Both the position numbers and the translations under genes were made by a program. Positions 1 through 64,000 of a stretch of 64,000 nucleotides of DNA are shown one piece after another. This stretch comes from Oleiharenicola sp. (GTDB lineage Bacteria > Verrucomicrobiota > Verrucomicrobiia > Opitutales > Opitutaceae), in NCBI GenBank assembly GCA_025363455.1, contig JANYDW010000048.1, forward strand, positions 56,962-120,961. The letters are read 5' to 3'. The notes under the pieces are model-generated. The model ran no database searches, was not told the DNA's origin, and saw nothing but the letters and a program-made list of their open reading frames with translations. Numbering within the stretch: position 1 is the first letter of the stretch; the number at the start of each line of letters is the position of its first letter.

Positions 1-485
1 CGGTTATGGTCGCCATCTTGATCGCCGGCCGCGTGGGCTCGGCTATCACCGCCGAACTGGCCTCGATGAAGGTCTACCAGGAGATCGACGCCCTCACGAC
101 CATGAACATTCCCCCCGAGCGCATGCTAGTCCTGCCCCGCCTGGCAGCGATCACCGTCATGATGCCGGTGCTGGCCATCATCGCCAACCTCTGCGGCTGG
201 TACGGCGGCGCACTCGTCTGCGAGTATACGCACACCATCTCCGTCGACTCCGAGGCCTACTTCACCGCCCTCAAGGAATACATGAAGCCGCACGACGTGA
301 CCGACGGCCTGATCAAGGCCGAGGTCTTTGGCTTCGTGATCGTGCTTGTATGCTGCTACATCGGCCTAAACACCCGCGGCGGTCCGCGTGAGATCGGTGC
401 CTCCGTCACCAAGGCCGTCGTCTCCTCGCTCATCCTCATCCTCGTGCTCGATTACTTCGTCACCAAAGCCCTCCTCATGTCATGA
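1..485 (+). CDS. mlaE: MlaE/YrbE-family ABC transporter permease, 5'-truncated by window edge
   Basis: Open from window start; translation ...MVAILIAGRVGSAITAELASMKVYQEIDALTTMNI matches the conserved MlaE core; followed by MlaF- and MlaD-type genes. Confidence 0.92.
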   Translation, partial: VMVAILIAGRVGSAITAELASMKVYQEIDALTTMNIPPERMLVLPRLAAITVMMPVLAIIANLCGWYGGALVCEYTHTISVDSEAYFTALKEYMKPHDVTDGLIKAEVFGFVIVLVCCYIGLNTRGGPREIGASVTKAVVSSLILILVLDYFVTKALLMS

Positions 486-1291
486 GCACGTCCCCCGCTT
501 TCACCGCCTCCCCTTTCGTTGGCAAAACCTTCGGTATCACCGTTGCCAAGCTCACCAAGAAATTCGGCCGGACCACCGTGCTCCGCGACATCGACCTCGA
601 GGTTAAACCCGGCGAGATCTTCTGCATCATGGGCCCCAGTGGTTCTGGCAAGACCGTGCTCTTGAAACACATCGCCGGGCTGGAGACCGCCACCAGCGGC
701 GAAGTGCGCATTGGCGAATACGACGCCGCCGACCCGGAAACGCGCAACAAGGTTCACCTCGCCCTCGTGTTCCAGGCGGGCGCCCTCTTCAATTCGCTCT
801 CGGTCTACGACAACCTTGCCCTCTACCCCCGGGAACACCGGGAATGTAACGAGGCCGGCATCCGCGAGCGCGTCATGCACGCGCTCTCGATCCTATCGCT
901 GGAGAAAGCGGCCAATAAATTCCCCTCCGATCTCTCGGGCGGCATGAAGAAACGCGTCGCCATCGCCCGCGCCCTCGTGATGGAACCTCAGCTGTTGCTG
1001 TACGACGAGCCGACCTCCGAACTCGACCCGGTGATGTCGGCCACCCTGACTGAAATCATCGCCACGCTCCGCGAGCAGACCGCAGTCACCAGTGTCGTGG
1101 TCACGCACGACCGCGACCTCGCCTTCGCCATCGCCGACCGCATGGCCTTTGTGATGGACGGCCGCATCCTTGGTGTCGGCCGGCCCGCCGACTTCAAGAA
1201 CCCTACTGATCCCGTCATCGCCAACTTCCTCAACCCGGTCATCGACCTCAAGAATCCCCGCTTCAAACAACTGGAGAACAGCCATGAATAA
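482..1291 (+). CDS. mlaF: MlaF-type ABC transporter ATP-binding protein
   Basis: Walker A GPSGSGKT, signature LSGGMKKR, Walker B LLLYDEPTS; overlaps end of mlaE by 4 nt. Confidence 0.93.
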   Translation: MSTSPAFTASPFVGKTFGITVAKLTKKFGRTTVLRDIDLEVKPGEIFCIMGPSGSGKTVLLKHIAGLETATSGEVRIGEYDAADPETRNKVHLALVFQAGALFNSLSVYDNLALYPREHRECNEAGIRERVMHALSILSLEKAANKFPSDLSGGMKKRVAIARALVMEPQLLLYDEPTSELDPVMSATLTEIIATLREQTAVTSVVVTHDRDLAFAIADRMAFVMDGRILGVGRPADFKNPTDPVIANFLNPVIDLKNPRFKQLENSHE

Positions 1292-2273
1292 CACGTCCCA
1301 AACCATCCGCGTCGGCCTCTTTTTCCTCCTGGGCCTGGCGCTTGCCTGGATCACCTTCGAGTCGCTCAACGGCGGGCGGCTCTTCAAGAAGCAGGGCTAC
1401 ACCCTTGTGGCCGGCTTCGCCAACCTCAAGGGCCTCAAGACCGGCGACGAGATCCGCATGGCGGGCGTCAAGGTCGGCGCGATCGAGCAGACCCGCCTCG
1501 CCGATCACCGCGTCGAGGCCCTCCTCGCCATCGAGCCCAATGTCAAGATCCCGGCCGACGCCGTCGCCAGCATCGAGCAGTCGAGCCTGCTCGGCAGCAA
1601 CTATCTTGGCATCACCTTTGGCACGCCCGGCGGCGCCCTGCTGAAGGATCAGGACGAGATCAAGACCAAGGTGACCGCCGACATGAGCGAGGTCATCAGC
1701 CAGCTCGGCAATCTAGGCGCCAAACTCGACCAGGTGGTCGGCGAAATCGGCAAGTCGCTCGGCGGCGGCGAAGGCGGCGGCCTCTTCCAGCGCCTCGACA
1801 AGCTGGTCACGGAGAATGGACCCAAGTTGACGACCACCATCAGCAACCTGCAGGACGTCACCGCCAAGATCAAAAATGGTGAGGGCACCTTTGGGAAACT
1901 GGTCAACGACACCAAGCTGCACGACGACCTGCTCGCGTCCGTCGGTGAGATCAAACAGGCGGCGGCCGATGCGCGCACCTTCATGGGCGACGCCAAGGGC
2001 ATCGTAACCGACGTCAAAGCCGGCAAAGGCACGCTCGGCCTGCTGCTCTACGACGAGCCCACCGCCAGCAGCCTTAAGGTTTCCCTCAACAACCTGAAGG
2101 AGGTCTCCGCCAAACTTAACAGCGGCCAAGGGACCCTCGGCAAACTGATCTCCGACGACAGCCTCTATCTCAGCGTACAATCCACGATGAAGAAAGCCGA
2201 CCGCATGATCGACGGCCTCGGCGACCAGGGCCCCATAACCGCGGTGGGTGTTGCGGCGCAGTCGTTGTTCTGA
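1284..2273 (+). CDS. mlaD: MlaD/MCE-domain lipid transport protein
   Basis: N-terminal TM then MCE core FANLKGLKTGDEIRMAGVKVGAIEQTRL; ATG at 1284 overlaps the mlaF stop; the longer ORF from 1170 overlaps mlaF and is unlikely. Confidence 0.88.
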   Translation: MNNTSQTIRVGLFFLLGLALAWITFESLNGGRLFKKQGYTLVAGFANLKGLKTGDEIRMAGVKVGAIEQTRLADHRVEALLAIEPNVKIPADAVASIEQSSLLGSNYLGITFGTPGGALLKDQDEIKTKVTADMSEVISQLGNLGAKLDQVVGEIGKSLGGGEGGGLFQRLDKLVTENGPKLTTTISNLQDVTAKIKNGEGTFGKLVNDTKLHDDLLASVGEIKQAAADARTFMGDAKGIVTDVKAGKGTLGLLLYDEPTASSLKVSLNNLKEVSAKLNSGQGTLGKLISDDSLYLSVQSTMKKADRMIDGLGDQGPITAVGVAAQSLF

Positions 2274-2324
2274 GGATTCGTGGAGGACCCGCGTCCCTGC
2301 GGGCCGTTCGGCGCCACTGCACCC

Positions 2325-2879
2325 ATGCCCTGCCGCATTATCATCGCGATCCTATGCCTGACGCACCTGCGCCTCTGGTCCGCAGAGGAGCTCGGGGACG
2401 GCGAGCCGAAGCTGGTGCAGGAGATCAGGGCCGAGCTCCCGGCGGGCTGGGAGTGTCGGTTTGAGCCGGGTGATAATACCAAGTATGTAGCCTCCGGCAT
2501 GCCCAGACCGGAATTCGTGATTGTCGTCACGAATCCGAAAGTCGCCATTGAAAGCAGGCAATACCCGACGCGTGACCTCCTCGAGGCAATGCCGGTTATT
2601 CCGCTGTGTTTTTATGCGATCAAGAGAAAGTCCTTGGTGCAGGAGATCATCGAACAGCAAAAGATTTTCTCTAGGTCTATTCCGATCTACTTCGGCGAAA
2701 CCGACAGCCACATCGTTGTTACTTCGCCGGCTTGGGTGAATCTCGGGAATTATTGGCGCGAATCCCGAAGATCCATCCGCGCGCCAGTGAATATGCTGCT
2801 GAAGTTCATCCGAGCCAAAGAGAACCAACCCTTCGCGCAAATGCTCCTTTCCGATACCACGGACGAGGCCATGAAGTAA
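2325..2879 (+). CDS. hypothetical secreted protein
   Basis: ORF 2280..2879; the first 15 codons fall in a palindromic repeat, so ATG 2325 (MPCRIIIAILCLTHLRLWSAEE, signal-peptide-like) is preferred. Confidence 0.5.
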   Translation: MPCRIIIAILCLTHLRLWSAEELGDGEPKLVQEIRAELPAGWECRFEPGDNTKYVASGMPRPEFVIVVTNPKVAIESRQYPTRDLLEAMPVIPLCFYAIKRKSLVQEIIEQQKIFSRSIPIYFGETDSHIVVTSPAWVNLGNYWRESRRSIRAPVNMLLKFIRAKENQPFAQMLLSDTTDEAMK

Positions 2880-2923
2880 CGTCAACGATACCGATTTGTT
2901 TCGCGCCCAAAATCCAACGGCCT

Positions 2924-4405
2924 TCACCGAGCCGGCAACGCGATGAGCGTGCCGTCGAAACCGGCGGCGATGACTTTGTCCCCCGCCAGCGTGAGAGAGC
3001 CGGCGTAACCACCGAACCCCCCATCGGCCGCGAGGGGTGAAACCAGCTGCCAGATAACCGCCCCCGTCTTGCGATCCAACGCCACCAATCCGCCCTGATG
3101 TGCGATGAGCGTGCCCTCGATATTCTGCGACGCGGTCCCCGTGAAGACGTGTTCGGCGGTCACCAGCGGCGAACCCCAGTTCATGCCGTGGACCTCCGTC
3201 ACCCAGCGGGCCTGGCCGTTGGCCGGGTCGAGCACGACCACCCGGCTGTAATCCGAGGCGCCCACATAGAGCAGCCCGTCGCGCAGCACCGGGGTCGACT
3301 CGATCCACGAGAACCAATAAGAGTATTTCCACGCCACCGCGCCGCTCGCGAGGTTAAAGCCGTAGAGCAGGTAATCGCGACTGCCGACGATCAGCTTGTC
3401 CCCGGCGACAATGGGCGTAGTCACCACCCCACCGCCAGTATGGACACGCAGGGTTTCCTTCCGGGAGTGCCGGTCGAGCAGCACCACCGACCCATCCATC
3501 GTCCCAAACATGAGCGTGTCCGATCCATGCAAACCGACGCCCGAGTAGATCGGTGCGAGGGCGTCATGCCGCCAGAGTTTTTCCCCGGTCGCAGCGGCGA
3601 TGGCGTAGAGCCCTCCGTCGCTGGAGCCAATATAAAGCACCCCGTCGAGCAGCAGCGGCGTGGCGGCGCGGTGATTGAACGTGGGATTGACCGGCGCAGG
3701 TTTGCCCGCGATCCGCTCGTCATGTAGCGGCACGCTCCACCTCAATAAGCCGTCGGCGCGGTTGAGCGCGACGAGGTTGAACTTCGTGTCGAGGAAAAAA
3801 ACGCTGTCCGCGTTTACGACCGCTGCCCCGTCGATGGCGACATGGCCGGGCCAAACCCAACGCACGCTCCCGTCCGCGGCATTCACCGCGTGGAATTTGC
3901 CGTCGCCTGTACCGACGTAGATCATCGCTCCAGCCACGATCGGTGGGGCCCAGGTCCCGAAACCGAGGGAATGCCTCCAGAGCGGCGCCGGGGCGGGCGG
4001 ATGAACGGGCGCGGCCGGCTTTTCGGAAAACTTTCCGCCGCGCTTGAGCGCCAACGGCAACAGACCGGGACCAAATGTTCCGGTGAGCTGGTCCCCTTCT
4101 CGGTGCAGTTTGATGGCGAAAGCTTCCGTGATTGCGTAGTTTCCCTGCCCGTCCCCCTCGACCGGAATCGGGATGACGGCGTTATAGGTGAACATCGCCG
4201 GGAACTGCATCCGGAAAATCAGCGTACCGCGCTTGCTGCGGAAAAAATCCAGCCCGAACTCCGCCACGTCACCTTGGGGCGCGATGATGGTACCGGTCCA
4301 GCAACCCTCGAGGGGGTCGTGGGTTGGTGAGGCCGCCGGCGGTGCCGACTCCTGGGCCCAGCCGAAACTCAGCACCAGGACGAAAGGGAAAAGCCGAAGC
4401 CACAC
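2924..4405 (-). CDS. PQQ-like beta-propeller repeat protein (BamB-like), secreted
   Basis: Repeated blades such as WRHSLGFGTWAPPIVAGAMIYVGTGDGKFHAVNAADGSVRW; GTG at 4405 starts a signal peptide VWLRLFPFVLVLSFGWAQ; upstream 38 codons of the ORF are repeat DNA. Confidence 0.8.
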   Translation of the reverse strand: MWLRLFPFVLVLSFGWAQESAPPAASPTHDPLEGCWTGTIIAPQGDVAEFGLDFFRSKRGTLIFRMQFPAMFTYNAVIPIPVEGDGQGNYAITEAFAIKLHREGDQLTGTFGPGLLPLALKRGGKFSEKPAAPVHPPAPAPLWRHSLGFGTWAPPIVAGAMIYVGTGDGKFHAVNAADGSVRWVWPGHVAIDGAAVVNADSVFFLDTKFNLVALNRADGLLRWSVPLHDERIAGKPAPVNPTFNHRAATPLLLDGVLYIGSSDGGLYAIAAATGEKLWRHDALAPIYSGVGLHGSDTLMFGTMDGSVVLLDRHSRKETLRVHTGGGVVTTPIVAGDKLIVGSRDYLLYGFNLASGAVAWKYSYWFSWIESTPVLRDGLLYVGASDYSRVVVLDPANGQARWVTEVHGMNWGSPLVTAEHVFTGTASQNIEGTLIAHQGGLVALDRKTGAVIWQLVSPLAADGGFGGYAGSLTLAGDKVIAAGFDGTLIALPAR

Positions 4406-4510
4406 ACCCCGCCCTCCGGACACCCCTCTTGATAGAGGGGATTTCGTTACGACGGTTTGGGTCCCCTCTGGTGAGGGGTGGTCCCGCAGCCGCGGGACCG
4501 GGGTGTGTGG
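4401..4510. repeat. complex palindromic region (CACACACCCCG...CGGGGTGTGTGG outer arms)
   Basis: Read directly; contains further stems cccctctt-gat-agagggg and cccctctggtgagggg. Confidence 0.7.
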
Positions 4511-4528
4511 AAACGTCACGGAAGCGAG

Positions 4529-5017
4529 TCAGGACTTCTTCCTATACAGCCCGTCGAAGGCCGTGGTCCACGTCTTGGCGGCATCAGCGGACTGTTCCCA
4601 GTGCTGACGCACGGTGCCATCGGCATTGGGCGTCCACGTGATGCGCTCCAACTGGTGCCCGCCGCCGGGCAGCGGGGTCTCGCCCGTCAGCACCATCTCT
4701 CGGCCTACGAGGCCGCCGTAGAGATCGAGCACGCCGCCGCCACTGTCCATCCAGCATTGGTGCCAGCGCTTGGCCGCTCCATCATAACCATTGAGGCTCA
4801 TGCCGGTGTAGGCTCCCGGCGTCGTGTAATTTTCGACGAGGACGCGGCCGCCGTGTTTCAGCTCGATCCGGTTGTGACCGGCCAGCTTGCCGTTGGCCTG
4901 GTTTGTCACTTCCCAGTCACCCAACCAGAAGTCGAAATCATGGTTCACGGGCGGTCTGTTTTGGGCCAAGGCCAGCGAAGCGCATAACAGCAACAGGAAT
5001 AGCAGGCGTTTTTTCAT
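4529..5017 (-). CDS. secreted DUF1579-like hypothetical protein
   Basis: MKKRLLFLLLLCASLALAQ signal peptide, FDFWLGDWEVTNQANGKLAGHNRIE motif typical of DUF1579-like proteins. Confidence 0.6.
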   Translation of the reverse strand: MKKRLLFLLLLCASLALAQNRPPVNHDFDFWLGDWEVTNQANGKLAGHNRIELKHGGRVLVENYTTPGAYTGMSLNGYDGAAKRWHQCWMDSGGGVLDLYGGLVGREMVLTGETPLPGGGHQLERITWTPNADGTVRQHWEQSADAAKTWTTAFDGLYRKKS

Positions 5018-5134
5018 GGGTTTAGAGTAGGTTGCACGTGGTTGAAAGACAATCGCCCGCTGACCGGACGGCGAAAAATGCCGGCGAGCTGCACGGGGCG
5101 GTGATGATCGGTGTAGGCTTCAATCCGAATTGCC

Positions 5135-5213
5135 ATCCTGAGCGGAGCGAAGCATCCACGGCACGAAGCATCCATCGCGACAAACGCTTGGGTTCTTCAG
5201 TTCGTTCAGAATG
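5135..5213. repeat. family D palindromic repeat (diverged copy)
   Basis: gccatcctgagcggagcgaagcatccacgg...cttgggttcttcagttcgttcagaatgacc. Confidence 0.7.
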
Positions 5214-5309
5214 ACCAAGTGAAAAGCGAAATGCCCCCTGCCAACAAACAGGCCCCGGAGAGCTTTTCCTGGGCCTGCGAACGAAGCGCGGGGCCAATGA
5301 CGCCGTCGT

Positions 5310-8090
5310 CTAGAACTTCGTGGCGAAAGTCAGGTAGTAGAGCCGCCCGATGGGACTGAACTCCGTGACGTCCGCATTCGAGAACGAATCGAACGTGGCC
5401 GACTTGGTCGGCAGACGGTTGGTGAAGTTCGTCACCCCTGCGGCCACCTTGACGGCCTTCAGATGTTTCCAGCCGGCCTTCCAATTGTACGACACGCTGG
5501 CATCGTAGGTTGAATAGGCGGGGATCTTTTGCTGGTATTCGGGCAGAGAATCCGGCGTCCAGGTCGTGTCGGTCGTACCGGTGTAGAACGTATGCCCCAA
5601 GTCGACCGTCCAGTTCTCCCGCTGCCAGCTGACCTGGTTGTAGAGCCGCCACCGCGGGATCGTGCCATTGAGCCCCGTGACCAGGCCGGCGGTCGGGGTG
5701 AAGGGAGCCCCCGGCGCGATCTGGATGTCGTAGTTCAGGTAGTAGGTGCCCATGCTCGATAACTTCAGCTTGCCACCCTCGGCCAGCTTCCAGGTGTATT
5801 CCAGCCGGGTGTCGAAGCCGGCCATCTTCTGGGTGCCGAGATTGCTCGCGGCCGGAATGACGAAGTAGAGGTTGTCGAGGCCGAGCTCCGAGATTTGTCC
5901 GGCATGGCTGATCGTCGGACCGGTAGCGGAACTGATATGGATGAGCGAGGCATAAGATGAAGCCGGGCCATTAACCTCGACGTCGTGGAAGACCTGGTCG
6001 ACTACCCCAGCCACCCCGAGGGAGTTGATAACGCCAGTCTGCTTCACATTGAAGTAATCGACGCTGAAGAGCAGGCTGGGAGCGTCCTTCGGCGACCAAA
6101 CGAAACCGGCCGAATAGTTGGTCGAGCGCGACGGGGCGAGGCTCTGCACTGCGGTGGTGACCTGCGCCGCCTGGTTGGTATCGAATTCGGCCAGCGAGTT
6201 GGTGAAGCCGATGGCGGTGGGCGAATTCAACTGGTAGAGCGTCGGGGCCTGGAACGACTTGGAAAAGCTAAACCGGAACAGCAGGTGGTCGTCGACGGGC
6301 AGGTAGCGCAGGGCAACCTTCGGGACCGTGGGATCGTCGGTGTCACTGTAGCGTTCGTAGCGCGCGGCCAGGGTCAGATCCGCGGAATAGATGCCCGGCA
6401 GCCGGTTTTTCGCGCCGACCAGCGGAATGTTCGTCTCGGCAAACACCGAGTTGACGTGTCTCTTCTGGTCAAACGGATCGGTCGAGGTGCCTCCGTCGTA
6501 GGCAAAAGTAGCCGACTGGCTGTCGACATCGGAGGCGGCGGTCAGCTTCTCCTGCCGGGATTCGAGGCCAACCGCGACGTTGACCCCGCCGGCGGGCAGC
6601 AGGATCAGGTCGCGACCCACGATTTTCACGTCGGCCGATACGAGGGTGCTGTTGAACTTGCCGATGGCCTGGCCGAACAGGCTGTCGATCGAGCCCGGCG
6701 TCTGCACGCGGTCGAAGAGTGCGATCTTGCCCGCCGCAACGGCTGCGATGCGCGCGGTCGTGCGGATGAGGCCACCGTTGACGAAGTCCTGCACGCCCCG
6801 GCTGTAGTCCAGGGCGCTTTCCCAGGACCACTGGTCGTTGAGCGTGCCTTTCAGGCCGAAGATGCCGCGCACTGAGTCGGTGTCAGCGGCGTAGGTGCGG
6901 GGGTGGTCCACGAAGCGGTTGCGCACGCTGACGTCCTGCCCCAGCACATTGCCAATAGCGCCGGCGCGCAACCGGACGTTGAGGGGCTGGGCATTGAGCT
7001 GTGACTGCGTCTTGGTTGACGAATAGAGGATGTCACCGAAATAACTGACCTTGCCCGAGGCCTTGCCCGAGAAGGAAACCGTGCCGATTTTTTTCTCGTT
7101 GCCGATGAGCATCGTCACGTAGTTCGCCAGGTCGAACTTCTGCAGGATCTGGCCGGTGGTGAAGGGCCCCGTATAACCGCGATCGGCCAGCGTGGCACCG
7201 GACTTCACCGAACTCACGCTCGGGTCGAGGAAGTAAAAGCCGTTGGGGTTGCCGACGAAGCCACCCGACGCAAAGCTGCCGACCTGGATGACGCCGGCAA
7301 ACTGGGTCGTACCATAAACCGGCGTGGCGAAGGGCCGCTGGTAGTTGATCAGGGGATCGGTCTTCACCCACTCGAACGAGGCCGTGACATTGGGGCCATT
7401 GGCCCCCATCTGGCCGCCCACCACGCCGTAGGCGGAGCGTTCCGAATAGTGGCCGGTGTTGTTGGTGAACGCATAGCGGCCCCCGGTCTCCACGCCCTCG
7501 AAACTGGACTTCAGGATAATGTTCACCACGCCGCTGACCGCATCGGTGCCGTAGATGGCCGAGGCGCCGTCGGTGAGAATTTCCACCCGCTCGATCGCCG
7601 CGACGGGAATGGAATTGACGTCAACAAACACGCCGCCGCCCGTGGCCCCAACCGGGGCGGAGGCCATGCGCCGGCCGTTGACGAGCACGAGGGTGGAGAG
7701 ATTGCGCAACGCCAAAGCGGAACCGCCATTGGTGGCGCCGCTGTTGATGTTGCCATTGGCGCCGCCGAGATTGCCGTTGCCGGTGAACTGCGGGGCGGTC
7801 TTGCGAATGACCTGGAGCAGGTCGCTGGTGATGCCGCTCTGCTCGATGATTTGCGGGGTCAGAATGGAGACCGGCGCCACCGGGGTGTCGCCTGCCATGG
7901 GCAGATTGGAACCGGTCACGACGAAGCGCTCGAGCTTCAACGTTTCATTGGTGTCGGAGGTTGGGAGATCCGTCGTCTTGGGCGCGGCCGTCTGGGCAAA
8001 AGCGGCCAGGGCCGCGAACAGGGGGATCGGCAGGAACGCCCGACGGCGCGCGCTGCCACCCCACCGGTGTGTGGTGTGTGTGGTGTTCAT
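5310..8090 (-). CDS. TonB-dependent outer membrane receptor
   Basis: Plug domain (RNLSTLVLVNGRRM, VERVEILTDGASAIYGTDAVSGVVNIIL) and C-terminal aromatic beta-strand YYLTFATKF. Confidence 0.93.
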   Translation of the reverse strand: MNTTHTTHRWGGSARRRAFLPIPLFAALAAFAQTAAPKTTDLPTSDTNETLKLERFVVTGSNLPMAGDTPVAPVSILTPQIIEQSGITSDLLQVIRKTAPQFTGNGNLGGANGNINSGATNGGSALALRNLSTLVLVNGRRMASAPVGATGGGVFVDVNSIPVAAIERVEILTDGASAIYGTDAVSGVVNIILKSSFEGVETGGRYAFTNNTGHYSERSAYGVVGGQMGANGPNVTASFEWVKTDPLINYQRPFATPVYGTTQFAGVIQVGSFASGGFVGNPNGFYFLDPSVSSVKSGATLADRGYTGPFTTGQILQKFDLANYVTMLIGNEKKIGTVSFSGKASGKVSYFGDILYSSTKTQSQLNAQPLNVRLRAGAIGNVLGQDVSVRNRFVDHPRTYAADTDSVRGIFGLKGTLNDQWSWESALDYSRGVQDFVNGGLIRTTARIAAVAAGKIALFDRVQTPGSIDSLFGQAIGKFNSTLVSADVKIVGRDLILLPAGGVNVAVGLESRQEKLTAASDVDSQSATFAYDGGTSTDPFDQKRHVNSVFAETNIPLVGAKNRLPGIYSADLTLAARYERYSDTDDPTVPKVALRYLPVDDHLLFRFSFSKSFQAPTLYQLNSPTAIGFTNSLAEFDTNQAAQVTTAVQSLAPSRSTNYSAGFVWSPKDAPSLLFSVDYFNVKQTGVINSLGVAGVVDQVFHDVEVNGPASSYASLIHISSATGPTISHAGQISELGLDNLYFVIPAASNLGTQKMAGFDTRLEYTWKLAEGGKLKLSSMGTYYLNYDIQIAPGAPFTPTAGLVTGLNGTIPRWRLYNQVSWQRENWTVDLGHTFYTGTTDTTWTPDSLPEYQQKIPAYSTYDASVSYNWKAGWKHLKAVKVAAGVTNFTNRLPTKSATFDSFSNADVTEFSPIGRLYYLTFATKF

Positions 8091-8391
8091 GCGATTTGCG
8101 TGTGTGTGGGCAACCGGAACAGGGTCTGTCCCGGTTGTTGCGATGATATGACACGCTTTGCGCCGAGCCGCACAATCGTGGTGCGACAGGCCTACAATAT
8201 GGCGACCTCAGTCGCGATTTCCGCTGCATGAATGCGCGTCTGCGCGCGATCTGGGGTGAAACGCCCTGTTCCCCAGTGCGTTTTTCGAATCCGGCGCATG
8301 GAGGAACAACGCCCTCCGCCTTTCTCCAGCGGCTGTGCCTTTGACCAGCCCGCTGCAAAACGCGTTGGGGTCAGCGCGTTCCACCCAATAT

Positions 8392-9207
8392 TCAGAGATG
8401 CGCCTTGAGCTCGTGCACAAAGGTGCGGCTCACCCGCAGTTTCATACCATTGGTCAGCTCAACGCTGTACTCCCCATAGAGGGCCGGGCCCGTCTTCTTC
8501 ATGTGGCGGAGATTCACGATCGTCGAGCGGTGGATGCGCACAAAGTGCTTGGGATCGAGCTTCTCCATCATTTTCTGCAACGACATCCGCACAAACCGTG
8601 ACTTGTCCGTCAAATGAAGCCTTACGTAATCACCGTCGGACTCGATCCACAGGATGTCGTCGGGGGAGAGCATGTGGATCTCGCCATCGCAGCGGATGAA
8701 GAGCCGGCGATCGTCCTCGTGCGACCGGGCCGCAGCGAGGCCCTCCCCGGTGGCCCCGCGGGCCTTGAGCCGCTGCAGGGCCGCCATGATGTCGTCGAGG
8801 CGCTTGCTGAGATCGTGCTGGTCGCGGTTGCGCACGGCGGATTTCGCCCGGCTGAGTGCTTCGGAGAAACGGGCGCGGTTGAAGGGCTTGAGGACATAGT
8901 CGACCGCATGAACCTCGAAGGCCTGCAGGGCGAACTGCTCGTGCGCGGTGACAAACACCACCTGGGGGAGGGACGTCATCGGCAACTTGGCGAGCACCTC
9001 AAAGCCGGTGATGCCCGGCATCTGCACATCGAGGAAGAGCAGCTCGGGCCGTTGCTGTTTAATGGCCTCGATGGCCTGGGGGCCGTTGCCGCATTGGGCG
9101 ATGACCTGGATGTCTGGATCGGGCCGCAGCAGGGCCTCGATATTTTGCCGGGCCAGGATCTCGTCGTCGACAATCATGGTCCGGATGATGGCGGTGGTCG
9201 TAGTCAT
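8392..9207 (-). CDS. LytTR-family response regulator
   Basis: Receiver (TMIVDDEILARQNIE, LLFLDVQMPG, KPF) plus LytTR domain (DYVRLHLTDKSRFVRMSLQKMMEKLDPKHFVRIHRSTIVNLRHM). Confidence 0.93.
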   Translation of the reverse strand: MTTTTAIIRTMIVDDEILARQNIEALLRPDPDIQVIAQCGNGPQAIEAIKQQRPELLFLDVQMPGITGFEVLAKLPMTSLPQVVFVTAHEQFALQAFEVHAVDYVLKPFNRARFSEALSRAKSAVRNRDQHDLSKRLDDIMAALQRLKARGATGEGLAAARSHEDDRRLFIRCDGEIHMLSPDDILWIESDGDYVRLHLTDKSRFVRMSLQKMMEKLDPKHFVRIHRSTIVNLRHMKKTGPALYGEYSVELTNGMKLRVSRTFVHELKAHL

Positions 9208-10340
9208 GGGACGGGTCGGAGGGTAAATGGCAGGGTGATGCGGGCCATGACGCCGCGCGGGGGTTGGTCGCGCAATTCGAACCTGGCCTCGTGTTCGTAG
9301 AGCATGTGCAGCCGGGCGCGGGTGTTCTGTAAGCCGATGCCCGATCCGCTGACCAGTTCGTCCCGCGGCAGCGCGGGCCCGTCGTTGTAGACGGTGAGCA
9401 CCAGCTGGGACTTTACCCGGCGGGCGCTGAGACGGAGCAGGCGGGCGTCCGGGTCACGCGAAATGCCGTGCTTCATGGCATTCTCCGCCAACGGCTGGAG
9501 CATCAGACTGGGCACCAACGCCGGCAGGCACTCAGGCATGATGTCGTACTCAACCTGCAGCCGGTCCTGAAAGCGGACCCGTTCGATCTCAAAGTAGCGG
9601 CGGACAAAATCCAACTCGCGCTCCAGCGTATCCATCGCCTCCTGCCGGTGCTCGAGGGCCCGGCGCAGGAGTTCACCCAGCCCGGCCACCACCTCCTCCG
9701 CCTCCGGCGAGCGGTTGTTGCGGATGAGACTCGTGATGGAGTTCAAGGTGTTGAAGAGGAAATGGGGATGCAGCTGCATCTTCAGCGCATCAAGGCTGGC
9801 GCGCACCAGGCGGGTCTCGAGCCGGGCGTTGGCAACGCGCAGTTCGCTCGTGAGCAACTGCCCCACGCGCCACTCCCGGTAGAAGCTGGCCGCATAAAGG
9901 GCAATGATCGCCATCCAGTAGATCAGCAACGGCGTATAGTCCCAACGTCCCACGGTCTTCAGGTCATGGGTGATCACCGGCAGGTAGGCCCACGGCAGGT
10001 GGTTGGACACCAGCAACCGAATCGCGTCGAGCAGCACGAAGCAGCCCGTGATGACCACTGCCATCACGACGTGCAGCATCAACGACCACAACCAGCGGCG
10101 GTCGAGCAGTGTCAGGCGGCCTTGTAGCCAGATGACCAGCGGGGCCAGGAACCACCAGAACACGGCCGGCGGCCACTCATTCAGGCGCGTGTAACGGAAC
10201 GAGGCGTCCGGGGAACCGGCCAGCCACGAGCGTGCATCCCACAGCAGGAAACCAAGCAATCCCAGCGAGCCGGTCAGCCAAAGCACTCCCCAGAACCGCC
10301 AATCGCGCAGATAAACGGTCCAGGGGTGATCCCGGTTCAT
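9204..10340 (-). CDS. LytS/YehU-type sensor histidine kinase (His_kinase family), about 4 N-terminal TM segments, no obvious extracytoplasmic sensor domain
   Basis: ALKMQLHPHFLFNTLNSITSLIR H-box, PLAENAMKHGI N-box, GIGLQNTRARL; ATG at 10340; stop overlaps the regulator start by 4 nt. Confidence 0.92.
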   Translation of the reverse strand: MNRDHPWTVYLRDWRFWGVLWLTGSLGLLGFLLWDARSWLAGSPDASFRYTRLNEWPPAVFWWFLAPLVIWLQGRLTLLDRRWLWSLMLHVVMAVVITGCFVLLDAIRLLVSNHLPWAYLPVITHDLKTVGRWDYTPLLIYWMAIIALYAASFYREWRVGQLLTSELRVANARLETRLVRASLDALKMQLHPHFLFNTLNSITSLIRNNRSPEAEEVVAGLGELLRRALEHRQEAMDTLERELDFVRRYFEIERVRFQDRLQVEYDIMPECLPALVPSLMLQPLAENAMKHGISRDPDARLLRLSARRVKSQLVLTVYNDGPALPRDELVSGSGIGLQNTRARLHMLYEHEARFELRDQPPRGVMARITLPFTLRPVP

Positions 10341-12006
10341 AGCGATCCCCCCCCCCCCCAACCGGGTGGTCGTGCGGTAGCGGACGGATCGCAAGCCGCT
10401 TCAACGACTGACGGCCGAGCGGATCGGCATACCATCCGTCCACCTCGATCGCCAGCAGGGTGCGCCGGCGTTCAAACATGGTCGGGATCGTCGGTACTGC
10501 ATCCATGACGGTGCGCTCCACCTGCTCCAGCAGCGCCAGACGTTCGGACCCCACCTTGCAATCCGCCAACGCGATGAGCCGGTTGACCTCGGAATTTTCC
10601 CAATGGGTGGCGTTGTAGACTCCGGGCAGGGTAAACGTCGCGAGCATGTCGCCGGCATCGGGCACGGTGGCCAGCAGGCCGTTGTAGAAAATATCGTACT
10701 CGCCCGTGGCCATGCGTTGCTTGCGTTCCAAATCCTTGTCGAAGGCCAGATAAGTGCGGATGCCCAGCTCGCGATACCAGCGTTCCGTCCATGCCTGCAA
10801 ATACGCATAGCGCGGCCAGGCCGGCGCCACCGGCACAACCAGCACGGGGAACCCCTGCCCGCCCGGATAACCGGCTTCGGCCAGCAGATGACGGGCCTCC
10901 GCAGCGTTTTCGTGGAGCAAGGCAAGTCCGGGGCGGCCGGGCATGTCGGGCACCCACGCAAAAGCCGGCACCATGTTCTCGCTGTCCTGGGTCGGAATGG
11001 AACCGGCCCGGTCCAGGGCCAGGGACAAGGCCCGGCGCACCCGCAGATCCTGTAACGGTCCGTGGCTTACATTAAGATCGAGTGCGGTCACCAGCAGGGG
11101 CATTTCGATCGCTTCCGTGACACAGCGGGCCGTGGGCGCCTCCGCCGGCCCTCCGCTCGGGACCGGTGCCGTCATGTCCACGCGACCGGCCGCGACCAGC
11201 AGTTGCGCCATGCTCGGATTATCGACCCGGATGAACTCGGCCCCGGCCAATCGCACCGCCGCCCGGCCGTGATAATGCGGCGAGGCGCGCAGGCGGAAGC
11301 CCTCCAGACCGGCGCGCTCCAAGCAAAAAGCGCCGTTGCCGATCAATTTCTCCGGGTGCCGCCAAAACTCCTGCGCCTTGAGCACAGCCGCCGTCGACTC
11401 ATGCATCGGGGCCAGCAGTGGATCGGCCAGCTCGGACACCAAGGTCGAGCGGACGCCCGCCAGGGTCAGCCTTAGTGTTCGGTCGTCCACCGCCGTCACA
11501 CCCACTGCTGCCGGGTCTTGGGTCTGGCCGCGATGAAATGCTTCGGCGTTTTTAAGCGGAAACAAGGTCGAAGCCGTTTCCGTGTTCTGACGCAGCAACC
11601 GCCGCCAACCGCGGACAAAATCCTGTGCCGTCACCGGTTCGCCATTGCTCCAACGACCATCGGCGCGAAGCTTGAGGGTCAGGACCAGGCGGTCCTCGGA
11701 CCACGCCCAGCTCTCCGCCGCCGCAGGCCGCGGCTGGCCGGTTTCGGGGTCACATTCGATGAGCGGCTCCCACAGACCGAGGATGAACTGGTTCTGCGCC
11801 GGAAGGGGAAACGTGCGCACGTGCGGATCGGGCAGCAACCGCTGGAGGCAGGCGATCCGGAGGATGTTTCCGTCTTCCGCTGCCCGGGGCAGGACCGGCA
11901 GCAAACGCCGCGGCCCGAGAATGACCGCCAGCAGCAAACCGCCCACGCCGGCCAGGGCCAGCGTGGTCCACCAGTGGACACGGGAACTCGCGGTCATCGG
12001 TTGCAA
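10337..12006 (-). CDS. membrane-anchored OppA/SBP_bac_5-type substrate-binding protein (3' end frame-ambiguous at G tract)
   Basis: N-terminal TM (HWWTTLALAGVGGLLLAVIL) then SBP_bac_5 core (LWEPLIECDPETGQPRPAAAESW, WSNGEPVTAQDFVRGWRR). The ORF as given runs to 10177 inside the kinase gene; with 11 or 14 G the stop would be TGA at 10337-10339. Confidence 0.85.
10347..10359. repeat. 13-nt homopolymeric C (+) / G (-) tract at the SBP-kinase junction
   Basis: Read directly: agcgat-CCCCCCCCCCCCC-aaccggg; 6 nt upstream of the kinase ATG on the minus strand. Confidence 0.95.
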
Positions 12007-12110
12007 AGGATGCGGCCCACAAGGGCAGACCGGGCAATGTTTGGCCCCCCGGTCACAACCGGCGGGTTAATTGCGATGAAACGCCAGTTTTCCGCGCCGA
12101 ACGGCAGAAA

Positions 12111-13337
12111 TCAGGCCTTGGGGCCGCCTTGCGCGAAATAACGGGCGCGCAATCGCAGGCCGTTCAGCCGGATGAAGCCCGTGGAGTCACTCTGATTGTA
12201 CCAAGACTTCACGCCCTCCATGGACGCGATGTTCATGTCGTAGAGCGAATACTTCGATTTCCGGCCGCAGGTGATGATGTTGCCCTTGTAGAGCTTGAGG
12301 CGAACGGTGCCCGTGACGTGCTTTTGCGATTCGTCCACCAGCGCCTGCAGGGCCTCGCGCTCGGGCGCGAACCAGAACCCGTAATAAACCAGCTCGGCGT
12401 ACTTCGGGATGAGCGAATCGCGCAGGTGCATGACTTCGCGGTCCATCGTCAGCGATTCGACTTGGCGATGGGCCTGCATGAGGATCGTGCCGCCGGGCGT
12501 CTCGTAGACCCCGCGGGACTTCATGCCGACAAACCGGTTCTCAACCAGGTCGACGCGGCCGATGCCGTGCTTGCCGCCGAGCTTGTTGAGCGCCTTGAGC
12601 ACACCGGCCGGGGAAAGCTTCCGGCCGTTCACGGCCACGCAGTTGCCCTGCACGAAATCGAGCTCCACGTATTCGGGCCGGTTCGGCGCATCTTCGGGCG
12701 AGACGGAAAGCTTGAACATGCCTTTGTTGGCCTTGGTGGTCGGGTCGAACCACGGATCCTCGAGGATACCGGCCTCGTACGAGATGTGCAGGAGATTGCG
12801 ATCCATCGAATAGGGCTTCTTGAGCGAGGCCTCGACCGGGATGCGGTGCTCGCGGCAATACTCGATCATCTCGGCCCGGCCGGGAAATTCATCGCGGAAC
12901 TTTTCGATCTTCCACGGTGCCAATATCGTGAGTCGCGGATTGAGTGCCATGTAGGTCAGTTCAAACCGGCACTGATCGTTGCCCTTGCCCGTTGCTCCGT
13001 GCGCCACGGTGTCCGCCTTTTCCCGTTTCGCGATCTCAACCTGGGCTTTCGCAATGAGGGGCCGGGCGATCGAGGTGCCGAGGTAATATTGCCCTTCGTA
13101 AATCGCGTTGGCCCGGATCATGGGGTAGATGAAGTCCCGGGCGAATTCCTCCACGAGGTCGAGGGTATAATGCTTGGTCGCCCCCGTTTTTCTCGCCTTG
13201 GCGGGCAAGCCTTTTAGCTCCTCCTCCTGTCCGATGTCCGCGGCGAAAGTGACAATTTCCGCGTCGTAGGTCTCCTTGAGCCATTTGACTATGACCGAGG
13301 TGTCGAGGCCGCCTGAGTAAGCGAGAACGATCTTCAT
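12111..13337 (-). CDS. argG: argininosuccinate synthase
   Basis: [43 protein letters not shown] 13337. Confidence 0.96.
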
Positions 13338-13456
13338 GATGGCTCGGCAGTGTTGGCGATAGCCTCCGCCGCGCAAAGTAAAAATGCCGTATGCCTTCCA
13401 TTTGGCCGCCACAGTATTGCTTTTCCAAGCCGCCCGGAGGATGCTGGCTTACTCCC

Positions 13457-13939
13457 ATGAGCAGTGCCCCCCATAGGCCCGGCCATGCTTCCCACCGCGG
13501 ATTCACGCTGGTGGAAATCATGATTGTCGTGGTGATCATCGGCTTGCTCGCCGCCTTGGCCATCCCGGCTTTCCAGCGCAGTCAGCGTGCTTCGCAAAAT
13601 GCGCGGGTGATAAATGATTTTCGCATCTTCATGCAGTCCTTTGAGGTGTATAATACCCAGACTGGCTCGTGGCCGGCAGATTCTCCCGCAGGCATTGTGC
13701 CCGCCGGCATGAGTGGCAACTTCAAGGAAGATACCTGGACCGCCACCACGGCGATTGGCGGTCGCTGGAATTGGGACCAGGGACGAGCATGGGCCACAGC
13801 CGCTGTGGCCATTAGCGGTTTTACCGTATCAGACGCTCAACTTCTGGAGATTGACGCCAAGCTTGACGATGGGAACCTCGCCACGGGGTTTTTTCGGAAG
13901 GTTTCCACCACCAAGATCTGCTATATCGTAGAGCCGTAA
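13457..13939 (+). CDS. type II/IV pseudopilin-like protein with prepilin N-terminal cleavage motif
   Basis: HRGFTLVEIMIVVVIIGLLAALAIPAF directly after a short basic leader; ATG 13457. Confidence 0.85.
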   Translation: MSSAPHRPGHASHRGFTLVEIMIVVVIIGLLAALAIPAFQRSQRASQNARVINDFRIFMQSFEVYNTQTGSWPADSPAGIVPAGMSGNFKEDTWTATTAIGGRWNWDQGRAWATAAVAISGFTVSDAQLLEIDAKLDDGNLATGFFRKVSTTKICYIVEP

Positions 13940-13945
13940 GCGGGG

Positions 13946-14884
13946 CTAAGGGGCGGATGATCTGGTCAGGACGGCAAGGATCGCCTTCTGCATGTGCAGC
14001 CGGTTTTCGGCTTCGTCGAAGATAATGCACCGGGGATTATCGAGGACCTGCTGGGTCACTTCCTCCCCTGCATGGGCCGGCAGGCAATGCATGAAAAGCG
14101 CGTCCTTCTTCGCCGCCGCAAAAAGTTTCCCGTTCACCTGATACGGCAGCAGCTTCCGCTTGCGCGCGGCCGCTTCCTTTTCCTGGCCCATGCTGGTCCA
14201 GACATCGGTATAGACAATATCGGCTCCCGCCACCGCCTCGTAAGGATCGGTGGTGAAATCGAATTCCGCGCCGATCTTCATGGCCTCGGAGCGAACCGTG
14301 GCGCCCGGTTCGTACCCTTTCGGGCCGGCGAGCGCGACCTTCATTCCGAACAGGGAGGCCCCGAGGATCCATGAATTGGCCATGTTGAACCGGGTGTCAC
14401 CCAAGAAGGCGATCTTCCGCCCCTTGAGCGAAGCCAGCAGGTCGCCCTTGGGTCCGGCCCAGTGCTCGGCGGCCGTGAAGGCATCGGCATAGATCTGGCA
14501 GGGGTGCAGATAATCGGTCAGGGCATTGATCACGGGCAGGCCGCCGTGGGCCGCGAGCTGCTCGAGGTCGGACTGCGCATAGGTCCGCACGATGAGGCCG
14601 TGCACGAAACGCGACAGTACCTTTGCAGTGTCGGCAATGGTCTCGCCGCGACCGATCTGGATGTCATTGGTGTTGAGAAATAGCGGATTCCCGCCCAGCT
14701 CATGGATCGCCACCTCGAACGACACCCGGGTGCGCGTGCTCGACTTGGCAAAGATCATCGCCCAGGTCTGGCCTGCAAGCAGCTGGAGGCGCTGGCCCCG
14801 CTTGCGTTTCAGGTCGCGGGCCAACGCAAATATCTCCGCCACCTCGGCGCGGGAGAAATCGGTTTCCTTGAGAAAATGCCTCAT
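13946..14884 (-). CDS. argF: ornithine carbamoyltransferase
   Basis: KSSTRTRVSFE, MHCLPAHAGEEV; ATG 14884 (MRHFLKETDFSRAEVAEIF). Confidence 0.95.
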   Translation of the reverse strand: MRHFLKETDFSRAEVAEIFALARDLKRKRGQRLQLLAGQTWAMIFAKSSTRTRVSFEVAIHELGGNPLFLNTNDIQIGRGETIADTAKVLSRFVHGLIVRTYAQSDLEQLAAHGGLPVINALTDYLHPCQIYADAFTAAEHWAGPKGDLLASLKGRKIAFLGDTRFNMANSWILGASLFGMKVALAGPKGYEPGATVRSEAMKIGAEFDFTTDPYEAVAGADIVYTDVWTSMGQEKEAAARKRKLLPYQVNGKLFAAAKKDALFMHCLPAHAGEEVTQQVLDNPRCIIFDEAENRLHMQKAILAVLTRSSAP

Positions 14885-15081
14885 GAAACAAATTGTTTTG
14901 CCGGGGCGCCCAACCGTCGGCGAGTGCGAAATAAGCCTCGTCAGAGTATACCTCCCCCAGAAAATGCAGGCCAAGTGCCTGCTTACTGCCGGGGAGGCCG
15001 GGACGCGCCCGGCCGCAGCGGATCTTGGCCCCGAACCGCTGCGGCTAATCTAACTCTTACCCGGTTACACCAGTGATCATG

Positions 15082-15107
15082 GGGTGTTTGGTCAATGCCA
15101 AACACCC
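15082..15107. promoter_or_regulatory. perfect 10-bp inverted repeat GGGTGTTTGG-tcaatg-CCAAACACCC, candidate operator
   Basis: Read directly; ends 13 nt before a GTG start of an XRE-type gene. Confidence 0.55.
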
Positions 15108-15120
15108 TAGGCTCGCTGGT

Positions 15121-15477
15121 GTGTCTTCGCTCGATGCTCTCGCTTCCCGCCTCCGCCGGCTCCGTCAGCGCCACAAACTGACCCAAGAGCAATTCGCTGA
15201 GTCCATCGGGCTGAACTATAAGTTTTATCAACAGATCGAGGCGGGACGCAAAAAGCAGATCTGGCTCGAAACGGTGGAGCGGTTGGCCAAGGGCTTTGGA
15301 TTGGAACCATGGCAACTCCTCGCACCCGATGAACCTGCGCATACGACAATCCGCAGTCGCACCAGCAAAGAGGAAATGGTTGACCACCGGGTGGTCGCAG
15401 AAGCCGCTGGTCCTTACGTTGCGAAGACAGCGAGGAAACGAAAACCCCTAAAATCGGACCGTAAACCCGCCAGGTAA
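15121..15477 (+). CDS. XRE-family helix-turn-helix transcriptional regulator
   Basis: SRLRRLRQRHKLTQEQFAESIGLNYKFYQQIEAGRK HTH_3 signature; ORF 15073..15477, GTG 15121 preferred because the upstream ORF codes through the dyad. Confidence 0.75.
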   Translation: MSSLDALASRLRRLRQRHKLTQEQFAESIGLNYKFYQQIEAGRKKQIWLETVERLAKGFGLEPWQLLAPDEPAHTTIRSRTSKEEMVDHRVVAEAAGPYVAKTARKRKPLKSDRKPAR

Positions 15478-15570
15478 CCCGACCGGCAACTCTTCACTGT
15501 AGGAGACCGTTTGCAACGGGATCCAGCAAGGGGTCGGTGGCATGAGGCTCTGCCTCACCTGGCGACTTGG

Positions 15571-16791
15571 TCACTTCGCCAGCGTACCCAGCGCAGAGCG
15601 GATGATGGCCGTCGCACGATCGAGGTCAGACTTGGTCGCGATCAGCGGTGGCAGGAGCCGGACCGTGTTGCCACCGGCAGTGGGCGCCAGCAGCCCGGCC
15701 TCACGCAAGGCGGCGACACAAGGTGCCGGCTCGCTCTGCAGAACAACACCGATCATGTAGCCGCGACCGGTGACCGCCTTCACCTGCTTGGGGAGATCAG
15801 TGATAAGTTTTTCGAGCTCGGTCTTCCAAGCGGCGCCGTTGACGCGGACTTTTTCGAGCAGGTTGTCCTTCGCCATGACGTCGAGCACGGCCAGGGCAGC
15901 CGCGCAGGCGAGCGGCGTGCCGCCAAAGGTCGAGCCGTGCGTGCCGGGCGTAAACAGCTCGGCGTGCTTTTCGGCCGCCCAGATCGCACCCATGGGGTAG
16001 CCACCAGCTATGCCCTTGGCCATGCCGACCGCATCAGCCCGGATGCCCGAAGCTTGGAAAGCGTAGAACGTGCCCGTGCGGCCGATGCCGCACTGCACCT
16101 CGTCCAGCATGAGCAGCAGGTTGTGCTGGTCGCACAGCTTGCGCAGGCCCCACAAAAACTCGTCGGTGCAGGGATTGACCCCCCCCTCCCCTTGTACGGT
16201 CTCGACAAAAATCGCCGCGGTGTCCGCATCCACGAGGTCAACAAAGCTCTGCAGGTTGTTGATCTCGCCGAAGGAGAAGCCCGGCACCAGCGGCCGGAAC
16301 CCCTTCTGGATCTTCTCCTGCGGGGTGGCGCTCATGCCGCCGAAAGTGCGCCCGTGGAATGCCTGCTTCGCACAGATGATCTTGTAGCACTTGCCCTCCT
16401 CGCCTGTTTTGCGGACGCCGTGCAGCCGCGCGAGCTTGATCAGGCCCTCGTTGGCCTCGGTGCCACTGTTGCAGAAGAACACCCGGCCGGGCCCCGCGTG
16501 CTGCACAATGCGCCGCGCCAGCTCGCCCTGATTGGGATGCCGAAAAAGATTGCTGACGTGGATGAGTTCGCCCGCCTGCCGCCGGATCGCCTCAACCCAG
16601 GCCGGGTGACAATGGCCCAATGCAGCCACCGCCACGCCTGAAGTGAAATCGAGATACTCACGGCCCGTGTCATCCCACACCGAAACGCCCTGCCCACGCA
16701 CCAGCGTGAGCGGCGCGCGCGCGTAGTTCTTCATGACATAGGCATCATAAAGCTCGGCGGTGTTCGTCCGGACAATGGAAGGGAGGGACAT
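15571..16791 (-). CDS. argD: acetylornithine aminotransferase (class III PLP aminotransferase)
   Basis: VSVWDDTGREYLDFTSGVAVAALGHCHP, FFCNSGTEANEG, LLMLDEVQCGIGRTG, HGSTFGGTPLACAAALAVLD. Confidence 0.93.
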   Translation of the reverse strand: MSLPSIVRTNTAELYDAYVMKNYARAPLTLVRGQGVSVWDDTGREYLDFTSGVAVAALGHCHPAWVEAIRRQAGELIHVSNLFRHPNQGELARRIVQHAGPGRVFFCNSGTEANEGLIKLARLHGVRKTGEEGKCYKIICAKQAFHGRTFGGMSATPQEKIQKGFRPLVPGFSFGEINNLQSFVDLVDADTAAIFVETVQGEGGVNPCTDEFLWGLRKLCDQHNLLLMLDEVQCGIGRTGTFYAFQASGIRADAVGMAKGIAGGYPMGAIWAAEKHAELFTPGTHGSTFGGTPLACAAALAVLDVMAKDNLLEKVRVNGAAWKTELEKLITDLPKQVKAVTGRGYMIGVVLQSEPAPCVAALREAGLLAPTAGGNTVRLLPPLIATKSDLDRATAIIRSALGTLAK

Positions 16792-16810
16792 TTATTGATT
16801 TTGGATTCCG

Positions 16811-16858
16811 GATTTTCGATTCTCGGGCGGCTTGATCAAAAATCGAGAGTCGAAAATC
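16811..16858. repeat. AT-rich near-perfect inverted repeat (15-bp arms, 1 mismatch) between argB and argD
   Basis: gattttcgattctcg ... cgagagtcgaaaatc read directly. Confidence 0.8.
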
Positions 16859-16868
16859 GAAAATAATG

Positions 16869-17759
16869 TCAGCCGTGCACAATTTCCGTCCCCACACCTT
16901 TGTCGGTGAAAATCTCCAAGAGCAGGCTGTGCGGCATCCGGCCGTCAATGAAATGGACGCGTTGTACGCCTTCTTCGAGGGCGCGCACGGCGCTCTGCAC
17001 CTTTGGGCGCATGCCCTTGTCGATGATGCCTTTTTTCTTGAGACCGTCGACCTCGCTGACCTTAAGCGAGGAAATCAGCGAATCGGGATTCTTGAAGTCA
17101 GCCATCAAGCCGGGCACATCGCTCATGTACACCAGCCGGCGGGCGCGCAGCGCGCTGGCCACGCGGCCGGCCACGAGGTCGGCGTTCACATTGTACGGCT
17201 TGCCGTCGAGCCCCTCGGCCACGGGCGAGATCACCGGCATAAACCCGTCGGCGATCTCCTTTTTGATGAGCTTCACCTTCACTTCGGTCACATCCCCAAC
17301 GTAACCAAGGTCACAAGGCTTGCCGTCGTCATCGACGGTGAGTTTCTGGCAGACAATCACGCTATCGCCCGCCATCCCCTTCGGGTTGGCGCGGACCGCG
17401 GAGAGCGTGTCGCACACGTCCTTGTTCACCACCTCATGGAGTGTCTTCTTGACGATGGCGATGGTGGCTTCGTCGGTCACGCGCATGCCGTTCACGAAGT
17501 TCGGCTTCAAGCCCGCGCCGTCCATCGCGCGGCTGATGGCCTTACCCCCACCGTGGACCACGACGACATGGATTCCCGCCGCGGCGAGAAAGGCGATGTC
17601 CGTGGCGACCCGCTGACGCATCGTCGGGTCGGGATCGTCCATAAAGCTGCCACCATATTTCACGACAAAGATGGAGCCCCGGAAATCCTGGATGTAGGGC
17701 AATGCTTCGTGGAGCACGCGTGCCTTGCCAATGAGTTCGGTCAGTTCGAGGGTACTCAC
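16869..17759 (-). CDS. argB: acetylglutamate kinase
   Basis: [58 protein letters not shown]. Confidence 0.95.
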
Positions 17760-18895
17760 AGATTTTCGTGCACGACCTTCGCCGGCGGGAACCCGTTGAA
17801 ATACGTGGCCGAGGCATGGCTGTAGGCGCCGATGTTGACGCTATAGACGAGATCACCGCGCTTCAAATCGGGCAGGTTCTCGGCCATCGAGACGACGTCG
17901 AGCGCGTCGCAGGTCGGGCCGAAGACGGAACTAAGGCTGGTCGGTCCCTTCTTGAAGGCCATGACCGGGTACTTGCAGTGATCGAAGATGACGCCCGAGT
18001 AGGTGTGATAGACACCGTCGTTGATGTAGTAGCTCGTCTTGCCCTCCCGGACAACCTTGCCGATGACAGAGGAAACGCTCGTGCCGCAGACGGCCGCGAG
18101 GAAACGTCCCGGCTCGGCGAGGACCTGAATGTCCCGGGAAAAAAGACGGTCGAGCTCGGTATTGATCACTTTGGCCAGCTCGGGAAACGGTCGCACGGAC
18201 GAATCATACGGCGCCGGAAACCCGCCGCCGATGTCGAGCAGGTTCATCTTGGTGTAGCCGCGATCGCGGGCTTCCTGGAAAATGTTGGCCGTGAGACTGA
18301 GCGCCTGGACGTAGTTCTCGTAGTTCGTCGTCTGGCTTCCGACGTGAAAGCTGATGCCCTCGACCGTGAGGCCCAGACGGTCAGCCTCGAGGATGAGGTC
18401 CACCGCCTCGCCCGGCAGCGCGCCGAATTTGGACGATAGCTCCACCATCGCGCCGGTGTTGGGGACCTTGAGGCGCAACGCGAGGCCCGCATTGGGTGCG
18501 TGCTGCTTGATCTTGTGGATCTCCTCGAGGTTGTCGAAGGTGACGAGCGGCTTGTATTTGTTCAGCTGCTCCAGCGTGTCCGTCGGCTTGGTCGGATTGG
18601 CGTAGATGATCTTGTCCCAGATCCAGTCCTGGCGCTTCTTCGCCGGCATTTTCCTGATGTTCTCGTAGACGATCATGAACTCCGGCATCGAGGCGACGTC
18701 GAAGCTGGCACCCTCCTTAAAAAGGGTGCGCACGATCAGCGGGTCGGGGTTGGCCTTGACCGCGTAGTAGGCCTGGATGCGTGGCAGGTGCCGACGAAAC
18801 TCCCGGTAAGCTTTCCTCAGCGCGTCATGGTCGATGACGAACAGCGGTGTGCCGTGTTTCTTCGCGAGTTGCTGGAGCCGGGCTTTGGAGATCAT
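17756..18895 (-). CDS. ornithine decarboxylase, type III PLP (alanine racemase-fold) family
   Basis: [54 protein letters not shown]; overlaps argB start by 4 nt. Confidence 0.9.
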
Positions 18896-18920
18896 GGGCT
18901 TTGACTTACGATACCGTCAG

Positions 18921-19013
18921 TCTGATCCCGCGGTCGCGGGAGAAGAATCCACCAAGGCGGCTCTACGCTCGTTACGAAGTTTTCGTGGATCCTTCACTAC
19001 GTTCAGGATGACG
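18921..19013. repeat. family D palindromic repeat (CTGATCCCG...GGAGAAGAATCCA ... TGGATCCTTCACTACGTTCAGGATGACGG)
   Basis: Read directly, between hss and the decarboxylase gene. Confidence 0.8.
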
Positions 19014-19023
19014 GAGAGGGGGT

Positions 19024-20481
19024 TTACCCCGCATCGGTCACGAGGAAATTCTTGAACTGCCACGGATCCTTCCGGTCGAGGTCGGCGTCGTTGTAGCCCG
19101 CAAAGGTCGTGTCGCGGTGCTTCAACGGAGTCCAGTCGTACGGCTTGGACATCCACTTGCCGAGATATGGCTTGGAGATCTTCAGGATGTAGTCGTGCGG
19201 CAGGTCGTCCGCCACCACGACACCGGATTCCGGGTTCTCGATCATCCACATGAGCGCGGCCACCACGGAGATCGCGACCTGCATCGTCGTCGCGTTCTGG
19301 TGCGGCACCAGGCGGCGGGATTCCTCGATGCTGAGATCTGAACCGACCCACCAGGAGTTGTACTCATGACCCATGATCAACGCACCCAGGACATCGGAGC
19401 CCTTGGTGATTTCGTCGTTCATGATGCGCTGGTTCTCGTTCAGATGGTAGTTGTAGCCGCGCATTTCGTTGAGCGAGGCGATGGCCTCGTCGCAGGGGCA
19501 GTAGGCGTAGTGCATCGTCGGGCGGTAGACGGCCTTGCCGTTCTTCCAGACCGTGAGCTTGTCGGAGATGGTGAAAGCCTCGCCGTGCCGGACCACCATG
19601 CCGAGGATGTTCCAGTCCGGCACGAAGGAGCGGACCCAGACGTTGATGCCCATCTGCGCGAGGCAGATCTGGTTCTTTGGCCCTTCCTTGTGCGTGAAGG
19701 CGTGCTGCGGGAGCGTCTTCTCGTGCGTACCCCAGCCCATTTCGGAGGTCGTGGTGCCTTCCTCACGGAAGCCCTCGATGCTCCAGGTGTTCACAAACTC
19801 GTCGATTTCCTTCGGCTTGTCCGTGATCTGGGTGTCACGCTCGGAGCAGTGGATGACCTTCACGCCGAGTTCCTGGGCGAGGAGGTTGAACTGGCCACCC
19901 TCGATGAGGCTGGCGATCTTCGCAGCGCGGGCGCCCTTGGCCTTGCCGTCCTTGATGAGCTTGCGGCCGATGTCGATGAGGCCCTGCTTGACGAAGTGTG
20001 AGATGAGGCCGGGATTGGCGCCATGTTCGATGACAGCGGTCGGGCCCTTGGTTTTCCATTTGGCCAGCATGCGCCGCAGATTCATGTGGCGGTAGTAAAG
20101 CGTCTTGGTCGTCGGATGCGCATTCGGGCCGCTCGCGTACGGATCCCACAGCTCGGTCGAGGTGTTGATGTAGCGCACCCCGTTGTCGTGGCACCACTGC
20201 AGGATTTCGCAGGCGTCGATGTTCCAAGCCAGGTCGATCAGCATGTCGCCGGGGCCGACATGTTTCGCCAGCAACTTGGTCATGTTCTTTTCGGTCACAC
20301 GATCGCGCACGAAGCGGACCCCCTTCTTGATCCAAGGGGCGAGCTTGGCCTTGCGATCCTCAAAGTCCATCACCGTGACGTTCTTCGCGGGCACCTTGAG
20401 GTGCTTGAACAGGATGGGCAGGGTGCACTCGGCAACTGCGCCGTAGCCGACGAACAGGATCTTATTTTTGAATGGGAGCAT
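19024..20481 (-). CDS. hss: homospermidine synthase (saccharopine dehydrogenase-like)
   Basis: KNKILFVGYGAVAECTLPILFKHL, DLAWNIDACEILQWCHDNGVRYINTSTELWDPY, EHGANPGLISHFVKQGL. Confidence 0.92.
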   Translation of the reverse strand: MLPFKNKILFVGYGAVAECTLPILFKHLKVPAKNVTVMDFEDRKAKLAPWIKKGVRFVRDRVTEKNMTKLLAKHVGPGDMLIDLAWNIDACEILQWCHDNGVRYINTSTELWDPYASGPNAHPTTKTLYYRHMNLRRMLAKWKTKGPTAVIEHGANPGLISHFVKQGLIDIGRKLIKDGKAKGARAAKIASLIEGGQFNLLAQELGVKVIHCSERDTQITDKPKEIDEFVNTWSIEGFREEGTTTSEMGWGTHEKTLPQHAFTHKEGPKNQICLAQMGINVWVRSFVPDWNILGMVVRHGEAFTISDKLTVWKNGKAVYRPTMHYAYCPCDEAIASLNEMRGYNYHLNENQRIMNDEITKGSDVLGALIMGHEYNSWWVGSDLSIEESRRLVPHQNATTMQVAISVVAALMWMIENPESGVVVADDLPHDYILKISKPYLGKWMSKPYDWTPLKHRDTTFAGYNDADLDRKDPWQFKNFLVTDAG

Positions 20482-20754
20482 GATTACGAAGCGTTGGTTT
20501 TTCTTGCCGAGCTGGCCGCGAACCTACGCTGCCGGTCATGGGAAAATAGAAACAAAATGTGCAGCCGAATCAGGCGGCAGTGCAAGCGATTATTGAGTGA
20601 CGAACCGAAGACGGAAGCGCGACCGGGCAACCAGCCGAGTTTCGCATCCGCGACTTAATGTTGTGTCCCGCAACACGACTGTCCAGTTATTCATGAAGTC
20701 AGCAGGAGCGGAGTACTCGCGCCGGCTAAAGAAGGCCTCAAGGTAACGTTAGCC

Positions 20755-21621
20755 ATGAATTCCCTACCCACTGAGTTCACCCAAGTATATTTCCGAGCGG
20801 ATCAACCCAAAGAAGGGTGGCCCCAGCAGTTCGCTATTGTTACTGCGTATAATCCCGAAGGGCAGATTACCGAGGCGACATCAAATATAGCTTCCGATCT
20901 GAAGCTGCGCAGCACTCTGCAGGAAATGGGGCTCTCTCATTTCCGCGTCACCGGCGGGTCTCGTGACGGGAAACACCAGGAACCCGGTTGGGGTATAGCG
21001 CTGCATTCACCACGGCCAGCCCAGGAACTCTGCGCGCAATTCAAACAACTGGCCTTTTTCTGGATTCTTAACGGCAGGCTAGCACTCGTGGATACCCGTA
21101 GCGACGAGTCGACCATCCAGGCTGAATGGTCGCAGCGTTGGCTCGGTTCAGCATTTTGGGAACCATCGAGCTCAACAGAAACATCCAAAGACCTGGTCTA
21201 CCGCCGAATTCCACATCAGCCTGAACTCTTAATTTTTGCCCCAAGATCGCGCGCGTTTTTCGTCCATCAAATCTGGTCGGCAATTAAATTAGCACAGACC
21301 TGGCGTGAATTCTCAGCCCTACTTCCCTCCGGTGAATGGTCCCGGATGTTGGAACAATTGGACGAGAGCCCTGATGATTCCGATAAATTTGATGAAGAAT
21401 TACTGCCCGGTTATTCTGACGGAGACTATCCCCCATGGCTGCAGGCGGAAATTGGCCGATGCCTTCCAGTCGCGGCGTTACAGAACTACTGCCAAGAGGT
21501 GGACAGCGGCATCAACGGTTCTTTCTGCAAGATACCGCAAACCAATGAATCACACCTTGTCGCCACTCTTGAGCACTCGGGATACTCGGTTGAGCGAAAA
21601 GACGACTGGTTTTTCTACTAA
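20755..21621 (+). CDS. hypothetical protein with DUF3293-like N-terminal part
   Basis: FAIVTAYNPEGQITEATSNIASDLKLRSTLQEMGLSHFRVTGGSRDGKHQEPGWGI resembles DUF3293; long single ORF in a lower-GC stretch. Confidence 0.55.
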   Translation: MNSLPTEFTQVYFRADQPKEGWPQQFAIVTAYNPEGQITEATSNIASDLKLRSTLQEMGLSHFRVTGGSRDGKHQEPGWGIALHSPRPAQELCAQFKQLAFFWILNGRLALVDTRSDESTIQAEWSQRWLGSAFWEPSSSTETSKDLVYRRIPHQPELLIFAPRSRAFFVHQIWSAIKLAQTWREFSALLPSGEWSRMLEQLDESPDDSDKFDEELLPGYSDGDYPPWLQAEIGRCLPVAALQNYCQEVDSGINGSFCKIPQTNESHLVATLEHSGYSVERKDDWFFY

Positions 21622-21777
21622 ACCCACGTGCATTAACAGACCCGGGGCCACCTTCCCGGATCAATTGCTAAACCTGTCTGGGCTGGCTAGCGGCTTTGCT
21701 CTTTTTGGGGCAAGCCGGAGCAATTCTCGCACCTATACAGGCCTGACTCAAAGAAGGCTGCCGCGAACAACCCTCTA

Positions 21778-22059
21778 TTAGGGAGCTCGCCGCGCAGTGC
21801 GAATTGGTGCCTTGGGACGGACTTTAGCCTTACTGCCTGCCTGAGCAGAAGTGTTCTTTGTGACATTATAGAAATGCTGCACTTGGTGCGCAAGCAGAGC
21901 GGCAGTCTCGCGAATCAATGCTGCGCTGGTGGTCAAATGGATCGCATGCTCAAGCACATAACTATTCAGTGCTCCCGCATGAACATGCGCTTCTTCGGCT
22001 GCCTTCCTCATCGTTAGAACGTAGGGACGGATTCGTTGGGTATTGCTGCTTTGTTTCAT
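21778..22059 (-). CDS. hypothetical protein
   Basis: ORF to 22107; ATG 22059 (MKQSSNTQRIRPYVLTMRKAAEEAHVHAG) preferred; basic C-terminus. Confidence 0.45.
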   Translation of the reverse strand: MKQSSNTQRIRPYVLTMRKAAEEAHVHAGALNSYVLEHAIHLTTSAALIRETAALLAHQVQHFYNVTKNTSAQAGSKAKVRPKAPIRTARRAP

Positions 22060-22090
22060 GATAGTTGTTGTCCGACGGAAATCATTAACT

Positions 22091-22405
22091 TCACAGCCGA
22101 TCCACACACCTGGGCGTTCTCTTTAGGTGATCGTCCGGGGTATCACCCAGAAGTCGCGCGGAAGAAAAACGTTTGGCTCGCTCGTCACTGAATGCAATGA
22201 GCCTCGCCACAAGTAGCTCCATATCTGAAGCGCTAATATGAGCTTTGGGTGCTGGCTCACCATGTTTGTCCCTATGCCAAAACACTTTTATCGGATCGAA
22301 CATCACATAATGATCATCCATGAACATCACTTTGATCCAGGCACTGCCGGGCATGGTCAGTAAGCGCACTTGAAGATGCGGCCCGATTGAAATGGTATAA
22401 TTCAT
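22091..22405 (-). CDS. hypothetical protein
   Basis: MNYTISIGPHLQVRLLTMPGSAWIKVMFMDDHYVMFDPIKVFWHRD; same strand and spacing as neighbours. Confidence 0.45.
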   Translation of the reverse strand: MNYTISIGPHLQVRLLTMPGSAWIKVMFMDDHYVMFDPIKVFWHRDKHGEPAPKAHISASDMELLVARLIAFSDERAKRFSSARLLGDTPDDHLKRTPRCVDRL

Positions 22406-22509
22406 ATCGTACGATTGGTGTTTTGTGGATCAAACATCAGTCGTTTCAGGTAAGCGATTAATCATATGAATGGATATCGTCTGGGCTTTTCTGGAGATCG
22501 AGGCAGTCA

Positions 22510-23502
22510 TCATGCGACCTTCTCGCGCGGAAGCGGCAAAGCCGAAATAATACCCATCCATATAGCGAAGTCGAAAGCCATCCGGACCATTTTTCTCGGC
22601 AGATCTCCGCGGCAATACTCGATCGCACAACAACCGCCCTCACTTGCGGCAAAAAAAGCCAGCGTGGCGCGCTCAATATCAACCCGGCCATGCGGTGCTG
22701 CGGGCATAATGACGAGGTTCTGGTAAAGTTTTAACGTGGAGGCCCGTTCCTCTGTCGTGAGTTCCTCTAGCAACTGCTGCACTATTTCCGGGTGCTGCTC
22801 AGTGAGATGTCGACCGCGTGCCCACCCTTGCTCAACCCAAAAGCCAATCTGCCATGGATCCGGCAGATGCATGGCGCATGCATGTGTCTCGCCAGCCGAC
22901 TGCAGCATCACCCGCCTTTCGACCGGTCGATCACGATAGTGATAACTGACAAATTCGAGGAAGGGAGAACTCAGCGGCTGGAACTGATGGTCTGACCAGT
23001 CGTTAAGCCGGCAAGCGATGAATCGATTCTCCTCGTTCATCAGCAAGGTGCGCCGGATGATGAGAGCGGCAAAATCCACCTGGTGAACTCCAACTGCAAT
23101 TCCCACGGAAAGACTGAAAGCAATCTGCGCATTTATTGAATTTGGCATCTTCGCCACCGGCAGCTCAGCCCAATGAGCTGGCAGGACGCCCCAGAGATTA
23201 TCCACCCAGGAGTCGTCGTCTGAAACCTCTGCCACCAGTTCAGCCGCGGTAATCCGCGTCAATTCCTGGACGGCAGACGGCAACTTGAGTGCCGCCGCCA
23301 GCCTGGTCGCGTCTGCGGGGTATTCTTTGGCTAGGATCACGGCGTTGGTGAAGGCGAGCACCGTGGCCCGCATCCCAAAGCGGGCGTCACGTTCAAAACC
23401 AAATTCCCCATAGTATTTCAACATACTGGAAATGATTTCGTTCGCGGAAACGCCCGTCGAAGACGGCTCCGTAGAAGAGGAGGTATGGCGAGTGGATTTC
23501 AT
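22510..23502 (-). CDS. hypothetical protein (about 330 aa, no recognised family)
   Basis: Long ORF 22510..23592; ATG 23502 preferred; no overlapping better ORF. Confidence 0.55.
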   Translation of the reverse strand: MKSTRHTSSSTEPSSTGVSANEIISSMLKYYGEFGFERDARFGMRATVLAFTNAVILAKEYPADATRLAAALKLPSAVQELTRITAAELVAEVSDDDSWVDNLWGVLPAHWAELPVAKMPNSINAQIAFSLSVGIAVGVHQVDFAALIIRRTLLMNEENRFIACRLNDWSDHQFQPLSSPFLEFVSYHYRDRPVERRVMLQSAGETHACAMHLPDPWQIGFWVEQGWARGRHLTEQHPEIVQQLLEELTTEERASTLKLYQNLVIMPAAPHGRVDIERATLAFFAASEGGCCAIEYCRGDLPRKMVRMAFDFAIWMGIISALPLPREKVA

Positions 23503-23738
23503 GGGCGAATAACTTGCTCCGGCGAGTGCGCATCGAGACAAAGAACTCAAGCTGGGCCTGAGGTAATTTGGAGGCTTTGCCTCCCACATCAATGGACCAC
23601 CGCGGTCTGTTATTTATCTGCTAGGCGAAAAACACAGGCTCGGTTGGCGGGCACCCAACAAGGATGTCACTCTAACGATGCGCAATAGAAGGAACGGACG
23701 CACTATAACATACCTGTCAAATGCACGGGTATGAGTTC

Positions 23739-23852
23739 ATGGCTGCCCCACCCGCTCTAGCCGCGCGACCCGAGCTGGTCAGCCGCGAATACACCCATAT
23801 GGATGGCGCGACCAAGCGGCAAGCGATCCGCAAATTCCCTGCCTTGGCTTGA
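23739..23852 (+). pseudogene. possible C-terminal remnant of a tyrosine recombinase/integrase
   Basis: Hand translation gives MAAPPALAARPELVSREYTHMDGATKRQAIRKFPALA*, resembling the YTHxDxxTKRxAIxKLPxL end of phage-type integrases; below the 60-aa ORF cutoff. Confidence 0.4.
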
Positions 23853-23875
23853 GACGATCTAGCGCATCCGAGCGC

Positions 23876-25108
23876 CTACTCGCTCTTGTTGTAGTTCACG
23901 TAGCCTTCGGTCAGGTCGCTCGCGAGCAGGCGGAATGACGCCTTTCCGAGGTGCAGGTTGAGGGTGATGGTGAAGCGACGGGCCTTCACGATCTCCTTCC
24001 ACTTCGGCTTAAGCTCGGGGTGCGGCTTGCCGGCGGTCATTGCGGGGGTGTCGTTGTAGAAAATGTCCAGCTTCGCCTCGACCAGTTTCGCCTTGGCGTA
24101 GCCGGCGGCGTCGGCCAACCGGCCCCAGTTCGGGTCCTCGCCATACCAGGAGGATTTCACGAGCAGGGAGTTGCCGATGGCGCGGGCGACTTTCTCGGCG
24201 TCTTCAGAGGAAGCGGCGCCGAGAACTTTCAGCTCGACGACCTTCGTGATCTTCTCGCCGTCGGAGACGATCTTCTCCGCGAGGGCCTCGCAAGCCTTCC
24301 AGACGGCCTCGGCGAACAGCACGCGCAGTTCGCGGGGGCTCTTGTCGCCGACGCTGACCCCGGAGTGGCCGTTGGCCAGCATAAGCACGGTGTCGTTGGT
24401 GCTCATGTCGCCATCGACCGTGATGCAGTTAAAGGTGCCCGCGACGGCCTCGGAGAGTGTCTTCTGCAGGAAGCTGCGCGGCACCGAGAAATCGGTCGCG
24501 AGAAACGCCAGCATGGTGGCCATGTTGGGCTGGATCATGCCCGCGCCCTTGGCGATGCCGGAGACGAAGTGCTTCTTGCCGTCATAGGTGAAGCTCACCG
24601 TGACGGTCTTGGGCTTCGTGTCGGACGTGAGGATGGCGTTAGCCGCCCGGGTGCCGTGGTCGGGGCTGCGGCCCTTGTCGGTGACTGTGCGCTCAAGGCC
24701 CTTGAGCAACTTCATCATCGGCATTGGCTGGCCGATGCGACCGGTGGAACAGACAAAGAACGACGTAGGCTTTAGATTGAGCGAAGCCGCGATGCGCTGG
24801 GCGGTCAGCTGGGCGTCGCGCAGGCCTTCGGGGCCGGTGCAGGCGTTGGCGTTGCCGGAGTTCGCCACGATGCCGTGGAACGGACCGCCATGGGCGAGGT
24901 GCTTCTGACAAAGCAGAACCGGGGCCGCCTTGACCGCGTTGGTCGTGAAGGTGCCGGCGGCAGTACAAGGCCGGAGGGAAAAGAGCAGCGCGAGATCGAG
25001 GCGCTTCAGATCATTTTTGTCACGGATGTCGCAGGCCACGCCGGCCGCGTCAAAGCCGGGCACATCGGTAATGCCGGCGCTATCAGGGGTAACGGTCAGT
25101 GGGCTCAT
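23876..25108 (-). CDS. argJ: bifunctional ornithine acetyltransferase/N-acetylglutamate synthase
   Basis: GTFTTNAVKAAPV, VANSGNANACTG, GAGMIQPNMATMLAFLATD, YVNYNKSE C-terminus. Confidence 0.95.
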   Translation of the reverse strand: MSPLTVTPDSAGITDVPGFDAAGVACDIRDKNDLKRLDLALLFSLRPCTAAGTFTTNAVKAAPVLLCQKHLAHGGPFHGIVANSGNANACTGPEGLRDAQLTAQRIAASLNLKPTSFFVCSTGRIGQPMPMMKLLKGLERTVTDKGRSPDHGTRAANAILTSDTKPKTVTVSFTYDGKKHFVSGIAKGAGMIQPNMATMLAFLATDFSVPRSFLQKTLSEAVAGTFNCITVDGDMSTNDTVLMLANGHSGVSVGDKSPRELRVLFAEAVWKACEALAEKIVSDGEKITKVVELKVLGAASSEDAEKVARAIGNSLLVKSSWYGEDPNWGRLADAAGYAKAKLVEAKLDIFYNDTPAMTAGKPHPELKPKWKEIVKARRFTITLNLHLGKASFRLLASDLTEGYVNYNKSE

Positions 25109-25115
25109 GGAAAAT

Positions 25116-26147
25116 TCAAAGCAGCCCGGCCGTCTCGGGCAGACCGAGCCACAGATTCATGATCTGCACGGCCTGGCCGCTGGCGCCCTTGACGAGATTG
25201 TCGAGGGCGGAGGTGATGACGAAGTTGCCAGTGCGGGCATCGTACACCGCCGACAAGTCGAGCCGGTTGGTCCCGGTAACGTGGGCGGAATCCGGGGTCT
25301 CGCCCGTGGGAAGGATCGCGACGAAGGGTTTGCCCGCATAAGCCGACCGCCATGCGGCATAGAGTGTGTCGATCGTCGCGCCCAGGGCGGCGGGCACAGT
25401 GGTCGTGGTGATGATGCCCCGGCGCATCGGAGCGAGGTGGGGATTGAACTGCACGACAAGCTTCGCCCCCATGGCGACGGAAAGCTGCTCCTCGATCTCC
25501 GCGAGGTGGCGGTGCTTGGTCAGGCCGTAGGCCTTGGCGCTCTCGGCCCGCTCGACATAGAGATATTGTTCCTCGACCTTCTTGCCGGCGCCGCTGACAC
25601 CGGAGAACGAATTAACGACAATGTGCTCCTTCGCGATGACGCCCGCCTTGAGCAAGGGCACCAGCGGTACGATGGTGCTGGTCGGGTAGCAACCGGGGGC
25701 GGCCGCCAGTTTGATCTCGGTCTTCCACCGGGGATCGGTCAGCTCGGGCAGGATGAAGCGGGCCGACGGCAGCAACTCGGGCGCGTGGTGGTGGCCGTAA
25801 TACTTCTCGTAGGTCGCGAGATCGGCGACGCGGAAGTCGGCACTTAGGTCGACCACCTTCCGGCCGGCCGGGACGAGGGCCTTGGCGAATTCCGCGGCGG
25901 TGCCGTGCGGGAGGGCCAGAAACCACAGGTCGACATCGGTGCGGGCCGCGAGGGTGGCCGCGTCGGAATCGGTGAACTTAAGGTGGTCCGCCGCGGTGCC
26001 GCGCAGGGCGGGAATGACTTGGGACACGGGCTTGCCCGCATGCTGTCGTGAAGTGACCGCCGTCAGTTTGACCGACGGGTGGCCGAGGAGGAGCTTGACC
26101 AGAACTTCGCCGGAGTAACCCGACGCGCCGACAATGCCGACATTCAT
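25116..26147 (-). CDS. argC: N-acetyl-gamma-glutamyl-phosphate reductase
   Basis: MNVGIVGASGYSGEVLVKLL, APGCYPTSTIVPL, HRHLAEIEEQL, FNPHLAPMRRGI. Confidence 0.95.
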   Translation of the reverse strand: MNVGIVGASGYSGEVLVKLLLGHPSVKLTAVTSRQHAGKPVSQVIPALRGTAADHLKFTDSDAATLAARTDVDLWFLALPHGTAAEFAKALVPAGRKVVDLSADFRVADLATYEKYYGHHHAPELLPSARFILPELTDPRWKTEIKLAAAPGCYPTSTIVPLVPLLKAGVIAKEHIVVNSFSGVSGAGKKVEEQYLYVERAESAKAYGLTKHRHLAEIEEQLSVAMGAKLVVQFNPHLAPMRRGIITTTTVPAALGATIDTLYAAWRSAYAGKPFVAILPTGETPDSAHVTGTNRLDLSAVYDARTGNFVITSALDNLVKGASGQAVQIMNLWLGLPETAGLL

Positions 26148-26209
26148 GTAAGAGGGGAGGGAGAGTTATGAATTCCCACGAGGGAATCGAGCAGTTTCGT
26201 GTGCCAATG

Positions 26210-26240
26210 AAAAAGCGGAGGCCGCGAGGCGCTCCGCTTG
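26210..26240 (-). terminator. intrinsic terminator after rpsI
   Basis: Minus strand AAGCGGAG-(11 nt)-CTCCGCTT followed by TTTC. Confidence 0.7.
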
Positions 26241-26265
26241 GGTGAGTCTGGATCCAGTAAGCAGA

Positions 26266-26664
26266 TTAACGCTTGGAGAACTGGAAGCGCTTGCGGGCGC
26301 CGGGCTGGCCGGGCTTCTTGCGTTCTTTCTCGCGGGGGTCACGGGTCAGGTGACCGGCCTTCTTGAGAGTGACACGGAGCTCGGGATTAAACTTCAGCAG
26401 GGCGCGGGCGATGCCGTGGGCCACGGCGCCGGACTGCGCGCTGATACCACTGCCGGCGACATTCACGATGACGTCGAACTTTTCCCGGCTGTCCGCGGTG
26501 ACGAGCGGGGCGACGGCGCGCTTCACGAAGTTGTCGTGGGTGAAATAGGACTCGAACTTGCGGTCGTTGACCGAAAGCTGGCCGGTGCCAGCGATGAGGC
26601 GGACACGAGCTGTGGCGGACTTGCGGCGGCCGGTGCCGAGGAAGACGGAGGATTCAGCGCTCAT
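26266..26664 (-). CDS. rpsI: 30S ribosomal protein S9
   Basis: [14 protein letters not shown] ... [17 protein letters not shown]. Confidence 0.97.
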
Positions 26665-26667
26665 GGG

Positions 26668-27096
26668 TTACTTTAAAACGACGGGGTTCTGCGCCACGTG
26701 ATCGTGGGTCGCGCCCGGGAAAACCCGGAGCTTGGTCAGCATCTTGGCGGCCAGCCGGTTCCGCGGCAGCATGCCCTTGACGGCCTGCGAGATGATAAAC
26801 TCGGGCTTCTTGGTGCGGACCTCGGCGAGCTTGCGGTACTTCTCGCCACCGACGAAGCCGGAGAACGACATGTATTCGGTGTGCTCTTCCTTTTTGCCGG
26901 TGAGGACGACCTTATTCGCGTTGATGACGACAACGAAGTCACCGGTATCGACGTGCGGCGTGTAAGTGGGTTTATTACGGCCGCGCAGGATGTTGGCGGC
27001 TTTAACGGCGAGACGGCCCAGCACCTTGCCCTCGGCATCGATCAGATACCACTTGGGGGGTTGCTTAGTCTCATTCTTGGCCAGATAGGTTTTCAT
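26668..27096 (-). CDS. rplM: 50S ribosomal protein L13
   Basis: MKTYLAKNETKQPPKWYLIDAEGKVLGRLAVKAANILRGRNKPTYTPHVDTGDFVVVINA. Confidence 0.97.
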   Translation of the reverse strand: MKTYLAKNETKQPPKWYLIDAEGKVLGRLAVKAANILRGRNKPTYTPHVDTGDFVVVINANKVVLTGKKEEHTEYMSFSGFVGGEKYRKLAEVRTKKPEFIISQAVKGMLPRNRLAAKMLTKLRVFPGATHDHVAQNPVVLK

Positions 27097-27306
27097 AGCG
27101 GAAAGGGGCCAAAGGGAAAGGTTCTCTCCTACCCTGTCAACACCCAACCTTTCACATTCTAAGATCGGGCTGCGCGGATGGTTTAATCGCTAAAAGCCCG
27201 ATGCTTACATGGCTGAGTCTACCTACCGAGGTCCTTGGTGGCGTAATATTTGGCCGGCGCAAACCAAGTTTGTTTTCGGCCGGAATATTCGCACGCTCCT
27301 GCACTC

Positions 27307-27699
27307 ATGACCCCTCCCCAACGACCACTCCTCCTTGCTGCCGGCCTGCTGGGATTTACTGGTGTGGCCCTCGGTGCCTTTGGCGCCCACGGACTCAGGG
27401 AGATCTTGGAACCGGCAGGAAAGTTGGAAACTTGGAAAACCGCCGTCTTCTACCAACTGATTCACGCCGTCGCCCTGCTCGCCCTGGCCGGGTGGGCAGA
27501 TCCGGTCGCCCGGAGGATCGGCTGGTGGTGGATTGCCGGAGTGCTGTTTTTCTCGGGCTCCCTCTACGGCCTGGCACTCGGCGGACCGAAAATCCTGGGA
27601 CCCATCACGCCGTTCGGCGGTGTGGCCTTTCTTATCGGGTGGGGATGGCTGGCGGTGAGCGCGTGGAAGCGGCCCGGCAGCGAGGTCGGAGAGCTGTAG
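27307..27699 (+). CDS. DUF423 family membrane protein
   Basis: LGFTGVALGAFGAHGLREILEPAGKLETWKTAVFYQLIHAVALL is typical of DUF423; ATG 27307. Confidence 0.88.
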   Translation: MTPPQRPLLLAAGLLGFTGVALGAFGAHGLREILEPAGKLETWKTAVFYQLIHAVALLALAGWADPVARRIGWWWIAGVLFFSGSLYGLALGGPKILGPITPFGGVAFLIGWGWLAVSAWKRPGSEVGEL

Positions 27700-27807
27700 G
27701 GCGGGGTCGCTGACCCCGCGGGGGGGCGCCGATTTCCCAGCCGCAGCGCAGGCTGCGCGACTGGTCCCGGGTCCGCAGCAGCGGACAACAGGACACATCG
27801 GCGACAG

Positions 27808-27872
27808 TCGTCGGTGTGCCCCTCGACGGGCTCGGGGTCCTGAGCTTGTCGAACGGAGAAACCGACGACCAC
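27808..27872. repeat. palindromic repeat with nested inner palindrome (outer GTCGTCGGT/ACCGACGAC, inner CGACGGGCTCGGGGTCCTGAGCTTGTCG)
   Basis: Read directly. Confidence 0.65.
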
Positions 27873-27877
27873 CTTCT

Positions 27878-29401
27878 TCACTGCATGCTGCGCGGCCCGG
27901 GCGCGCCCTCGACCGGCTGGAGTTTGCTCGGGTCGCACCACTCGAGACCGATCATCCAGGCATTCTTGGCGCCCTTCGTGAGCTCGTCGAATTCGCGCAC
28001 GGCATATAAGTTGGCAAACATCCAGTCCTCGCGCGCCTCCTTCATCTCCATCGCCCGGACCGCCTCGAAGCGTTCGTAGGCATAGAAGTGGCGCCGGAGC
28101 AGCTCCATCGCCTTGGCGCGGTCGCCGGTCTGCGCCCAGATGGCAGCGAGGTTGTAGCTCGCGTCCATTAGATTCTCGTTGGCTTTGGCGACGGCCAGCG
28201 CCTCGTCCTTGTGGCCAGCGGCCGCCAGGTAGACCGCGGCGAAGACCTGATTGTAGGCGTCGTCGGGCGCCAAGGCCAGGGCTTGGCGCATATAGCCGGC
28301 GGCCTTTTCGTGTTGTTTCTCCGAAAACCAGTAGACCGCCAGATTGCGGTAGGTGATGGGCAGTGGCCATGCCGCCAGTGACTCCTCAAAAAGCTCGAGC
28401 CCGGCCTTAAACCGCCCGGCATGAATCGTCATCTTCCCGAGACCGTGCAGTGCCACGGCGCGAGCGATCGGGTCGGCCGGCTGGGCCATGATGCGGCGGA
28501 AGACCTGCCCCGCCTTGTTCCATTCGCCGGTGTGATGCCGGTAAAACTCCCCGAGAAAACGCAGGGCAGTCGGGTCCGCAGGATCACGCTCGGCGGCCTC
28601 GGCATAAAGCCGACCGGCGGCATCATATTTTGCTGCCAACTCGGCGGCCAGACCGGCCTGAAGCAGCGGCTCCACGTCGGCATGCACTCCAGCCACATCC
28701 GGGTCGGCGAGCATATCGGGACCAAGCGGTTCGAGTTCCTGCCAGCTGACCTTGATGCCGAGTTTGTCCAGGGCCTTTGCGGCACGTTTGCCCAAAGCCG
28801 GAAACATCACGCGTTGCGCCCAGACCTGCTGCAGGTCGTCCGCCGCATTCTTGTCGCCGGATTTTACCCGCTTCTCGGCCACCTCGAGCGTGGCCTTCCA
28901 GGTTTTATCACGAGAGGCCAGCTCATCGCTGACGAGCTTCTCGACCGCCCGGGCATCAAACTTGCCCTTGGGCCCGGGCACCACGCGGCCGATTTCCTTG
29001 CCCTCAAGGTCGGTCAACACGGCGGTTTCCTGGCCGGCCACCACGGCGTAGGTCACGCGTCGTTTCGCCGCGTCGGGCGGCAGGACAAAATCGGCCACAC
29101 CGCGGGCCGATGCGAGCGCCAGGGTGCGCGAGGAAGTCAGCTCCGATTTTTTGGCGCTGTCCATGCTGGCCGGAAACCACATGACCGCCAGGCCCGTGCC
29201 GGGAGGCACGGCCAATTGCGCCCCGTTGGCGACGACCCGCCAGGGTACGTTAAATACTTCGGCCGGCCCCCCACCCATGCCGCCCGGTCTGGCTCCGCCG
29301 GCCCCGCCGCCACCGCCACCACCGCAGGTGGCAAAAAGCGCGGCGCCATTGAGAAGAAAAAATACGAGCAGGCAGTAATTCAGGATCTTGTTAATATTCA
29401 T
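27878..29401 (-). CDS. secreted TPR-repeat protein with Gly-rich N-terminus
   Basis: Signal peptide then CGGGGGGGAGGARPGGMGGG; repeats such as AAKYDAAGRLYAEAAERDPADPTALRFLGEFYRHHTGEWNKAGQVFRRI. Confidence 0.75.
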   Translation of the reverse strand: MNINKILNYCLLVFFLLNGAALFATCGGGGGGGAGGARPGGMGGGPAEVFNVPWRVVANGAQLAVPPGTGLAVMWFPASMDSAKKSELTSSRTLALASARGVADFVLPPDAAKRRVTYAVVAGQETAVLTDLEGKEIGRVVPGPKGKFDARAVEKLVSDELASRDKTWKATLEVAEKRVKSGDKNAADDLQQVWAQRVMFPALGKRAAKALDKLGIKVSWQELEPLGPDMLADPDVAGVHADVEPLLQAGLAAELAAKYDAAGRLYAEAAERDPADPTALRFLGEFYRHHTGEWNKAGQVFRRIMAQPADPIARAVALHGLGKMTIHAGRFKAGLELFEESLAAWPLPITYRNLAVYWFSEKQHEKAAGYMRQALALAPDDAYNQVFAAVYLAAAGHKDEALAVAKANENLMDASYNLAAIWAQTGDRAKAMELLRRHFYAYERFEAVRAMEMKEAREDWMFANLYAVREFDELTKGAKNAWMIGLEWCDPSKLQPVEGAPGPRSMQ

Positions 29402-29502
29402 GGGCCGAAGGCGGTGACATCTCCGACGAAAGGACTATGCAGACGGCTGGACGGTGCAAGCCTTGCACTGGGGGTAAATTGCATCAGTTTTGTTACCTAT
29501 CC

Positions 29503-30930
29503 ATGCAGCTGCCTCGTCCCCTCCAAACCGCCCTCGCCGCCCTCCGCTCCGCCGGCGGCCGCCCGCGCCTGGTCGGCGGCTGCGTGCGGGACTGGCTGCT
29601 CGGGCTGGAGGCGAAGGACTTCGACATCGAAGTCTACGGCTTGGATTACGAAGCGATGGGCCGGGCACTGGCGTCGTTTGGTCCGACCGACATTGTCGGT
29701 CGCAGTTTCGGAGTGCTCAAGGTGCGCCTCGAGGGCACGGAATATGATTTCAGTCTGCCGCGCCGCGAATCCAAGACTGGCGCCGGTCATCGGGGCTTTG
29801 CCGTCGCGCCCGATCCGGCGCTCACGGAAGCCGAGGCGGCCGCCCGGCGCGATTTCACCGTCAATGCCATTTCCTATGACCCACTGGAGGACCGCATCCT
29901 CGATTTCCACCACGGCACAGAAGACCTGAAGCACAAAATCCTGCGACATACCGGCCCGGCCTTCACCGAGGATCCGCTGCGGGTGCTCCGGGCCTTCCAA
30001 TTCGCCGCACGGTTTGAGTTCACCCTCGCCCCTGAAACCGCCGCCTTGTGCCGTTCGATCAGCGACACCTATGCGGAGCTGCCAGTCGAACGCGTCTGGG
30101 GCGAATGGGACAAATGGGCCACGAAGTCTGCCAAACCTTCACGCGGCCTACTCGTGCTGAAACAAACCGGCTGGCTGAAGCACTTTCCTGAGATCGCTGC
30201 GCTGGACGGACTGCCGCAGGAGCCGGAATGGCATCCGGAGGGCGACGTGTTTGTCCATACCGGCCACTGCCTTGATGCCTTGGTTGGATTTGAGTCATGG
30301 CGGCAGGGTCCCCCGGCGGGACGACGGTTGCTCTCGCTGGCCGTCCTGGCCCACGATTTCGGCAAGGCCGGCACCACCAAACAGGCGGAACGACGGGGGA
30401 AATTGCGCTGGACCAGCCCCGAACATGAGGCGGCCGGCGGACCACTGGCGGAAACCTTCCTCCACCGCATCGGAGCACCTCTGGAGGTCATCGAATACGT
30501 GCGCCCGCTGGTCGTTAATCACCTGCTCCACCACGACGGACCGGCTCAATACCGGGACACGACTGTCCGCCGGCTCGCCCGGAAAATCTCTCCCGCCACC
30601 ATCGACGATCTGATTGCCGTCATGCGGGCCGACCATTTAGGCCGGCCGCCGCTGGTCTCCGCCGAGACCGAGAAACGGCTCGGCTTTCTGCGTGTGGCCG
30701 CCCAACGACTTGCCTTGGAGCACACGGCGCCCAAGCCCATCATTCTCGGCCGGCACCTGATCGGGCTGGGCCGGGCCCCCGGGCCGGAATTCAAACCCGC
30801 CCTCGATGCCGCCTTTGAATCCCAGCTCGACGGTGCCTTTGCCGATGAAAGCGGGGGCATCGAGTGGCTGAAAAGCTATTTGCGCGCCCATCCCCCGGTT
30901 CTAACCTCCCAAAACGCCCCTCTATCATGA
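29503..30930 (+). CDS. CCA tRNA nucleotidyltransferase / poly(A) polymerase family with HD domain
   Basis: [72 protein letters not shown] 29503. Confidence 0.9.
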
Positions 30931-31877
30931 GTACTCCCACGCAACTCGACCAACTCAAGCAGTTCACCGTCGTCGTCGCCGATACCGGCGACTTCGCCAG
31001 CATGAAGCAGTTCGCCCCGCGCGACGCCACGACCAACCCCAGCCTGATTCTCAAGGCCGCTGCAGTGGCGGACAACGCCCATCTGCTCGCCAAAGCGGTG
31101 AAGGATGCCGGAAACTCCGCAAGTTCAGACAAGGTCATCGATCAGCTGCTCGTCCTCTTTGGCTGCGAGATCCTGAAGATCGTCCCTGGCCGCGTTTCGA
31201 CCGAGGTGGACGCGCGGCTCTCCTTTGATCGCGACGGTTCGATTGCCAAAGCCCGCGAAATCATCGGCCTCTACGAAAAGGCCGGCATTCCGCGCGAACG
31301 CATCCTCATCAAGCTCGCCTCGACGTGGGAAGGAATCAAGGCCGCCGAATTGCTGCAAAAGGAAAAGATCAATTGCAACCTGACGCTCCTTTTCTCGTTC
31401 GTTCAGGCGGTGGCCTGTGCCGAGGCGAAAGTGCAGCTCATCTCGCCCTTCGTCGGGCGCATTCTCGACTGGTATAAAAAGAGCACCGGCAAGGATTACG
31501 GCCCCGTCGATGATCCGGGCGTCAAATCTGTCACCGAGATCTACACCTACTACAAGAAATTTGGTCATGCCACGGAGGTCATGGGGGCATCGTTCCGCAA
31601 CAAGGGTGAGATCATCGAGCTGGCCGGGTGCGACCTGCTCACCATCGCCCCACCCCTGCTCGGGGAATTGAAGGCCAGCAGCGAGCCCCTCGTGCGCAAG
31701 CTCGACCCGGCCGCCGCCCAGAGCGCCGACCTGAAGAAGATCACTTTCGATGAGAAGGCGTTCCGCTTCGCGCTGAACGAGGATGCGATGGCCACGGAAA
31801 AGACCGCCGAGGGCATCCGCGTCTTCGCCGCTGACATCGTGAAGCTCGAGCAGCTCATCAAGCAAAAGCGCGGTTGA
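30927..31877 (+). CDS. tal: transaldolase
   Basis: [17 protein letters not shown]...[52 protein letters not shown] overlaps the upstream stop by 4 nt. Confidence 0.95.
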
Positions 31878-31887
31878 GCCGAGCCCC

Positions 31888-31958
31888 TGTAGCGGCGGTC
31901 TATGACCGCCGAACGAGCATCATCAGGTTTTCGCCGGCGGTCATAGACCGCCGCTACA
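31888..31958. repeat. family B palindrome TGTAGCGGCGGTCTATGACCGCCG...CGGCGGTCATAGACCGCCGCTACA
   Basis: Read directly; 24-bp near-perfect arms. Confidence 0.9.
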
Positions 31959-31981
31959 GCTTCAGCGATTCGATGTCTCTT

Positions 31982-32041
31982 TGTAGGAGCTTGCTTGCAA
32001 GCGATGCTTGGGGCGGAATTGCCTGCAAGCAGGCTCCTACA
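31982..32041. repeat. family A palindrome TGTAGGAGCTTGCTTGCAAGCGAT...GCCTGCAAGCAGGCTCCTACA
   Basis: Read directly; second copy at 55900..55978. Confidence 0.9.
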
Positions 32042-33945
32042 TGGCAAAACCCGAGGCACCCTTCCCCATGATTCGCGCCTTTCAGTGGGATCTTGCCCGG
32101 CAGGTCGAGCGGCCGGACTTCCTGAAGAAGCTGCTCCCGCGTTACGCCGCTTGGGGCTATCAGGAGCTGTACCTGCACCTGGAAGATGCGGTCCACTACC
32201 CCAGCCTGCCGGGCATCGGACGCAGCGACGCCTATGCTTACGAGGAACTGGGTGAACTGGTTCTCTGTGCCGCCCGCAATGGCATTCGCGTGGTTCCGAT
32301 CGTCAACTTGCTCGGCCATACTCAATACCTGATCGAGCATCCCGACCTGCGCGATCTCAACGAGCTGCGGGATGATCGTGGCAATCCGCTCCCAAGCGGC
32401 CAGATCTGTCCCCTCCATCCCCGCCTCCCGGAAATTGCCGGGCAACTTTTGCGCGACCTGGCCCCGTATTGCACCGCAGGCAAGGTACATGTCGGCCTTG
32501 ACGAATCATTTCATCTCGGGAAATGCCCGCGCTGCCGGGAGGAGGTGGCGCGCATCGGGCTGGGCGGCCACTTCGCCGGACACGTCAACCGGCTGCACAA
32601 ACTCGTGACTGGACTCGGTCTCCAGCTGGGACTGTGGGCGGACATGCTCTACTTCATTCCCGAGGCCATTCCGCTACTGCCCCGCGGCATCACAGCTTAC
32701 GACTGGTATTACTACCCATTTAGCCGGAAGCCACGGGTGGAATTCTTCAATTTCGCTGAGCGCGATCTGCATCCGGCTCTCAAGAAGCAAGGGATCCACT
32801 ACTACGGTTGCCCGATGAACGGCGCTTTCCGTCACGAACCCATGCCGGTGTTCGGTGACCGGCTGGCCAACATCCGCTCCTGGTGGCAGCGCTGCTCGGC
32901 GGTCAAAGCCGAGGGGATGTTGATCACCTCCTGGGAGCCCTACCGGCTGGCGTTTGAAACCACTACCGTGGTGGATGCAGCCGCCGCCAACCTGTGGTTG
33001 GAACCTGACGGTGAGGACGCCACCACGATGCTCGCCCGAGGTATAGAGCGTGCCATGGGCTCACGCAAATCCCGCCAGCAGGCCCGAGCCTTGCTGGCAG
33101 CCGACGAACACGCCTTTACTGGCTATGCCCGCTGGCAGGTCAACGACCGGTGGGATGTCTTTGCCGGCAACGAATCACTCAAGCCCTACGTCAAAGACCT
33201 TAAATTCTATGAACGCCTACTGGGCGGGTCGTACGACTGGCCGACCGCTTTCTTGGCCAGCTTGGAATTCCGTCTCTACCTGGCCCAACGCGATCTTTTT
33301 GTGCGCCAAGCCGCGCGGAATGTTTTCCTGTGGCGCCGGCTTTTGGCGCGGGAAGATCTCGCCGGTGTCATTAAAAACCTGACAACGGCCTTGCTCGCGG
33401 CCCGGGCCTTTGGTCGAGAGCTGAAGGCTGGCCACAGGAGCGCCCGGGCCATGTGGAACAGGTCGCGCGATCCTATGATCCGGGGACAAAATGAATCTAT
33501 TCTCGAGACCGACGCCCAGCGACTGATCGGGTGGGTGGCGTGGCTCAAGGCCGCACGACGGAATCCCAGGCTGCTGGCTCAGGCCACCCCGGTCTGCGGA
33601 GTGTGGCAGTTGCAGTTCTTGGTGTATAATTTCGCCCCCGCCGTACAGAAGGTGATTGTGGAGCAGAAGGAGACCGACGGCACCTGGCGGGAAATCCTGA
33701 GCCGCCACACCATCGAGTTCCGTGCTTACGCGGCCCGTCCCCGCACCAAAATCTGGCGTGAGTTTACCGCACCCATGGCCTCCGACAAGACAACCGTGCG
33801 ACTACGGGTCGGCGGGGTCGGACAAGTCACGGTCAATCAGGCCTTCCTGAACAATGGGGTCAGGAAGCTCCCCCTTCCCGGCTATCAGCGGCGGCGCCTT
33901 CTGGGTCGGGCCGCCCCGACCCGCGGCCTGCCCGCCCTTGGTTGA
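32041..33945 (+). CDS. glycoside hydrolase family 20-like (beta-N-acetylhexosaminidase-type) protein
   Basis: IRVVPIVNLLGHTQYLIEHPDLRDL, GKVHVGLDESFHLGKCPRC, LGLWADMLYFIPEAI; start uncertain (ATG 32041, ATG 32068 or TTG 32008). Confidence 0.75.
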   Translation: MAKPEAPFPMIRAFQWDLARQVERPDFLKKLLPRYAAWGYQELYLHLEDAVHYPSLPGIGRSDAYAYEELGELVLCAARNGIRVVPIVNLLGHTQYLIEHPDLRDLNELRDDRGNPLPSGQICPLHPRLPEIAGQLLRDLAPYCTAGKVHVGLDESFHLGKCPRCREEVARIGLGGHFAGHVNRLHKLVTGLGLQLGLWADMLYFIPEAIPLLPRGITAYDWYYYPFSRKPRVEFFNFAERDLHPALKKQGIHYYGCPMNGAFRHEPMPVFGDRLANIRSWWQRCSAVKAEGMLITSWEPYRLAFETTTVVDAAAANLWLEPDGEDATTMLARGIERAMGSRKSRQQARALLAADEHAFTGYARWQVNDRWDVFAGNESLKPYVKDLKFYERLLGGSYDWPTAFLASLEFRLYLAQRDLFVRQAARNVFLWRRLLAREDLAGVIKNLTTALLAARAFGRELKAGHRSARAMWNRSRDPMIRGQNESILETDAQRLIGWVAWLKAARRNPRLLAQATPVCGVWQLQFLVYNFAPAVQKVIVEQKETDGTWREILSRHTIEFRAYAARPRTKIWREFTAPMASDKTTVRLRVGGVGQVTVNQAFLNNGVRKLPLPGYQRRRLLGRAAPTRGLPALG

Positions 33946-33974
33946 ATTAGCCAATGGCCCGCCGGAAGGTCGCC

Positions 33975-34010
33975 AAAGAAAAAGGCATTGGGCCGAAGCC
34001 CAATGCCTTG
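33975..34010 (-). terminator. intrinsic terminator of the downstream TonB receptor gene
   Basis: 12-bp perfect stem AAGGCATTGGGC-cgaa-GCCCAATGCCTT followed on the minus strand by TTTCTTT. Confidence 0.85.
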
Positions 34011-34032
34011 AGAGATCAGGTTGCGGACTAAC

Positions 34033-37000
34033 TCAGTAGTCGTAGCTCGCGCTCAGGCGAACATACCGCGGCTGCTGGTAGGAACGGGTCTGCTGATAGT
34101 AGTTCAGCTTGGCCGTGGCACCCGAGGTCGAACGCTCGAAGATGGCGGTCTGTGTGCTGAAGTTGGGGACGTTGAATACGTCAACTCCCAACGTCAGCTT
34201 GTTTTCGCCCCAAGTCGGCTTGTAGCGAAGGGCCAGGTCAAGCTGCGTGACCCAAGGCGTACGCCCGAGGCTGCCGCGCGGGGTAAGAATCCCGTTCACG
34301 TAGTAGGACGAGGCGCCGTAGGCGCGGGCGAACAAGTCGGTGGGATGGGCGCCAAGACCATTCTTGGGCCGACCGGACTGCAAGCTGAAGTTGCCCGAGA
34401 TGGTCCATTCCTTGGACACCTGATAGGCGCCAAAGGCCTTAAAGGTGTGGCGACGATCATTCGGCTGCGGACCGTAGGTACCGTCAACCAGACCGGGCTG
34501 GTCGAAGAGCTGGGTGATGCCGGCGTCAGACTGACCGATGTCGGAATACACCGAGCCCTCGTAGTTACCGTAGGAATGGGCCCACACATAGGAGAAGTGG
34601 GCAAACCACTTGTCGGCAAACGAACGCTCGAGATCGAGGTAGACCGAGTAGTATTTACGCGACGCCTTGGGATAGCCCAGAGAAGAGGCATCGAGCGTGA
34701 CCTGTTGCTTGGTGGCGATGCCGCCAGCCTGGTCGCCGCTGTCCACCACTCCATCACCATTCAAGTCCTTCGTCATATTGATGTAGAAGGTAATGGGTTT
34801 ACCGGGATTGGTGAGCACATAGTAGTCGAAGCCACCGGCCGTGAAGGTGCTGTAGTTCTTGGCCGTAGCGTACTTGAGCAAAGCCGCATCAACCGCTTCG
34901 TCCTCAATGACTGCGGCCAGGTCACGGTAGATGAATTTGACCGAGCCTTTCCAAAGCTTGTTCAAGGCCTTTTCGTAGCCGAGGGTCCACTCATCCTGAT
35001 ACATGGGCCCGATATTCGCGTTAACCAAGGTTTCCACGCCCGGGACAATGCCATTGCTGGTGGTCACGCGGGGACCAACTTGAGGCCCAAGATTCGGCAG
35101 ATTATCCGACTTGAGGCTGTTGAGGACGTAATAATCCGTATAGTAGGTTTCACCACCGGCCTCACGAACGTCAGTATTGGCGGGAATCTGGAGGAAGTAG
35201 CGACCCCAGCTGGCGAAAACGTGAGACAGACCATCGCCCTTGAGATCATAGGATCCAGAGAGACGCGGCGCCTTCATGTCCTTGATCTTGATGAAGGTCT
35301 TGTCGTTACCGTTGCGGTTATCGAGCATTTCCCGACGGAGACCAAGGTTGAGATTCAACCGATCGTTCATCAGCTTCCAGTTATCTTCCAAATACTCCGC
35401 TTCCGTGATAACGCGGAAATCACCACCCGCCTTGTAAACAATCAGCGAGGCGATCTGCGTGGTACCCGCCGGGGCTACAACGCCGTTTTCCAAGGCTGCG
35501 CCAGCCGTGTAGTTATTGTACTCGTATGAAGTACCATCACCTGAATTGCGCACCAGAGAGTGGGCGATGTTGTTTTCATTTTCCCAGCCAAACTTGAGGG
35601 AATGACTGCCAAGCAGGTTGAAACGAATCACTCCGTCGACACGCTTGGCTTTGCGCTTATCCACGTCTTCCGTCACCGCACCTGATCCGCTCAGGCGACC
35701 AACAGTGGAACGATTGTCCACGATATATTCGTTGGCATCATTGGTGGAAGAGGCGCTGCTGTCGCGGGAATTTCTACCATAGAGGGCGGTGAGGGTCAGC
35801 ACGTTATCAAAGAAATTGCCCGAGTAATGGAAGATGTCTCCCCGTCCGCCAAGAGACGCGAATGCCGTGCTTGGGGTGCCATAGGTGGAGGGATAGGTGA
35901 TGCTACCATTAGCCGAGGTCCAAGCATAGGGATACTGCAGGGTGACCCGGGTAGACTTGTCACTGAAGGTCGTGACGTCGAAGGACTGACCCTTCATCAC
36001 CTGCCAATCCAAGCGACCGGCCCAATATGGGCTGTTGTTCGTCCGGTGGTTATACTGGGCGATGGTGGTACCGGCCTGGCGGGACGAGGTGGTTGGGGCC
36101 ATGTACTCAAGGGTCGTACGGTTGCCCTGATACAACCCGTAGAGATAAAGGTGATTCTTCCAGATCGGACCGCTGACCTCGATGTTGTAGGTCTTGGTAT
36201 CGGTCGTGTTCTTGGAGTTGATCACGTAAGCCTTGCCGTCGGTTGCACCATAGGTGTTCGGGCTGTCTTTCGCCAGGGCATCGGGCTCCCAAATGATGCC
36301 GACACTGGCATGATACTCGTTGGATCCGCGTTTGCTGACGGCACTCACGACACCACCGGTGGAACGGCCGAACTCAGCGCTGTAACCTGAAGTCAGGGTC
36401 TGGAATTCGGAGAAGAATTCGAACGGGACACCCTGGTAACCAAGGCCGCGGCGGAGATCGGTGATATTGAAACCATTCAGGTAGTATGCGTTTTCACCGA
36501 CCGAAGCACCGGCGAAAGAGGCCAGATTGCCGAAGAAGCCGCGATCACCGGCGGTTACACCGGGAGTGAGCAGGGCGACGCCCGTAATATTACGCGGCAC
36601 CGGCAACATTTCTACCGTCTCAGAGCGGATATTCAGGCCAATAACCGTGTTAGCAACGTCGACCGGCGAGGCATCGGCACCCGTGACCACCAGCTTCTCC
36701 AGCTTCATGGTCTCATTCGTGCCGGGTTCGAAGCGCACGGAGGTAGTGTTACCGAGGCCCACGTGGGCGCTCTGTGCGACGGGCTCTTTACCCTTCTGCG
36801 CCAGAGTGACTTCATAATCACCCACGGGCACACTGGGGAATTCAAAGGTGCCGCCACTGCTTACCGAAGTGGTACGGCTGATGTTGTACTCCTTGTTGGC
36901 TATGGTAACCGTGGCCCCAGCAAGATCGGAAGCTCCGACGACGCGGCCGAGAACGGCGCCTTGGGCATTAGATTGGGCGTAAGTCTGTGTCGTGGTGAAA

Positions 37001-37122
37001 GCCATGGCGAGAACTGCCAAGGCTGTGATCTGGGCAAAACGGCTGACGAGTGATCTCGTAAACCGGAGGTCGTTCAATAGGGCGCGCGAAAACAACGCCT
37101 TCCCATGAGGACATTTATTCAT
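34033..37122 (-). CDS. TonB-dependent receptor with N-terminal carboxypeptidase-regulatory-like domain (Oar-like)
   Basis: AQGAVLGRVVGASDLAGATVTIANKEYNISRTTSVSSGGTFEFPSVPVGDYEV then plug ENAYYLNGFNITDLRRGLGYQGVPFEFFSEFQTLTSGYSAEFGRSTGGVVSAVSKRG. Confidence 0.92.
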   Translation of the reverse strand: MNKCPHGKALFSRALLNDLRFTRSLVSRFAQITALAVLAMAFTTTQTYAQSNAQGAVLGRVVGASDLAGATVTIANKEYNISRTTSVSSGGTFEFPSVPVGDYEVTLAQKGKEPVAQSAHVGLGNTTSVRFEPGTNETMKLEKLVVTGADASPVDVANTVIGLNIRSETVEMLPVPRNITGVALLTPGVTAGDRGFFGNLASFAGASVGENAYYLNGFNITDLRRGLGYQGVPFEFFSEFQTLTSGYSAEFGRSTGGVVSAVSKRGSNEYHASVGIIWEPDALAKDSPNTYGATDGKAYVINSKNTTDTKTYNIEVSGPIWKNHLYLYGLYQGNRTTLEYMAPTTSSRQAGTTIAQYNHRTNNSPYWAGRLDWQVMKGQSFDVTTFSDKSTRVTLQYPYAWTSANGSITYPSTYGTPSTAFASLGGRGDIFHYSGNFFDNVLTLTALYGRNSRDSSASSTNDANEYIVDNRSTVGRLSGSGAVTEDVDKRKAKRVDGVIRFNLLGSHSLKFGWENENNIAHSLVRNSGDGTSYEYNNYTAGAALENGVVAPAGTTQIASLIVYKAGGDFRVITEAEYLEDNWKLMNDRLNLNLGLRREMLDNRNGNDKTFIKIKDMKAPRLSGSYDLKGDGLSHVFASWGRYFLQIPANTDVREAGGETYYTDYYVLNSLKSDNLPNLGPQVGPRVTTSNGIVPGVETLVNANIGPMYQDEWTLGYEKALNKLWKGSVKFIYRDLAAVIEDEAVDAALLKYATAKNYSTFTAGGFDYYVLTNPGKPITFYINMTKDLNGDGVVDSGDQAGGIATKQQVTLDASSLGYPKASRKYYSVYLDLERSFADKWFAHFSYVWAHSYGNYEGSVYSDIGQSDAGITQLFDQPGLVDGTYGPQPNDRRHTFKAFGAYQVSKEWTISGNFSLQSGRPKNGLGAHPTDLFARAYGASSYYVNGILTPRGSLGRTPWVTQLDLALRYKPTWGENKLTLGVDVFNVPNFSTQTAIFERSTSGATAKLNYYQQTRSYQQPRYVRLSASYDY

Positions 37123-37458
37123 AGTTCAGTGTGTGTTGGGTGTTAGTGAAGAAACCACCGTAACTGGCTAATTTCTTGCGGCAGATGGTGCATTTTCCGC
37201 GACGAGATTCAATAAGTATTTGTCATAAATTTTTACAACCGGTGATCACCCTATTGCATACTTGGAACGCATGGTGGTCTACGGGCCGGGTTATTCCGAA
37301 GCGATCACTCCCGCATGGTACTTCTCTTGTCTTGCCCACGTCGTTGCTGGCCGGCCAAACGAACCGTGAGCACGTTCGCTTCAGTGCCTTACGCTCGGAA
37401 AACCCAGCCTAGCGATGACATAAACTTGTCCAACCGCCGCAACTCACCGCCGCGGAAT

Positions 37459-37944
37459 TCAGGGGAGCTGGGCCTCAGCCACTTTCTTGGTCTGTGCTGC
37501 GCGAAAGTCGTTCAGGGCCTTTTTGATCGGCTCGTTACTCAAAGCCAGGATCGCCGCCGCCAACAGCGCGGCATTGATGGCACCAGGCTTCCCAATCGCG
37601 AGCGTGCCCACTGGAATTCCACCGGGCATCTGGACCATCGAAAGCAGCGAGTCCATACCTTTGAGCGAGACCGACTCCATTGGCACGCCCAGCACGGGCA
37701 ACGGCGTCACCGCGGCTGCCACCCCGGCCAGGTGGGCAGCGCCACCGGCCGCCGCGATGATCACTTTCAGCCCACGCTCCTCGGCACCCGTACACCATTG
37801 GATCGCCAGATGAGGGGTGCGGTGGGCGCTGAGAGCACGCTTTTCGTACCCGATGCCGAGCTGGTCGAGCGTCTGCGCGCAATGCTGCATCGTCTCCCAA
37901 TCCGAGGTACTGCCCATGATGATGCCGACGAGTGGTTTTGTCAT
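37459..37944 (-). CDS. purE: 5-(carboxyamino)imidazole ribonucleotide mutase
   Basis: [66 protein letters not shown] 37944. Confidence 0.95.
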
Positions 37945-38013
37945 AGACCGACAGCGAAAACTTTTCCCAAACCGGCGCAAGTCTGGAGGGGCCGCCTCTG
38001 TTTGGAGCCTGTC

Positions 38014-39792
38014 TTAAAGCAATGCCGTGCCCTTTGGCACCTTCACGATGGTCGTGCCGGCAATCTTGTCGTGCCAGCTCTGCTTCTCGTCATCAAAGGC
38101 CACCCAGATGAACCCGATGCCCGCCACCGCGAGCGACAGGAATGCGCTCAAACCGCGGACGATGGCCACGCCCCAGTCCACCGGACGGTCATCAAGCCGA
38201 ACCAGCTTCAGCCCGCAGATGATTCCGCCTATGGTAGTCCCCTTGGTCGTCCACATGACCACGCTGTAGAGCACAATCCAGAAGGGCATCGCCCCGCCGG
38301 GGTGGAAATTGAAGGCCCGGAACAGGCCTTCCGACATGCCAGTGGCGATGCCAATCAGGATCAAATCCAGCAGGGCTGCGGCCACGCGGATCCAGAAACC
38401 CGCCCGCGGCAGGGTAGCCGCCGAAATTACTACTGGGGCTGCACTCACTCCGGCGGCCGGAACGACGGACGGCACCGCCTCAGACCCGGCAGCCGGGACC
38501 GCCGCGACCATTGCGCCCGCGGTGGTTGTTGCAACCGGGGCCGCCGCCACTTTTACCGGCTTCGGCGGCCGACTGGCCTTGTACTGCAGGATGAGCGTAT
38601 AAACCACCACGCCCAGCCCGAGAATACCCAGAAGTTTGTAGACAATGAAACCAACGATCGGGATGGTGTAGAGCCCGAGCACGATCACCCCGCCGATCAG
38701 CACGCCAAACACGGGATGCGCCAGCGGGCCGTCCCCGAGGAGCTTGGTGAAGCGCCGGCCCAGCCAAGCCAGCATCACGGCCTTGCCGAAGAGGGCCGCG
38801 AAGAAGAGGCCGAGCGAAAACGCCGGGATAAGTACGAAGCCGACCGCAATCGCCAGCGTGACCGCCAGGAGAATGAAGGCCACCGGCGTGAGCAGCAGCG
38901 TCAGCAACGCCGCCAGCAGCGATGATCCCGGCCTCTGCTCCAAGGTTTCCACGCATTTCACGATCCCACCTGGGGCCATCAGTGCGATCAGTGTATAGAG
39001 GGCCAGAAAACTTAGCGCGATGCACCAGGCCCAGACCAACTGGTGGTCAAAGGCCAGAGGCCGGCCATACAACAGGCACTTGTGGAACCAGACCGCCAAG
39101 GCCTCAAAATTGAAATGATGCCCGGCGATCGCGATGTTCTGGACGTTGCCCTTCACGACCGCGCCAGGATCGGCCTTATAAGCGCCGCCGACGCAGACGA
39201 CTTGCCCGTCCACCACGGCCTTGGGCCCGAGCTCGACGCTGCCAAGCACGGCGACAACCTCGCCTTTCACGTGGCCGTTCACGTAGGTGTTGCCCAGGAT
39301 GGAGACGACGGAATCACCCACGGTGCCGTCCGTCACCCGACTGCTGCCGATGACCGAGACGACCGCGTCGCCCACCTCGCCCGCGGAGGTCGACGACCCG
39401 AAGATGGAAACCACCGCGTCGGCCGCCTCCCCGGCCGCGAGCGTGCTGTCGCTGCCGAAACTGACCCGCTCGTTGTTGTTGCCCGAATGGCGGGAACGGC
39501 GGTGGCGGTGACCATCCGGAGCTTCCGAATGCGGTTTCTCCGGCTTGTCCGCGTTCTCGTCATCCGCCGCAACCTCAGGCTTGCTGTCGTCGGCCACAAT
39601 CTCGTGGACCGGCTTTTCCTCGGCCGCTTTCGGTTCGGAGGCAACCTCTGGTTTCGCCGGCTCAGCGGATGCAACCGGCGCGGGCTCCGCCGGTGCAGCG
39701 GGTTTGTCCTCAGCAGGCAGGGCAGGCCCGAGGGCTAGGCTGAAGGCGAGCAGCAGGAAGAGAAAAAACTTGGGGTAACGGACGGTCGTCAT
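38014..39792 (-). CDS. exported protein: bactofilin-like repeat region + multi-TM region + C-terminal RDD domain
   Basis: Signal peptide; repeats AADAVVSIFGSSTSAGEVGDAVVSVIGSSRVTDGTVGDSVVSILGNTYVNGHVKGEVVAVLGSVELG; C-terminal AGFWIRVAAALLDLILIGIA...GGIICGLKLVRLD...SWHDKIAGTTIVKVPKG is RDD-like; ATG 39792. Confidence 0.75.
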   Translation of the reverse strand: MTTVRYPKFFLFLLLAFSLALGPALPAEDKPAAPAEPAPVASAEPAKPEVASEPKAAEEKPVHEIVADDSKPEVAADDENADKPEKPHSEAPDGHRHRRSRHSGNNNERVSFGSDSTLAAGEAADAVVSIFGSSTSAGEVGDAVVSVIGSSRVTDGTVGDSVVSILGNTYVNGHVKGEVVAVLGSVELGPKAVVDGQVVCVGGAYKADPGAVVKGNVQNIAIAGHHFNFEALAVWFHKCLLYGRPLAFDHQLVWAWCIALSFLALYTLIALMAPGGIVKCVETLEQRPGSSLLAALLTLLLTPVAFILLAVTLAIAVGFVLIPAFSLGLFFAALFGKAVMLAWLGRRFTKLLGDGPLAHPVFGVLIGGVIVLGLYTIPIVGFIVYKLLGILGLGVVVYTLILQYKASRPPKPVKVAAAPVATTTAGAMVAAVPAAGSEAVPSVVPAAGVSAAPVVISAATLPRAGFWIRVAAALLDLILIGIATGMSEGLFRAFNFHPGGAMPFWIVLYSVVMWTTKGTTIGGIICGLKLVRLDDRPVDWGVAIVRGLSAFLSLAVAGIGFIWVAFDDEKQSWHDKIAGTTIVKVPKGTALL

Positions 39793-39802
39793 GGAAAAAT
39801 GA

Positions 39803-40396
39803 TCAATTGTTGCGATAGAGATAGCGGTAGGCGGTGGCGCCGAGGCCGACGAAGGTGGCATACATGGCCGCGATGAAGGCCAAGCCACCGTAGAACCAGA
39901 GCGACGGGATGTCTGTGATCAGCTGGTAGGAAAAATTTACGACCCAGTTGCTGGCTGCCACGAGGCGGGTGACCCAGCCCAGGCCGGTCGCCACTTCCTG
40001 AGTAACCGCGCCGGCCGTGGCGCCCTGGCTCAACAGATAGAATCCGACAACGGCGGCGGCGGCCACAGTGGCGCCCACCACCATGAAGGCGGCGCGCACC
40101 GGAGCGGGCCAGTAGCTCCAGCTTTTGTGATACCAGGCAATGGTGGCGCGGCGTTCAATCTCGGTAAGTACCCGGGCCTCGAGTGTATACGGTGCCCGAC
40201 GCGGTGGCAGGCTGCGCAGTTCGCGGTGGATCAATTTTTCCAGTTGCTCGGGAGACTGGGCGAAAGTGGCCGTGCGCGCCTCAACCGCCGCCTGTAGCCG
40301 CGCTTCGAAGCCGGCGGGAGCCTGGCGCGGGGGCAGCGCGCGCAATTCGCGATGGATGAATTTCTCAAGTTCTTCGGGTGTCATTTTTTTATTCAT
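39803..40396 (-). CDS. candidate anti-sigma factor/membrane protein with duplicated N-terminal motif
   Basis: Directly downstream of an ECF sigma gene; two copies of PEELEKFIHRELRALPPRQAPAGFEARL then TM segments. Confidence 0.6.
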   Translation of the reverse strand: MNKKMTPEELEKFIHRELRALPPRQAPAGFEARLQAAVEARTATFAQSPEQLEKLIHRELRSLPPRRAPYTLEARVLTEIERRATIAWYHKSWSYWPAPVRAAFMVVGATVAAAAVVGFYLLSQGATAGAVTQEVATGLGWVTRLVAASNWVVNFSYQLITDIPSLWFYGGLAFIAAMYATFVGLGATAYRYLYRNN

Positions 40397-40405
40397 GGGG
40401 CACCT

Positions 40406-41002
40406 TCAGGTTGTGAATTGTTCGTGGCTCGCGCCGCTGCGCAGCAGAATCTTGGCAAGGGCCTCGCGGCCGCGCAGGATGTCAGTCTTCACCTTGCTGA
40501 GCGACACACCGGTTTTCTTGGCGATGTCCTCGTAGGGCAGGTCCTCGAAATGGTAGAGGACCAACGGCACGCGCTGGTGATCGGGCAGCTTTTCCAGTGC
40601 CCGCTCGACCCACTCGCGGCGTTCGCTTGAGTCGACTCCACCGAAAAACGTGTCGGGGGCGGCAAACTCGACTTCCTTCTCCCCGCCCTCGTCGTCGCGG
40701 TGCACCAGATCCGAGAAAAAGCTCCAGCGCTTCTTGTAGCGCTGGATGTGGTTGATTGAGAGGTTGGTCGCCACGGTCTTGAGCCAGCCGCCCGCGGTTG
40801 GGCTGGTGCGCAGGTTGTCGAAGTGTTCGTGGGCCTTGATGAACACATCCTGCGCAATGTCCTCCGCCTGCGTTTCGTTGCCGATGAGCCGCACTGCCGT
40901 GGAGTAGACCATGTCTTGGTAATTGCGCATGAACGTGGTGAAGTCGGGCGGAGCCGTTACGCTCTGGGTAAGTGTGGTGTGCACTGGAAGATCTTCATTC
41001 AC
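40406..41002 (-). CDS. ECF RNA polymerase sigma factor
   Basis: MVYSTAVRLIGNETQAEDIAQDVFIKAHEHFDNL (sigma2), LVLYHFEDLPYEDIAKKTGVSLSKVKTDILRGREALAK (sigma4); ORF extends to 41050, GTG 41002 preferred. Confidence 0.9.
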   Translation of the reverse strand: MNEDLPVHTTLTQSVTAPPDFTTFMRNYQDMVYSTAVRLIGNETQAEDIAQDVFIKAHEHFDNLRTSPTAGGWLKTVATNLSINHIQRYKKRWSFFSDLVHRDDEGGEKEVEFAAPDTFFGGVDSSERREWVERALEKLPDHQRVPLVLYHFEDLPYEDIAKKTGVSLSKVKTDILRGREALAKILLRSGASHEQFTT

Positions 41003-41217
41003 GCTAAGAACACGGCGTACTACAGCAGAGTTGCAGAAACCTCCTGTCACGCAAATCGCGTTGCGCCAAGCTTATAAGCCATAAAATACAGGCGACATCT
41101 GCCCGGTTGCGGCCAATTCAACTAAACGGTTCGATAAGTCCCGATGTTGTCGTAGTCCGTGCCCGCCCTGCCCTTGCGTATTTATGACACTGGAGAAAAC
41201 TCGGTTAAAAGAACGCC

Positions 41218-44217
41218 ATGTCCACCTTCCTCCCTCCTGACCCGAAACTCGAAACCGCCATAAAAGCCAAGGGCGATCAGCTCTTCGCCCTCATGGATCA
41301 GCAACCGCCGCCCGCGTTGTTTTCCAAGAAGGGAGCCTATGCCCGCTTGATGGAATGGTCGATGAAGGACCCGGCGTTCAAAACCCAGCTCTTCCGCTTC
41401 GTCGACGTCCTCCCCACCCTCAAATCGTCCGCCGAGATCGTCCGCCACTTGCAGGAATACCTCGGCGACAAGGCCGTCGAACTCAACCCCGCCCTCAAGG
41501 CCGGCCTCGCCGCCTCATCCTTTGCTCCCGCCCTCGTCGCCACCCCGGTCAAGGGCCAGATCGTCGATATGGCCAATCAGTTCGTCGCCGGCGAATCCGG
41601 CGAGGACCTCATCAAGCAGATCAAGCGCAACACCAAGCTCGGTCTCGCCACCACCATCGACCTGCTCGGCGAGACCGTCGTCAGCGCCGCCGAGGCCGAC
41701 GCGTTCCTCGCCCGCAACCTCGAGGTGCTCGACTCGGTCTCGAAATTTTTCGCCAAGGAAACCGCCCCCGCCTTCAGCGATGTCGGCCCGCACGGCCCGC
41801 TCCCACGCCTCAATCTCTCCGTCAAGATTTCCGCGCTCACGCCCGACGTCCACCCGGCCGATCCGGAGAACTCCATCGTCGCCCTCAAAGAGCGCTTCCG
41901 CCCGATCCTCCGCCGCGCAGCCGAAGTCGGCGCGCTCATCAACTTCGACATGGAGAGCTACAAGCTGAAGGATCTCACCCTCGCGCTCTTCAAGTCCATC
42001 TTCGAGGAACCGGAGTTCGCGCAGCAACCCGCCATCGGCATCGCGATCCAGGCCTACCTCCGCGACTGCGAGCAGGACCTCCGCGACCTCGTCGCCTGGG
42101 CCCGCAAGCACAACCGGCCGATCAGTGTCCGCCTCGTGAAGGGCGCTTACTGGGACTACGAGACAATTCTAGCCCAGCAGCGTGACTGGCCCGTGCCAGT
42201 CTGGTCCCGCAAACCCGAGTCCGACGCCAACTACGAGAAGCTCACGCTCTTTCTCCTCGAGAACATCGACATCGTCACACCCAACTTCGCCTCGCACAAC
42301 GTCCGCTCCTGCGCCCACGCCATCGCCCAGGCCGAACGCCTCGGTATCAATCCACGCGCCTACGAGTTCCAGGCGCTCTATGGCATGGCGGACGAACTCA
42401 AGCTTTCGCTCATCTCGATGGGCCATCGCGTCCGCGAATACTGCGCCATTGGTGAACTTCTGCCGGGCATGGCGTACCTTGTCCGCCGCCTGCTTGAAAA
42501 TACCTCCAACGAGGGTTTCCTCCGCCTGAAAAACATGGGCGAGGCCACCAAGGAAGCCCTGCTGGCCAATCCGGTCACCCAAATTGCCGCCGCCCCTGCT
42601 CCGCTGGCCCGCAAGGCGCACCCGACCGGCTCCTTCGTGAACGCCGCCAACACCGACTTTTCCCAGTCAGCCAGTCGCGACAAACAACGCGCAGCCCTCG
42701 GCGCCTGTTCGGCGAAGCTGGGTAAAAAGTGGCCGCTGATCATCGCCGGCAAGAAAATCTCCGACCGCGAATATATCGCGTCCGTCAATCCGGCCAAGCC
42801 CTCGCAAGTCATCGGTCATTGGGCCCGCGCAACCCTCGCCGATGCCGACGCCGCGGTCACCGCCGCCCAGGCGGCCTTCCCGAAATGGCGCGCCACTCCA
42901 GTGGAGGAACGCGCCGCCATGCTCGAGCGCGCCGCCGGACTGATGGAGTCGCGCCGTTTCGAGCTGAATTCGCTGCTGATCCTCGAGGCGGGTAAACCCT
43001 GGATCGAGGCCGACGGCGACACTTCCGAAGCCATCGACTTCTGCCGCTTCTACGCCGTCGAGATGCGCAAGCTCGCCAAGCCCCGGGTTACCCAGCCTGT
43101 CCCCGGCGAACGTTGCGTGCAGACCTGGACGCCGCGCGGCGTGGGCGTGGCTATCGCGCCGTGGAATTTCCCCCTCGCGATCCTCACCGGCCTCGTGGTC
43201 GCCCCGCTCGTCGCGGGCAACTGCGTCATCATGAAACCCGCCGAGCAGACCTCCGTCATCGGCGCCACGTTGATGGACATTCTCACCGAGGCCGGCATCC
43301 CGGCCGGCGTGCTCGCCTTTCTGCCCGGCTACGGCGAGGACATCGGCGCCCATCTCACCGGACACCGGGACGTGGATTTCATCGCCTTCACCGGCTCGCG
43401 CGCCGTGGGCTGCAAGATTTGGGAATCCGCCGGCCGCACCGTGCCCGGCCAGGCGAACCTCAAAAAGGTCGTCTGCGAAATGGGCGGCAAGAACGCGCTC
43501 ATCATCGACAGCGACGCCGATCTCGACGAGGCCATCCCGGCCGCGCTCTACAGCGCCTTCGGCTTCAGCGGACAGAAGTGCTCCGCGCTCTCGCGGCTCA
43601 TCGTGCTCGACGACGTCTACGACACCTTCGTCGAGCGCTTCCTTTCCGCCTGCCCCGCCTTGCCCGTCGGCGATCCCGCGCAGCCCGGCACTGTGGTCGG
43701 CCCCGTGATCGACGCCGACGCGCAGAAGAAAATCCTCGGCCTGATCGAGCAGGGCAAGAAGGACGCCAAGCTCGCCTTCCAGGGCACGGCGCCGACCACA
43801 GGTTATTTCATTCCGCCAACGGTCTTCGTGAACGTGAAACCCGCCCACGCTATCGCGCGCGAGGAAATCTTCGGCCCGGTCATCGCCATCCTCCGCGCCA
43901 AGGACCTCGACGAGGCCTTCGCGCTGGTGAATGGCACCGACTACGCTCTCACCGGCGGCCTCTTTTCGCGCAGTCCCAAGGCACTGGTCCGCGCGCAGCA
44001 GGAGTTGCTCGTCGGCAACCTCTACCTCAACCGCGCCATCACCGGCGCAATCGTGGAACGCCATCCCTTCGGCGGTTTCAAGATGTCCGGCGGCGGCACC
44101 AAAGCCGGCGGCAAAGAGTACCTGCAGAACTTTCTTTTTCCCCGCGTTACCGTCGAAAATGTCATGCGCCGTGGGTTCACACCGCCGAGCGAGGAGCACG
44201 AGATGCCGGGGATCTGA
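41218..44217 (+). CDS. putA: bifunctional proline dehydrogenase / L-glutamate gamma-semialdehyde dehydrogenase
   Basis: PRODH motifs (SVRLVKGAYWDYE, EFQALYGMAD) and ALDH motifs (APWNFPLAI, FTGSRAVG, CEMGGKNALI, GFSGQKCSALSRLIV). Confidence 0.95.
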   Translation: MSTFLPPDPKLETAIKAKGDQLFALMDQQPPPALFSKKGAYARLMEWSMKDPAFKTQLFRFVDVLPTLKSSAEIVRHLQEYLGDKAVELNPALKAGLAASSFAPALVATPVKGQIVDMANQFVAGESGEDLIKQIKRNTKLGLATTIDLLGETVVSAAEADAFLARNLEVLDSVSKFFAKETAPAFSDVGPHGPLPRLNLSVKISALTPDVHPADPENSIVALKERFRPILRRAAEVGALINFDMESYKLKDLTLALFKSIFEEPEFAQQPAIGIAIQAYLRDCEQDLRDLVAWARKHNRPISVRLVKGAYWDYETILAQQRDWPVPVWSRKPESDANYEKLTLFLLENIDIVTPNFASHNVRSCAHAIAQAERLGINPRAYEFQALYGMADELKLSLISMGHRVREYCAIGELLPGMAYLVRRLLENTSNEGFLRLKNMGEATKEALLANPVTQIAAAPAPLARKAHPTGSFVNAANTDFSQSASRDKQRAALGACSAKLGKKWPLIIAGKKISDREYIASVNPAKPSQVIGHWARATLADADAAVTAAQAAFPKWRATPVEERAAMLERAAGLMESRRFELNSLLILEAGKPWIEADGDTSEAIDFCRFYAVEMRKLAKPRVTQPVPGERCVQTWTPRGVGVAIAPWNFPLAILTGLVVAPLVAGNCVIMKPAEQTSVIGATLMDILTEAGIPAGVLAFLPGYGEDIGAHLTGHRDVDFIAFTGSRAVGCKIWESAGRTVPGQANLKKVVCEMGGKNALIIDSDADLDEAIPAALYSAFGFSGQKCSALSRLIVLDDVYDTFVERFLSACPALPVGDPAQPGTVVGPVIDADAQKKILGLIEQGKKDAKLAFQGTAPTTGYFIPPTVFVNVKPAHAIAREEIFGPVIAILRAKDLDEAFALVNGTDYALTGGLFSRSPKALVRAQQELLVGNLYLNRAITGAIVERHPFGGFKMSGGGTKAGGKEYLQNFLFPRVTVENVMRRGFTPPSEEHEMPGI

Positions 44218-44277
44218 CTTAGCACAACTTGGGCGTGGCCATGCAGCGCCAGAAACAGAACCAAACCCTTCTCCACC

Positions 44278-44361
44278 GTCATCCTGAACGCAGTGAAGGA
44301 TCCAAGTGCGCGGGCATGATATTCGCATTCGTGGATTCTGCCGTGCGCTCAGGATGACAGA
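44278..44361. repeat. family D palindromic repeat
   Basis: gtcatcctgaacgcagtgaaggatccaag...gtggattctgccgtgcgctcaggatgacag. Confidence 0.85.
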
Positions 44362-44380
44362 AAGGGAAGAACCGGTGGCT

Positions 44381-45634
44381 TCATCCCGACGGATGTCTCA
44401 GGATCGCCCCGGCTTTCGATCGGTCGAAAGCCCCCTCCCACATCGCGATCACCACCATCGCCACGGCGTTGCCGCAGACGTTGGTAATGGTCCGGATCTC
44501 CGACATGAAGCGGTCCACGCCGATCAGCAGCGCGAGACCGGCGAGGGGAATGTGACTCACCGCCCCCAGCGTGGCAGCGAGGGTGATGAAACCGCTGCCC
44601 GTGACGCCCGCCGCGCCCTTTGAAGTCAGCAGCAATACGGCCAGCAAGCCCAGTTGTTGGAGCAAAGTCAGCGGCGTGTTGGTCGCCTGCGCGACAAAGA
44701 GCGCGCCCATCGTCAAGTAGATGGAAGTGCCATCGAGGTTGAACGAGTAGCCGGCCGGCAGCACGACCGCGACCACTGGCCGGGCGCAGCCGAGTTCCTC
44801 CATCCGCTGCATCAGCCGCGGCAGCACGCTCTCGGACGATGACGTGCCCAGCGCGATGAGCAGCTCCTCCTTGATGTGGATCAACAGGCGGAAAATACTG
44901 AAACCATGAAACCGCGCGATCAGGCCCAGGACCACGAACACGAACAAGGCGCAGGTGAGATAGACGCAGACCAACAGCAGCCCGAGTGAACGCAGCGAAC
45001 CGAGCCCGTATTTGCCAATGGTGAACGCCATCGCCCCAAACGCCCCGATGGGCGCGAGCTTCGTCACCAGCGCGACAATGCCGAAGAAAACCCGCCCCAG
45101 TTTGTCCAGCAGGCTGATCACCGGCGCGGCATGATCGCCGAGGCGGGACAGGGCGAACCCGGAAAGCACCGCCAGCAACAACACCTGCAGAATCTCCCCC
45201 TGGGCAAACGCACTGACAAAGGTGTCGGGGATGATGTGCAGCAGGAATTCGGTCAGGGAACTGTGCTGCGCGGCCGTGGTGTATTGCGCGATGGCCTTGG
45301 TATCGAGCGTGGCCGGGTCGGCGTTGAATCCCGCGCCCGGTTGGATCCAGTTCACGACCACCAGCCCGATGACCAGCGCGAGGGTCGAAACGACCTCGAA
45401 ATATAGCAGCGCCTTCAGGCCGACCCGACCGAGCTTCTTGAGGTCATCCATCCCGGCGATGCCGGTGACGACGGTGGTGAAGATGATCGGCGCGATGAGC
45501 ATCTTGATCAGCTTGATGAAGCCGTCGCCCAGCGGCTTCATCTGCTCGCCCAGCGCCGGCTGATAATGACCGAGCAGCACGCCCAGCACAATCGCCGCCA
45601 GGACCTGCACGTAGAGGTGGCGGAAAATCTTCAT
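44381..45634 (-). CDS. dicarboxylate/amino acid:cation symporter (DctA/GltP family)
   Basis: [68 protein letters not shown]. Confidence 0.93.
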
Positions 45635-45644
45635 CTCACCTTTC

Positions 45645-45740
45645 CGTCATCCTGATCCCGCCCCCGCGGGCGAAGGATCCAAGGGCGAACAAGGTTCTCA
45701 CACCTGAACGCGTGGATTCTTCACTGCGTTCAGAATGACG
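45645..45740. repeat. family D palindromic repeat
   Basis: gtcatcctgatcccgcccccgcgggcgaaggatccaa...gtggattcttcactgcgttcagaatgacg. Confidence 0.85.
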
Positions 45741-45755
45741 AGCCATGGGATCGGC

Positions 45756-47549
45756 CTAGTGCCCGGTGCCGCCCTGATGTTCCTGGATGTATTCCTGCTT
45801 GAGGCCGAGATCCTCCGGCGCATGCAGGACGAGCATTTTCATCCGGATGTCACCCGGCACCGACGCGGCGGTCGCTTTGGAGACAACCACCATCAGGCCG
45901 ATCGACAACGGCACGGTCCAGATCGCCGGTTGCTCGCAGAGGATGCGGAGCAGTGGGTGCTGGGCCCAAAAGGCGTTGAGTGGGGCAAAGCCGGCGAAGA
46001 CCTTCCCCATCGGGCCCTTGTCGAGCGCGAGGGTCGAGAAATTCGTCAACGCCGCGGCGACCAGCGCGCACAAGCCGCCGCTCAGCATGCCGGTGGCGGC
46101 GCCCTTCATCGTCATGCCGCGCCACCACACACTCATGAAAAGCAGGGGGAAATAGCTCGCGGCCGCGATGGCAAACGCCTGCCCGACCATGAAGTTGATC
46201 TCCAGCGGCTCGACGAAGCAGCCCAGGGCGATGGCCACGCCGCCGATGAGCACCGCGGCGAACTTGAAGGCCACGAGTCGCTCCGCCTGGTTGGCCCCGG
46301 GCCGCAGCATCCGGCCGTAGACGTCGTGGGCGAGCGCCCCGGTCATCGAGACCAGCAGGCCGCTGAACGTGCTCATGAACGCCGCGAACGCGCCGGCGCA
46401 GGTGATGCCGCTCAGGATCGAGCCCAGCACGCCGTATTTTTCCGAGAGGAGTGTGGGCAGCTTGAGCACGACCTGGTCCGTGCCCTTGATGCCGGCGAGT
46501 CCGGTGTAGAGCTCGGGCATGAGGTTGCGCCCGATGACGCCGAAGACCGGGGGGAACACATAGAAGACGCCGATCAGGATCATCACCCACATCGTCGTGC
46601 GCTTGGCGGCGACGCCGTCAGGGTTCGTGTAGAAACGCACCAGGATGTGCGGCAGGCCGGCCGTGCCGCACACGAGCGCGATGATGAGCGAGTAGGTGTA
46701 GAGCAGCGAATAGGGTTTCTGGTGCTCCGCGAGGTAGGCCGGGCGCTCCTCGGCGGGGAGCGCGGCGGCCGCGGCGTTGACCGCCTTCGTCGTGAGCGGG
46801 CCGAAGGGCGCGACCCATTTGTCGTCCTTCGGGGCCTTTTCGACCAGCGCCTTGCGCTCGAGCCCGGCGGGCGCCCCGGCCGGGGTGTTGGCGCTGACGT
46901 GGCCGTTGTACAGGCCGAAGACCGCCATCAGCACGAACACCGGCACGGTGATCGCAAAAAGCTTTATCCAATACTGGAAGGCCTGCACCAGCGTGATGCC
47001 CTTCATGCCGCCGAGCGCGACGTTGAGGGTGATCACGACGCCGACGAGCACCACGCCGCCCCAATACGGCATGCCGGGAAAGATGTAGGCCAGCACCGTG
47101 CCCGCGCCCTTCATCTGCGGCATCGTGTAGAAGAATCCGATGAACAGCACGAAGCAGACGGCGATCTTGCGGAACACCGGCGAGTCATAGCGGCCCTCGG
47201 CGAAATCCGGGATGGTATAGGCGCCGAACCGGCGCAGCGGCCCGGCGATGAACAGCAGCAGGAACAGATACCCGCAGGCATAGCAGACCGGATACCACAG
47301 CGCATCGTAGCCCGACGACATCACCATGCCGGCCACGCCCATGAACGAGGCGGCGGACAGGTATTCGCCGGAGATGGCCGAGGCGTTCCAACCCACCGAC
47401 ACCGAGCGCCCGGCGACGAAGAAGTCGCTGGCGGTCTTCGAGGTCTTCGCCGAGCGGAAGCCCATCCAGATGGTCGCGGCCACGGTGACGAAGGAGAAGG
47501 AGAAGATCCACGGATCAACGCCGTTGAGGAAAGCGATCGTCGTCGGCAT
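45756..47549 (-). CDS. actP: cation/acetate symporter (sodium:solute symporter family)
   Basis: DFFVAGRSVSVGWNASAISGEYLSAASFMGVAGM typical of ActP; adjacent DUF485 gene. Confidence 0.88.
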   Translation of the reverse strand: MPTTIAFLNGVDPWIFSFSFVTVAATIWMGFRSAKTSKTASDFFVAGRSVSVGWNASAISGEYLSAASFMGVAGMVMSSGYDALWYPVCYACGYLFLLLFIAGPLRRFGAYTIPDFAEGRYDSPVFRKIAVCFVLFIGFFYTMPQMKGAGTVLAYIFPGMPYWGGVVLVGVVITLNVALGGMKGITLVQAFQYWIKLFAITVPVFVLMAVFGLYNGHVSANTPAGAPAGLERKALVEKAPKDDKWVAPFGPLTTKAVNAAAAALPAEERPAYLAEHQKPYSLLYTYSLIIALVCGTAGLPHILVRFYTNPDGVAAKRTTMWVMILIGVFYVFPPVFGVIGRNLMPELYTGLAGIKGTDQVVLKLPTLLSEKYGVLGSILSGITCAGAFAAFMSTFSGLLVSMTGALAHDVYGRMLRPGANQAERLVAFKFAAVLIGGVAIALGCFVEPLEINFMVGQAFAIAAASYFPLLFMSVWWRGMTMKGAATGMLSGGLCALVAAALTNFSTLALDKGPMGKVFAGFAPLNAFWAQHPLLRILCEQPAIWTVPLSIGLMVVVSKATAASVPGDIRMKMLVLHAPEDLGLKQEYIQEHQGGTGH

Positions 47550-47554
47550 GAGTG

Positions 47555-47854
47555 TCAGCGTTTGACCGACTTCACCTCGTCATCCTCGAGCGCGATGGAG
47601 CGCCGGATAAAGTACCAAGAGATACTCCATACTGCAGGGAAAAAAAGTACCCCCAAGACCAGCCAGCTCAATGTGAATCCGAAGACCCGGGTCGCCATCA
47701 GCGCCGGGGCGAAGTAGTTGAGCAGCGGCAGTCCAAGCAGCGCGAGCAGAAAGCTAGCGGCGCAGGCGATGGAAAGCTTCAGTTGCCGGCGCATCAGCGT
47801 ATGCAGGAATTCCTCACTGTGCACCCGGTCATCGTGGGGGGTCGGGGTGGGCAT
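47555..47854 (-). CDS. DUF485 family membrane protein
   Basis: About 100 aa, two TM segments, immediately upstream of actP in the same direction. Confidence 0.8.
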   Translation of the reverse strand: MPTPTPHDDRVHSEEFLHTLMRRQLKLSIACAASFLLALLGLPLLNYFAPALMATRVFGFTLSWLVLGVLFFPAVWSISWYFIRRSIALEDDEVKSVKR

Positions 47855-47943
47855 GAAGCCCGCAGCATGCGCATGCCCCGGCCTCTGACAACTCCCGTTA
47901 TCTGACGTCTTGCCCTAACGATGGGCAGAAGCCGGCGAACTCT

Positions 47944-48076
47944 GGAGAGCTCGCGTCCCTGCGAGCCGTCTTTCGGTGCATCGTTCGCTGGAGGGCCGGA
48001 CTCCTGCCCGGCCTCGGTCGGGCAGGAGCCCGACCCTCCAATAATCAATCACGGCCCGCAGGGACGCGGGCCCTCC
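47944..48076. repeat. nested palindromes: family E arms (47944-47970/48050-48076) enclosing family F palindrome (47990-48039)
   Basis: ggagagctcgcgtccctgcgagccgtc ... cacggcccgcagggacgcgggccctcc; inner ggagggccggactcctgcccggcc-tcgg-tcgggcaggagcccgaccctcc. Confidence 0.85.
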
Positions 48077-48090
48077 GCCTAATCAGAACT

Positions 48091-48933
48091 TCATGCCGCT
48101 TTCGCCCACTCGATCGCCGTGAAACGGTCAAATTGCCGCCGGGCATCGGCCACCGCACCTTCCAAATGATCCGCATCCAGTCCGGTAAGGGCGCACATCT
48201 CGGCATCACGGCGCCAGCCTGTCGATTCGCCCGGCAGGGCTTGGCCCCACTCCGCGGCCAGCGCACAGGCAAGGTGCAGGTTCGCTGCGCCCACGGAAAA
48301 TTCCCCAGCCGTCTCGGGCGTGACATGGGTGCAGATGGGCCCGGAAATATCGATGGGGAAACGCCAGTGGTCCAGCAGGACGGCCGTGGCCTCCGGCGAA
48401 GTGACGCCATGAACCGATTTCTCCCAGGCGAAAATGTCGGGCTCAGCCGCTGCGCCGGGATACTTCACCGCCCCGGTGTGGTTGTTCAGGATGATCTTGC
48501 CCAGATTGCGCATCAGGCCTGCGGAATAGGCGCTCCCGGCATTGCCACCAAGGCGGGTCGCGAAAGCCGACGTCAGGGATCCAACCGCCACGGCATTGGT
48601 CCAAAGCTGGCCGGCCTTGATCCCGTAGTGGGCGAGGTCACCCTGAAACACCTGACGCGACACGACCAACCCGACGAGTTGGTTGATCTCCCCAAAGCCC
48701 ACGCGGGCCACCGCCTCGTCCAGCGTCTGGCTCCGCGAACGCAAGCCGTAGAGCGCGCTGTTGCTCAGCCGGATGATCTGGAAAGTCAGAGCCGGGGCGA
48801 CGCGCAGCAGCTCGACGATGTCGTCGAGGTCAGTGTCCGCATCATCCAGCATCGCCCGCAGGCGGCTGAAAATGCCAAGGGCCGGCGGCAGCTTGCTGCC
48901 GAGTGAAATGATGGTGTCATGGCCTAAGCTCAT
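48091..48933 (-). CDS. HDOD domain-containing protein
   Basis: LPPALGIFSRLRAMLDDADTDLDDIVELLRVAPALTFQIIRLSNSALYGL...SQTLDEAVARVGFGEINQLV. Confidence 0.88.
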   Translation of the reverse strand: MSLGHDTIISLGSKLPPALGIFSRLRAMLDDADTDLDDIVELLRVAPALTFQIIRLSNSALYGLRSRSQTLDEAVARVGFGEINQLVGLVVSRQVFQGDLAHYGIKAGQLWTNAVAVGSLTSAFATRLGGNAGSAYSAGLMRNLGKIILNNHTGAVKYPGAAAEPDIFAWEKSVHGVTSPEATAVLLDHWRFPIDISGPICTHVTPETAGEFSVGAANLHLACALAAEWGQALPGESTGWRRDAEMCALTGLDADHLEGAVADARRQFDRFTAIEWAKAA

Positions 48934-49156
48934 AGAGGCGCGTTCCTGTCATCGGCCCAAATAACAGGTTCTGAAGAGGCCAACCGGAGCTGGAATCTTC
49001 CAGTTGCTACGCAGTTGGGGTACACGGCTGACAAAGACCGTCAGCAGCGATTGTCTTCCCGCTTTAAACCCATTGCTCCTCAGTGATTCTAACAATCACG
49101 AGAGGGCATCCCTGATGCCAAGCTTAACGCCCCTCTTGGGTCGAGACGAGGCCAAC

Positions 49157-50056
49157 CTACTTCCCGCGTCGAAGTGCAATCCAAGAACTCAGTGACAGGC
49201 CAAGTCCGAGAAACATCAATGTCATACCACCGTCCGGAACTTGCGTCGTCGTCGAGGTTTTGACGACTGCACTCCATTCCTCGTATCCTGCTTGAGCTGC
49301 CAGGTCCTTGTCGACGGAGTAGTGCACACCATTCAGATTGTAGAACCATACATAGTCCGATGCAAAGGCGCCGGCAAAAGCCGCTTGGGGTATGTAAACA
49401 ATCATATCCGCCATGCCACTGCCGCCGTTGGGGTGATGATAGCCAAGGTTGAGGTTCTCCTGGGCGGCGTCGAGCTTGATCCATTTGGCGATATCAAAAG
49501 ACCCATTGGGCAAAATCGTGGGGTCGTTCATTGCCCAACGAAGGGTGCCCAGATTATTTAAGTTGGTGATATTATTCTGAACGCTGGCCGTGTTGTCCGT
49601 AGCCGAAGTATAGATCCGAATGTTGTCTACCGAGATCACGCTTTTGGCGCTGCCAGGCTCGTTCGCATCCAAAATAAAAGCGAAGTAGTTGACGTTGCTT
49701 ATCTGGACCGTTGCGAGATCGCCGAAACGCAGGGACGTATTCCAGTTCGGGCGAAGTCCATCCAGATAAAGTGCATTATGTCCATCTGAGTTATAGGCGC
49801 TTTCGATGTTCTTGTTCCCCGTCGAGGTCTGCCCATTGGCATCAAGAGTGAGAAACGGGTTGAAGACCCCGGTGCCAGTCGGCTGCGACCAATAATCAGC
49901 AACGATCGCCGTGCCACCGACGTCCCCCAAAACATTAAACGACTGGGTACCCGAAGGCGAAAGATCGTACTCGGTGGCGTTCGCAAATGTCGGCAAACTC
50001 AAACCAATGAGGCTGCACACCAAGACATGACTGAAAGGAAAACGGACGGGTTTCAT
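49157..50056 (-). CDS. secreted protein with VPDGG/PEP-CTERM-like sorting tail
   Basis: Signal peptide; C-terminus TQVPDGGMTLMFLGLGLSLSSWIALRRGK (motif, hydrophobic stretch, Arg tail). Confidence 0.8.
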   Translation of the reverse strand: MKPVRFPFSHVLVCSLIGLSLPTFANATEYDLSPSGTQSFNVLGDVGGTAIVADYWSQPTGTGVFNPFLTLDANGQTSTGNKNIESAYNSDGHNALYLDGLRPNWNTSLRFGDLATVQISNVNYFAFILDANEPGSAKSVISVDNIRIYTSATDNTASVQNNITNLNNLGTLRWAMNDPTILPNGSFDIAKWIKLDAAQENLNLGYHHPNGGSGMADMIVYIPQAAFAGAFASDYVWFYNLNGVHYSVDKDLAAQAGYEEWSAVVKTSTTTQVPDGGMTLMFLGLGLSLSSWIALRRGK

Positions 50057-50361
50057 GATTTTTATAATGCAATAGATGTGCCTAAAAAGTGAGTTGAATT
50101 ATAAGTGATTGATTATAATAATATACTGAATTATTTAAAACCGATCCCGTTCTTGTATTCCCTTAGAATGTAATGATAAATGACCATTCCTCGTTTTTCA
50201 TGACCGCCCTCAACGCACATCTGATGTGTCACGAGTAGTTTGTGAGATTCGCTTGTAGTGTAAGCAATGCCGACATCCATGATTTCAGTCCGGACTATTT
50301 TTCTAACTACTTCTGGCTTAAATTAATACGCGGCTGAATGTTCAGCGCTATCTTGGTTATT

Positions 50362-52185
50362 TCACATCCGGCAGATGAGTAGCTCGCGCTCGAACATCAG
50401 CTCTTTGGGCAGGGAGGCGTGCACGTCGAGGAAGAGTTCCTCGTGGCCGAGAACCTCGGCGCGCCAGGCGGCCTTGTCGAAAGCCTGCAATTCCTCGAAC
50501 CTGGCCTCTGGAAAATCCATCCCGGCCCAGTCGAGGTCCTTGTAGCGCGGCACCCAACCGATGGGCGTCTCCTTCGCCCGGCCGCCGCCCCGCACACGGT
50601 CCACGACCCATTTCAGGACGCGCATGTTCTCGGAAAAGCCCGGCCAGAGAAACTTCCCGCCGGCGTCCTTGCGGAACCAGTTCACATGGAAAATGCGGGG
50701 TGTCTCACTGAGCTTGCGCTGCATGCTGATCCAATGGCGGAAGTAGTCACCCATGTTGTAGCCGCAGAACGGCAGCATAGCCATCGGGTCGCGCCGCACC
50801 TTGCCGATGGTGCCGGCAGCAGCAGCGGTCATCTCCGAGCCCATGGTAGCGCCGACGTATACGCCACTGCTCCAGTTGAAGGCCTGGTAAACGAGAGGCA
50901 TGGTGGTGGCGCGGCGGCCGCCAAAGATGATCGCGCTGATCGGCACCCCATCCGGTTTCTCCCAATCGGGGTCGATGGTCGGGCATTGTTTCGCCGGCGC
51001 GGTGAAGCGGGAGTTGGGGTGGGCGGCCTTGGTGCCCTTCTCTTTCGCCAGTGCGGGCGTCCAATCATTGCCCTGCCAGTCGATGACGTGCGCAGGCGGC
51101 GCGTCGGTCATGCCCTCCCACCACACGCCGCCGTCGTCGGTCAGCGCGACGTTGGTAAAGATTGTGTTCTTCGCGAGTGAGGCCATCGCGTTGGGGTTGG
51201 TCTGGTTGCTCGTGCCGGGCGCGACCCCAAAGAAGCCGGCCTCGGGATTGATGGCCCGCAGGCGGCCGTTCGCGTCGGGCTTGATCCACGCGATGTCATC
51301 GCCCACCGTCCACACCTTCCAGCCCTGCTTTTGGAAATGCGCGGGCGGGATAAGCATGGCGAAATTCGTTTTGCCGCACGCGCTGGGAAAGGCTGCCGCG
51401 ACGTAAGTTTTCTTCCCCTGCGGGTTCTCGACGCCGAGGATGAGCATGTGCTCGGCCATCCAGCCTTCGTCGCGCGCCATCGCGCTGGCAATGCGGAGCG
51501 CGAAGCACTTCTTGCCTAGCAGCGCGTTGCCGCCGTAGCCCGAGCCATAGCTCCAGATCTCCCGCGACTCGGGGAAATGCACGATATATTTTTCCTTGTT
51601 GCACGGCCACGCCACATCCTTCCGGCCCTTCGCCAGCGGTGCGCCGACCGAGTGCACGCAGGGGACGACCCGCTTGAAGTTGCGGTCGATCAGCTCGAAC
51701 ACCTTTTTGCCGATGCGGGCCATGATGCGCATGTTGACGACCACGTAGGGCGAGTCGGTCAGCTGAACGCCGATCTGGGACATGGGTGACCCGATCGGGC
51801 CCATGCTGAACGGCAGCACGTACATCGTGCGGCCCTGCATGCACCCGTTGAACAGGCCCTTGAGCGTCTTCCGCATCTCGAAGGGATCGACCCAGTTGTT
51901 GGTCGGGCCGGCCGATTCCTTGGCGAGCGAGCAGATATACGTGCGGTCTTCCACCCGGGCCACGTCACCCGGATCGGAGCGCGCGAGGAAGCAGCCCGGC
52001 CATTTCTTCTGGTTCAACTTGATGAAAGTGCCGTCGTCGACCAGCTGCGCGCATAGCGCGTCATATTCGTTCTGCGAACCGTCGACCCAGTGAATGGCGT
52101 CCGGTTGGCAAAGCGTCGCCATTTTCTTCACCCAGCGGACCAGATGCAGGTTACGACTCAGGGGCTTGCTCGCGGTGGTTTTCAT
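50362..52185 (-). CDS. pckG: phosphoenolpyruvate carboxykinase (GTP)
   Basis: [17 protein letters not shown]-type P-loop ([15 protein letters not shown]), [54 protein letters not shown]. Confidence 0.95.
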
Positions 52186-52316
52186 GACTCCCCTAAACTA
52201 CCGCCCGCCCGCGGTGAGTAAACGGGAAAGGCTGGGCTTCGTTCGCGAATTAATTGGAGCGCATGGACCCATAAGTTGCGGCTCGCCGGGTGCATTCTCC
52301 CGGCTACACTGGCACT

Positions 52317-52487
52317 ATGAACAAGCTGTGCATCTTCGCCGGCACGATGATTTTCGGGGTCCTTGGCAGTGTGCTCGCCGGAGCCTTCGGCATGGATACG
52401 TTCTCGCTGGGCTCTTTCCTGCTCAGTGGCGTCGGCAGCGTCGTCGGAGTCTATGTGGGTTGGAAGGTCGCGCAAAAATTGAGCTGA
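52317..52487 (+). CDS. small Gly-rich membrane protein
   Basis: MNKLCIFAGTMIFGVLGSVLAGAFGMDTFSLGSFLLSGVGSVVGVYVGWKVAQKLS. Confidence 0.6.
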   Translation: MNKLCIFAGTMIFGVLGSVLAGAFGMDTFSLGSFLLSGVGSVVGVYVGWKVAQKLS

Positions 52488-52502
52488 GGTCACTCTGTCC
52501 GG

Positions 52503-52574
52503 AGTGTAGAAGGGGCTTTATGCCCCGACCTTGGACACACGAAGCCGGTCGGGGCGTAAAGCCCCTCCTACACT
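52503..52574. repeat. family C palindrome AGTGTAGAAGGGGCTTTATGCCCCGACC...GGTCGGGGCGTAAAGCCCCTCCTACACT
   Basis: Read directly; 28-bp near-perfect arms. Confidence 0.9.
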
Positions 52575-52595
52575 CGCGCTAGTGCGAGATTTCCC

Positions 52596-52652
52596 GAGGA
52601 TCCTTCGCCCGCGTTGCGGGTTCAGGATGATTCCGCGGCCGCGGGATCATTT
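52596..52652. repeat. family D palindromic repeat, partial/compact copy
   Basis: gaggatccttcgcccgcgttgcgggttcaggatgattccgcggccgcgggatcat. Confidence 0.7.
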
Positions 52653-53549
52653 CACCGGCTCGATGTGTACGCTCACATCGCTGATGACGTGGGCGGCCGA
52701 GGCAATCAGCGCGTCCTTGACCGCGTGGGCGATGTCGTGCCCTTCGCGCACCGTGAGACTGCCCTCGACCCGCACATGGATGTCCACGAGGTGGCTCAGC
52801 CCGCTTTTCCGGACCCGTACCTTGTCGAGAGCCTGCACCCCCGGCACTTGAAGGGCGAGCGCCCGGACTTCGTTCTCGAATTTTGCCGGGGCGGCCGTGT
52901 CCATCACGTCGCCCAGCGCCTTCGTGATCATGCCGATGCCGTTGAAGGAGATTATCACGCACGCAAACAGCGCCGCCCAGTCATCAGCCGTCTCCCAGCC
53001 CGGTCCGCCGACCAAGGCGATCGAGATGCCAACGAAGGCCGCCGCCGAGGTCATGGCGTCCGACCAGTGGTGCAAGGCCTCGACCCCGAGCGCGGTGCTG
53101 CCCACCTCCTCGCCCGCCGCGCCCACGCGGCGCGAGAACAGCGCCTTGGTCACGATCACGCCGGCCAGCAGCACGAGTGTCCACCAAGCCGGACCTTGGT
53201 GCGGCGTGATGATTTCATGAATCGCGTGCCAGCCGATCCAGCCAGCCATGACAAAAATAATCACCGCCACGGCCAGGGCGGCCAGCGGCTCGGCCTTGCC
53301 ATGGCCATAGGGATGGTCGGCATCGGGCGGCTGCGCCGCGACCTTGAAGCCGGCCCACACCAGCAATGAAGACAGAATGTCGAGCAGTGACTCCGCCCCG
53401 TCGGCGATCAAGGCATAGGTGTGGCCGAAAATCCCCCCGGCGAACTTGAGCACCGCCAGCACGGCGTTCAGCGCCATGCCCCGGAGCACGATGCGGGCGC
53501 TTTCGCGGGCCCGTTGAGCGGTGCGAGCATGGGCGTCGGGGCTGGTCAT
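52647..53549 (-). CDS. cation diffusion facilitator family transporter
   Basis: KFAGGIFGHTYALIADGAESLLDILSSLLVWAGFKVAAQPPDADHPYGHGKAEPLAAL; ATG 53549 preferred over the longer ORF. Confidence 0.92.
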   Translation of the reverse strand: MTSPDAHARTAQRARESARIVLRGMALNAVLAVLKFAGGIFGHTYALIADGAESLLDILSSLLVWAGFKVAAQPPDADHPYGHGKAEPLAALAVAVIIFVMAGWIGWHAIHEIITPHQGPAWWTLVLLAGVIVTKALFSRRVGAAGEEVGSTALGVEALHHWSDAMTSAAAFVGISIALVGGPGWETADDWAALFACVIISFNGIGMITKALGDVMDTAAPAKFENEVRALALQVPGVQALDKVRVRKSGLSHLVDIHVRVEGSLTVREGHDIAHAVKDALIASAAHVISDVSVHIEPVK

Positions 53550-53640
53550 GACGCGAGGTTGGGCCGCCCGGGAGACCAGCTCAAGGCGGCATTGACCGTG
53601 GCCGGCGGCGGGCCTAGGGTCCCGGCACCGCCACTCACCG

Positions 53641-54096
53641 ATGTCCGATACCGCCGCACCTGTCGCCGCCGAGCCCGTGAAGCAGTTCTCCGTCTTCATC
53701 GAAAACCGCGTAGGCCGCCTCCACGACCTCGTGGCCCTGCTGGGCAAACATAACATCCACATCATGGCGATCACGACGATCGACCAGACCGACACCGCCC
53801 TCGACCGGATGATCGTCGACGACCCCGACCGCGCCCGCGAGCTGATGGCCGCGAACAATTTCTTCTTCACCGAGTGCGACGTGATTGCCGTCGAGTTCAA
53901 CGACGAGTCCAAGCTGCAAGCGGTGCTGTCCGCCCTGCTCACCGTCGAGATCAACGTCCACTACGCCTACGCGTTCCTCGTGCGCCCAAAGGGTCGCTCC
54001 GCCCTCGCCCTCAGTGTCGAGGACAACGATCTCGCCGCCAGCGCTCTCAACACCCGCGGTTTCAAGGTTCTCTCGCAACGCGACATCTCGCGCTGA
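53641..54096 (+). CDS. ACT domain-containing protein
   Basis: VKQFSVFIENRVGRLHDLVALLGKHNIHIMAITTIDQTDTALDRMIVDD. Confidence 0.8.
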   Translation: MSDTAAPVAAEPVKQFSVFIENRVGRLHDLVALLGKHNIHIMAITTIDQTDTALDRMIVDDPDRARELMAANNFFFTECDVIAVEFNDESKLQAVLSALLTVEINVHYAYAFLVRPKGRSALALSVEDNDLAASALNTRGFKVLSQRDISR

Positions 54097-54139
54097 GGCC
54101 GCGCAGTGCGGCCGGCCGGTCCACGTTTTTCCCTCCCCC

Positions 54140-55117
54140 ATGGCCTCCTTGTGCAAACTTTCCGTGATCGTCCCCTCCTACAACGAGGAGGCCTCGCTCC
54201 CCGAGTTGCACCGGCGCGTCACCGCGGCCTGCGAACGGGCCGTGGGTGGGGACTACGAACTGCTCCTGGTCAATGACGGCTCCACGGACGGCACCTGGGC
54301 CGGCCTGACCGCCCTGGCCGCCCGCGATGCCCGGCTGCGTTGTATCGACCTGACCCGAAACTATGGTCACCAAAGCGCTGTGACGGCCGGCCTCGCCCTC
54401 TCGCGCGGCGAGCGCGTGCTGCTGTTGGACGCCGACCTGCAGGATCCCCCGGAATTGCTGGGCGCTATGATGGAGAAAATGGACGCGGGCTTTGACGTGG
54501 TCTACGCGCAGCGGCGCAGCCGCGAGGGCGAGGGCTTTTTCAAGAAGGCCACCGCGGCCCTCTTCTACCGCCTCCTGCGGCGCCTGTCCGACGTGGACAT
54601 TCCGCAGGACACAGGCGATTTCCGCCTCATGCGCCGGACCGTGGTGGTGGCGCTCAACGCCCTGCCCGAACAGCACCGGTTTGTCCGCGGCATGGTCGCC
54701 TGGGTCGGTTTCCGGCAGACCGCGGTGCTCTACGACCGGGAAAAACGCCGCAGCGGGCAAAGCCACTACCCCTTTTGGAAAATGGCGTCCCTCGCCGTCG
54801 ATGCCATCACCAGCTTCTCCATCGTGCCGCTCCGCCTGATTGTGACGTTGGCCGGCCTGACGTTCCTGCTCTCCCTGCTGCTCATGGTTTACGCCTTCGT
54901 GAGCTGGGCCTTTTTCCAGGCCGTGGCGGGCTGGACGAGCCTGATCTCCGTCGTACTTTTCCTCGGCAGCGTGCAATTGCTCTCCTTGGGCATCATCGGT
55001 GAATACGTGGGCCGCACCTTTATCGAAAGCAAGCGCCGGCCCACCTACCTGATCCGCGAGGTCCTCCAGGCGGAGCCAGACATACCCGGCACCCGCCCCG
55101 CCGAAATCCGGGAATGA
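54140..55117 (+). CDS. glycosyltransferase family 2 (DPM1/GtrB-like)
   Basis: KLSVIVPSYNEEASLPELHRRV, LLLVNDGSTDGTW, LLLDADLQDPPELL, two C-terminal TM segments; ATG 54140. Confidence 0.92.
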   Translation: MASLCKLSVIVPSYNEEASLPELHRRVTAACERAVGGDYELLLVNDGSTDGTWAGLTALAARDARLRCIDLTRNYGHQSAVTAGLALSRGERVLLLDADLQDPPELLGAMMEKMDAGFDVVYAQRRSREGEGFFKKATAALFYRLLRRLSDVDIPQDTGDFRLMRRTVVVALNALPEQHRFVRGMVAWVGFRQTAVLYDREKRRSGQSHYPFWKMASLAVDAITSFSIVPLRLIVTLAGLTFLLSLLLMVYAFVSWAFFQAVAGWTSLISVVLFLGSVQLLSLGIIGEYVGRTFIESKRRPTYLIREVLQAEPDIPGTRPAEIRE

Positions 55118-55869
55118 ATCCTGCCCCGCCAGCCCCGTTCCGTTATAGTCCCGGGTTCTACGACTACATTGAACAGGGCGCCCGCCGCGCCGCGGACCGT
55201 CTGCTGCCAATTATTAACTCCTCCCTCGCGCCGGCCGGCGTGCTCGATGTTGGTTGCGGCCGCGGTATCTGGCTGGACGCCTGGATCCGACTCGGGGTGC
55301 CGGACGTTCTCGGACTGGACGGAGCGTATGTCGACCCGGCCCGCCTGGCCATTCCGGCCGCCTCATTCCGCAGCCTGGACGTCTCCGAACCCTTCGAGCT
55401 CCGCCGCCGCTGGAGCCTCGCCCAATGCCTCGAGGTGGGCGAACACATCCCGCCGGCCCGGAGCGCAATGCTGGTGCAAAACCTCACCCACCATGCCGAT
55501 CACATCCTGTTCTCCGCCGCGGAACCGGGCCAGGGCGGGCATAACCATATCAACGAGCAGCCGCTGGAATTCTGGCGGCAGCTTTTCCGCCAGCACGGCT
55601 ACGACGCCTACGATGTCGTCCGGCCCGTGCTGCATGACGACCGCATGGTCGAGCCCTGGTACCGCTACAACACGCTGTTGTACGTCCGCGATTCCGCGGC
55701 CGCCGCCCTGCCCGATGCCGCCACCCGCACGCGGCTGGATCCCAACCGCCCCATTCCTCGGTTCGCACCCTGGAGCTGGCAAATCCGCCGCCTGTTGCTC
55801 CGGCCCCTGCCAGTCGGCTTGGTGACGGCCCTCGGCCGGTTGAAAAACCGCCTCAACGGCAGTTCCTGA
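55114..55869 (+). CDS. class I SAM-dependent methyltransferase-like protein
   Basis: PAGVLDVGCGRGIWLDAWIRLGVPDVLGLDG; overlaps the glycosyltransferase by 4 nt. Confidence 0.8.
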   Translation: MNPAPPAPFRYSPGFYDYIEQGARRAADRLLPIINSSLAPAGVLDVGCGRGIWLDAWIRLGVPDVLGLDGAYVDPARLAIPAASFRSLDVSEPFELRRRWSLAQCLEVGEHIPPARSAMLVQNLTHHADHILFSAAEPGQGGHNHINEQPLEFWRQLFRQHGYDAYDVVRPVLHDDRMVEPWYRYNTLLYVRDSAAAALPDAATRTRLDPNRPIPRFAPWSWQIRRLLLRPLPVGLVTALGRLKNRLNGSS

Positions 55870-55899
55870 GAACACCTCCTCAACGTGTCCTTGTCTCGT

Positions 55900-55978
55900 T
55901 GTAGGAGCCTGCTTGCAGGCGATTCGGAACGTTGCCGGCAATTGAGCGTGGAGCATCGCCTGCAAGCAGGCTCCTACA
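55900..55978. repeat. family A palindrome (second copy)
   Basis: TGTAGGAGCCTGCTTGCAGGCGAT...ATCGCCTGCAAGCAGGCTCCTACA, 24-bp arms. Confidence 0.92.
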
Positions 55979-56002
55979 AAAGGCGAACGGTGGCCACGGT
56001 CT

Positions 56003-56479
56003 CTACCCCTTCGTCTCCACGCGCTTCTCGCCCTTGAGCAGGTAGAGACCCGTGAGGTAGCCCCCCTCGTAGAGTTGGCCGACCGACAGTGTGCCCTCGA
56101 ACGTGATTGGCACATCCATCAACGGCGGCACACCCTTGCCGACCATCCGGACCACGACCCATTCGTTGACCTTTGGCATGACGCCGTAGCAACACATCAT
56201 GGGGTCCTTCACCAAAAGAAATTCTGTCACAAGTCCGGCCGCCATCTTCACCGGCAGCATGAAGCCCGTCACCAACACCTTCTTGTCATTGTACTCGCGG
56301 ACCTTCGCCGGGATCTGCGCCTCTGCGGCGGCGGCTTTTGCGGGGTCCTCCGGCGCCACAAATTCATAGGAAGCCAGCTTGTCGAAGCCCAGCGTCACGG
56401 CTTCGGCCTCGGCCCCACGCGCTCTGGCGGCCAGCCCGAGGGCGGACAACAGGAGACTGAGGCAGAATTTGGTTTTCAT
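56003..56479 (-). CDS. secreted DUF3299-like protein
   Basis: Signal peptide; KKVLVTGFMLPVKMAAGLVTEFLLVKDPMMCCYGVMPKVNEWVVVRM. Confidence 0.75.
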   Translation of the reverse strand: MKTKFCLSLLLSALGLAARARGAEAEAVTLGFDKLASYEFVAPEDPAKAAAAEAQIPAKVREYNDKKVLVTGFMLPVKMAAGLVTEFLLVKDPMMCCYGVMPKVNEWVVVRMVGKGVPPLMDVPITFEGTLSVGQLYEGGYLTGLYLLKGEKRVETKG

Positions 56480-56525
56480 CGGTCAGACAAGGTAACGGCC
56501 TGGGGCCGGTGGTCAAATCGGGGAT

Positions 56526-57224
56526 TTAGAGGTGCCCGTGGAGATGCTCGACAACGACGAACGCCAGGCCGCACAGGATCAGCAAGGTGCCGAGCACGGG
56601 GGCCTCGCATTTTTCCAACCACTTGAAACGCACCCGCTCCACTCCGAGCAGGGTAAGCCACGTGAACAGCAGCATCGCCGACCAAGTACCGAGCGCGAGG
56701 ATCACGCTCAGGAGTGTCACCCCGCTCCAGCCGAATTGCACGCCGGACAAATACACCGGCAGCAGACCTTCGCAGGGGGAAAAAGTCAGCATGGTGAACA
56801 AACCCCCCACCGCCGCCCAATCGCTTGTTCGCTCTACCGGGACCGGCGGGATCGGATGCCCGTGATCGTGATGATGGCAGTGTCCTTCAATTAGTTCGCC
56901 ATGGCCATGGGTCCAGCCGCGCCAGTGGCGGAACAGGATCAGCAGGCCCATCGCGATCAGCGCTCCGCCTGCGACATACGGAAAAATACCCGTCCAACGC
57001 GCGTCGATCTGCAGGCCGAACCATGCCAGCCCGAGCCCGAGTGCCGTCATCATCAGCAGGTGACCGCCCGAACACAGCGTCACCATCGCCAGTGTCCGGC
57101 CGCGCGACCAGCCCTGCGCCCGCGCCACCACGACGAACGGCAGCCAGTGCGTCGGAATCGCCGCGTGGATAAACGCGACGGCCAGGCCGGTGGCCCCGAG
57201 GGTGAGAAAGACGGTGAAATCCAT
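56526..57224 (-). CDS. HupE/RcnA-like membrane transporter with His-rich loop
   Basis: Six or so TM segments; cytosolic/periplasmic loop WTHGHGELIEGHCHHHDHGHPIPP; TFSPCEGLLPVYL. Confidence 0.65.
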   Translation of the reverse strand: MDFTVFLTLGATGLAVAFIHAAIPTHWLPFVVVARAQGWSRGRTLAMVTLCSGGHLLMMTALGLGLAWFGLQIDARWTGIFPYVAGGALIAMGLLILFRHWRGWTHGHGELIEGHCHHHDHGHPIPPVPVERTSDWAAVGGLFTMLTFSPCEGLLPVYLSGVQFGWSGVTLLSVILALGTWSAMLLFTWLTLLGVERVRFKWLEKCEAPVLGTLLILCGLAFVVVEHLHGHL

Positions 57225-57295
57225 GTGGCGAGCGGCTATAAGCGCCCCACCCTACCAAAGTCGTCAAGCCCCATGCTCGCGCCGCCGCCGCTTTG

Positions 57296-57946
57296 TCAGC
57301 CCAGGCAGCGGGGTTTGAGGAGCTTGATCCGCCCGCGGTGCGTCTGGATCAATCCCGCCCGGACGAGTTCCCGCAGCTTGCGCGACACAACTTCCCGGGC
57401 CGTGCCCAGCGCGAACGCCATCTGCTGGTGCGTGGTCTCGACTTCACCGCGTTCATCGGCGCAGCGCAGGAGGTGTCCCTTTACGCGCTCCCCGACCGAC
57501 TGCAGGCTCAATTCCTCCAGCGCCGTCATCAGGGTGGAGATGCGCCCCGACAGCACGCTTAGGGTAAATTCCCTGACCACCCGCTCGTTCTCATAGAGAT
57601 CGTGGAATACCGGCGAGGGAATGAGGAGTATTTTCACGGTCTTCGTCTCCACCGCGACCCACGCCTGGTGCAATTTTTCCGTGAGCAGGGCGTTCATCGC
57701 CAGCGGACAGGATTCGCCGGGCTCAATGACATAGAGCGACGCCTCGTCCCCGGCGGGTGAAATCGTGTAAACCCGCAACCGGCCGGACAGGACCAGATAG
57801 AGGCCCCGGATGCGGTCCCCCTTCCGCAGCAAACAATCACCCCGGGCCGCCATCCGGATCTTCGCACTGGCGTCGACCAAGCGGCGCGACTCGGCGGACA
57901 GCCGGCTGAGGAACGGGTAAGTGGCGAGCATCTGGTTCGTAATCAT
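57296..57946 (-). CDS. Crp/Fnr family transcriptional regulator
   Basis: cNMP-binding-like beta roll (LLRKGDRIRGLYLVLSGRLRVYTISPAGDEASLYVIEPGESCPL) and C-terminal HTH (TTHQQMAFALGTAREVVSRKLRELVRAGLI). Confidence 0.9.
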   Translation of the reverse strand: MITNQMLATYPFLSRLSAESRRLVDASAKIRMAARGDCLLRKGDRIRGLYLVLSGRLRVYTISPAGDEASLYVIEPGESCPLAMNALLTEKLHQAWVAVETKTVKILLIPSPVFHDLYENERVVREFTLSVLSGRISTLMTALEELSLQSVGERVKGHLLRCADERGEVETTHQQMAFALGTAREVVSRKLRELVRAGLIQTHRGRIKLLKPRCLG

Positions 57947-58068
57947 GCCGTGCAGTCATCCAGCCGGATTCTTGGGCCGAGGCAAACCCATCGCAAAATA
58001 TCCGCGCGGTTCCGTGACCGAAATCACCGAGCGTTCCGTCCGTCCCGGCTATGCTGCGGCCCGCGCTT

Positions 58069-58794
58069 ATGGAAATCCTCCCCGGCATCCATCATTTCAA
58101 CACCGACCCCTTCAACTGGTACGTGCTCAAGGAAGGCGGCCGCCTCACCGTCGTGGACGCGGGCTTTCCGGGTCACTATCCGGTCTGCTGTGCCGGCCTT
58201 CGTTCCCTCGGACACGACGTCAAGGATGTCGAGGCCATCATCGTCACCCATGCCCATGCGGACCACCTGGGCTTCGCGCGCCGGCTGCACGTTGAGACCA
58301 ACGCACCGGTCTTCGTGCACGAGGCTGACGTCGCAGCCGCGGGCCGACCGCTCCAGTTGCCGTGGTGGGGCCTGCTGTCCCATGCGTGGCGGCCGTTCAT
58401 GGCTTCAACCCTGACGCGAGCCACGGTCAACGGCGTGTTTTGGGCGCCCGGGGTCACCGGCGTTCGGGCCGTCAAGGATGGCGACACGCTCGATGTGCCC
58501 GGCCGGCCCCGCGTCATTCACGCTCCGGGCCACACCCCGGGACAGATCGCCCTCCACCTGCCGCAGCAACAGGTGTTGCTCAGCAGCGACGTGCTCATCA
58601 CGCAACACCTCCTGACCGGAGCCCACGGCGCGCCCCAGGTCGCCCACCGGGGGCTCAACCACGACGATGGCCAGGCCCGCCGCAGCCTGGATTGCTTGCA
58701 TGAGATCGGTCTCGTGACCCTCCTGCCCGGCCACGGGAGACCATGGCGGGGACTCATGGCGGATGCCCTGAAGCTCGCCCGCGAAACCGCCTGA
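58069..58794 (+). CDS. MBL-fold metallo-hydrolase
   Basis: VTHAHADHLGFARRLH, HAPGHTPGQIALHLPQQQVLLSSDVL; ATG 58069 or 58051. Confidence 0.88.
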   Translation: MEILPGIHHFNTDPFNWYVLKEGGRLTVVDAGFPGHYPVCCAGLRSLGHDVKDVEAIIVTHAHADHLGFARRLHVETNAPVFVHEADVAAAGRPLQLPWWGLLSHAWRPFMASTLTRATVNGVFWAPGVTGVRAVKDGDTLDVPGRPRVIHAPGHTPGQIALHLPQQQVLLSSDVLITQHLLTGAHGAPQVAHRGLNHDDGQARRSLDCLHEIGLVTLLPGHGRPWRGLMADALKLARETA

Positions 58795-58811
58795 GCGCTT
58801 TCCCACGATAC

Positions 58812-59489
58812 TTACCGCAGAAACGCGAAGGCCTCGCGGAAGACCGCCTTCCCGCCGGTCTCCAGGTTGTGGCCGTGGCCGACAATGACGCGGTCGAAGT
58901 CCCAGCGCAGGATGCGGTCGAGTGAGGCGCGCACCGCCGCCTTGTCCCGCATGTTGAACTTGCAGAATTGGGTCGGGCCGAAGCGGCCCCAGCAGCCGTT
59001 GAATCGCATGAGCAACCCGAACCACCAGGGGCCGTCGGGGCCGAGGTTGAAGGCGAGGTCGGCGATCAGCAGGCTGCCCGAGGCCGCGTGATAGAACACC
59101 ACCTCGTTCAGGTTCGGCATGCCCTTGACGAGGTGTTGTTCCAGCGCTCCCACCCAGTCCGGATGGGGAGCGTCGGAGAGTTCAGCCCCGAAGCGGATGT
59201 CCGGCCGCTGCTTCGCCAGCCCCGGCGCCGCATGAAACATCGCCGCCGGATGCTCCCGTTGAAACTCCACCAGGCACTCGTCGTGGTAGCAATTGGGCCC
59301 GACCACATGGCGAATCTCGCCAAGCGCGGCGAGTTCGCTCCGCAAGGCCGGCGTCACGGGAATCGGCGAATGAACCCACAGGCCCCCACCCGGCAGCCGC
59401 ACCACCACCAGCTGCCGCCCGAGCGGCACCCCCATCGCCCGGTAGGGCACCGGACATATCCAGAGATCAGGATGGAGCTGCTGCAACAT
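58812..59489 (-). CDS. DUF4336-like protein
   Basis: GLWVHSPIPVTPALRSELAALGEIRHVVGPNCYHDECLVEFQREHP, LLIADLAFNLG, VIVGHGHNLETGG; ATG 59489. Confidence 0.7.
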   Translation of the reverse strand: MLQQLHPDLWICPVPYRAMGVPLGRQLVVVRLPGGGLWVHSPIPVTPALRSELAALGEIRHVVGPNCYHDECLVEFQREHPAAMFHAAPGLAKQRPDIRFGAELSDAPHPDWVGALEQHLVKGMPNLNEVVFYHAASGSLLIADLAFNLGPDGPWWFGLLMRFNGCWGRFGPTQFCKFNMRDKAAVRASLDRILRWDFDRVIVGHGHNLETGGKAVFREAFAFLR

Positions 59490-59536
59490 GGTTGGAAATA
59501 CTCCTATGCCAAACCGGACTGCAGTGGGTTGGCCCC

Positions 59537-59568
59537 AATCATTAATCATAAATCGTAAATCATTAATT
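59537..59568. repeat. AT-rich short repeat AATCATTAATCATAAATCGTAAATCATTAATT between permease and DUF4336 genes
   Basis: Read directly. Confidence 0.7.
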
Positions 59569-59570
59569 CC

Positions 59571-60773
59571 TCACGACACCGGCGCGATCGTCTCGGCCAC
59601 GGGCACGCGGTAGGCCTTCAGCGCCGGGACCATCCCGCCCAGCACGCACAACCCGACGAACACCGCCGGACCCCACCAGAAAACCGGGTTCCACTTGAGC
59701 GGCTCCAGCACGACGCCCGTTTGTGCCTGGATTATTCCGGCCACGCCGATCGCCAGCGCGGCAAAAACCGCGAAGCCTGCGACGGAACCGAGTAGGCCGA
59801 TCGCCGCCGCCTCGCCCACGACCGCGCCGAAAATCGTCCGGCGCCGCGCCCCGAGCGCGCGCAATATGGCGATGTCGCGCGCCCGGGCGCTCATCGAGTT
59901 GTAGATGCTCACCAGTACGGAGGCCGACGCCACTGCGACGACGAGCCATGCGACCAGCGTCAGCACCTTGTCCACCCAGCTGATCTTGTTGAACAGGTCC
60001 GCCACGATCGCGCCGATGGGATACGCGAAGGTCAGCCGGCCGCCCGAGGCGTTGAGCTGGTTGTTGAGCATCAACCCGGCTGTCGGTGCGCGAAGCTGGA
60101 GGAGCACCGCGCTCAGCTCAGTCGCGGCGAGTGGGTTGTGTCCCTTCATCGTCTGCACGCCCTCGAGCGGAATCCAGATCACGCGGTCCACCGGCGTGCC
60201 CGTCGGCTCCAGTACACCCACAACCGAGTAGACCTCGTCGTGCTGCGCCTTCGGGTCAAAGGCGAGCCCGTGGTACGGCTTGAACGTCGTGCCAACCTTC
60301 CAGCCCAGTTGCTTCGCGGCATAGGCGCCGACGACGGCCTCCATCGCGCCGAGTTTGAAATTCCGCCCGTCCGACGCGAACGCGTAGTGCCGGCCGGTCA
60401 CGGGCTCGATGTCGGCGAACAGCTGCTCGACCGTGCCAACGATCCGCCAGCCCTGAAAATTGTCGCCCAACGCGATGGGGATCGCCGCCTTTACCGCCGG
60501 GTGGCGCCGGATCATCTCGAAGTCCTTCGACTCGATGTTGCCCGGTGACGCCTCGAGATGGAAAATGGCGTTGAGCACGAGCTGGAGTTTGGAACCGCGC
60601 GCGCCCAACACGGCGTCGAAGCCCGAGTTGGTCGCGGCGAACACGACCTGCGACTGGGTCTTGACGACCCACACGGTCAGCAGCAGCCCGGCGGCGAGCG
60701 CGATGCTGCCCGCCGTCACGAGCGTGGAGAGCGCGTGCTGGCGGAGGGAGCGATAGATGAGGTTAAAGATCAT
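59571..60773 (-). CDS. ABC transporter permease, FtsX/MacB type
   Basis: MIFNLIYRSLRQHALSTLVTAGSIALAAGLLL, C-terminal SVLVSIYNSMSARARDIAILRALGARRRTIFGAVVGEA. Confidence 0.9.
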   Translation of the reverse strand: MIFNLIYRSLRQHALSTLVTAGSIALAAGLLLTVWVVKTQSQVVFAATNSGFDAVLGARGSKLQLVLNAIFHLEASPGNIESKDFEMIRRHPAVKAAIPIALGDNFQGWRIVGTVEQLFADIEPVTGRHYAFASDGRNFKLGAMEAVVGAYAAKQLGWKVGTTFKPYHGLAFDPKAQHDEVYSVVGVLEPTGTPVDRVIWIPLEGVQTMKGHNPLAATELSAVLLQLRAPTAGLMLNNQLNASGGRLTFAYPIGAIVADLFNKISWVDKVLTLVAWLVVAVASASVLVSIYNSMSARARDIAILRALGARRRTIFGAVVGEAAAIGLLGSVAGFAVFAALAIGVAGIIQAQTGVVLEPLKWNPVFWWGPAVFVGLCVLGGMVPALKAYRVPVAETIAPVS

Positions 60774-60819
60774 TGTTTATCGCCACGGATAAAATCCATG
60801 AATAACCGACCCATTACCT

Positions 60820-60918
60820 CGATCGTCATTCTGATCCCGCGGCCGCGGGAGTAGAATCCAAGCAGGCGGCGTAACCTGCGTCTCGTCCTTGGATCCTTCG
60901 CTTCGCTCAGGATGACGG
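60820..60918. repeat. family D palindromic repeat between the ABC permease and ATPase genes
   Basis: cgtcattctgatcccgcggccgcgggagtagaatccaag...cttggatccttcgcttcgctcaggatgacgg. Confidence 0.85.
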
Positions 60919-60949
60919 TGGCAAAAGGTGACGCTTGGCCTCGGGTGTT

Positions 60950-61618
60950 TCATGGGACTGCACAGTTTAAGACGGCGAAGTCCTGCACCTGTTCGAACTG
61001 CCCCAGCACCCCCTCGTCGTGGCTCACGAGCAGGAGGGCGGCGCCGTTCTCGCGGCAGACTTCGCGAATGAGGGCGAGCGCCTCGCGGGCGTTGCGGGCG
61101 TCGAGGTTGCCGGTGGGCTCGTCGGCGAGGACGAGCTTCGGCCGGTTGGCCAGCGCGCGGGCGACGGCAACGCGCTGCTGCTGGCCGGTCGAGAGCTGGC
61201 GCGGAAAATGTCCGAGCTTGTCGCCAAGCCCCACGCGTCTCAACAGCGCCTCCGCGTGCGCCCGGTCCACCCCGCGGCCGAAGGCCATGCCGAACTCAAC
61301 GTTCTCCAGGACGGTGTGCCCCTGAAGCAGGTTGAAGGTCTGGAAGATGTAGCCGATCGTCTCGGCCCGCAGGCGGTCCCGGGCCGCCTCGCCCAGCGTC
61401 GCAACCTCCCGGCCGTCGAGAGTGATCGAGCCGCCGTCCGCGGCGAGAATGCCGGCAATGAGATGGAGAAAGGTCGTCTTGCCCGAGCCACTCTCGCCGC
61501 GCAGGGCCAGCTGCGCTCCCGCCACGAGCGAGAACTCCGCGACGTCCACCACCCGGTGGGTGCCTCCGCCAGGCAGGGCGAAGGCCTTCAACAAATCATG
61601 CGCAGCAAGGAGCAACAT
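60950..61618 (-). CDS. ABC transporter ATP-binding protein, LolD-like
   Basis: [55 protein letters not shown] 61618 preferred over the longer ORF. Confidence 0.92.
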
Positions 61619-61751
61619 TGGCGGACTAATTGGAATATACAGGCAGCCCGAGGCGGCGTCATACGTCAATGGGTTACCAACCCTACCAAGGAATTTGAAC
61701 TGGCCACCACGAAGCACCATGGCACATTCGCGACCAATTAATTCTACCCCT

Positions 61752-64000
61752 ATGCTAAAAACACACCCTTGGAAACAGGCGGTCGTTCTGGCCGCTGCAT
61801 TGGCTGCGTCCGCCGTCCCCGCCTTCGCCGGCGAAGCTGACATCAAGATCCCTGACCTCACGCACGTCCATTTCGACGGACTCGGGGGCATCACGGGCAT
61901 CACCCTGATGTATCTGGGCATATTGATCTGCGCGATCGGCGCGGTCTTCGGTCTCGTACAGTACAAGGAGACCAAGGCCCTGCAGGTGCACCAGTCGATG
62001 GCCTCCGTCTCCCACATGATCTGGGAAACCTGCAAGACCTACCTCTTCACGCAGGGCAAGTTCCTGGCCATCCTCTGGGTGCTCATCGGCGCGTGCATGG
62101 TCTACTACTTCGGGGTGCTCCAGCACAATTCCCCCGTCAACGTCGTCGTCATCCTCCTCGCCTCGGTCCTCGGCATCCTCGGCTCCTACGGCGTGGCGTG
62201 GTTCGGCATCCGCATCAACACGGTCGCCAATTCGCGCACGGCCTTTTCCGCCCTCAAGGGCAACGCGCTCAACACGCTCTTCATCCCGCTGCGCTCGGGC
62301 ATGAGCGTCGGCCTGCTGCTGGTCTGTGTTGAGCTGTTCTTCATGATCTGCATCCTCGTGTTCCTCCCGCGGGAACTCGTCGGTCCCTGCTTCATCGGCT
62401 TCGCCATCGGTGAATCCCTCGGCGCCTCTGTCCTCCGCATTTGCGGCGGCATCTTCACCAAGATCGCCGATATCGGCTCCGACCTGATGAAGATTGTCTT
62501 CAAGTTGCCCGAGGACGACCCGAAGAACCCGGGCGTCATCGCGGACTGCACCGGCGACAACGCCGGCGACTCCGTCGGCCCGACGGCCGACGGCTTCGAG
62601 ACCTATGGCGTGACTGGCGTCGCACTCATCTCCTTCCTCGCCCTCGCGCTCGTCGATAACCAGGAGCTCTGCGCCATGCTCATCGTCTGGCTCTTTACGA
62701 TGCGCGCGCTCATGATCGTCACCTCGCTCGCCTCCTACTTCATCAACGAGGTTCTCTCCAAGGCGAAGTATGGCAGCTTGAAGGATTTTGACTACGAGGC
62801 GCCGCTCACCCACCTCGTCTGGATCACCTCGGCGGTGTCCATCGGCATCACGTTCGTGGCTTCCTACTTCCTGCTCGCCCACCAAGCCGGCATCAATCCC
62901 GCCCTGTGGTGGGTGCTCTCCGTCATCATCAGCTGCGGCACGGTCGCCGGCGCGCTGATCCCGGAGTTCACCAAGGTCTTCGTCAGCACGAACAGCCGCC
63001 ACGTGAAGGAAGTCACCAACTGCTCCAAGCACGGCGGCGCCTCGCTCAACATCCTCTCCGGCCTCGTCGCCGGCAACATGTCGGCCTTCTGGATGGGCCT
63101 GGTCATCATGCTGCTGATGGCCGCCTCGTATTACTTCTCGCAGAACGACGCTCTGATCCACCTGATGCCGGCCAAGTTCGCCTTCGCCGCGCCGATCTTC
63201 GCCTTTGGTCTCGTGGCCTTCGGCTTCCTCGGCATGGGCCCGGTCACCATTGCCGTGGACAGCTACGGCCCGGTAACGGACAACGCCCAGAGCGTGTACG
63301 AACTGTCCCAGATCGAAGAGGTCCCGGCGATCAAGGAGGAGATCAAGCGCGACTTCGGCTTCGATGCCGACTTCCACACGGCCAAGGACAACCTCGAGAA
63401 GAACGACGGAGCCGGGAACACGTTCAAGGCGACCGCGAAGCCCGTGCTCATCGGCACGGCCGTGGTCGGGGCCACGACCATGATCTTCGCCATCATCGTG
63501 TCGCTCACCAATGGGCTCGATCCGGCGCTGGTCACGAAGCTTTCGATTTTGCATCCGCCGTTCCTGTTGGGCCTGGTCGCCGGCGGCGCGGTCATTTACT
63601 GGTTCACCGGAGCCAGCATCCAGGCCGTCACCACCGGTGCCTATCGCGCCGTCGAGTTCATCAAGGCCAACATTCGGCTCGACGATTCGGTGAAGAAAGC
63701 CTCCACCGAAGACTCGAAGAAGGTGGTCGGCATCTGCACCCAGTACGCTCAGCAAGGCATGTTCAACATCTTCCTGGTCGTGTTCTTCGCCACGCTCGGA
63801 TTCTCCTTCCTGGATGAATACTTCTTCATCGGGTACCTGATCTCGATCGCGCTCTTCGGCCTGTATCAGGCGATCTTCATGGCGAACGCGGGCGGAGCCT
63901 GGGACAACGCGAAGAAGATCGTCGAGACCGAATTGAAGGCGAAGGGCACGCCGCTCCACGACGCCACGGTGGTCGGCGACACCGTCGGCGATCCGTTCAA
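61752..64000 (+). CDS. hppA: membrane-bound ion-translocating pyrophosphatase, 3'-truncated by window edge (absent from ORF track)
   Basis: Hand translation MLKTHPWKQAVVLAAALAASAVPAFAG...DDPKNPGVIADCTGDNAGDSVGPTADGFETYGVTGVALISF...GNTFKATAKPVLIGTAVVGATTM...; open to the window end. Confidence 0.93.
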   Translation, partial: MLKTHPWKQAVVLAAALAASAVPAFAGEADIKIPDLTHVHFDGLGGITGITLMYLGILICAIGAVFGLVQYKETKALQVHQSMASVSHMIWETCKTYLFTQGKFLAILWVLIGACMVYYFGVLQHNSPVNVVVILLASVLGILGSYGVAWFGIRINTVANSRTAFSALKGNALNTLFIPLRSGMSVGLLLVCVELFFMICILVFLPRELVGPCFIGFAIGESLGASVLRICGGIFTKIADIGSDLMKIVFKLPEDDPKNPGVIADCTGDNAGDSVGPTADGFETYGVTGVALISFLALALVDNQELCAMLIVWLFTMRALMIVTSLASYFINEVLSKAKYGSLKDFDYEAPLTHLVWITSAVSIGITFVASYFLLAHQAGINPALWWVLSVIISCGTVAGALIPEFTKVFVSTNSRHVKEVTNCSKHGGASLNILSGLVAGNMSAFWMGLVIMLLMAASYYFSQNDALIHLMPAKFAFAAPIFAFGLVAFGFLGMGPVTIAVDSYGPVTDNAQSVYELSQIEEVPAIKEEIKRDFGFDADFHTAKDNLEKNDGAGNTFKATAKPVLIGTAVVGATTMIFAIIVSLTNGLDPALVTKLSILHPPFLLGLVAGGAVIYWFTGASIQAVTTGAYRAVEFIKANIRLDDSVKKASTEDSKKVVGICTQYAQQGMFNIFLVVFFATLGFSFLDEYFFIGYLISIALFGLYQAIFMANAGGAWDNAKKIVETELKAKGTPLHDATVVGDTVGDPF

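Follow-up and report, generated by a model that had tools for sequence, protein, structure and literature searches.

The XylFII-LytS system combines a sugar-type binding protein (SBP) with an AraC-type regulator. In this D-xylose system of Clostridium beijerinckii, as cited in PMC10384115 and PMC9769921, the extracytoplasmic binding protein acts through the kinase LytS, which has a four-helix periplasmic domain (PDB 5XSJ). The cellobiose system CuaDSR of Ruminiclostridium cellulolyticum uses a dedicated signalling SBP, distinct from the transport SBP, to control an uptake operon (PMC10384115). LytS/LytTR pairs that control a transporter gene are represented in Escherichia coli by BtsS/BtsR and YpdA/YpdB, and YpdB was found to bind a direct repeat (PMC5552118, PMC4847170). 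These pairs have no SBP, and BtsS, a receptor with seven TM helices, binds pyruvate directly (PMC10653868). In the GlnH-GlnX-PknG system of Corynebacterium, an SBP signals via a four-TM membrane protein encoded adjacent to it (PMC9769921). In the SBP-kinase systems compared here from the literature, the kinase has a sizeable extracytoplasmic domain and the SBPs belong to families other than that of OppA. To our knowledge, Verrucomicrobiota carry many TonB receptors, the regulation of which is mostly unknown.

The window, the 64,000-nucleotide stretch of DNA analysed here, belongs to an assembly of 4.2 Mb in 83 contigs, and this genome was itself scanned with the patterns and families described below. 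On the minus strand, the window contains in order argG, an SBP_bac_5 gene, a LytS-type kinase gene, a LytTR regulator gene and a TonB-dependent receptor gene. The SBP, kinase and regulator genes (the trio) form a single overlapping operon. The features are as follows.

12111-13412, minus strand: argG, the upstream neighbour of the trio
12071-12107, minus strand: two-box direct-repeat operator (TTCGGCGC / GCGTTTCATCGC, period 21), 37 nt, predicted with a leave-one-out matrix; located between the argG stop and the trio, close behind the former
10338-11997, minus strand: SBP_bac_5 (OppA-type) protein with a predicted uncleaved N-terminal anchor (Pfam, 10 orthologues, SBP-kinase junctions)
11914-11970, minus strand: signal anchor of the SBP, a 19-residue TM segment (residues ~10-28)
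10666-10668, minus strand: codon of Thr444, the equivalent of OppA Asp419, which anchors the peptide N-terminus (alignment to 2z23 and paralogues)
10347-10359, minus strand (C13 on the plus strand): G13 tract that pushes the SBP off its natural end, probably a sequencing/assembly or slippage change
9204-10340, minus strand: LytS-type histidine kinase with four TM helices and two conserved short periplasmic loops (Pfam, structure model, loop alignment)
8392-9207, minus strand: LytTR response regulator (Pfam), the start of which overlaps the kinase stop by 4 nt
8171-8217, minus strand: element upstream of the TonB receptor, comprising a weaker two-box match (8181-8217) and the block GTCGCACCACGATTGTG (8171-8187)
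5310-8090, minus strand: TonB-dependent receptor (Pfam), the probable target gene, with conserved promoter and signal peptide and a variable barrel

An earlier note on this DNA had described an SBP with an N-terminal TM segment and no lipobox cysteine, a kinase with about four TM helices and no extracytoplasmic sensor domain, a TonB receptor downstream on the same strand, and a window free of Opp permease genes. All of these were borne out. One coordinate was in error: the SBP does not end naturally at 10177, a frame artefact of the G13 tract given that the relatives end at the kinase start. The kinase starts at ATG 10340 rather than at TTG 10394.

The trio resembles XylFII-LytS in the proposed input of an extracytoplasmic SBP into a kinase named LytS, and it resembles CuaDSR in that a putative signalling SBP is encoded with a kinase and a regulator. 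The XylFII-LytS kinase has its four-helix domain where the trio kinase has two loops of ~25 residues, and the trio has an OppA-type SBP and a LytTR regulator. CuaDSR has a lipoprotein, CuaD, as its SBP and a kinase, CuaS, with an extracellular domain, and its target is an ABC importer instead of a TonB receptor. GlnX has two periplasmic domains of ~155 residues and no kinase domain, and its SBP is of another family. The trio kinase carries His_kinase (PF06580) and HATPase_c (PF02518) domains and the regulator Response_reg and LytTR domains, the composition of a LytS/LytTR two-component system. Among NCBIfam models the regulator comes closest to BtsR, but the score of 177.7 bits falls below the equivalog cut-off of 246, and the kinase has four TM helices as opposed to the seven of the pyruvate-binding BtsS, so that the pair lies outside BtsS/BtsR. 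Since the trio kinase lacks an extracytoplasmic domain and the SBP family and regulator type are others, the trio is a variant that belongs to neither XylFII-LytS nor CuaDSR. The principle of SBP-kinase sensing is already known from those two systems; the version of it found in the trio is new.

We propose, with a probability of roughly 0.7, that the trio is a ligand-sensing three-component system that regulates itself and probably induces the TonB receptor. From the sequences we infer that an OppA-like SBP would sit in the inner membrane, fixed by an anchor that is not cleaved, and face the periplasm, where it would bind a small-molecule ligand, dock on the four-TM LytS kinase at its two short periplasmic loops, and alter kinase activity depending on the ligand. 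The kinase would phosphorylate the LytTR regulator, which would bind the two-box operator upstream of the trio, giving autoregulation, and the related element upstream of the TonB-dependent receptor gene. The receptor would be an importer probably matched to the sensed nutrient. If this is true, dedicated sensors are also to be found in the large and abundant OppA family, and a tethered SBP can provide the input of a minimal kinase. A candidate operator and a candidate target are now on offer for LytS/LytTR pairs of Verrucomicrobiota.

Conservation of the trio and the SBP-kinase junction

Within the genus (Lacunisphaera), the trio was present in 10 of 21 genomes, and the other 11 had neither an SBP nor a kinase orthologue. 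The SBP orthologues of the nine other genomes showed 50-67% identity (the next tier ~38% or less), and kinase orthologues, at 62-79% identity, occurred in exactly the same ten genomes as the SBP. The order SBP-kinase-regulator was identical in all ten loci, nine of them behind argG; the trio at L042 lies in a different chromosomal context without argG, and L036 and L042 have no downstream TonB gene. A kinase profile run against 252 family genomes returned four further full-length relatives. Three of these belong to genus g40 (L146-L148) and have an adjacent SBP and the same gene order, with identities of 32-34% for the SBP and ~48% for the kinase; for the fourth, the contig begins inside the kinase gene. 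No further relatives outside these genera turned up among 223 genomes of the order. A scan of public genomes with the SBP gave a Lacunisphaera MAG as the nearest match and otherwise only distant proteobacterial matches. The trio SBPs form one clade and the trio kinases form one clade (both 100/99), and their branching is congruent in the main. The kinase tree contained 23 of 31 rows, eight SBP-less paralogues having been removed by a motif filter. At L147 and L148, a kinase-regulator-TonB set without an SBP stands between argG and the SBP trio plus TonB gene; the adjacency of kinase loci to argG is kept across genera.

The earlier note had taken the SBP to be the sensory input of the kinase rather than a transport component, had called for a search for conservation of the trio, and had named two findings that would speak against this: SBP homologues encoded beside Opp permeases, and kinase homologues encoded without the SBP. 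The search recovered the SBP, kinase and regulator as a conserved unit in the ten Lacunisphaera genomes and in g40, a second genus of Opitutaceae. Opp permeases were never seen beside an SBP of the trio clade, and full-length kinases of the clade were always accompanied by an SBP where the contig continues.

The open reading frame of the SBP crosses the 13 G of the tract and then reads out of frame across the kinase gene. This tract is the sole G run of at least 11 in the interior of the 4.2-Mb genome. The SBP stop and the kinase start overlap by 4 nt in 12 of 12 relatives with a visible junction (ATGA, or GTGA in L036), and no G or C run of at least 7 was found within the trio in the nine Lacunisphaera relatives; the SBP should therefore end near 10337-10360, its stop being expected at a TGA that overlaps the ATG of the kinase. 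Its conserved part ends at ~10363. Judged against the relatives, the last ~60 residues of the SBP (10177-10359) are an artefact of the tract, and the simplest reading of the tract is an assembly error or recent slippage. From the sequence, 12 G would give an SBP-kinase fusion, 13 G the long tail, and 11 or 14 G the ATGA overlap. These three outcomes, and the lack of any other long G run in the genome interior, would suit a phase-variation switch between fusion, tail and coupling. Such a switch is hardly credible, as G runs of at least 7 are absent from the other Lacunisphaera trio loci, the fusion would put SBP and kinase on topologically clashing sides of the four-TM domain, and the evidence is a single draft assembly. 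A direct SBP-kinase fusion, in which the removal of one G joins the frames, was likewise considered and rejected because the relatives have two overlapping genes; the cytoplasmic N-terminus of a four-TM kinase also cannot carry a periplasmic N-terminal domain. As a separate observation, a chromosome-level record (G016:C1:1-128) opens with more than 100 identical bases (C on the plus strand), an assembly artefact.

The binding protein, the kinase and competing explanations

The SBP starts at ATG 11997 and matches Pfam SBP_bac_5 with an E value of 1.7e-51. It shares the fold of OppA peptide-transport SBPs, as indicated by Pfam, by its PDB matches, the best of which (OppA, MppA and DppE) are of the same fold and Pfam family, and by a structure model built from 10 sequences that is of modest to moderate confidence (pLDDT 63). 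OppA, MppA and DppE are transport SBPs with an Asp that binds the peptide N-terminus, whereas the trio SBP has a signal anchor and a Thr. A lipoprotein-type Cys ends the signal peptide in most complete OppA-type paralogues of the family; in 13 of 13 trio SBPs there is instead a single hydrophobic anchor with no lipobox and no Cys nearby. By sequence pattern the anchor is uncleaved, with no visible SPI site, and the charges flanking it favour neither orientation. In OppA, Asp419 hydrogen-bonds the peptide N-terminus (PMC5736914). All ten Lacunisphaera trio SBPs have Thr at the equivalent position, where 23 of 24 paralogues have Asp and the g40 SBPs Ser or Asp. With the Asp retained at two g40 loci, the class of ligand may vary between trios. 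The segment around this position is strongly conserved, ATVPDAGD being nearly invariant in the ten Lacunisphaera trios. No OppB or OppC relative was found in the window or at the trio loci, and the SBP is thus outside any neighbouring ABC importer. OppB and OppC are encoded elsewhere in the genome (G000 contig C20), where two other SBPs with lipoprotein-like signals accompany them.

Hydropathy and alignment, together with a structure model, gave four TM helices for the kinase and only two periplasmic loops of 24-27 residues, at residues 35-58 and 108-134, in place of an extracytoplasmic docking domain of the XylFII-LytS or CuaDSR type. The loops are more conserved (0.61-0.64) than the TM helices (0.46-0.54). 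In the trio kinases they carry the motifs FR.T.L and N.LP; FR and N.LP are present in 13 of 13 trio kinases and in none of 18 SBP-less paralogues. Conserved, clade-specific loops of this kind fit a docking surface but do not prove one, and the loop motifs and the lost lipidation could be clade traits unconnected with docking. Operon coupling, lost lipidation, the changed peptide-binding Asp, clade-specific loops and congruent trees together argue for a sensor role of the SBP, as opposed to a role in transport.

Three other explanations were weighed against this sensor role. The kinase might sense directly through its membrane helices, in which case the SBP would be no more than a scavenger, transcribed along with the kinase as one more member of the regulon. 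The 7-TM LytS-type BtsS does bind pyruvate without an SBP (PMC10653868), and many related LytS/LytTR pairs of the family have the same operator and no SBP. We nevertheless consider this unlikely, given that the trio kinase clade always occurs with the SBP where the contig continues, that its members have periplasmic loop motifs of their own, and that the SBP has neither a nearby permease partner nor a lipid anchor. The SBP_bac_5 fold of the OppA/MppA type and the presence of OppB/OppC in the genome would also allow a transport protein that feeds the distant permease on contig C20 or some other importer, with the kinase and regulator merely controlling it. This is very unlikely: the C20 permeases already have two adjoining SBPs, whose signals are lipoprotein-like, the trio SBP has lost the lipobox, any visible SPI site and Asp419, and its presence tracks that of the kinase.

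The replacement of the ligand-anchoring Asp by Thr, and the chaperone-like activity described for some OppA proteins (PMC7442780), would be compatible with a ligand-free structural or chaperone-like kinase subunit, for example a stabiliser or a sensor of envelope state. Against this stands the pocket segment ATVPDAGD, the near-invariance of which in ten of ten trios is expected of a used site, and a ligand-free subunit appears quite improbable.

Operator elements and the TonB receptor

LytTR regulators bind paired direct repeats (PMC4847170, PMC4227749). The 37-bp two-box element was found upstream of the SBP in all ten Lacunisphaera loci, and its period-21 boxes form a predicted paired direct repeat with a spacing of about two helical turns. 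With leave-one-out matrices, the trio operator ranked first in every locus; in the window it was the best of ~128,000 positions, and nothing as good occurred in 355,446 background positions. The matrix was tested independently on 16 LytS/LytTR loci without an SBP, the majority belonging to other genera. Every one of the seven hits with a score above 18 was located either close behind the regulator or a short way upstream of the kinase (binomial p 3e-11), and this supports the two-box element as operator for the LytTR group as a whole. The right-hand box alone had 12 exact matches in 14 genomes, half of them at trio loci, and is not fully specific; a decoy two-box pattern with a spacer one base short gave only chance-level matches in the 14 genomes. 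The SBP-less LytS/LytTR pairs at L150, L153-L156, L159 and L161 are preceded by the same two-box operator and often followed by a TonB receptor. No published description of this family-wide type of LytS/LytTR regulon was found.

The TonB receptor had also been suggested as a target of the LytTR regulator. A weaker, related element does lie upstream of the receptor gene, but the matrix match is weak when taken alone (region p 0.04 in the window; spacing ~19-23 versus 21). In 7 of 8 loci, a weaker, aligned element gives the best matrix match in front of the TonB gene. Adjoining the matrix match is a block, GTCGCACSRNNATTGWG, whose exact copies in 14 genomes are confined to trio loci; copies with one mismatch elsewhere fall mostly within coding sequence. 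TonB plug matches number 30 in the window genome. The aligned match, together with a block exact at trio loci alone despite so many TonB plugs, makes control of the receptor likely, though less firmly shown than autoregulation.

The TonB receptors of the eight loci share 60% identity over their first 34 residues and 32% over the remainder. Their barrels differ strongly (window locus, L035, L037-L041, L043), with identities of 26-40% for most pairs. Closer pairs are L038/L040 (81%) and L039/L043 (67%), whereas the SBP and kinase trees pair L038 with L039. This kinship of the barrels is at odds with the SBP and kinase trees and suggests barrel exchange at one fixed position under regulation, where the promoter and signal peptide seem to have stayed while the barrel behind them was replaced. 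A broader picture, which we put forward tentatively and at slightly less than even odds, is that an OppA-type protein has turned into a receptor subunit that is tethered to the membrane, takes no part in transport and signals via two minimal loops of a four-TM LytS kinase without a sensor domain. This unit would control a site at which TonB barrels have been exchanged while the promoter and signal peptide stayed constant, which would give Opitutaceae a modular sense-and-import locus.

Downstream of the TonB receptor, the window encodes a PQQ/BamB-type beta-propeller protein (2924-4519), which is also found near the trio in L037 and L041. The TonB promoter block (8157-8190) contains a small CGGCnATTGnGCCG-like dyad with seemingly compensatory variation between loci, which could represent either an RNA hairpin or a further operator.

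Follow-up and report, generated by a model that had tools for sequence, protein, structure and literature searches.

In Helicobacter canadensis, G13 tracts have been observed as G10-16 or G11-16 within populations, and poly-G tracts at the 3′ ends of genes change the C terminus of the product, such that HCAN_0660 and HCAN_0661 could merge (PMC2823697). This is the closest precedent for the locus described here, with which it shares G10-14 tracts at gene 3′ ends, an altered C terminus, and possible merger with the next gene. However, length variation in H. canadensis was observed in reads, whereas one assembled length is known here, and our tract also overlaps a conserved start/stop overlap and the Shine-Dalgarno position of a sensor kinase gene. 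A second parallel is the poly-C tract of Bordetella pertussis bvgS (PMC1891110), where homopolymer length could likewise control signaling from a sensor-kinase operon. In that case C6/C7 lies inside the kinase gene and C7 truncates the product, while here the tract precedes the kinase start and the kinase frame is intact. In Akkermansia muciniphila, a member of the same phylum, long G runs occur in a few genes and slippage has been proposed (PMC3048395); those tracts differ from ours in lying within the coding sequence of capsule genes, and slippage there is a proposal only. As for the proteins, the BtsS/BtsR system also pairs a PF06580 kinase with a LytTR regulator (PMC10653868), but BtsS has seven transmembrane helices, whereas the kinase described here has four predicted helices and a linked SBP_bac_5 gene.

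The locus is in a 64,000-nt stretch of contig JANYDW010000048.1 (the window) from Oleiharenicola sp., a member of the Opitutaceae (Verrucomicrobiota) related to Lacunisphaera whose source assembly is an 83-contig draft. It consists of genes for a solute-binding protein (SBP), a sensor kinase, and a response regulator (Table 1). With its His_kinase and HATPase_c domains and a Response_reg-LytTR partner, the kinase belongs to a LytS/LytTR two-component system. The SBP has one N-terminal hydrophobic helix. The conserved part of its open reading frame (ORF) spans 10360-12006, with an ATG option at 11997. Beyond argG, further upstream, are genes that we take, from their sequences, to be argF, argD, and argB. 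The series argB, argD, argF, argG followed by the SBP/kinase/LytTR operon (window positions 8392-18895) is a conserved block in the genus, and in most of the genomes that have it the order includes a pilin-like gene on the opposite strand. The arg context hints at a possible link between the sensor and the supply of peptides or amino acids.

Table 1. Positions of the operon, its upstream neighbor, and the junction elements in the window
Feature	Position	Strand	Remarks
SBP_bac_5 family peptide-type solute-binding protein ORF, 13 G as assembled	10177..12006	-	out-of-register tail of ~54 aa
LytS-type sensor kinase, 378 aa, four predicted transmembrane helices	9204..10340	-	His_kinase PF06580 and HATPase_c
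LytTR response regulator	8392..9207	-	ATGA overlap with kinase
argG, conserved upstream neighbor	12111..13331	-	anchors operon orthology
G13 homopolymer (C13 on + strand)	10347..10359	-	last SBP codons and Shine-Dalgarno position for kinase
ATGA: kinase start and out-of-frame TGA ending the SBP gene at 11 or 14 G	10337..10340	-	overlap conserved in orthologs (8 ATGA, 1 GTGA)

The G13 tract at the SBP/kinase junction is present in the assembled sequence with the flanks given in the preliminary description, reading CCGGTT-G13-ATCGCTATGAAC on the minus strand (given also as CCGGTT-G13-ATCGCTATGAACCGG). The range reported earlier, 10337-10359, comprises the tract, ATCGCT, and the kinase ATGA, with the kinase ATG at 10340-10338. 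We computed the reading frames across the junction for tract lengths of 8-16 G. With 11 or 14 G, the SBP frame ends ...GSL*, with its stop at the ATGA; at 11 G the C terminus is ...HPVGGGGSL*, a tail near those of the orthologs in length. With 12 or 15 G, the SBP frame joins the kinase frame with no stop between them. With 13 or 16 G, it overruns the kinase start, and at the assembled 13 G the SBP stop is at 10179-10177, 164 nt beyond the A of the kinase ATG. These frames agree with the three outcomes previously proposed for 11/14, 12, and 13 G, and the 4-nt ATGA overlap reported at the kinase/regulator joint is present at 9207-9204. Because the ATG at 10340 lies 3′ of the tract, the kinase frame is unaffected at every tract length; what varies is how the SBP gene ends and where that end falls relative to the kinase start.

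Among 21 genomes of the genus, the kinase was found in 10, this genome included. In the nine other operons the SBP is 50-67% identical and the kinase 62-80% identical to those in the window, the closest ortholog in the contig scan being that of a Lacunisphaera sp. MAG (80% kinase identity). Genes of the arg series precede the operon at eight of the nine orthologous loci; the contig of the ninth is short and showed no arg gene. At the SBP/kinase joint, all nine relatives have a 4-nt overlap between the TGA that ends the SBP gene and the kinase start, and all have ATGA at the kinase/regulator joint, so that the overlap characteristic of translational coupling occurs at both joints of every ortholog. 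In the window, the kinase/regulator joint has this overlap as assembled; the SBP/kinase joint has it only if the tract is 11 or 14 G long. The CTATGA of the window recurs in four relatives (L012, L013, L014, and L016), and two of the closest relatives have GGAGG-type sites at the tract position (GGCGAGGAGG in L010 and GGGGAGGAGGGG in L012). None of the nine orthologous junctions contains a long G run, the longest being 3-5 nt, and none of the nine operons contains an SBP-kinase fusion.

From these nine orthologs, which have the 4-nt overlap and lack the G run, we infer that the G13 tract is private to this genome or species and that the 11/14-G register is ancestral for the genus; the comparison settles the ancestral frame whether or not the tract varies. 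The suggestion that 11 or 14 G is the ordinary operon form is thus borne out, as every ortholog has that overlap. The suggestion of a switch among three selected architectures fares poorly: the preliminary description itself had held that relatives sharing the operon layout but lacking any G tract would speak against a switch, and all nine orthologous operons are of this kind. In another species (L017, genome G005), an A9 run lies within the first codons of the orthologous kinase gene (junction near 3087-3130), which makes it a second homopolymer at this gene start.

It had also been suggested that tract length may alter the kinase ribosome-binding site. This claim is weak. The 3′ edge of the tract is fixed 6 nt from the kinase ATG, and growth proceeds away from the ATG. 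Since this spacer does not change, predicted pairing with a generic bacterial anti-Shine-Dalgarno sequence, which may differ from that of the host, is equal for 10-16 G. With predicted pairing and spacing independent of tract length, we rejected tuning of the ribosome-binding site as the main effect. Local folding differs by ~2 kcal/mol between 11 and 14 G. In five of the nine relatives, Shine-Dalgarno pairing is almost absent (-2.5 to -4.1 kcal/mol, calculated with a generic anti-Shine-Dalgarno sequence), suggesting that kinase translation is normally begun by ribosomes that have just finished the SBP. Loss of translational coupling is the only plausible length-dependent effect remaining.

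We consider it probable that the junction carries a lineage-specific slippery tract, possibly miscounted, over a conserved and probably coupled 4-nt overlap, with 11 or 14 G as the working register. The start/stop overlaps that join the three genes would couple kinase translation to SBP translation. The purine-rich region that holds the last SBP codons and the Shine-Dalgarno site appears, in this species alone, to have turned into a pure G tract, probably through A-to-G changes and slippage in a sequence like the GGGGAGGAGGGG of a relative, in which two A-to-G changes would give 12 G. Such an origin would explain a G tract at this site without selection for switching. G/C tracts of this length are expected to slip during replication, and the assembled 13 may be either a miscount by one or two bases or an allele that had slipped in the population sampled. 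Were 12-G or 13-G alleles real, the ribosome translating the SBP would no longer stop at the kinase start and coupling would be lost. The kinase would then be initiated solely from its own G-rich Shine-Dalgarno site, with a predicted change in dosage, and the SBP would acquire an unrelated tail.

It is a real if lesser possibility that assembly error alone accounts for the observation and that the genome has an invariant 11 or 14 G in all cells. The likelihoods we assign to this plain miscount and to the slippery tract overlap, as a miscount is one branch of the latter explanation; the plain miscount differs in having a stable tract. That a miscounted homopolymer is the main alternative, as first proposed, is supported by the draft state of the assembly and by the position of 13 outside the conserved register. 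Homopolymers this long are the commonest site of length errors. However, the C8 inside argD (16179-16186) is in frame, so there is no general homopolymer error, and a 13-G allele may be real. We rejected a poly-G read artifact of the kind that can occur at a contig end, since the tract lies well inside its contig, at 67 kb of 121 kb, between conserved genes. One contig of the same genome (G000:C14; L002, 1-38) opens with a low-complexity C8/C24 stretch that may be such an assembly end artifact.

Chance does not account for the G13 tract, the sole G/C run longer than 8 in the window; a 13-G run arose in one of 100 dinucleotide shuffles of the window. Pattern searches of the genome found 108 runs of 7 or more and 8 of 9 or more; run-length decay, estimated from runs other than those at contig ends and the tract itself, puts the expected number of runs of at least 13 at 0.012 (95% range 0.0007-0.11). 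The tract is thus an outlier in its own genome, is long enough for hypermutability, and is placed where its length alters the frame, as would be expected of a lineage-specific contingency locus in which selected, reversible slippage switches kinase dosage or the SBP C terminus. Moreover, 13 falls within the range that varies in H. canadensis populations (PMC2823697), and the operon encodes a sensory regulator, as does bvgS, a kinase gene known for phase variation (PMC1891110). Of 85 genomes searched (this genome counted), 49 contain G tracts of at least 11; as G/C tracts of this size also lie within family members assembled as single contigs, they can be genuine in the group. Several observations nevertheless make a contingency locus unlikely. 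The tract is conserved in none of the nine orthologs, and the switch would cleanly turn off no gene. The remaining internal G/C runs of 9 or more in the genome all end at 9 (one pair, on contig C71, is inside a predicted gene), giving no clear sign of a wider phasome, and the long runs in relatives are mostly intergenic or close to contig ends. A family-wide G-tract phasome was also considered and rejected: tracts are widespread, but many are intergenic or at contig ends, and no gene or position was seen to be shared among them. Doubtful to a greater degree is the narrower idea of a recently gained, slippage-driven dosage switch in a free-living verrucomicrobium, in which the G tract would toggle SBP/kinase coupling and not truncation.

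Programmed transcriptional slippage, in which a G tract of a single length in the DNA would give rise to mRNAs in fixed proportions, is highly improbable. A long homopolymer does lie at a frame junction, but known cases mostly use A or T runs and programmed sites are under purifying selection (PMC3711429), whereas the site described here is not conserved: a site of programmed slippage or frameshifting would be shared among homologs, and the G tract recurs at none of the nine orthologous junctions.

Least credible of all is a functional SBP-kinase fusion in the 12-G state, that is, a sensor with a built-in binding protein. The frames do join at 12 or 15 G, and kinases with built-in periplasmic binding domains, such as BvgS and EvgS, exist, but the SBP is anchored N-in/C-out by its single helix and the N terminus of the four-helix kinase is inside (hydrophobic helices 14-40, 58-78, 83-112, and 136-188, modeled with moderate confidence; four are also found across the N-terminal half of the orthologs), so that a fusion would have the wrong orientation or a lost helix. 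We rejected a conserved fusion, as each of the nine orthologs examined has the overlap instead.

The slippery tract that we favor represents no new kind of mechanism; if variation is shown, it would join known phase variation at poly-G and other homopolymers. Should tract length prove variable in living cells, the locus would serve as a clean natural experiment on the way a start/stop overlap determines sensor-kinase dosage, and as an instance of heterogeneity driven by slippage in a verrucomicrobium from the environment. Should it prove invariant, the lesson would be that gene fusions deduced from homopolymers in one draft assembly have to be checked against orthologs and reads.

Other runs were noted during the searches. 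In this genome (G000), an 849-nt gene, predicted from its codon score, contains an inverted pair made up of a G9 at its nucleotide 174 and a C9 a few bases further along (L098, 1503-1527). G014 has an equally long gene with a G9 at the same place (L116, 1504-1512), and this intragenic G9 may be conserved. The string CCCCCCCCATG occurs 48 times in 57 genomes; the reversed string, a biased control, occurs 14 times. Finally, at five loci of the same genus (L042, L069, L104, L114, and L130, each near position 1500), C9-C11 runs abut the ATG of intact, unrelated genes, which by eye we take to encode a POT-type transporter, an M16-type peptidase, a SucB-like protein, and others.
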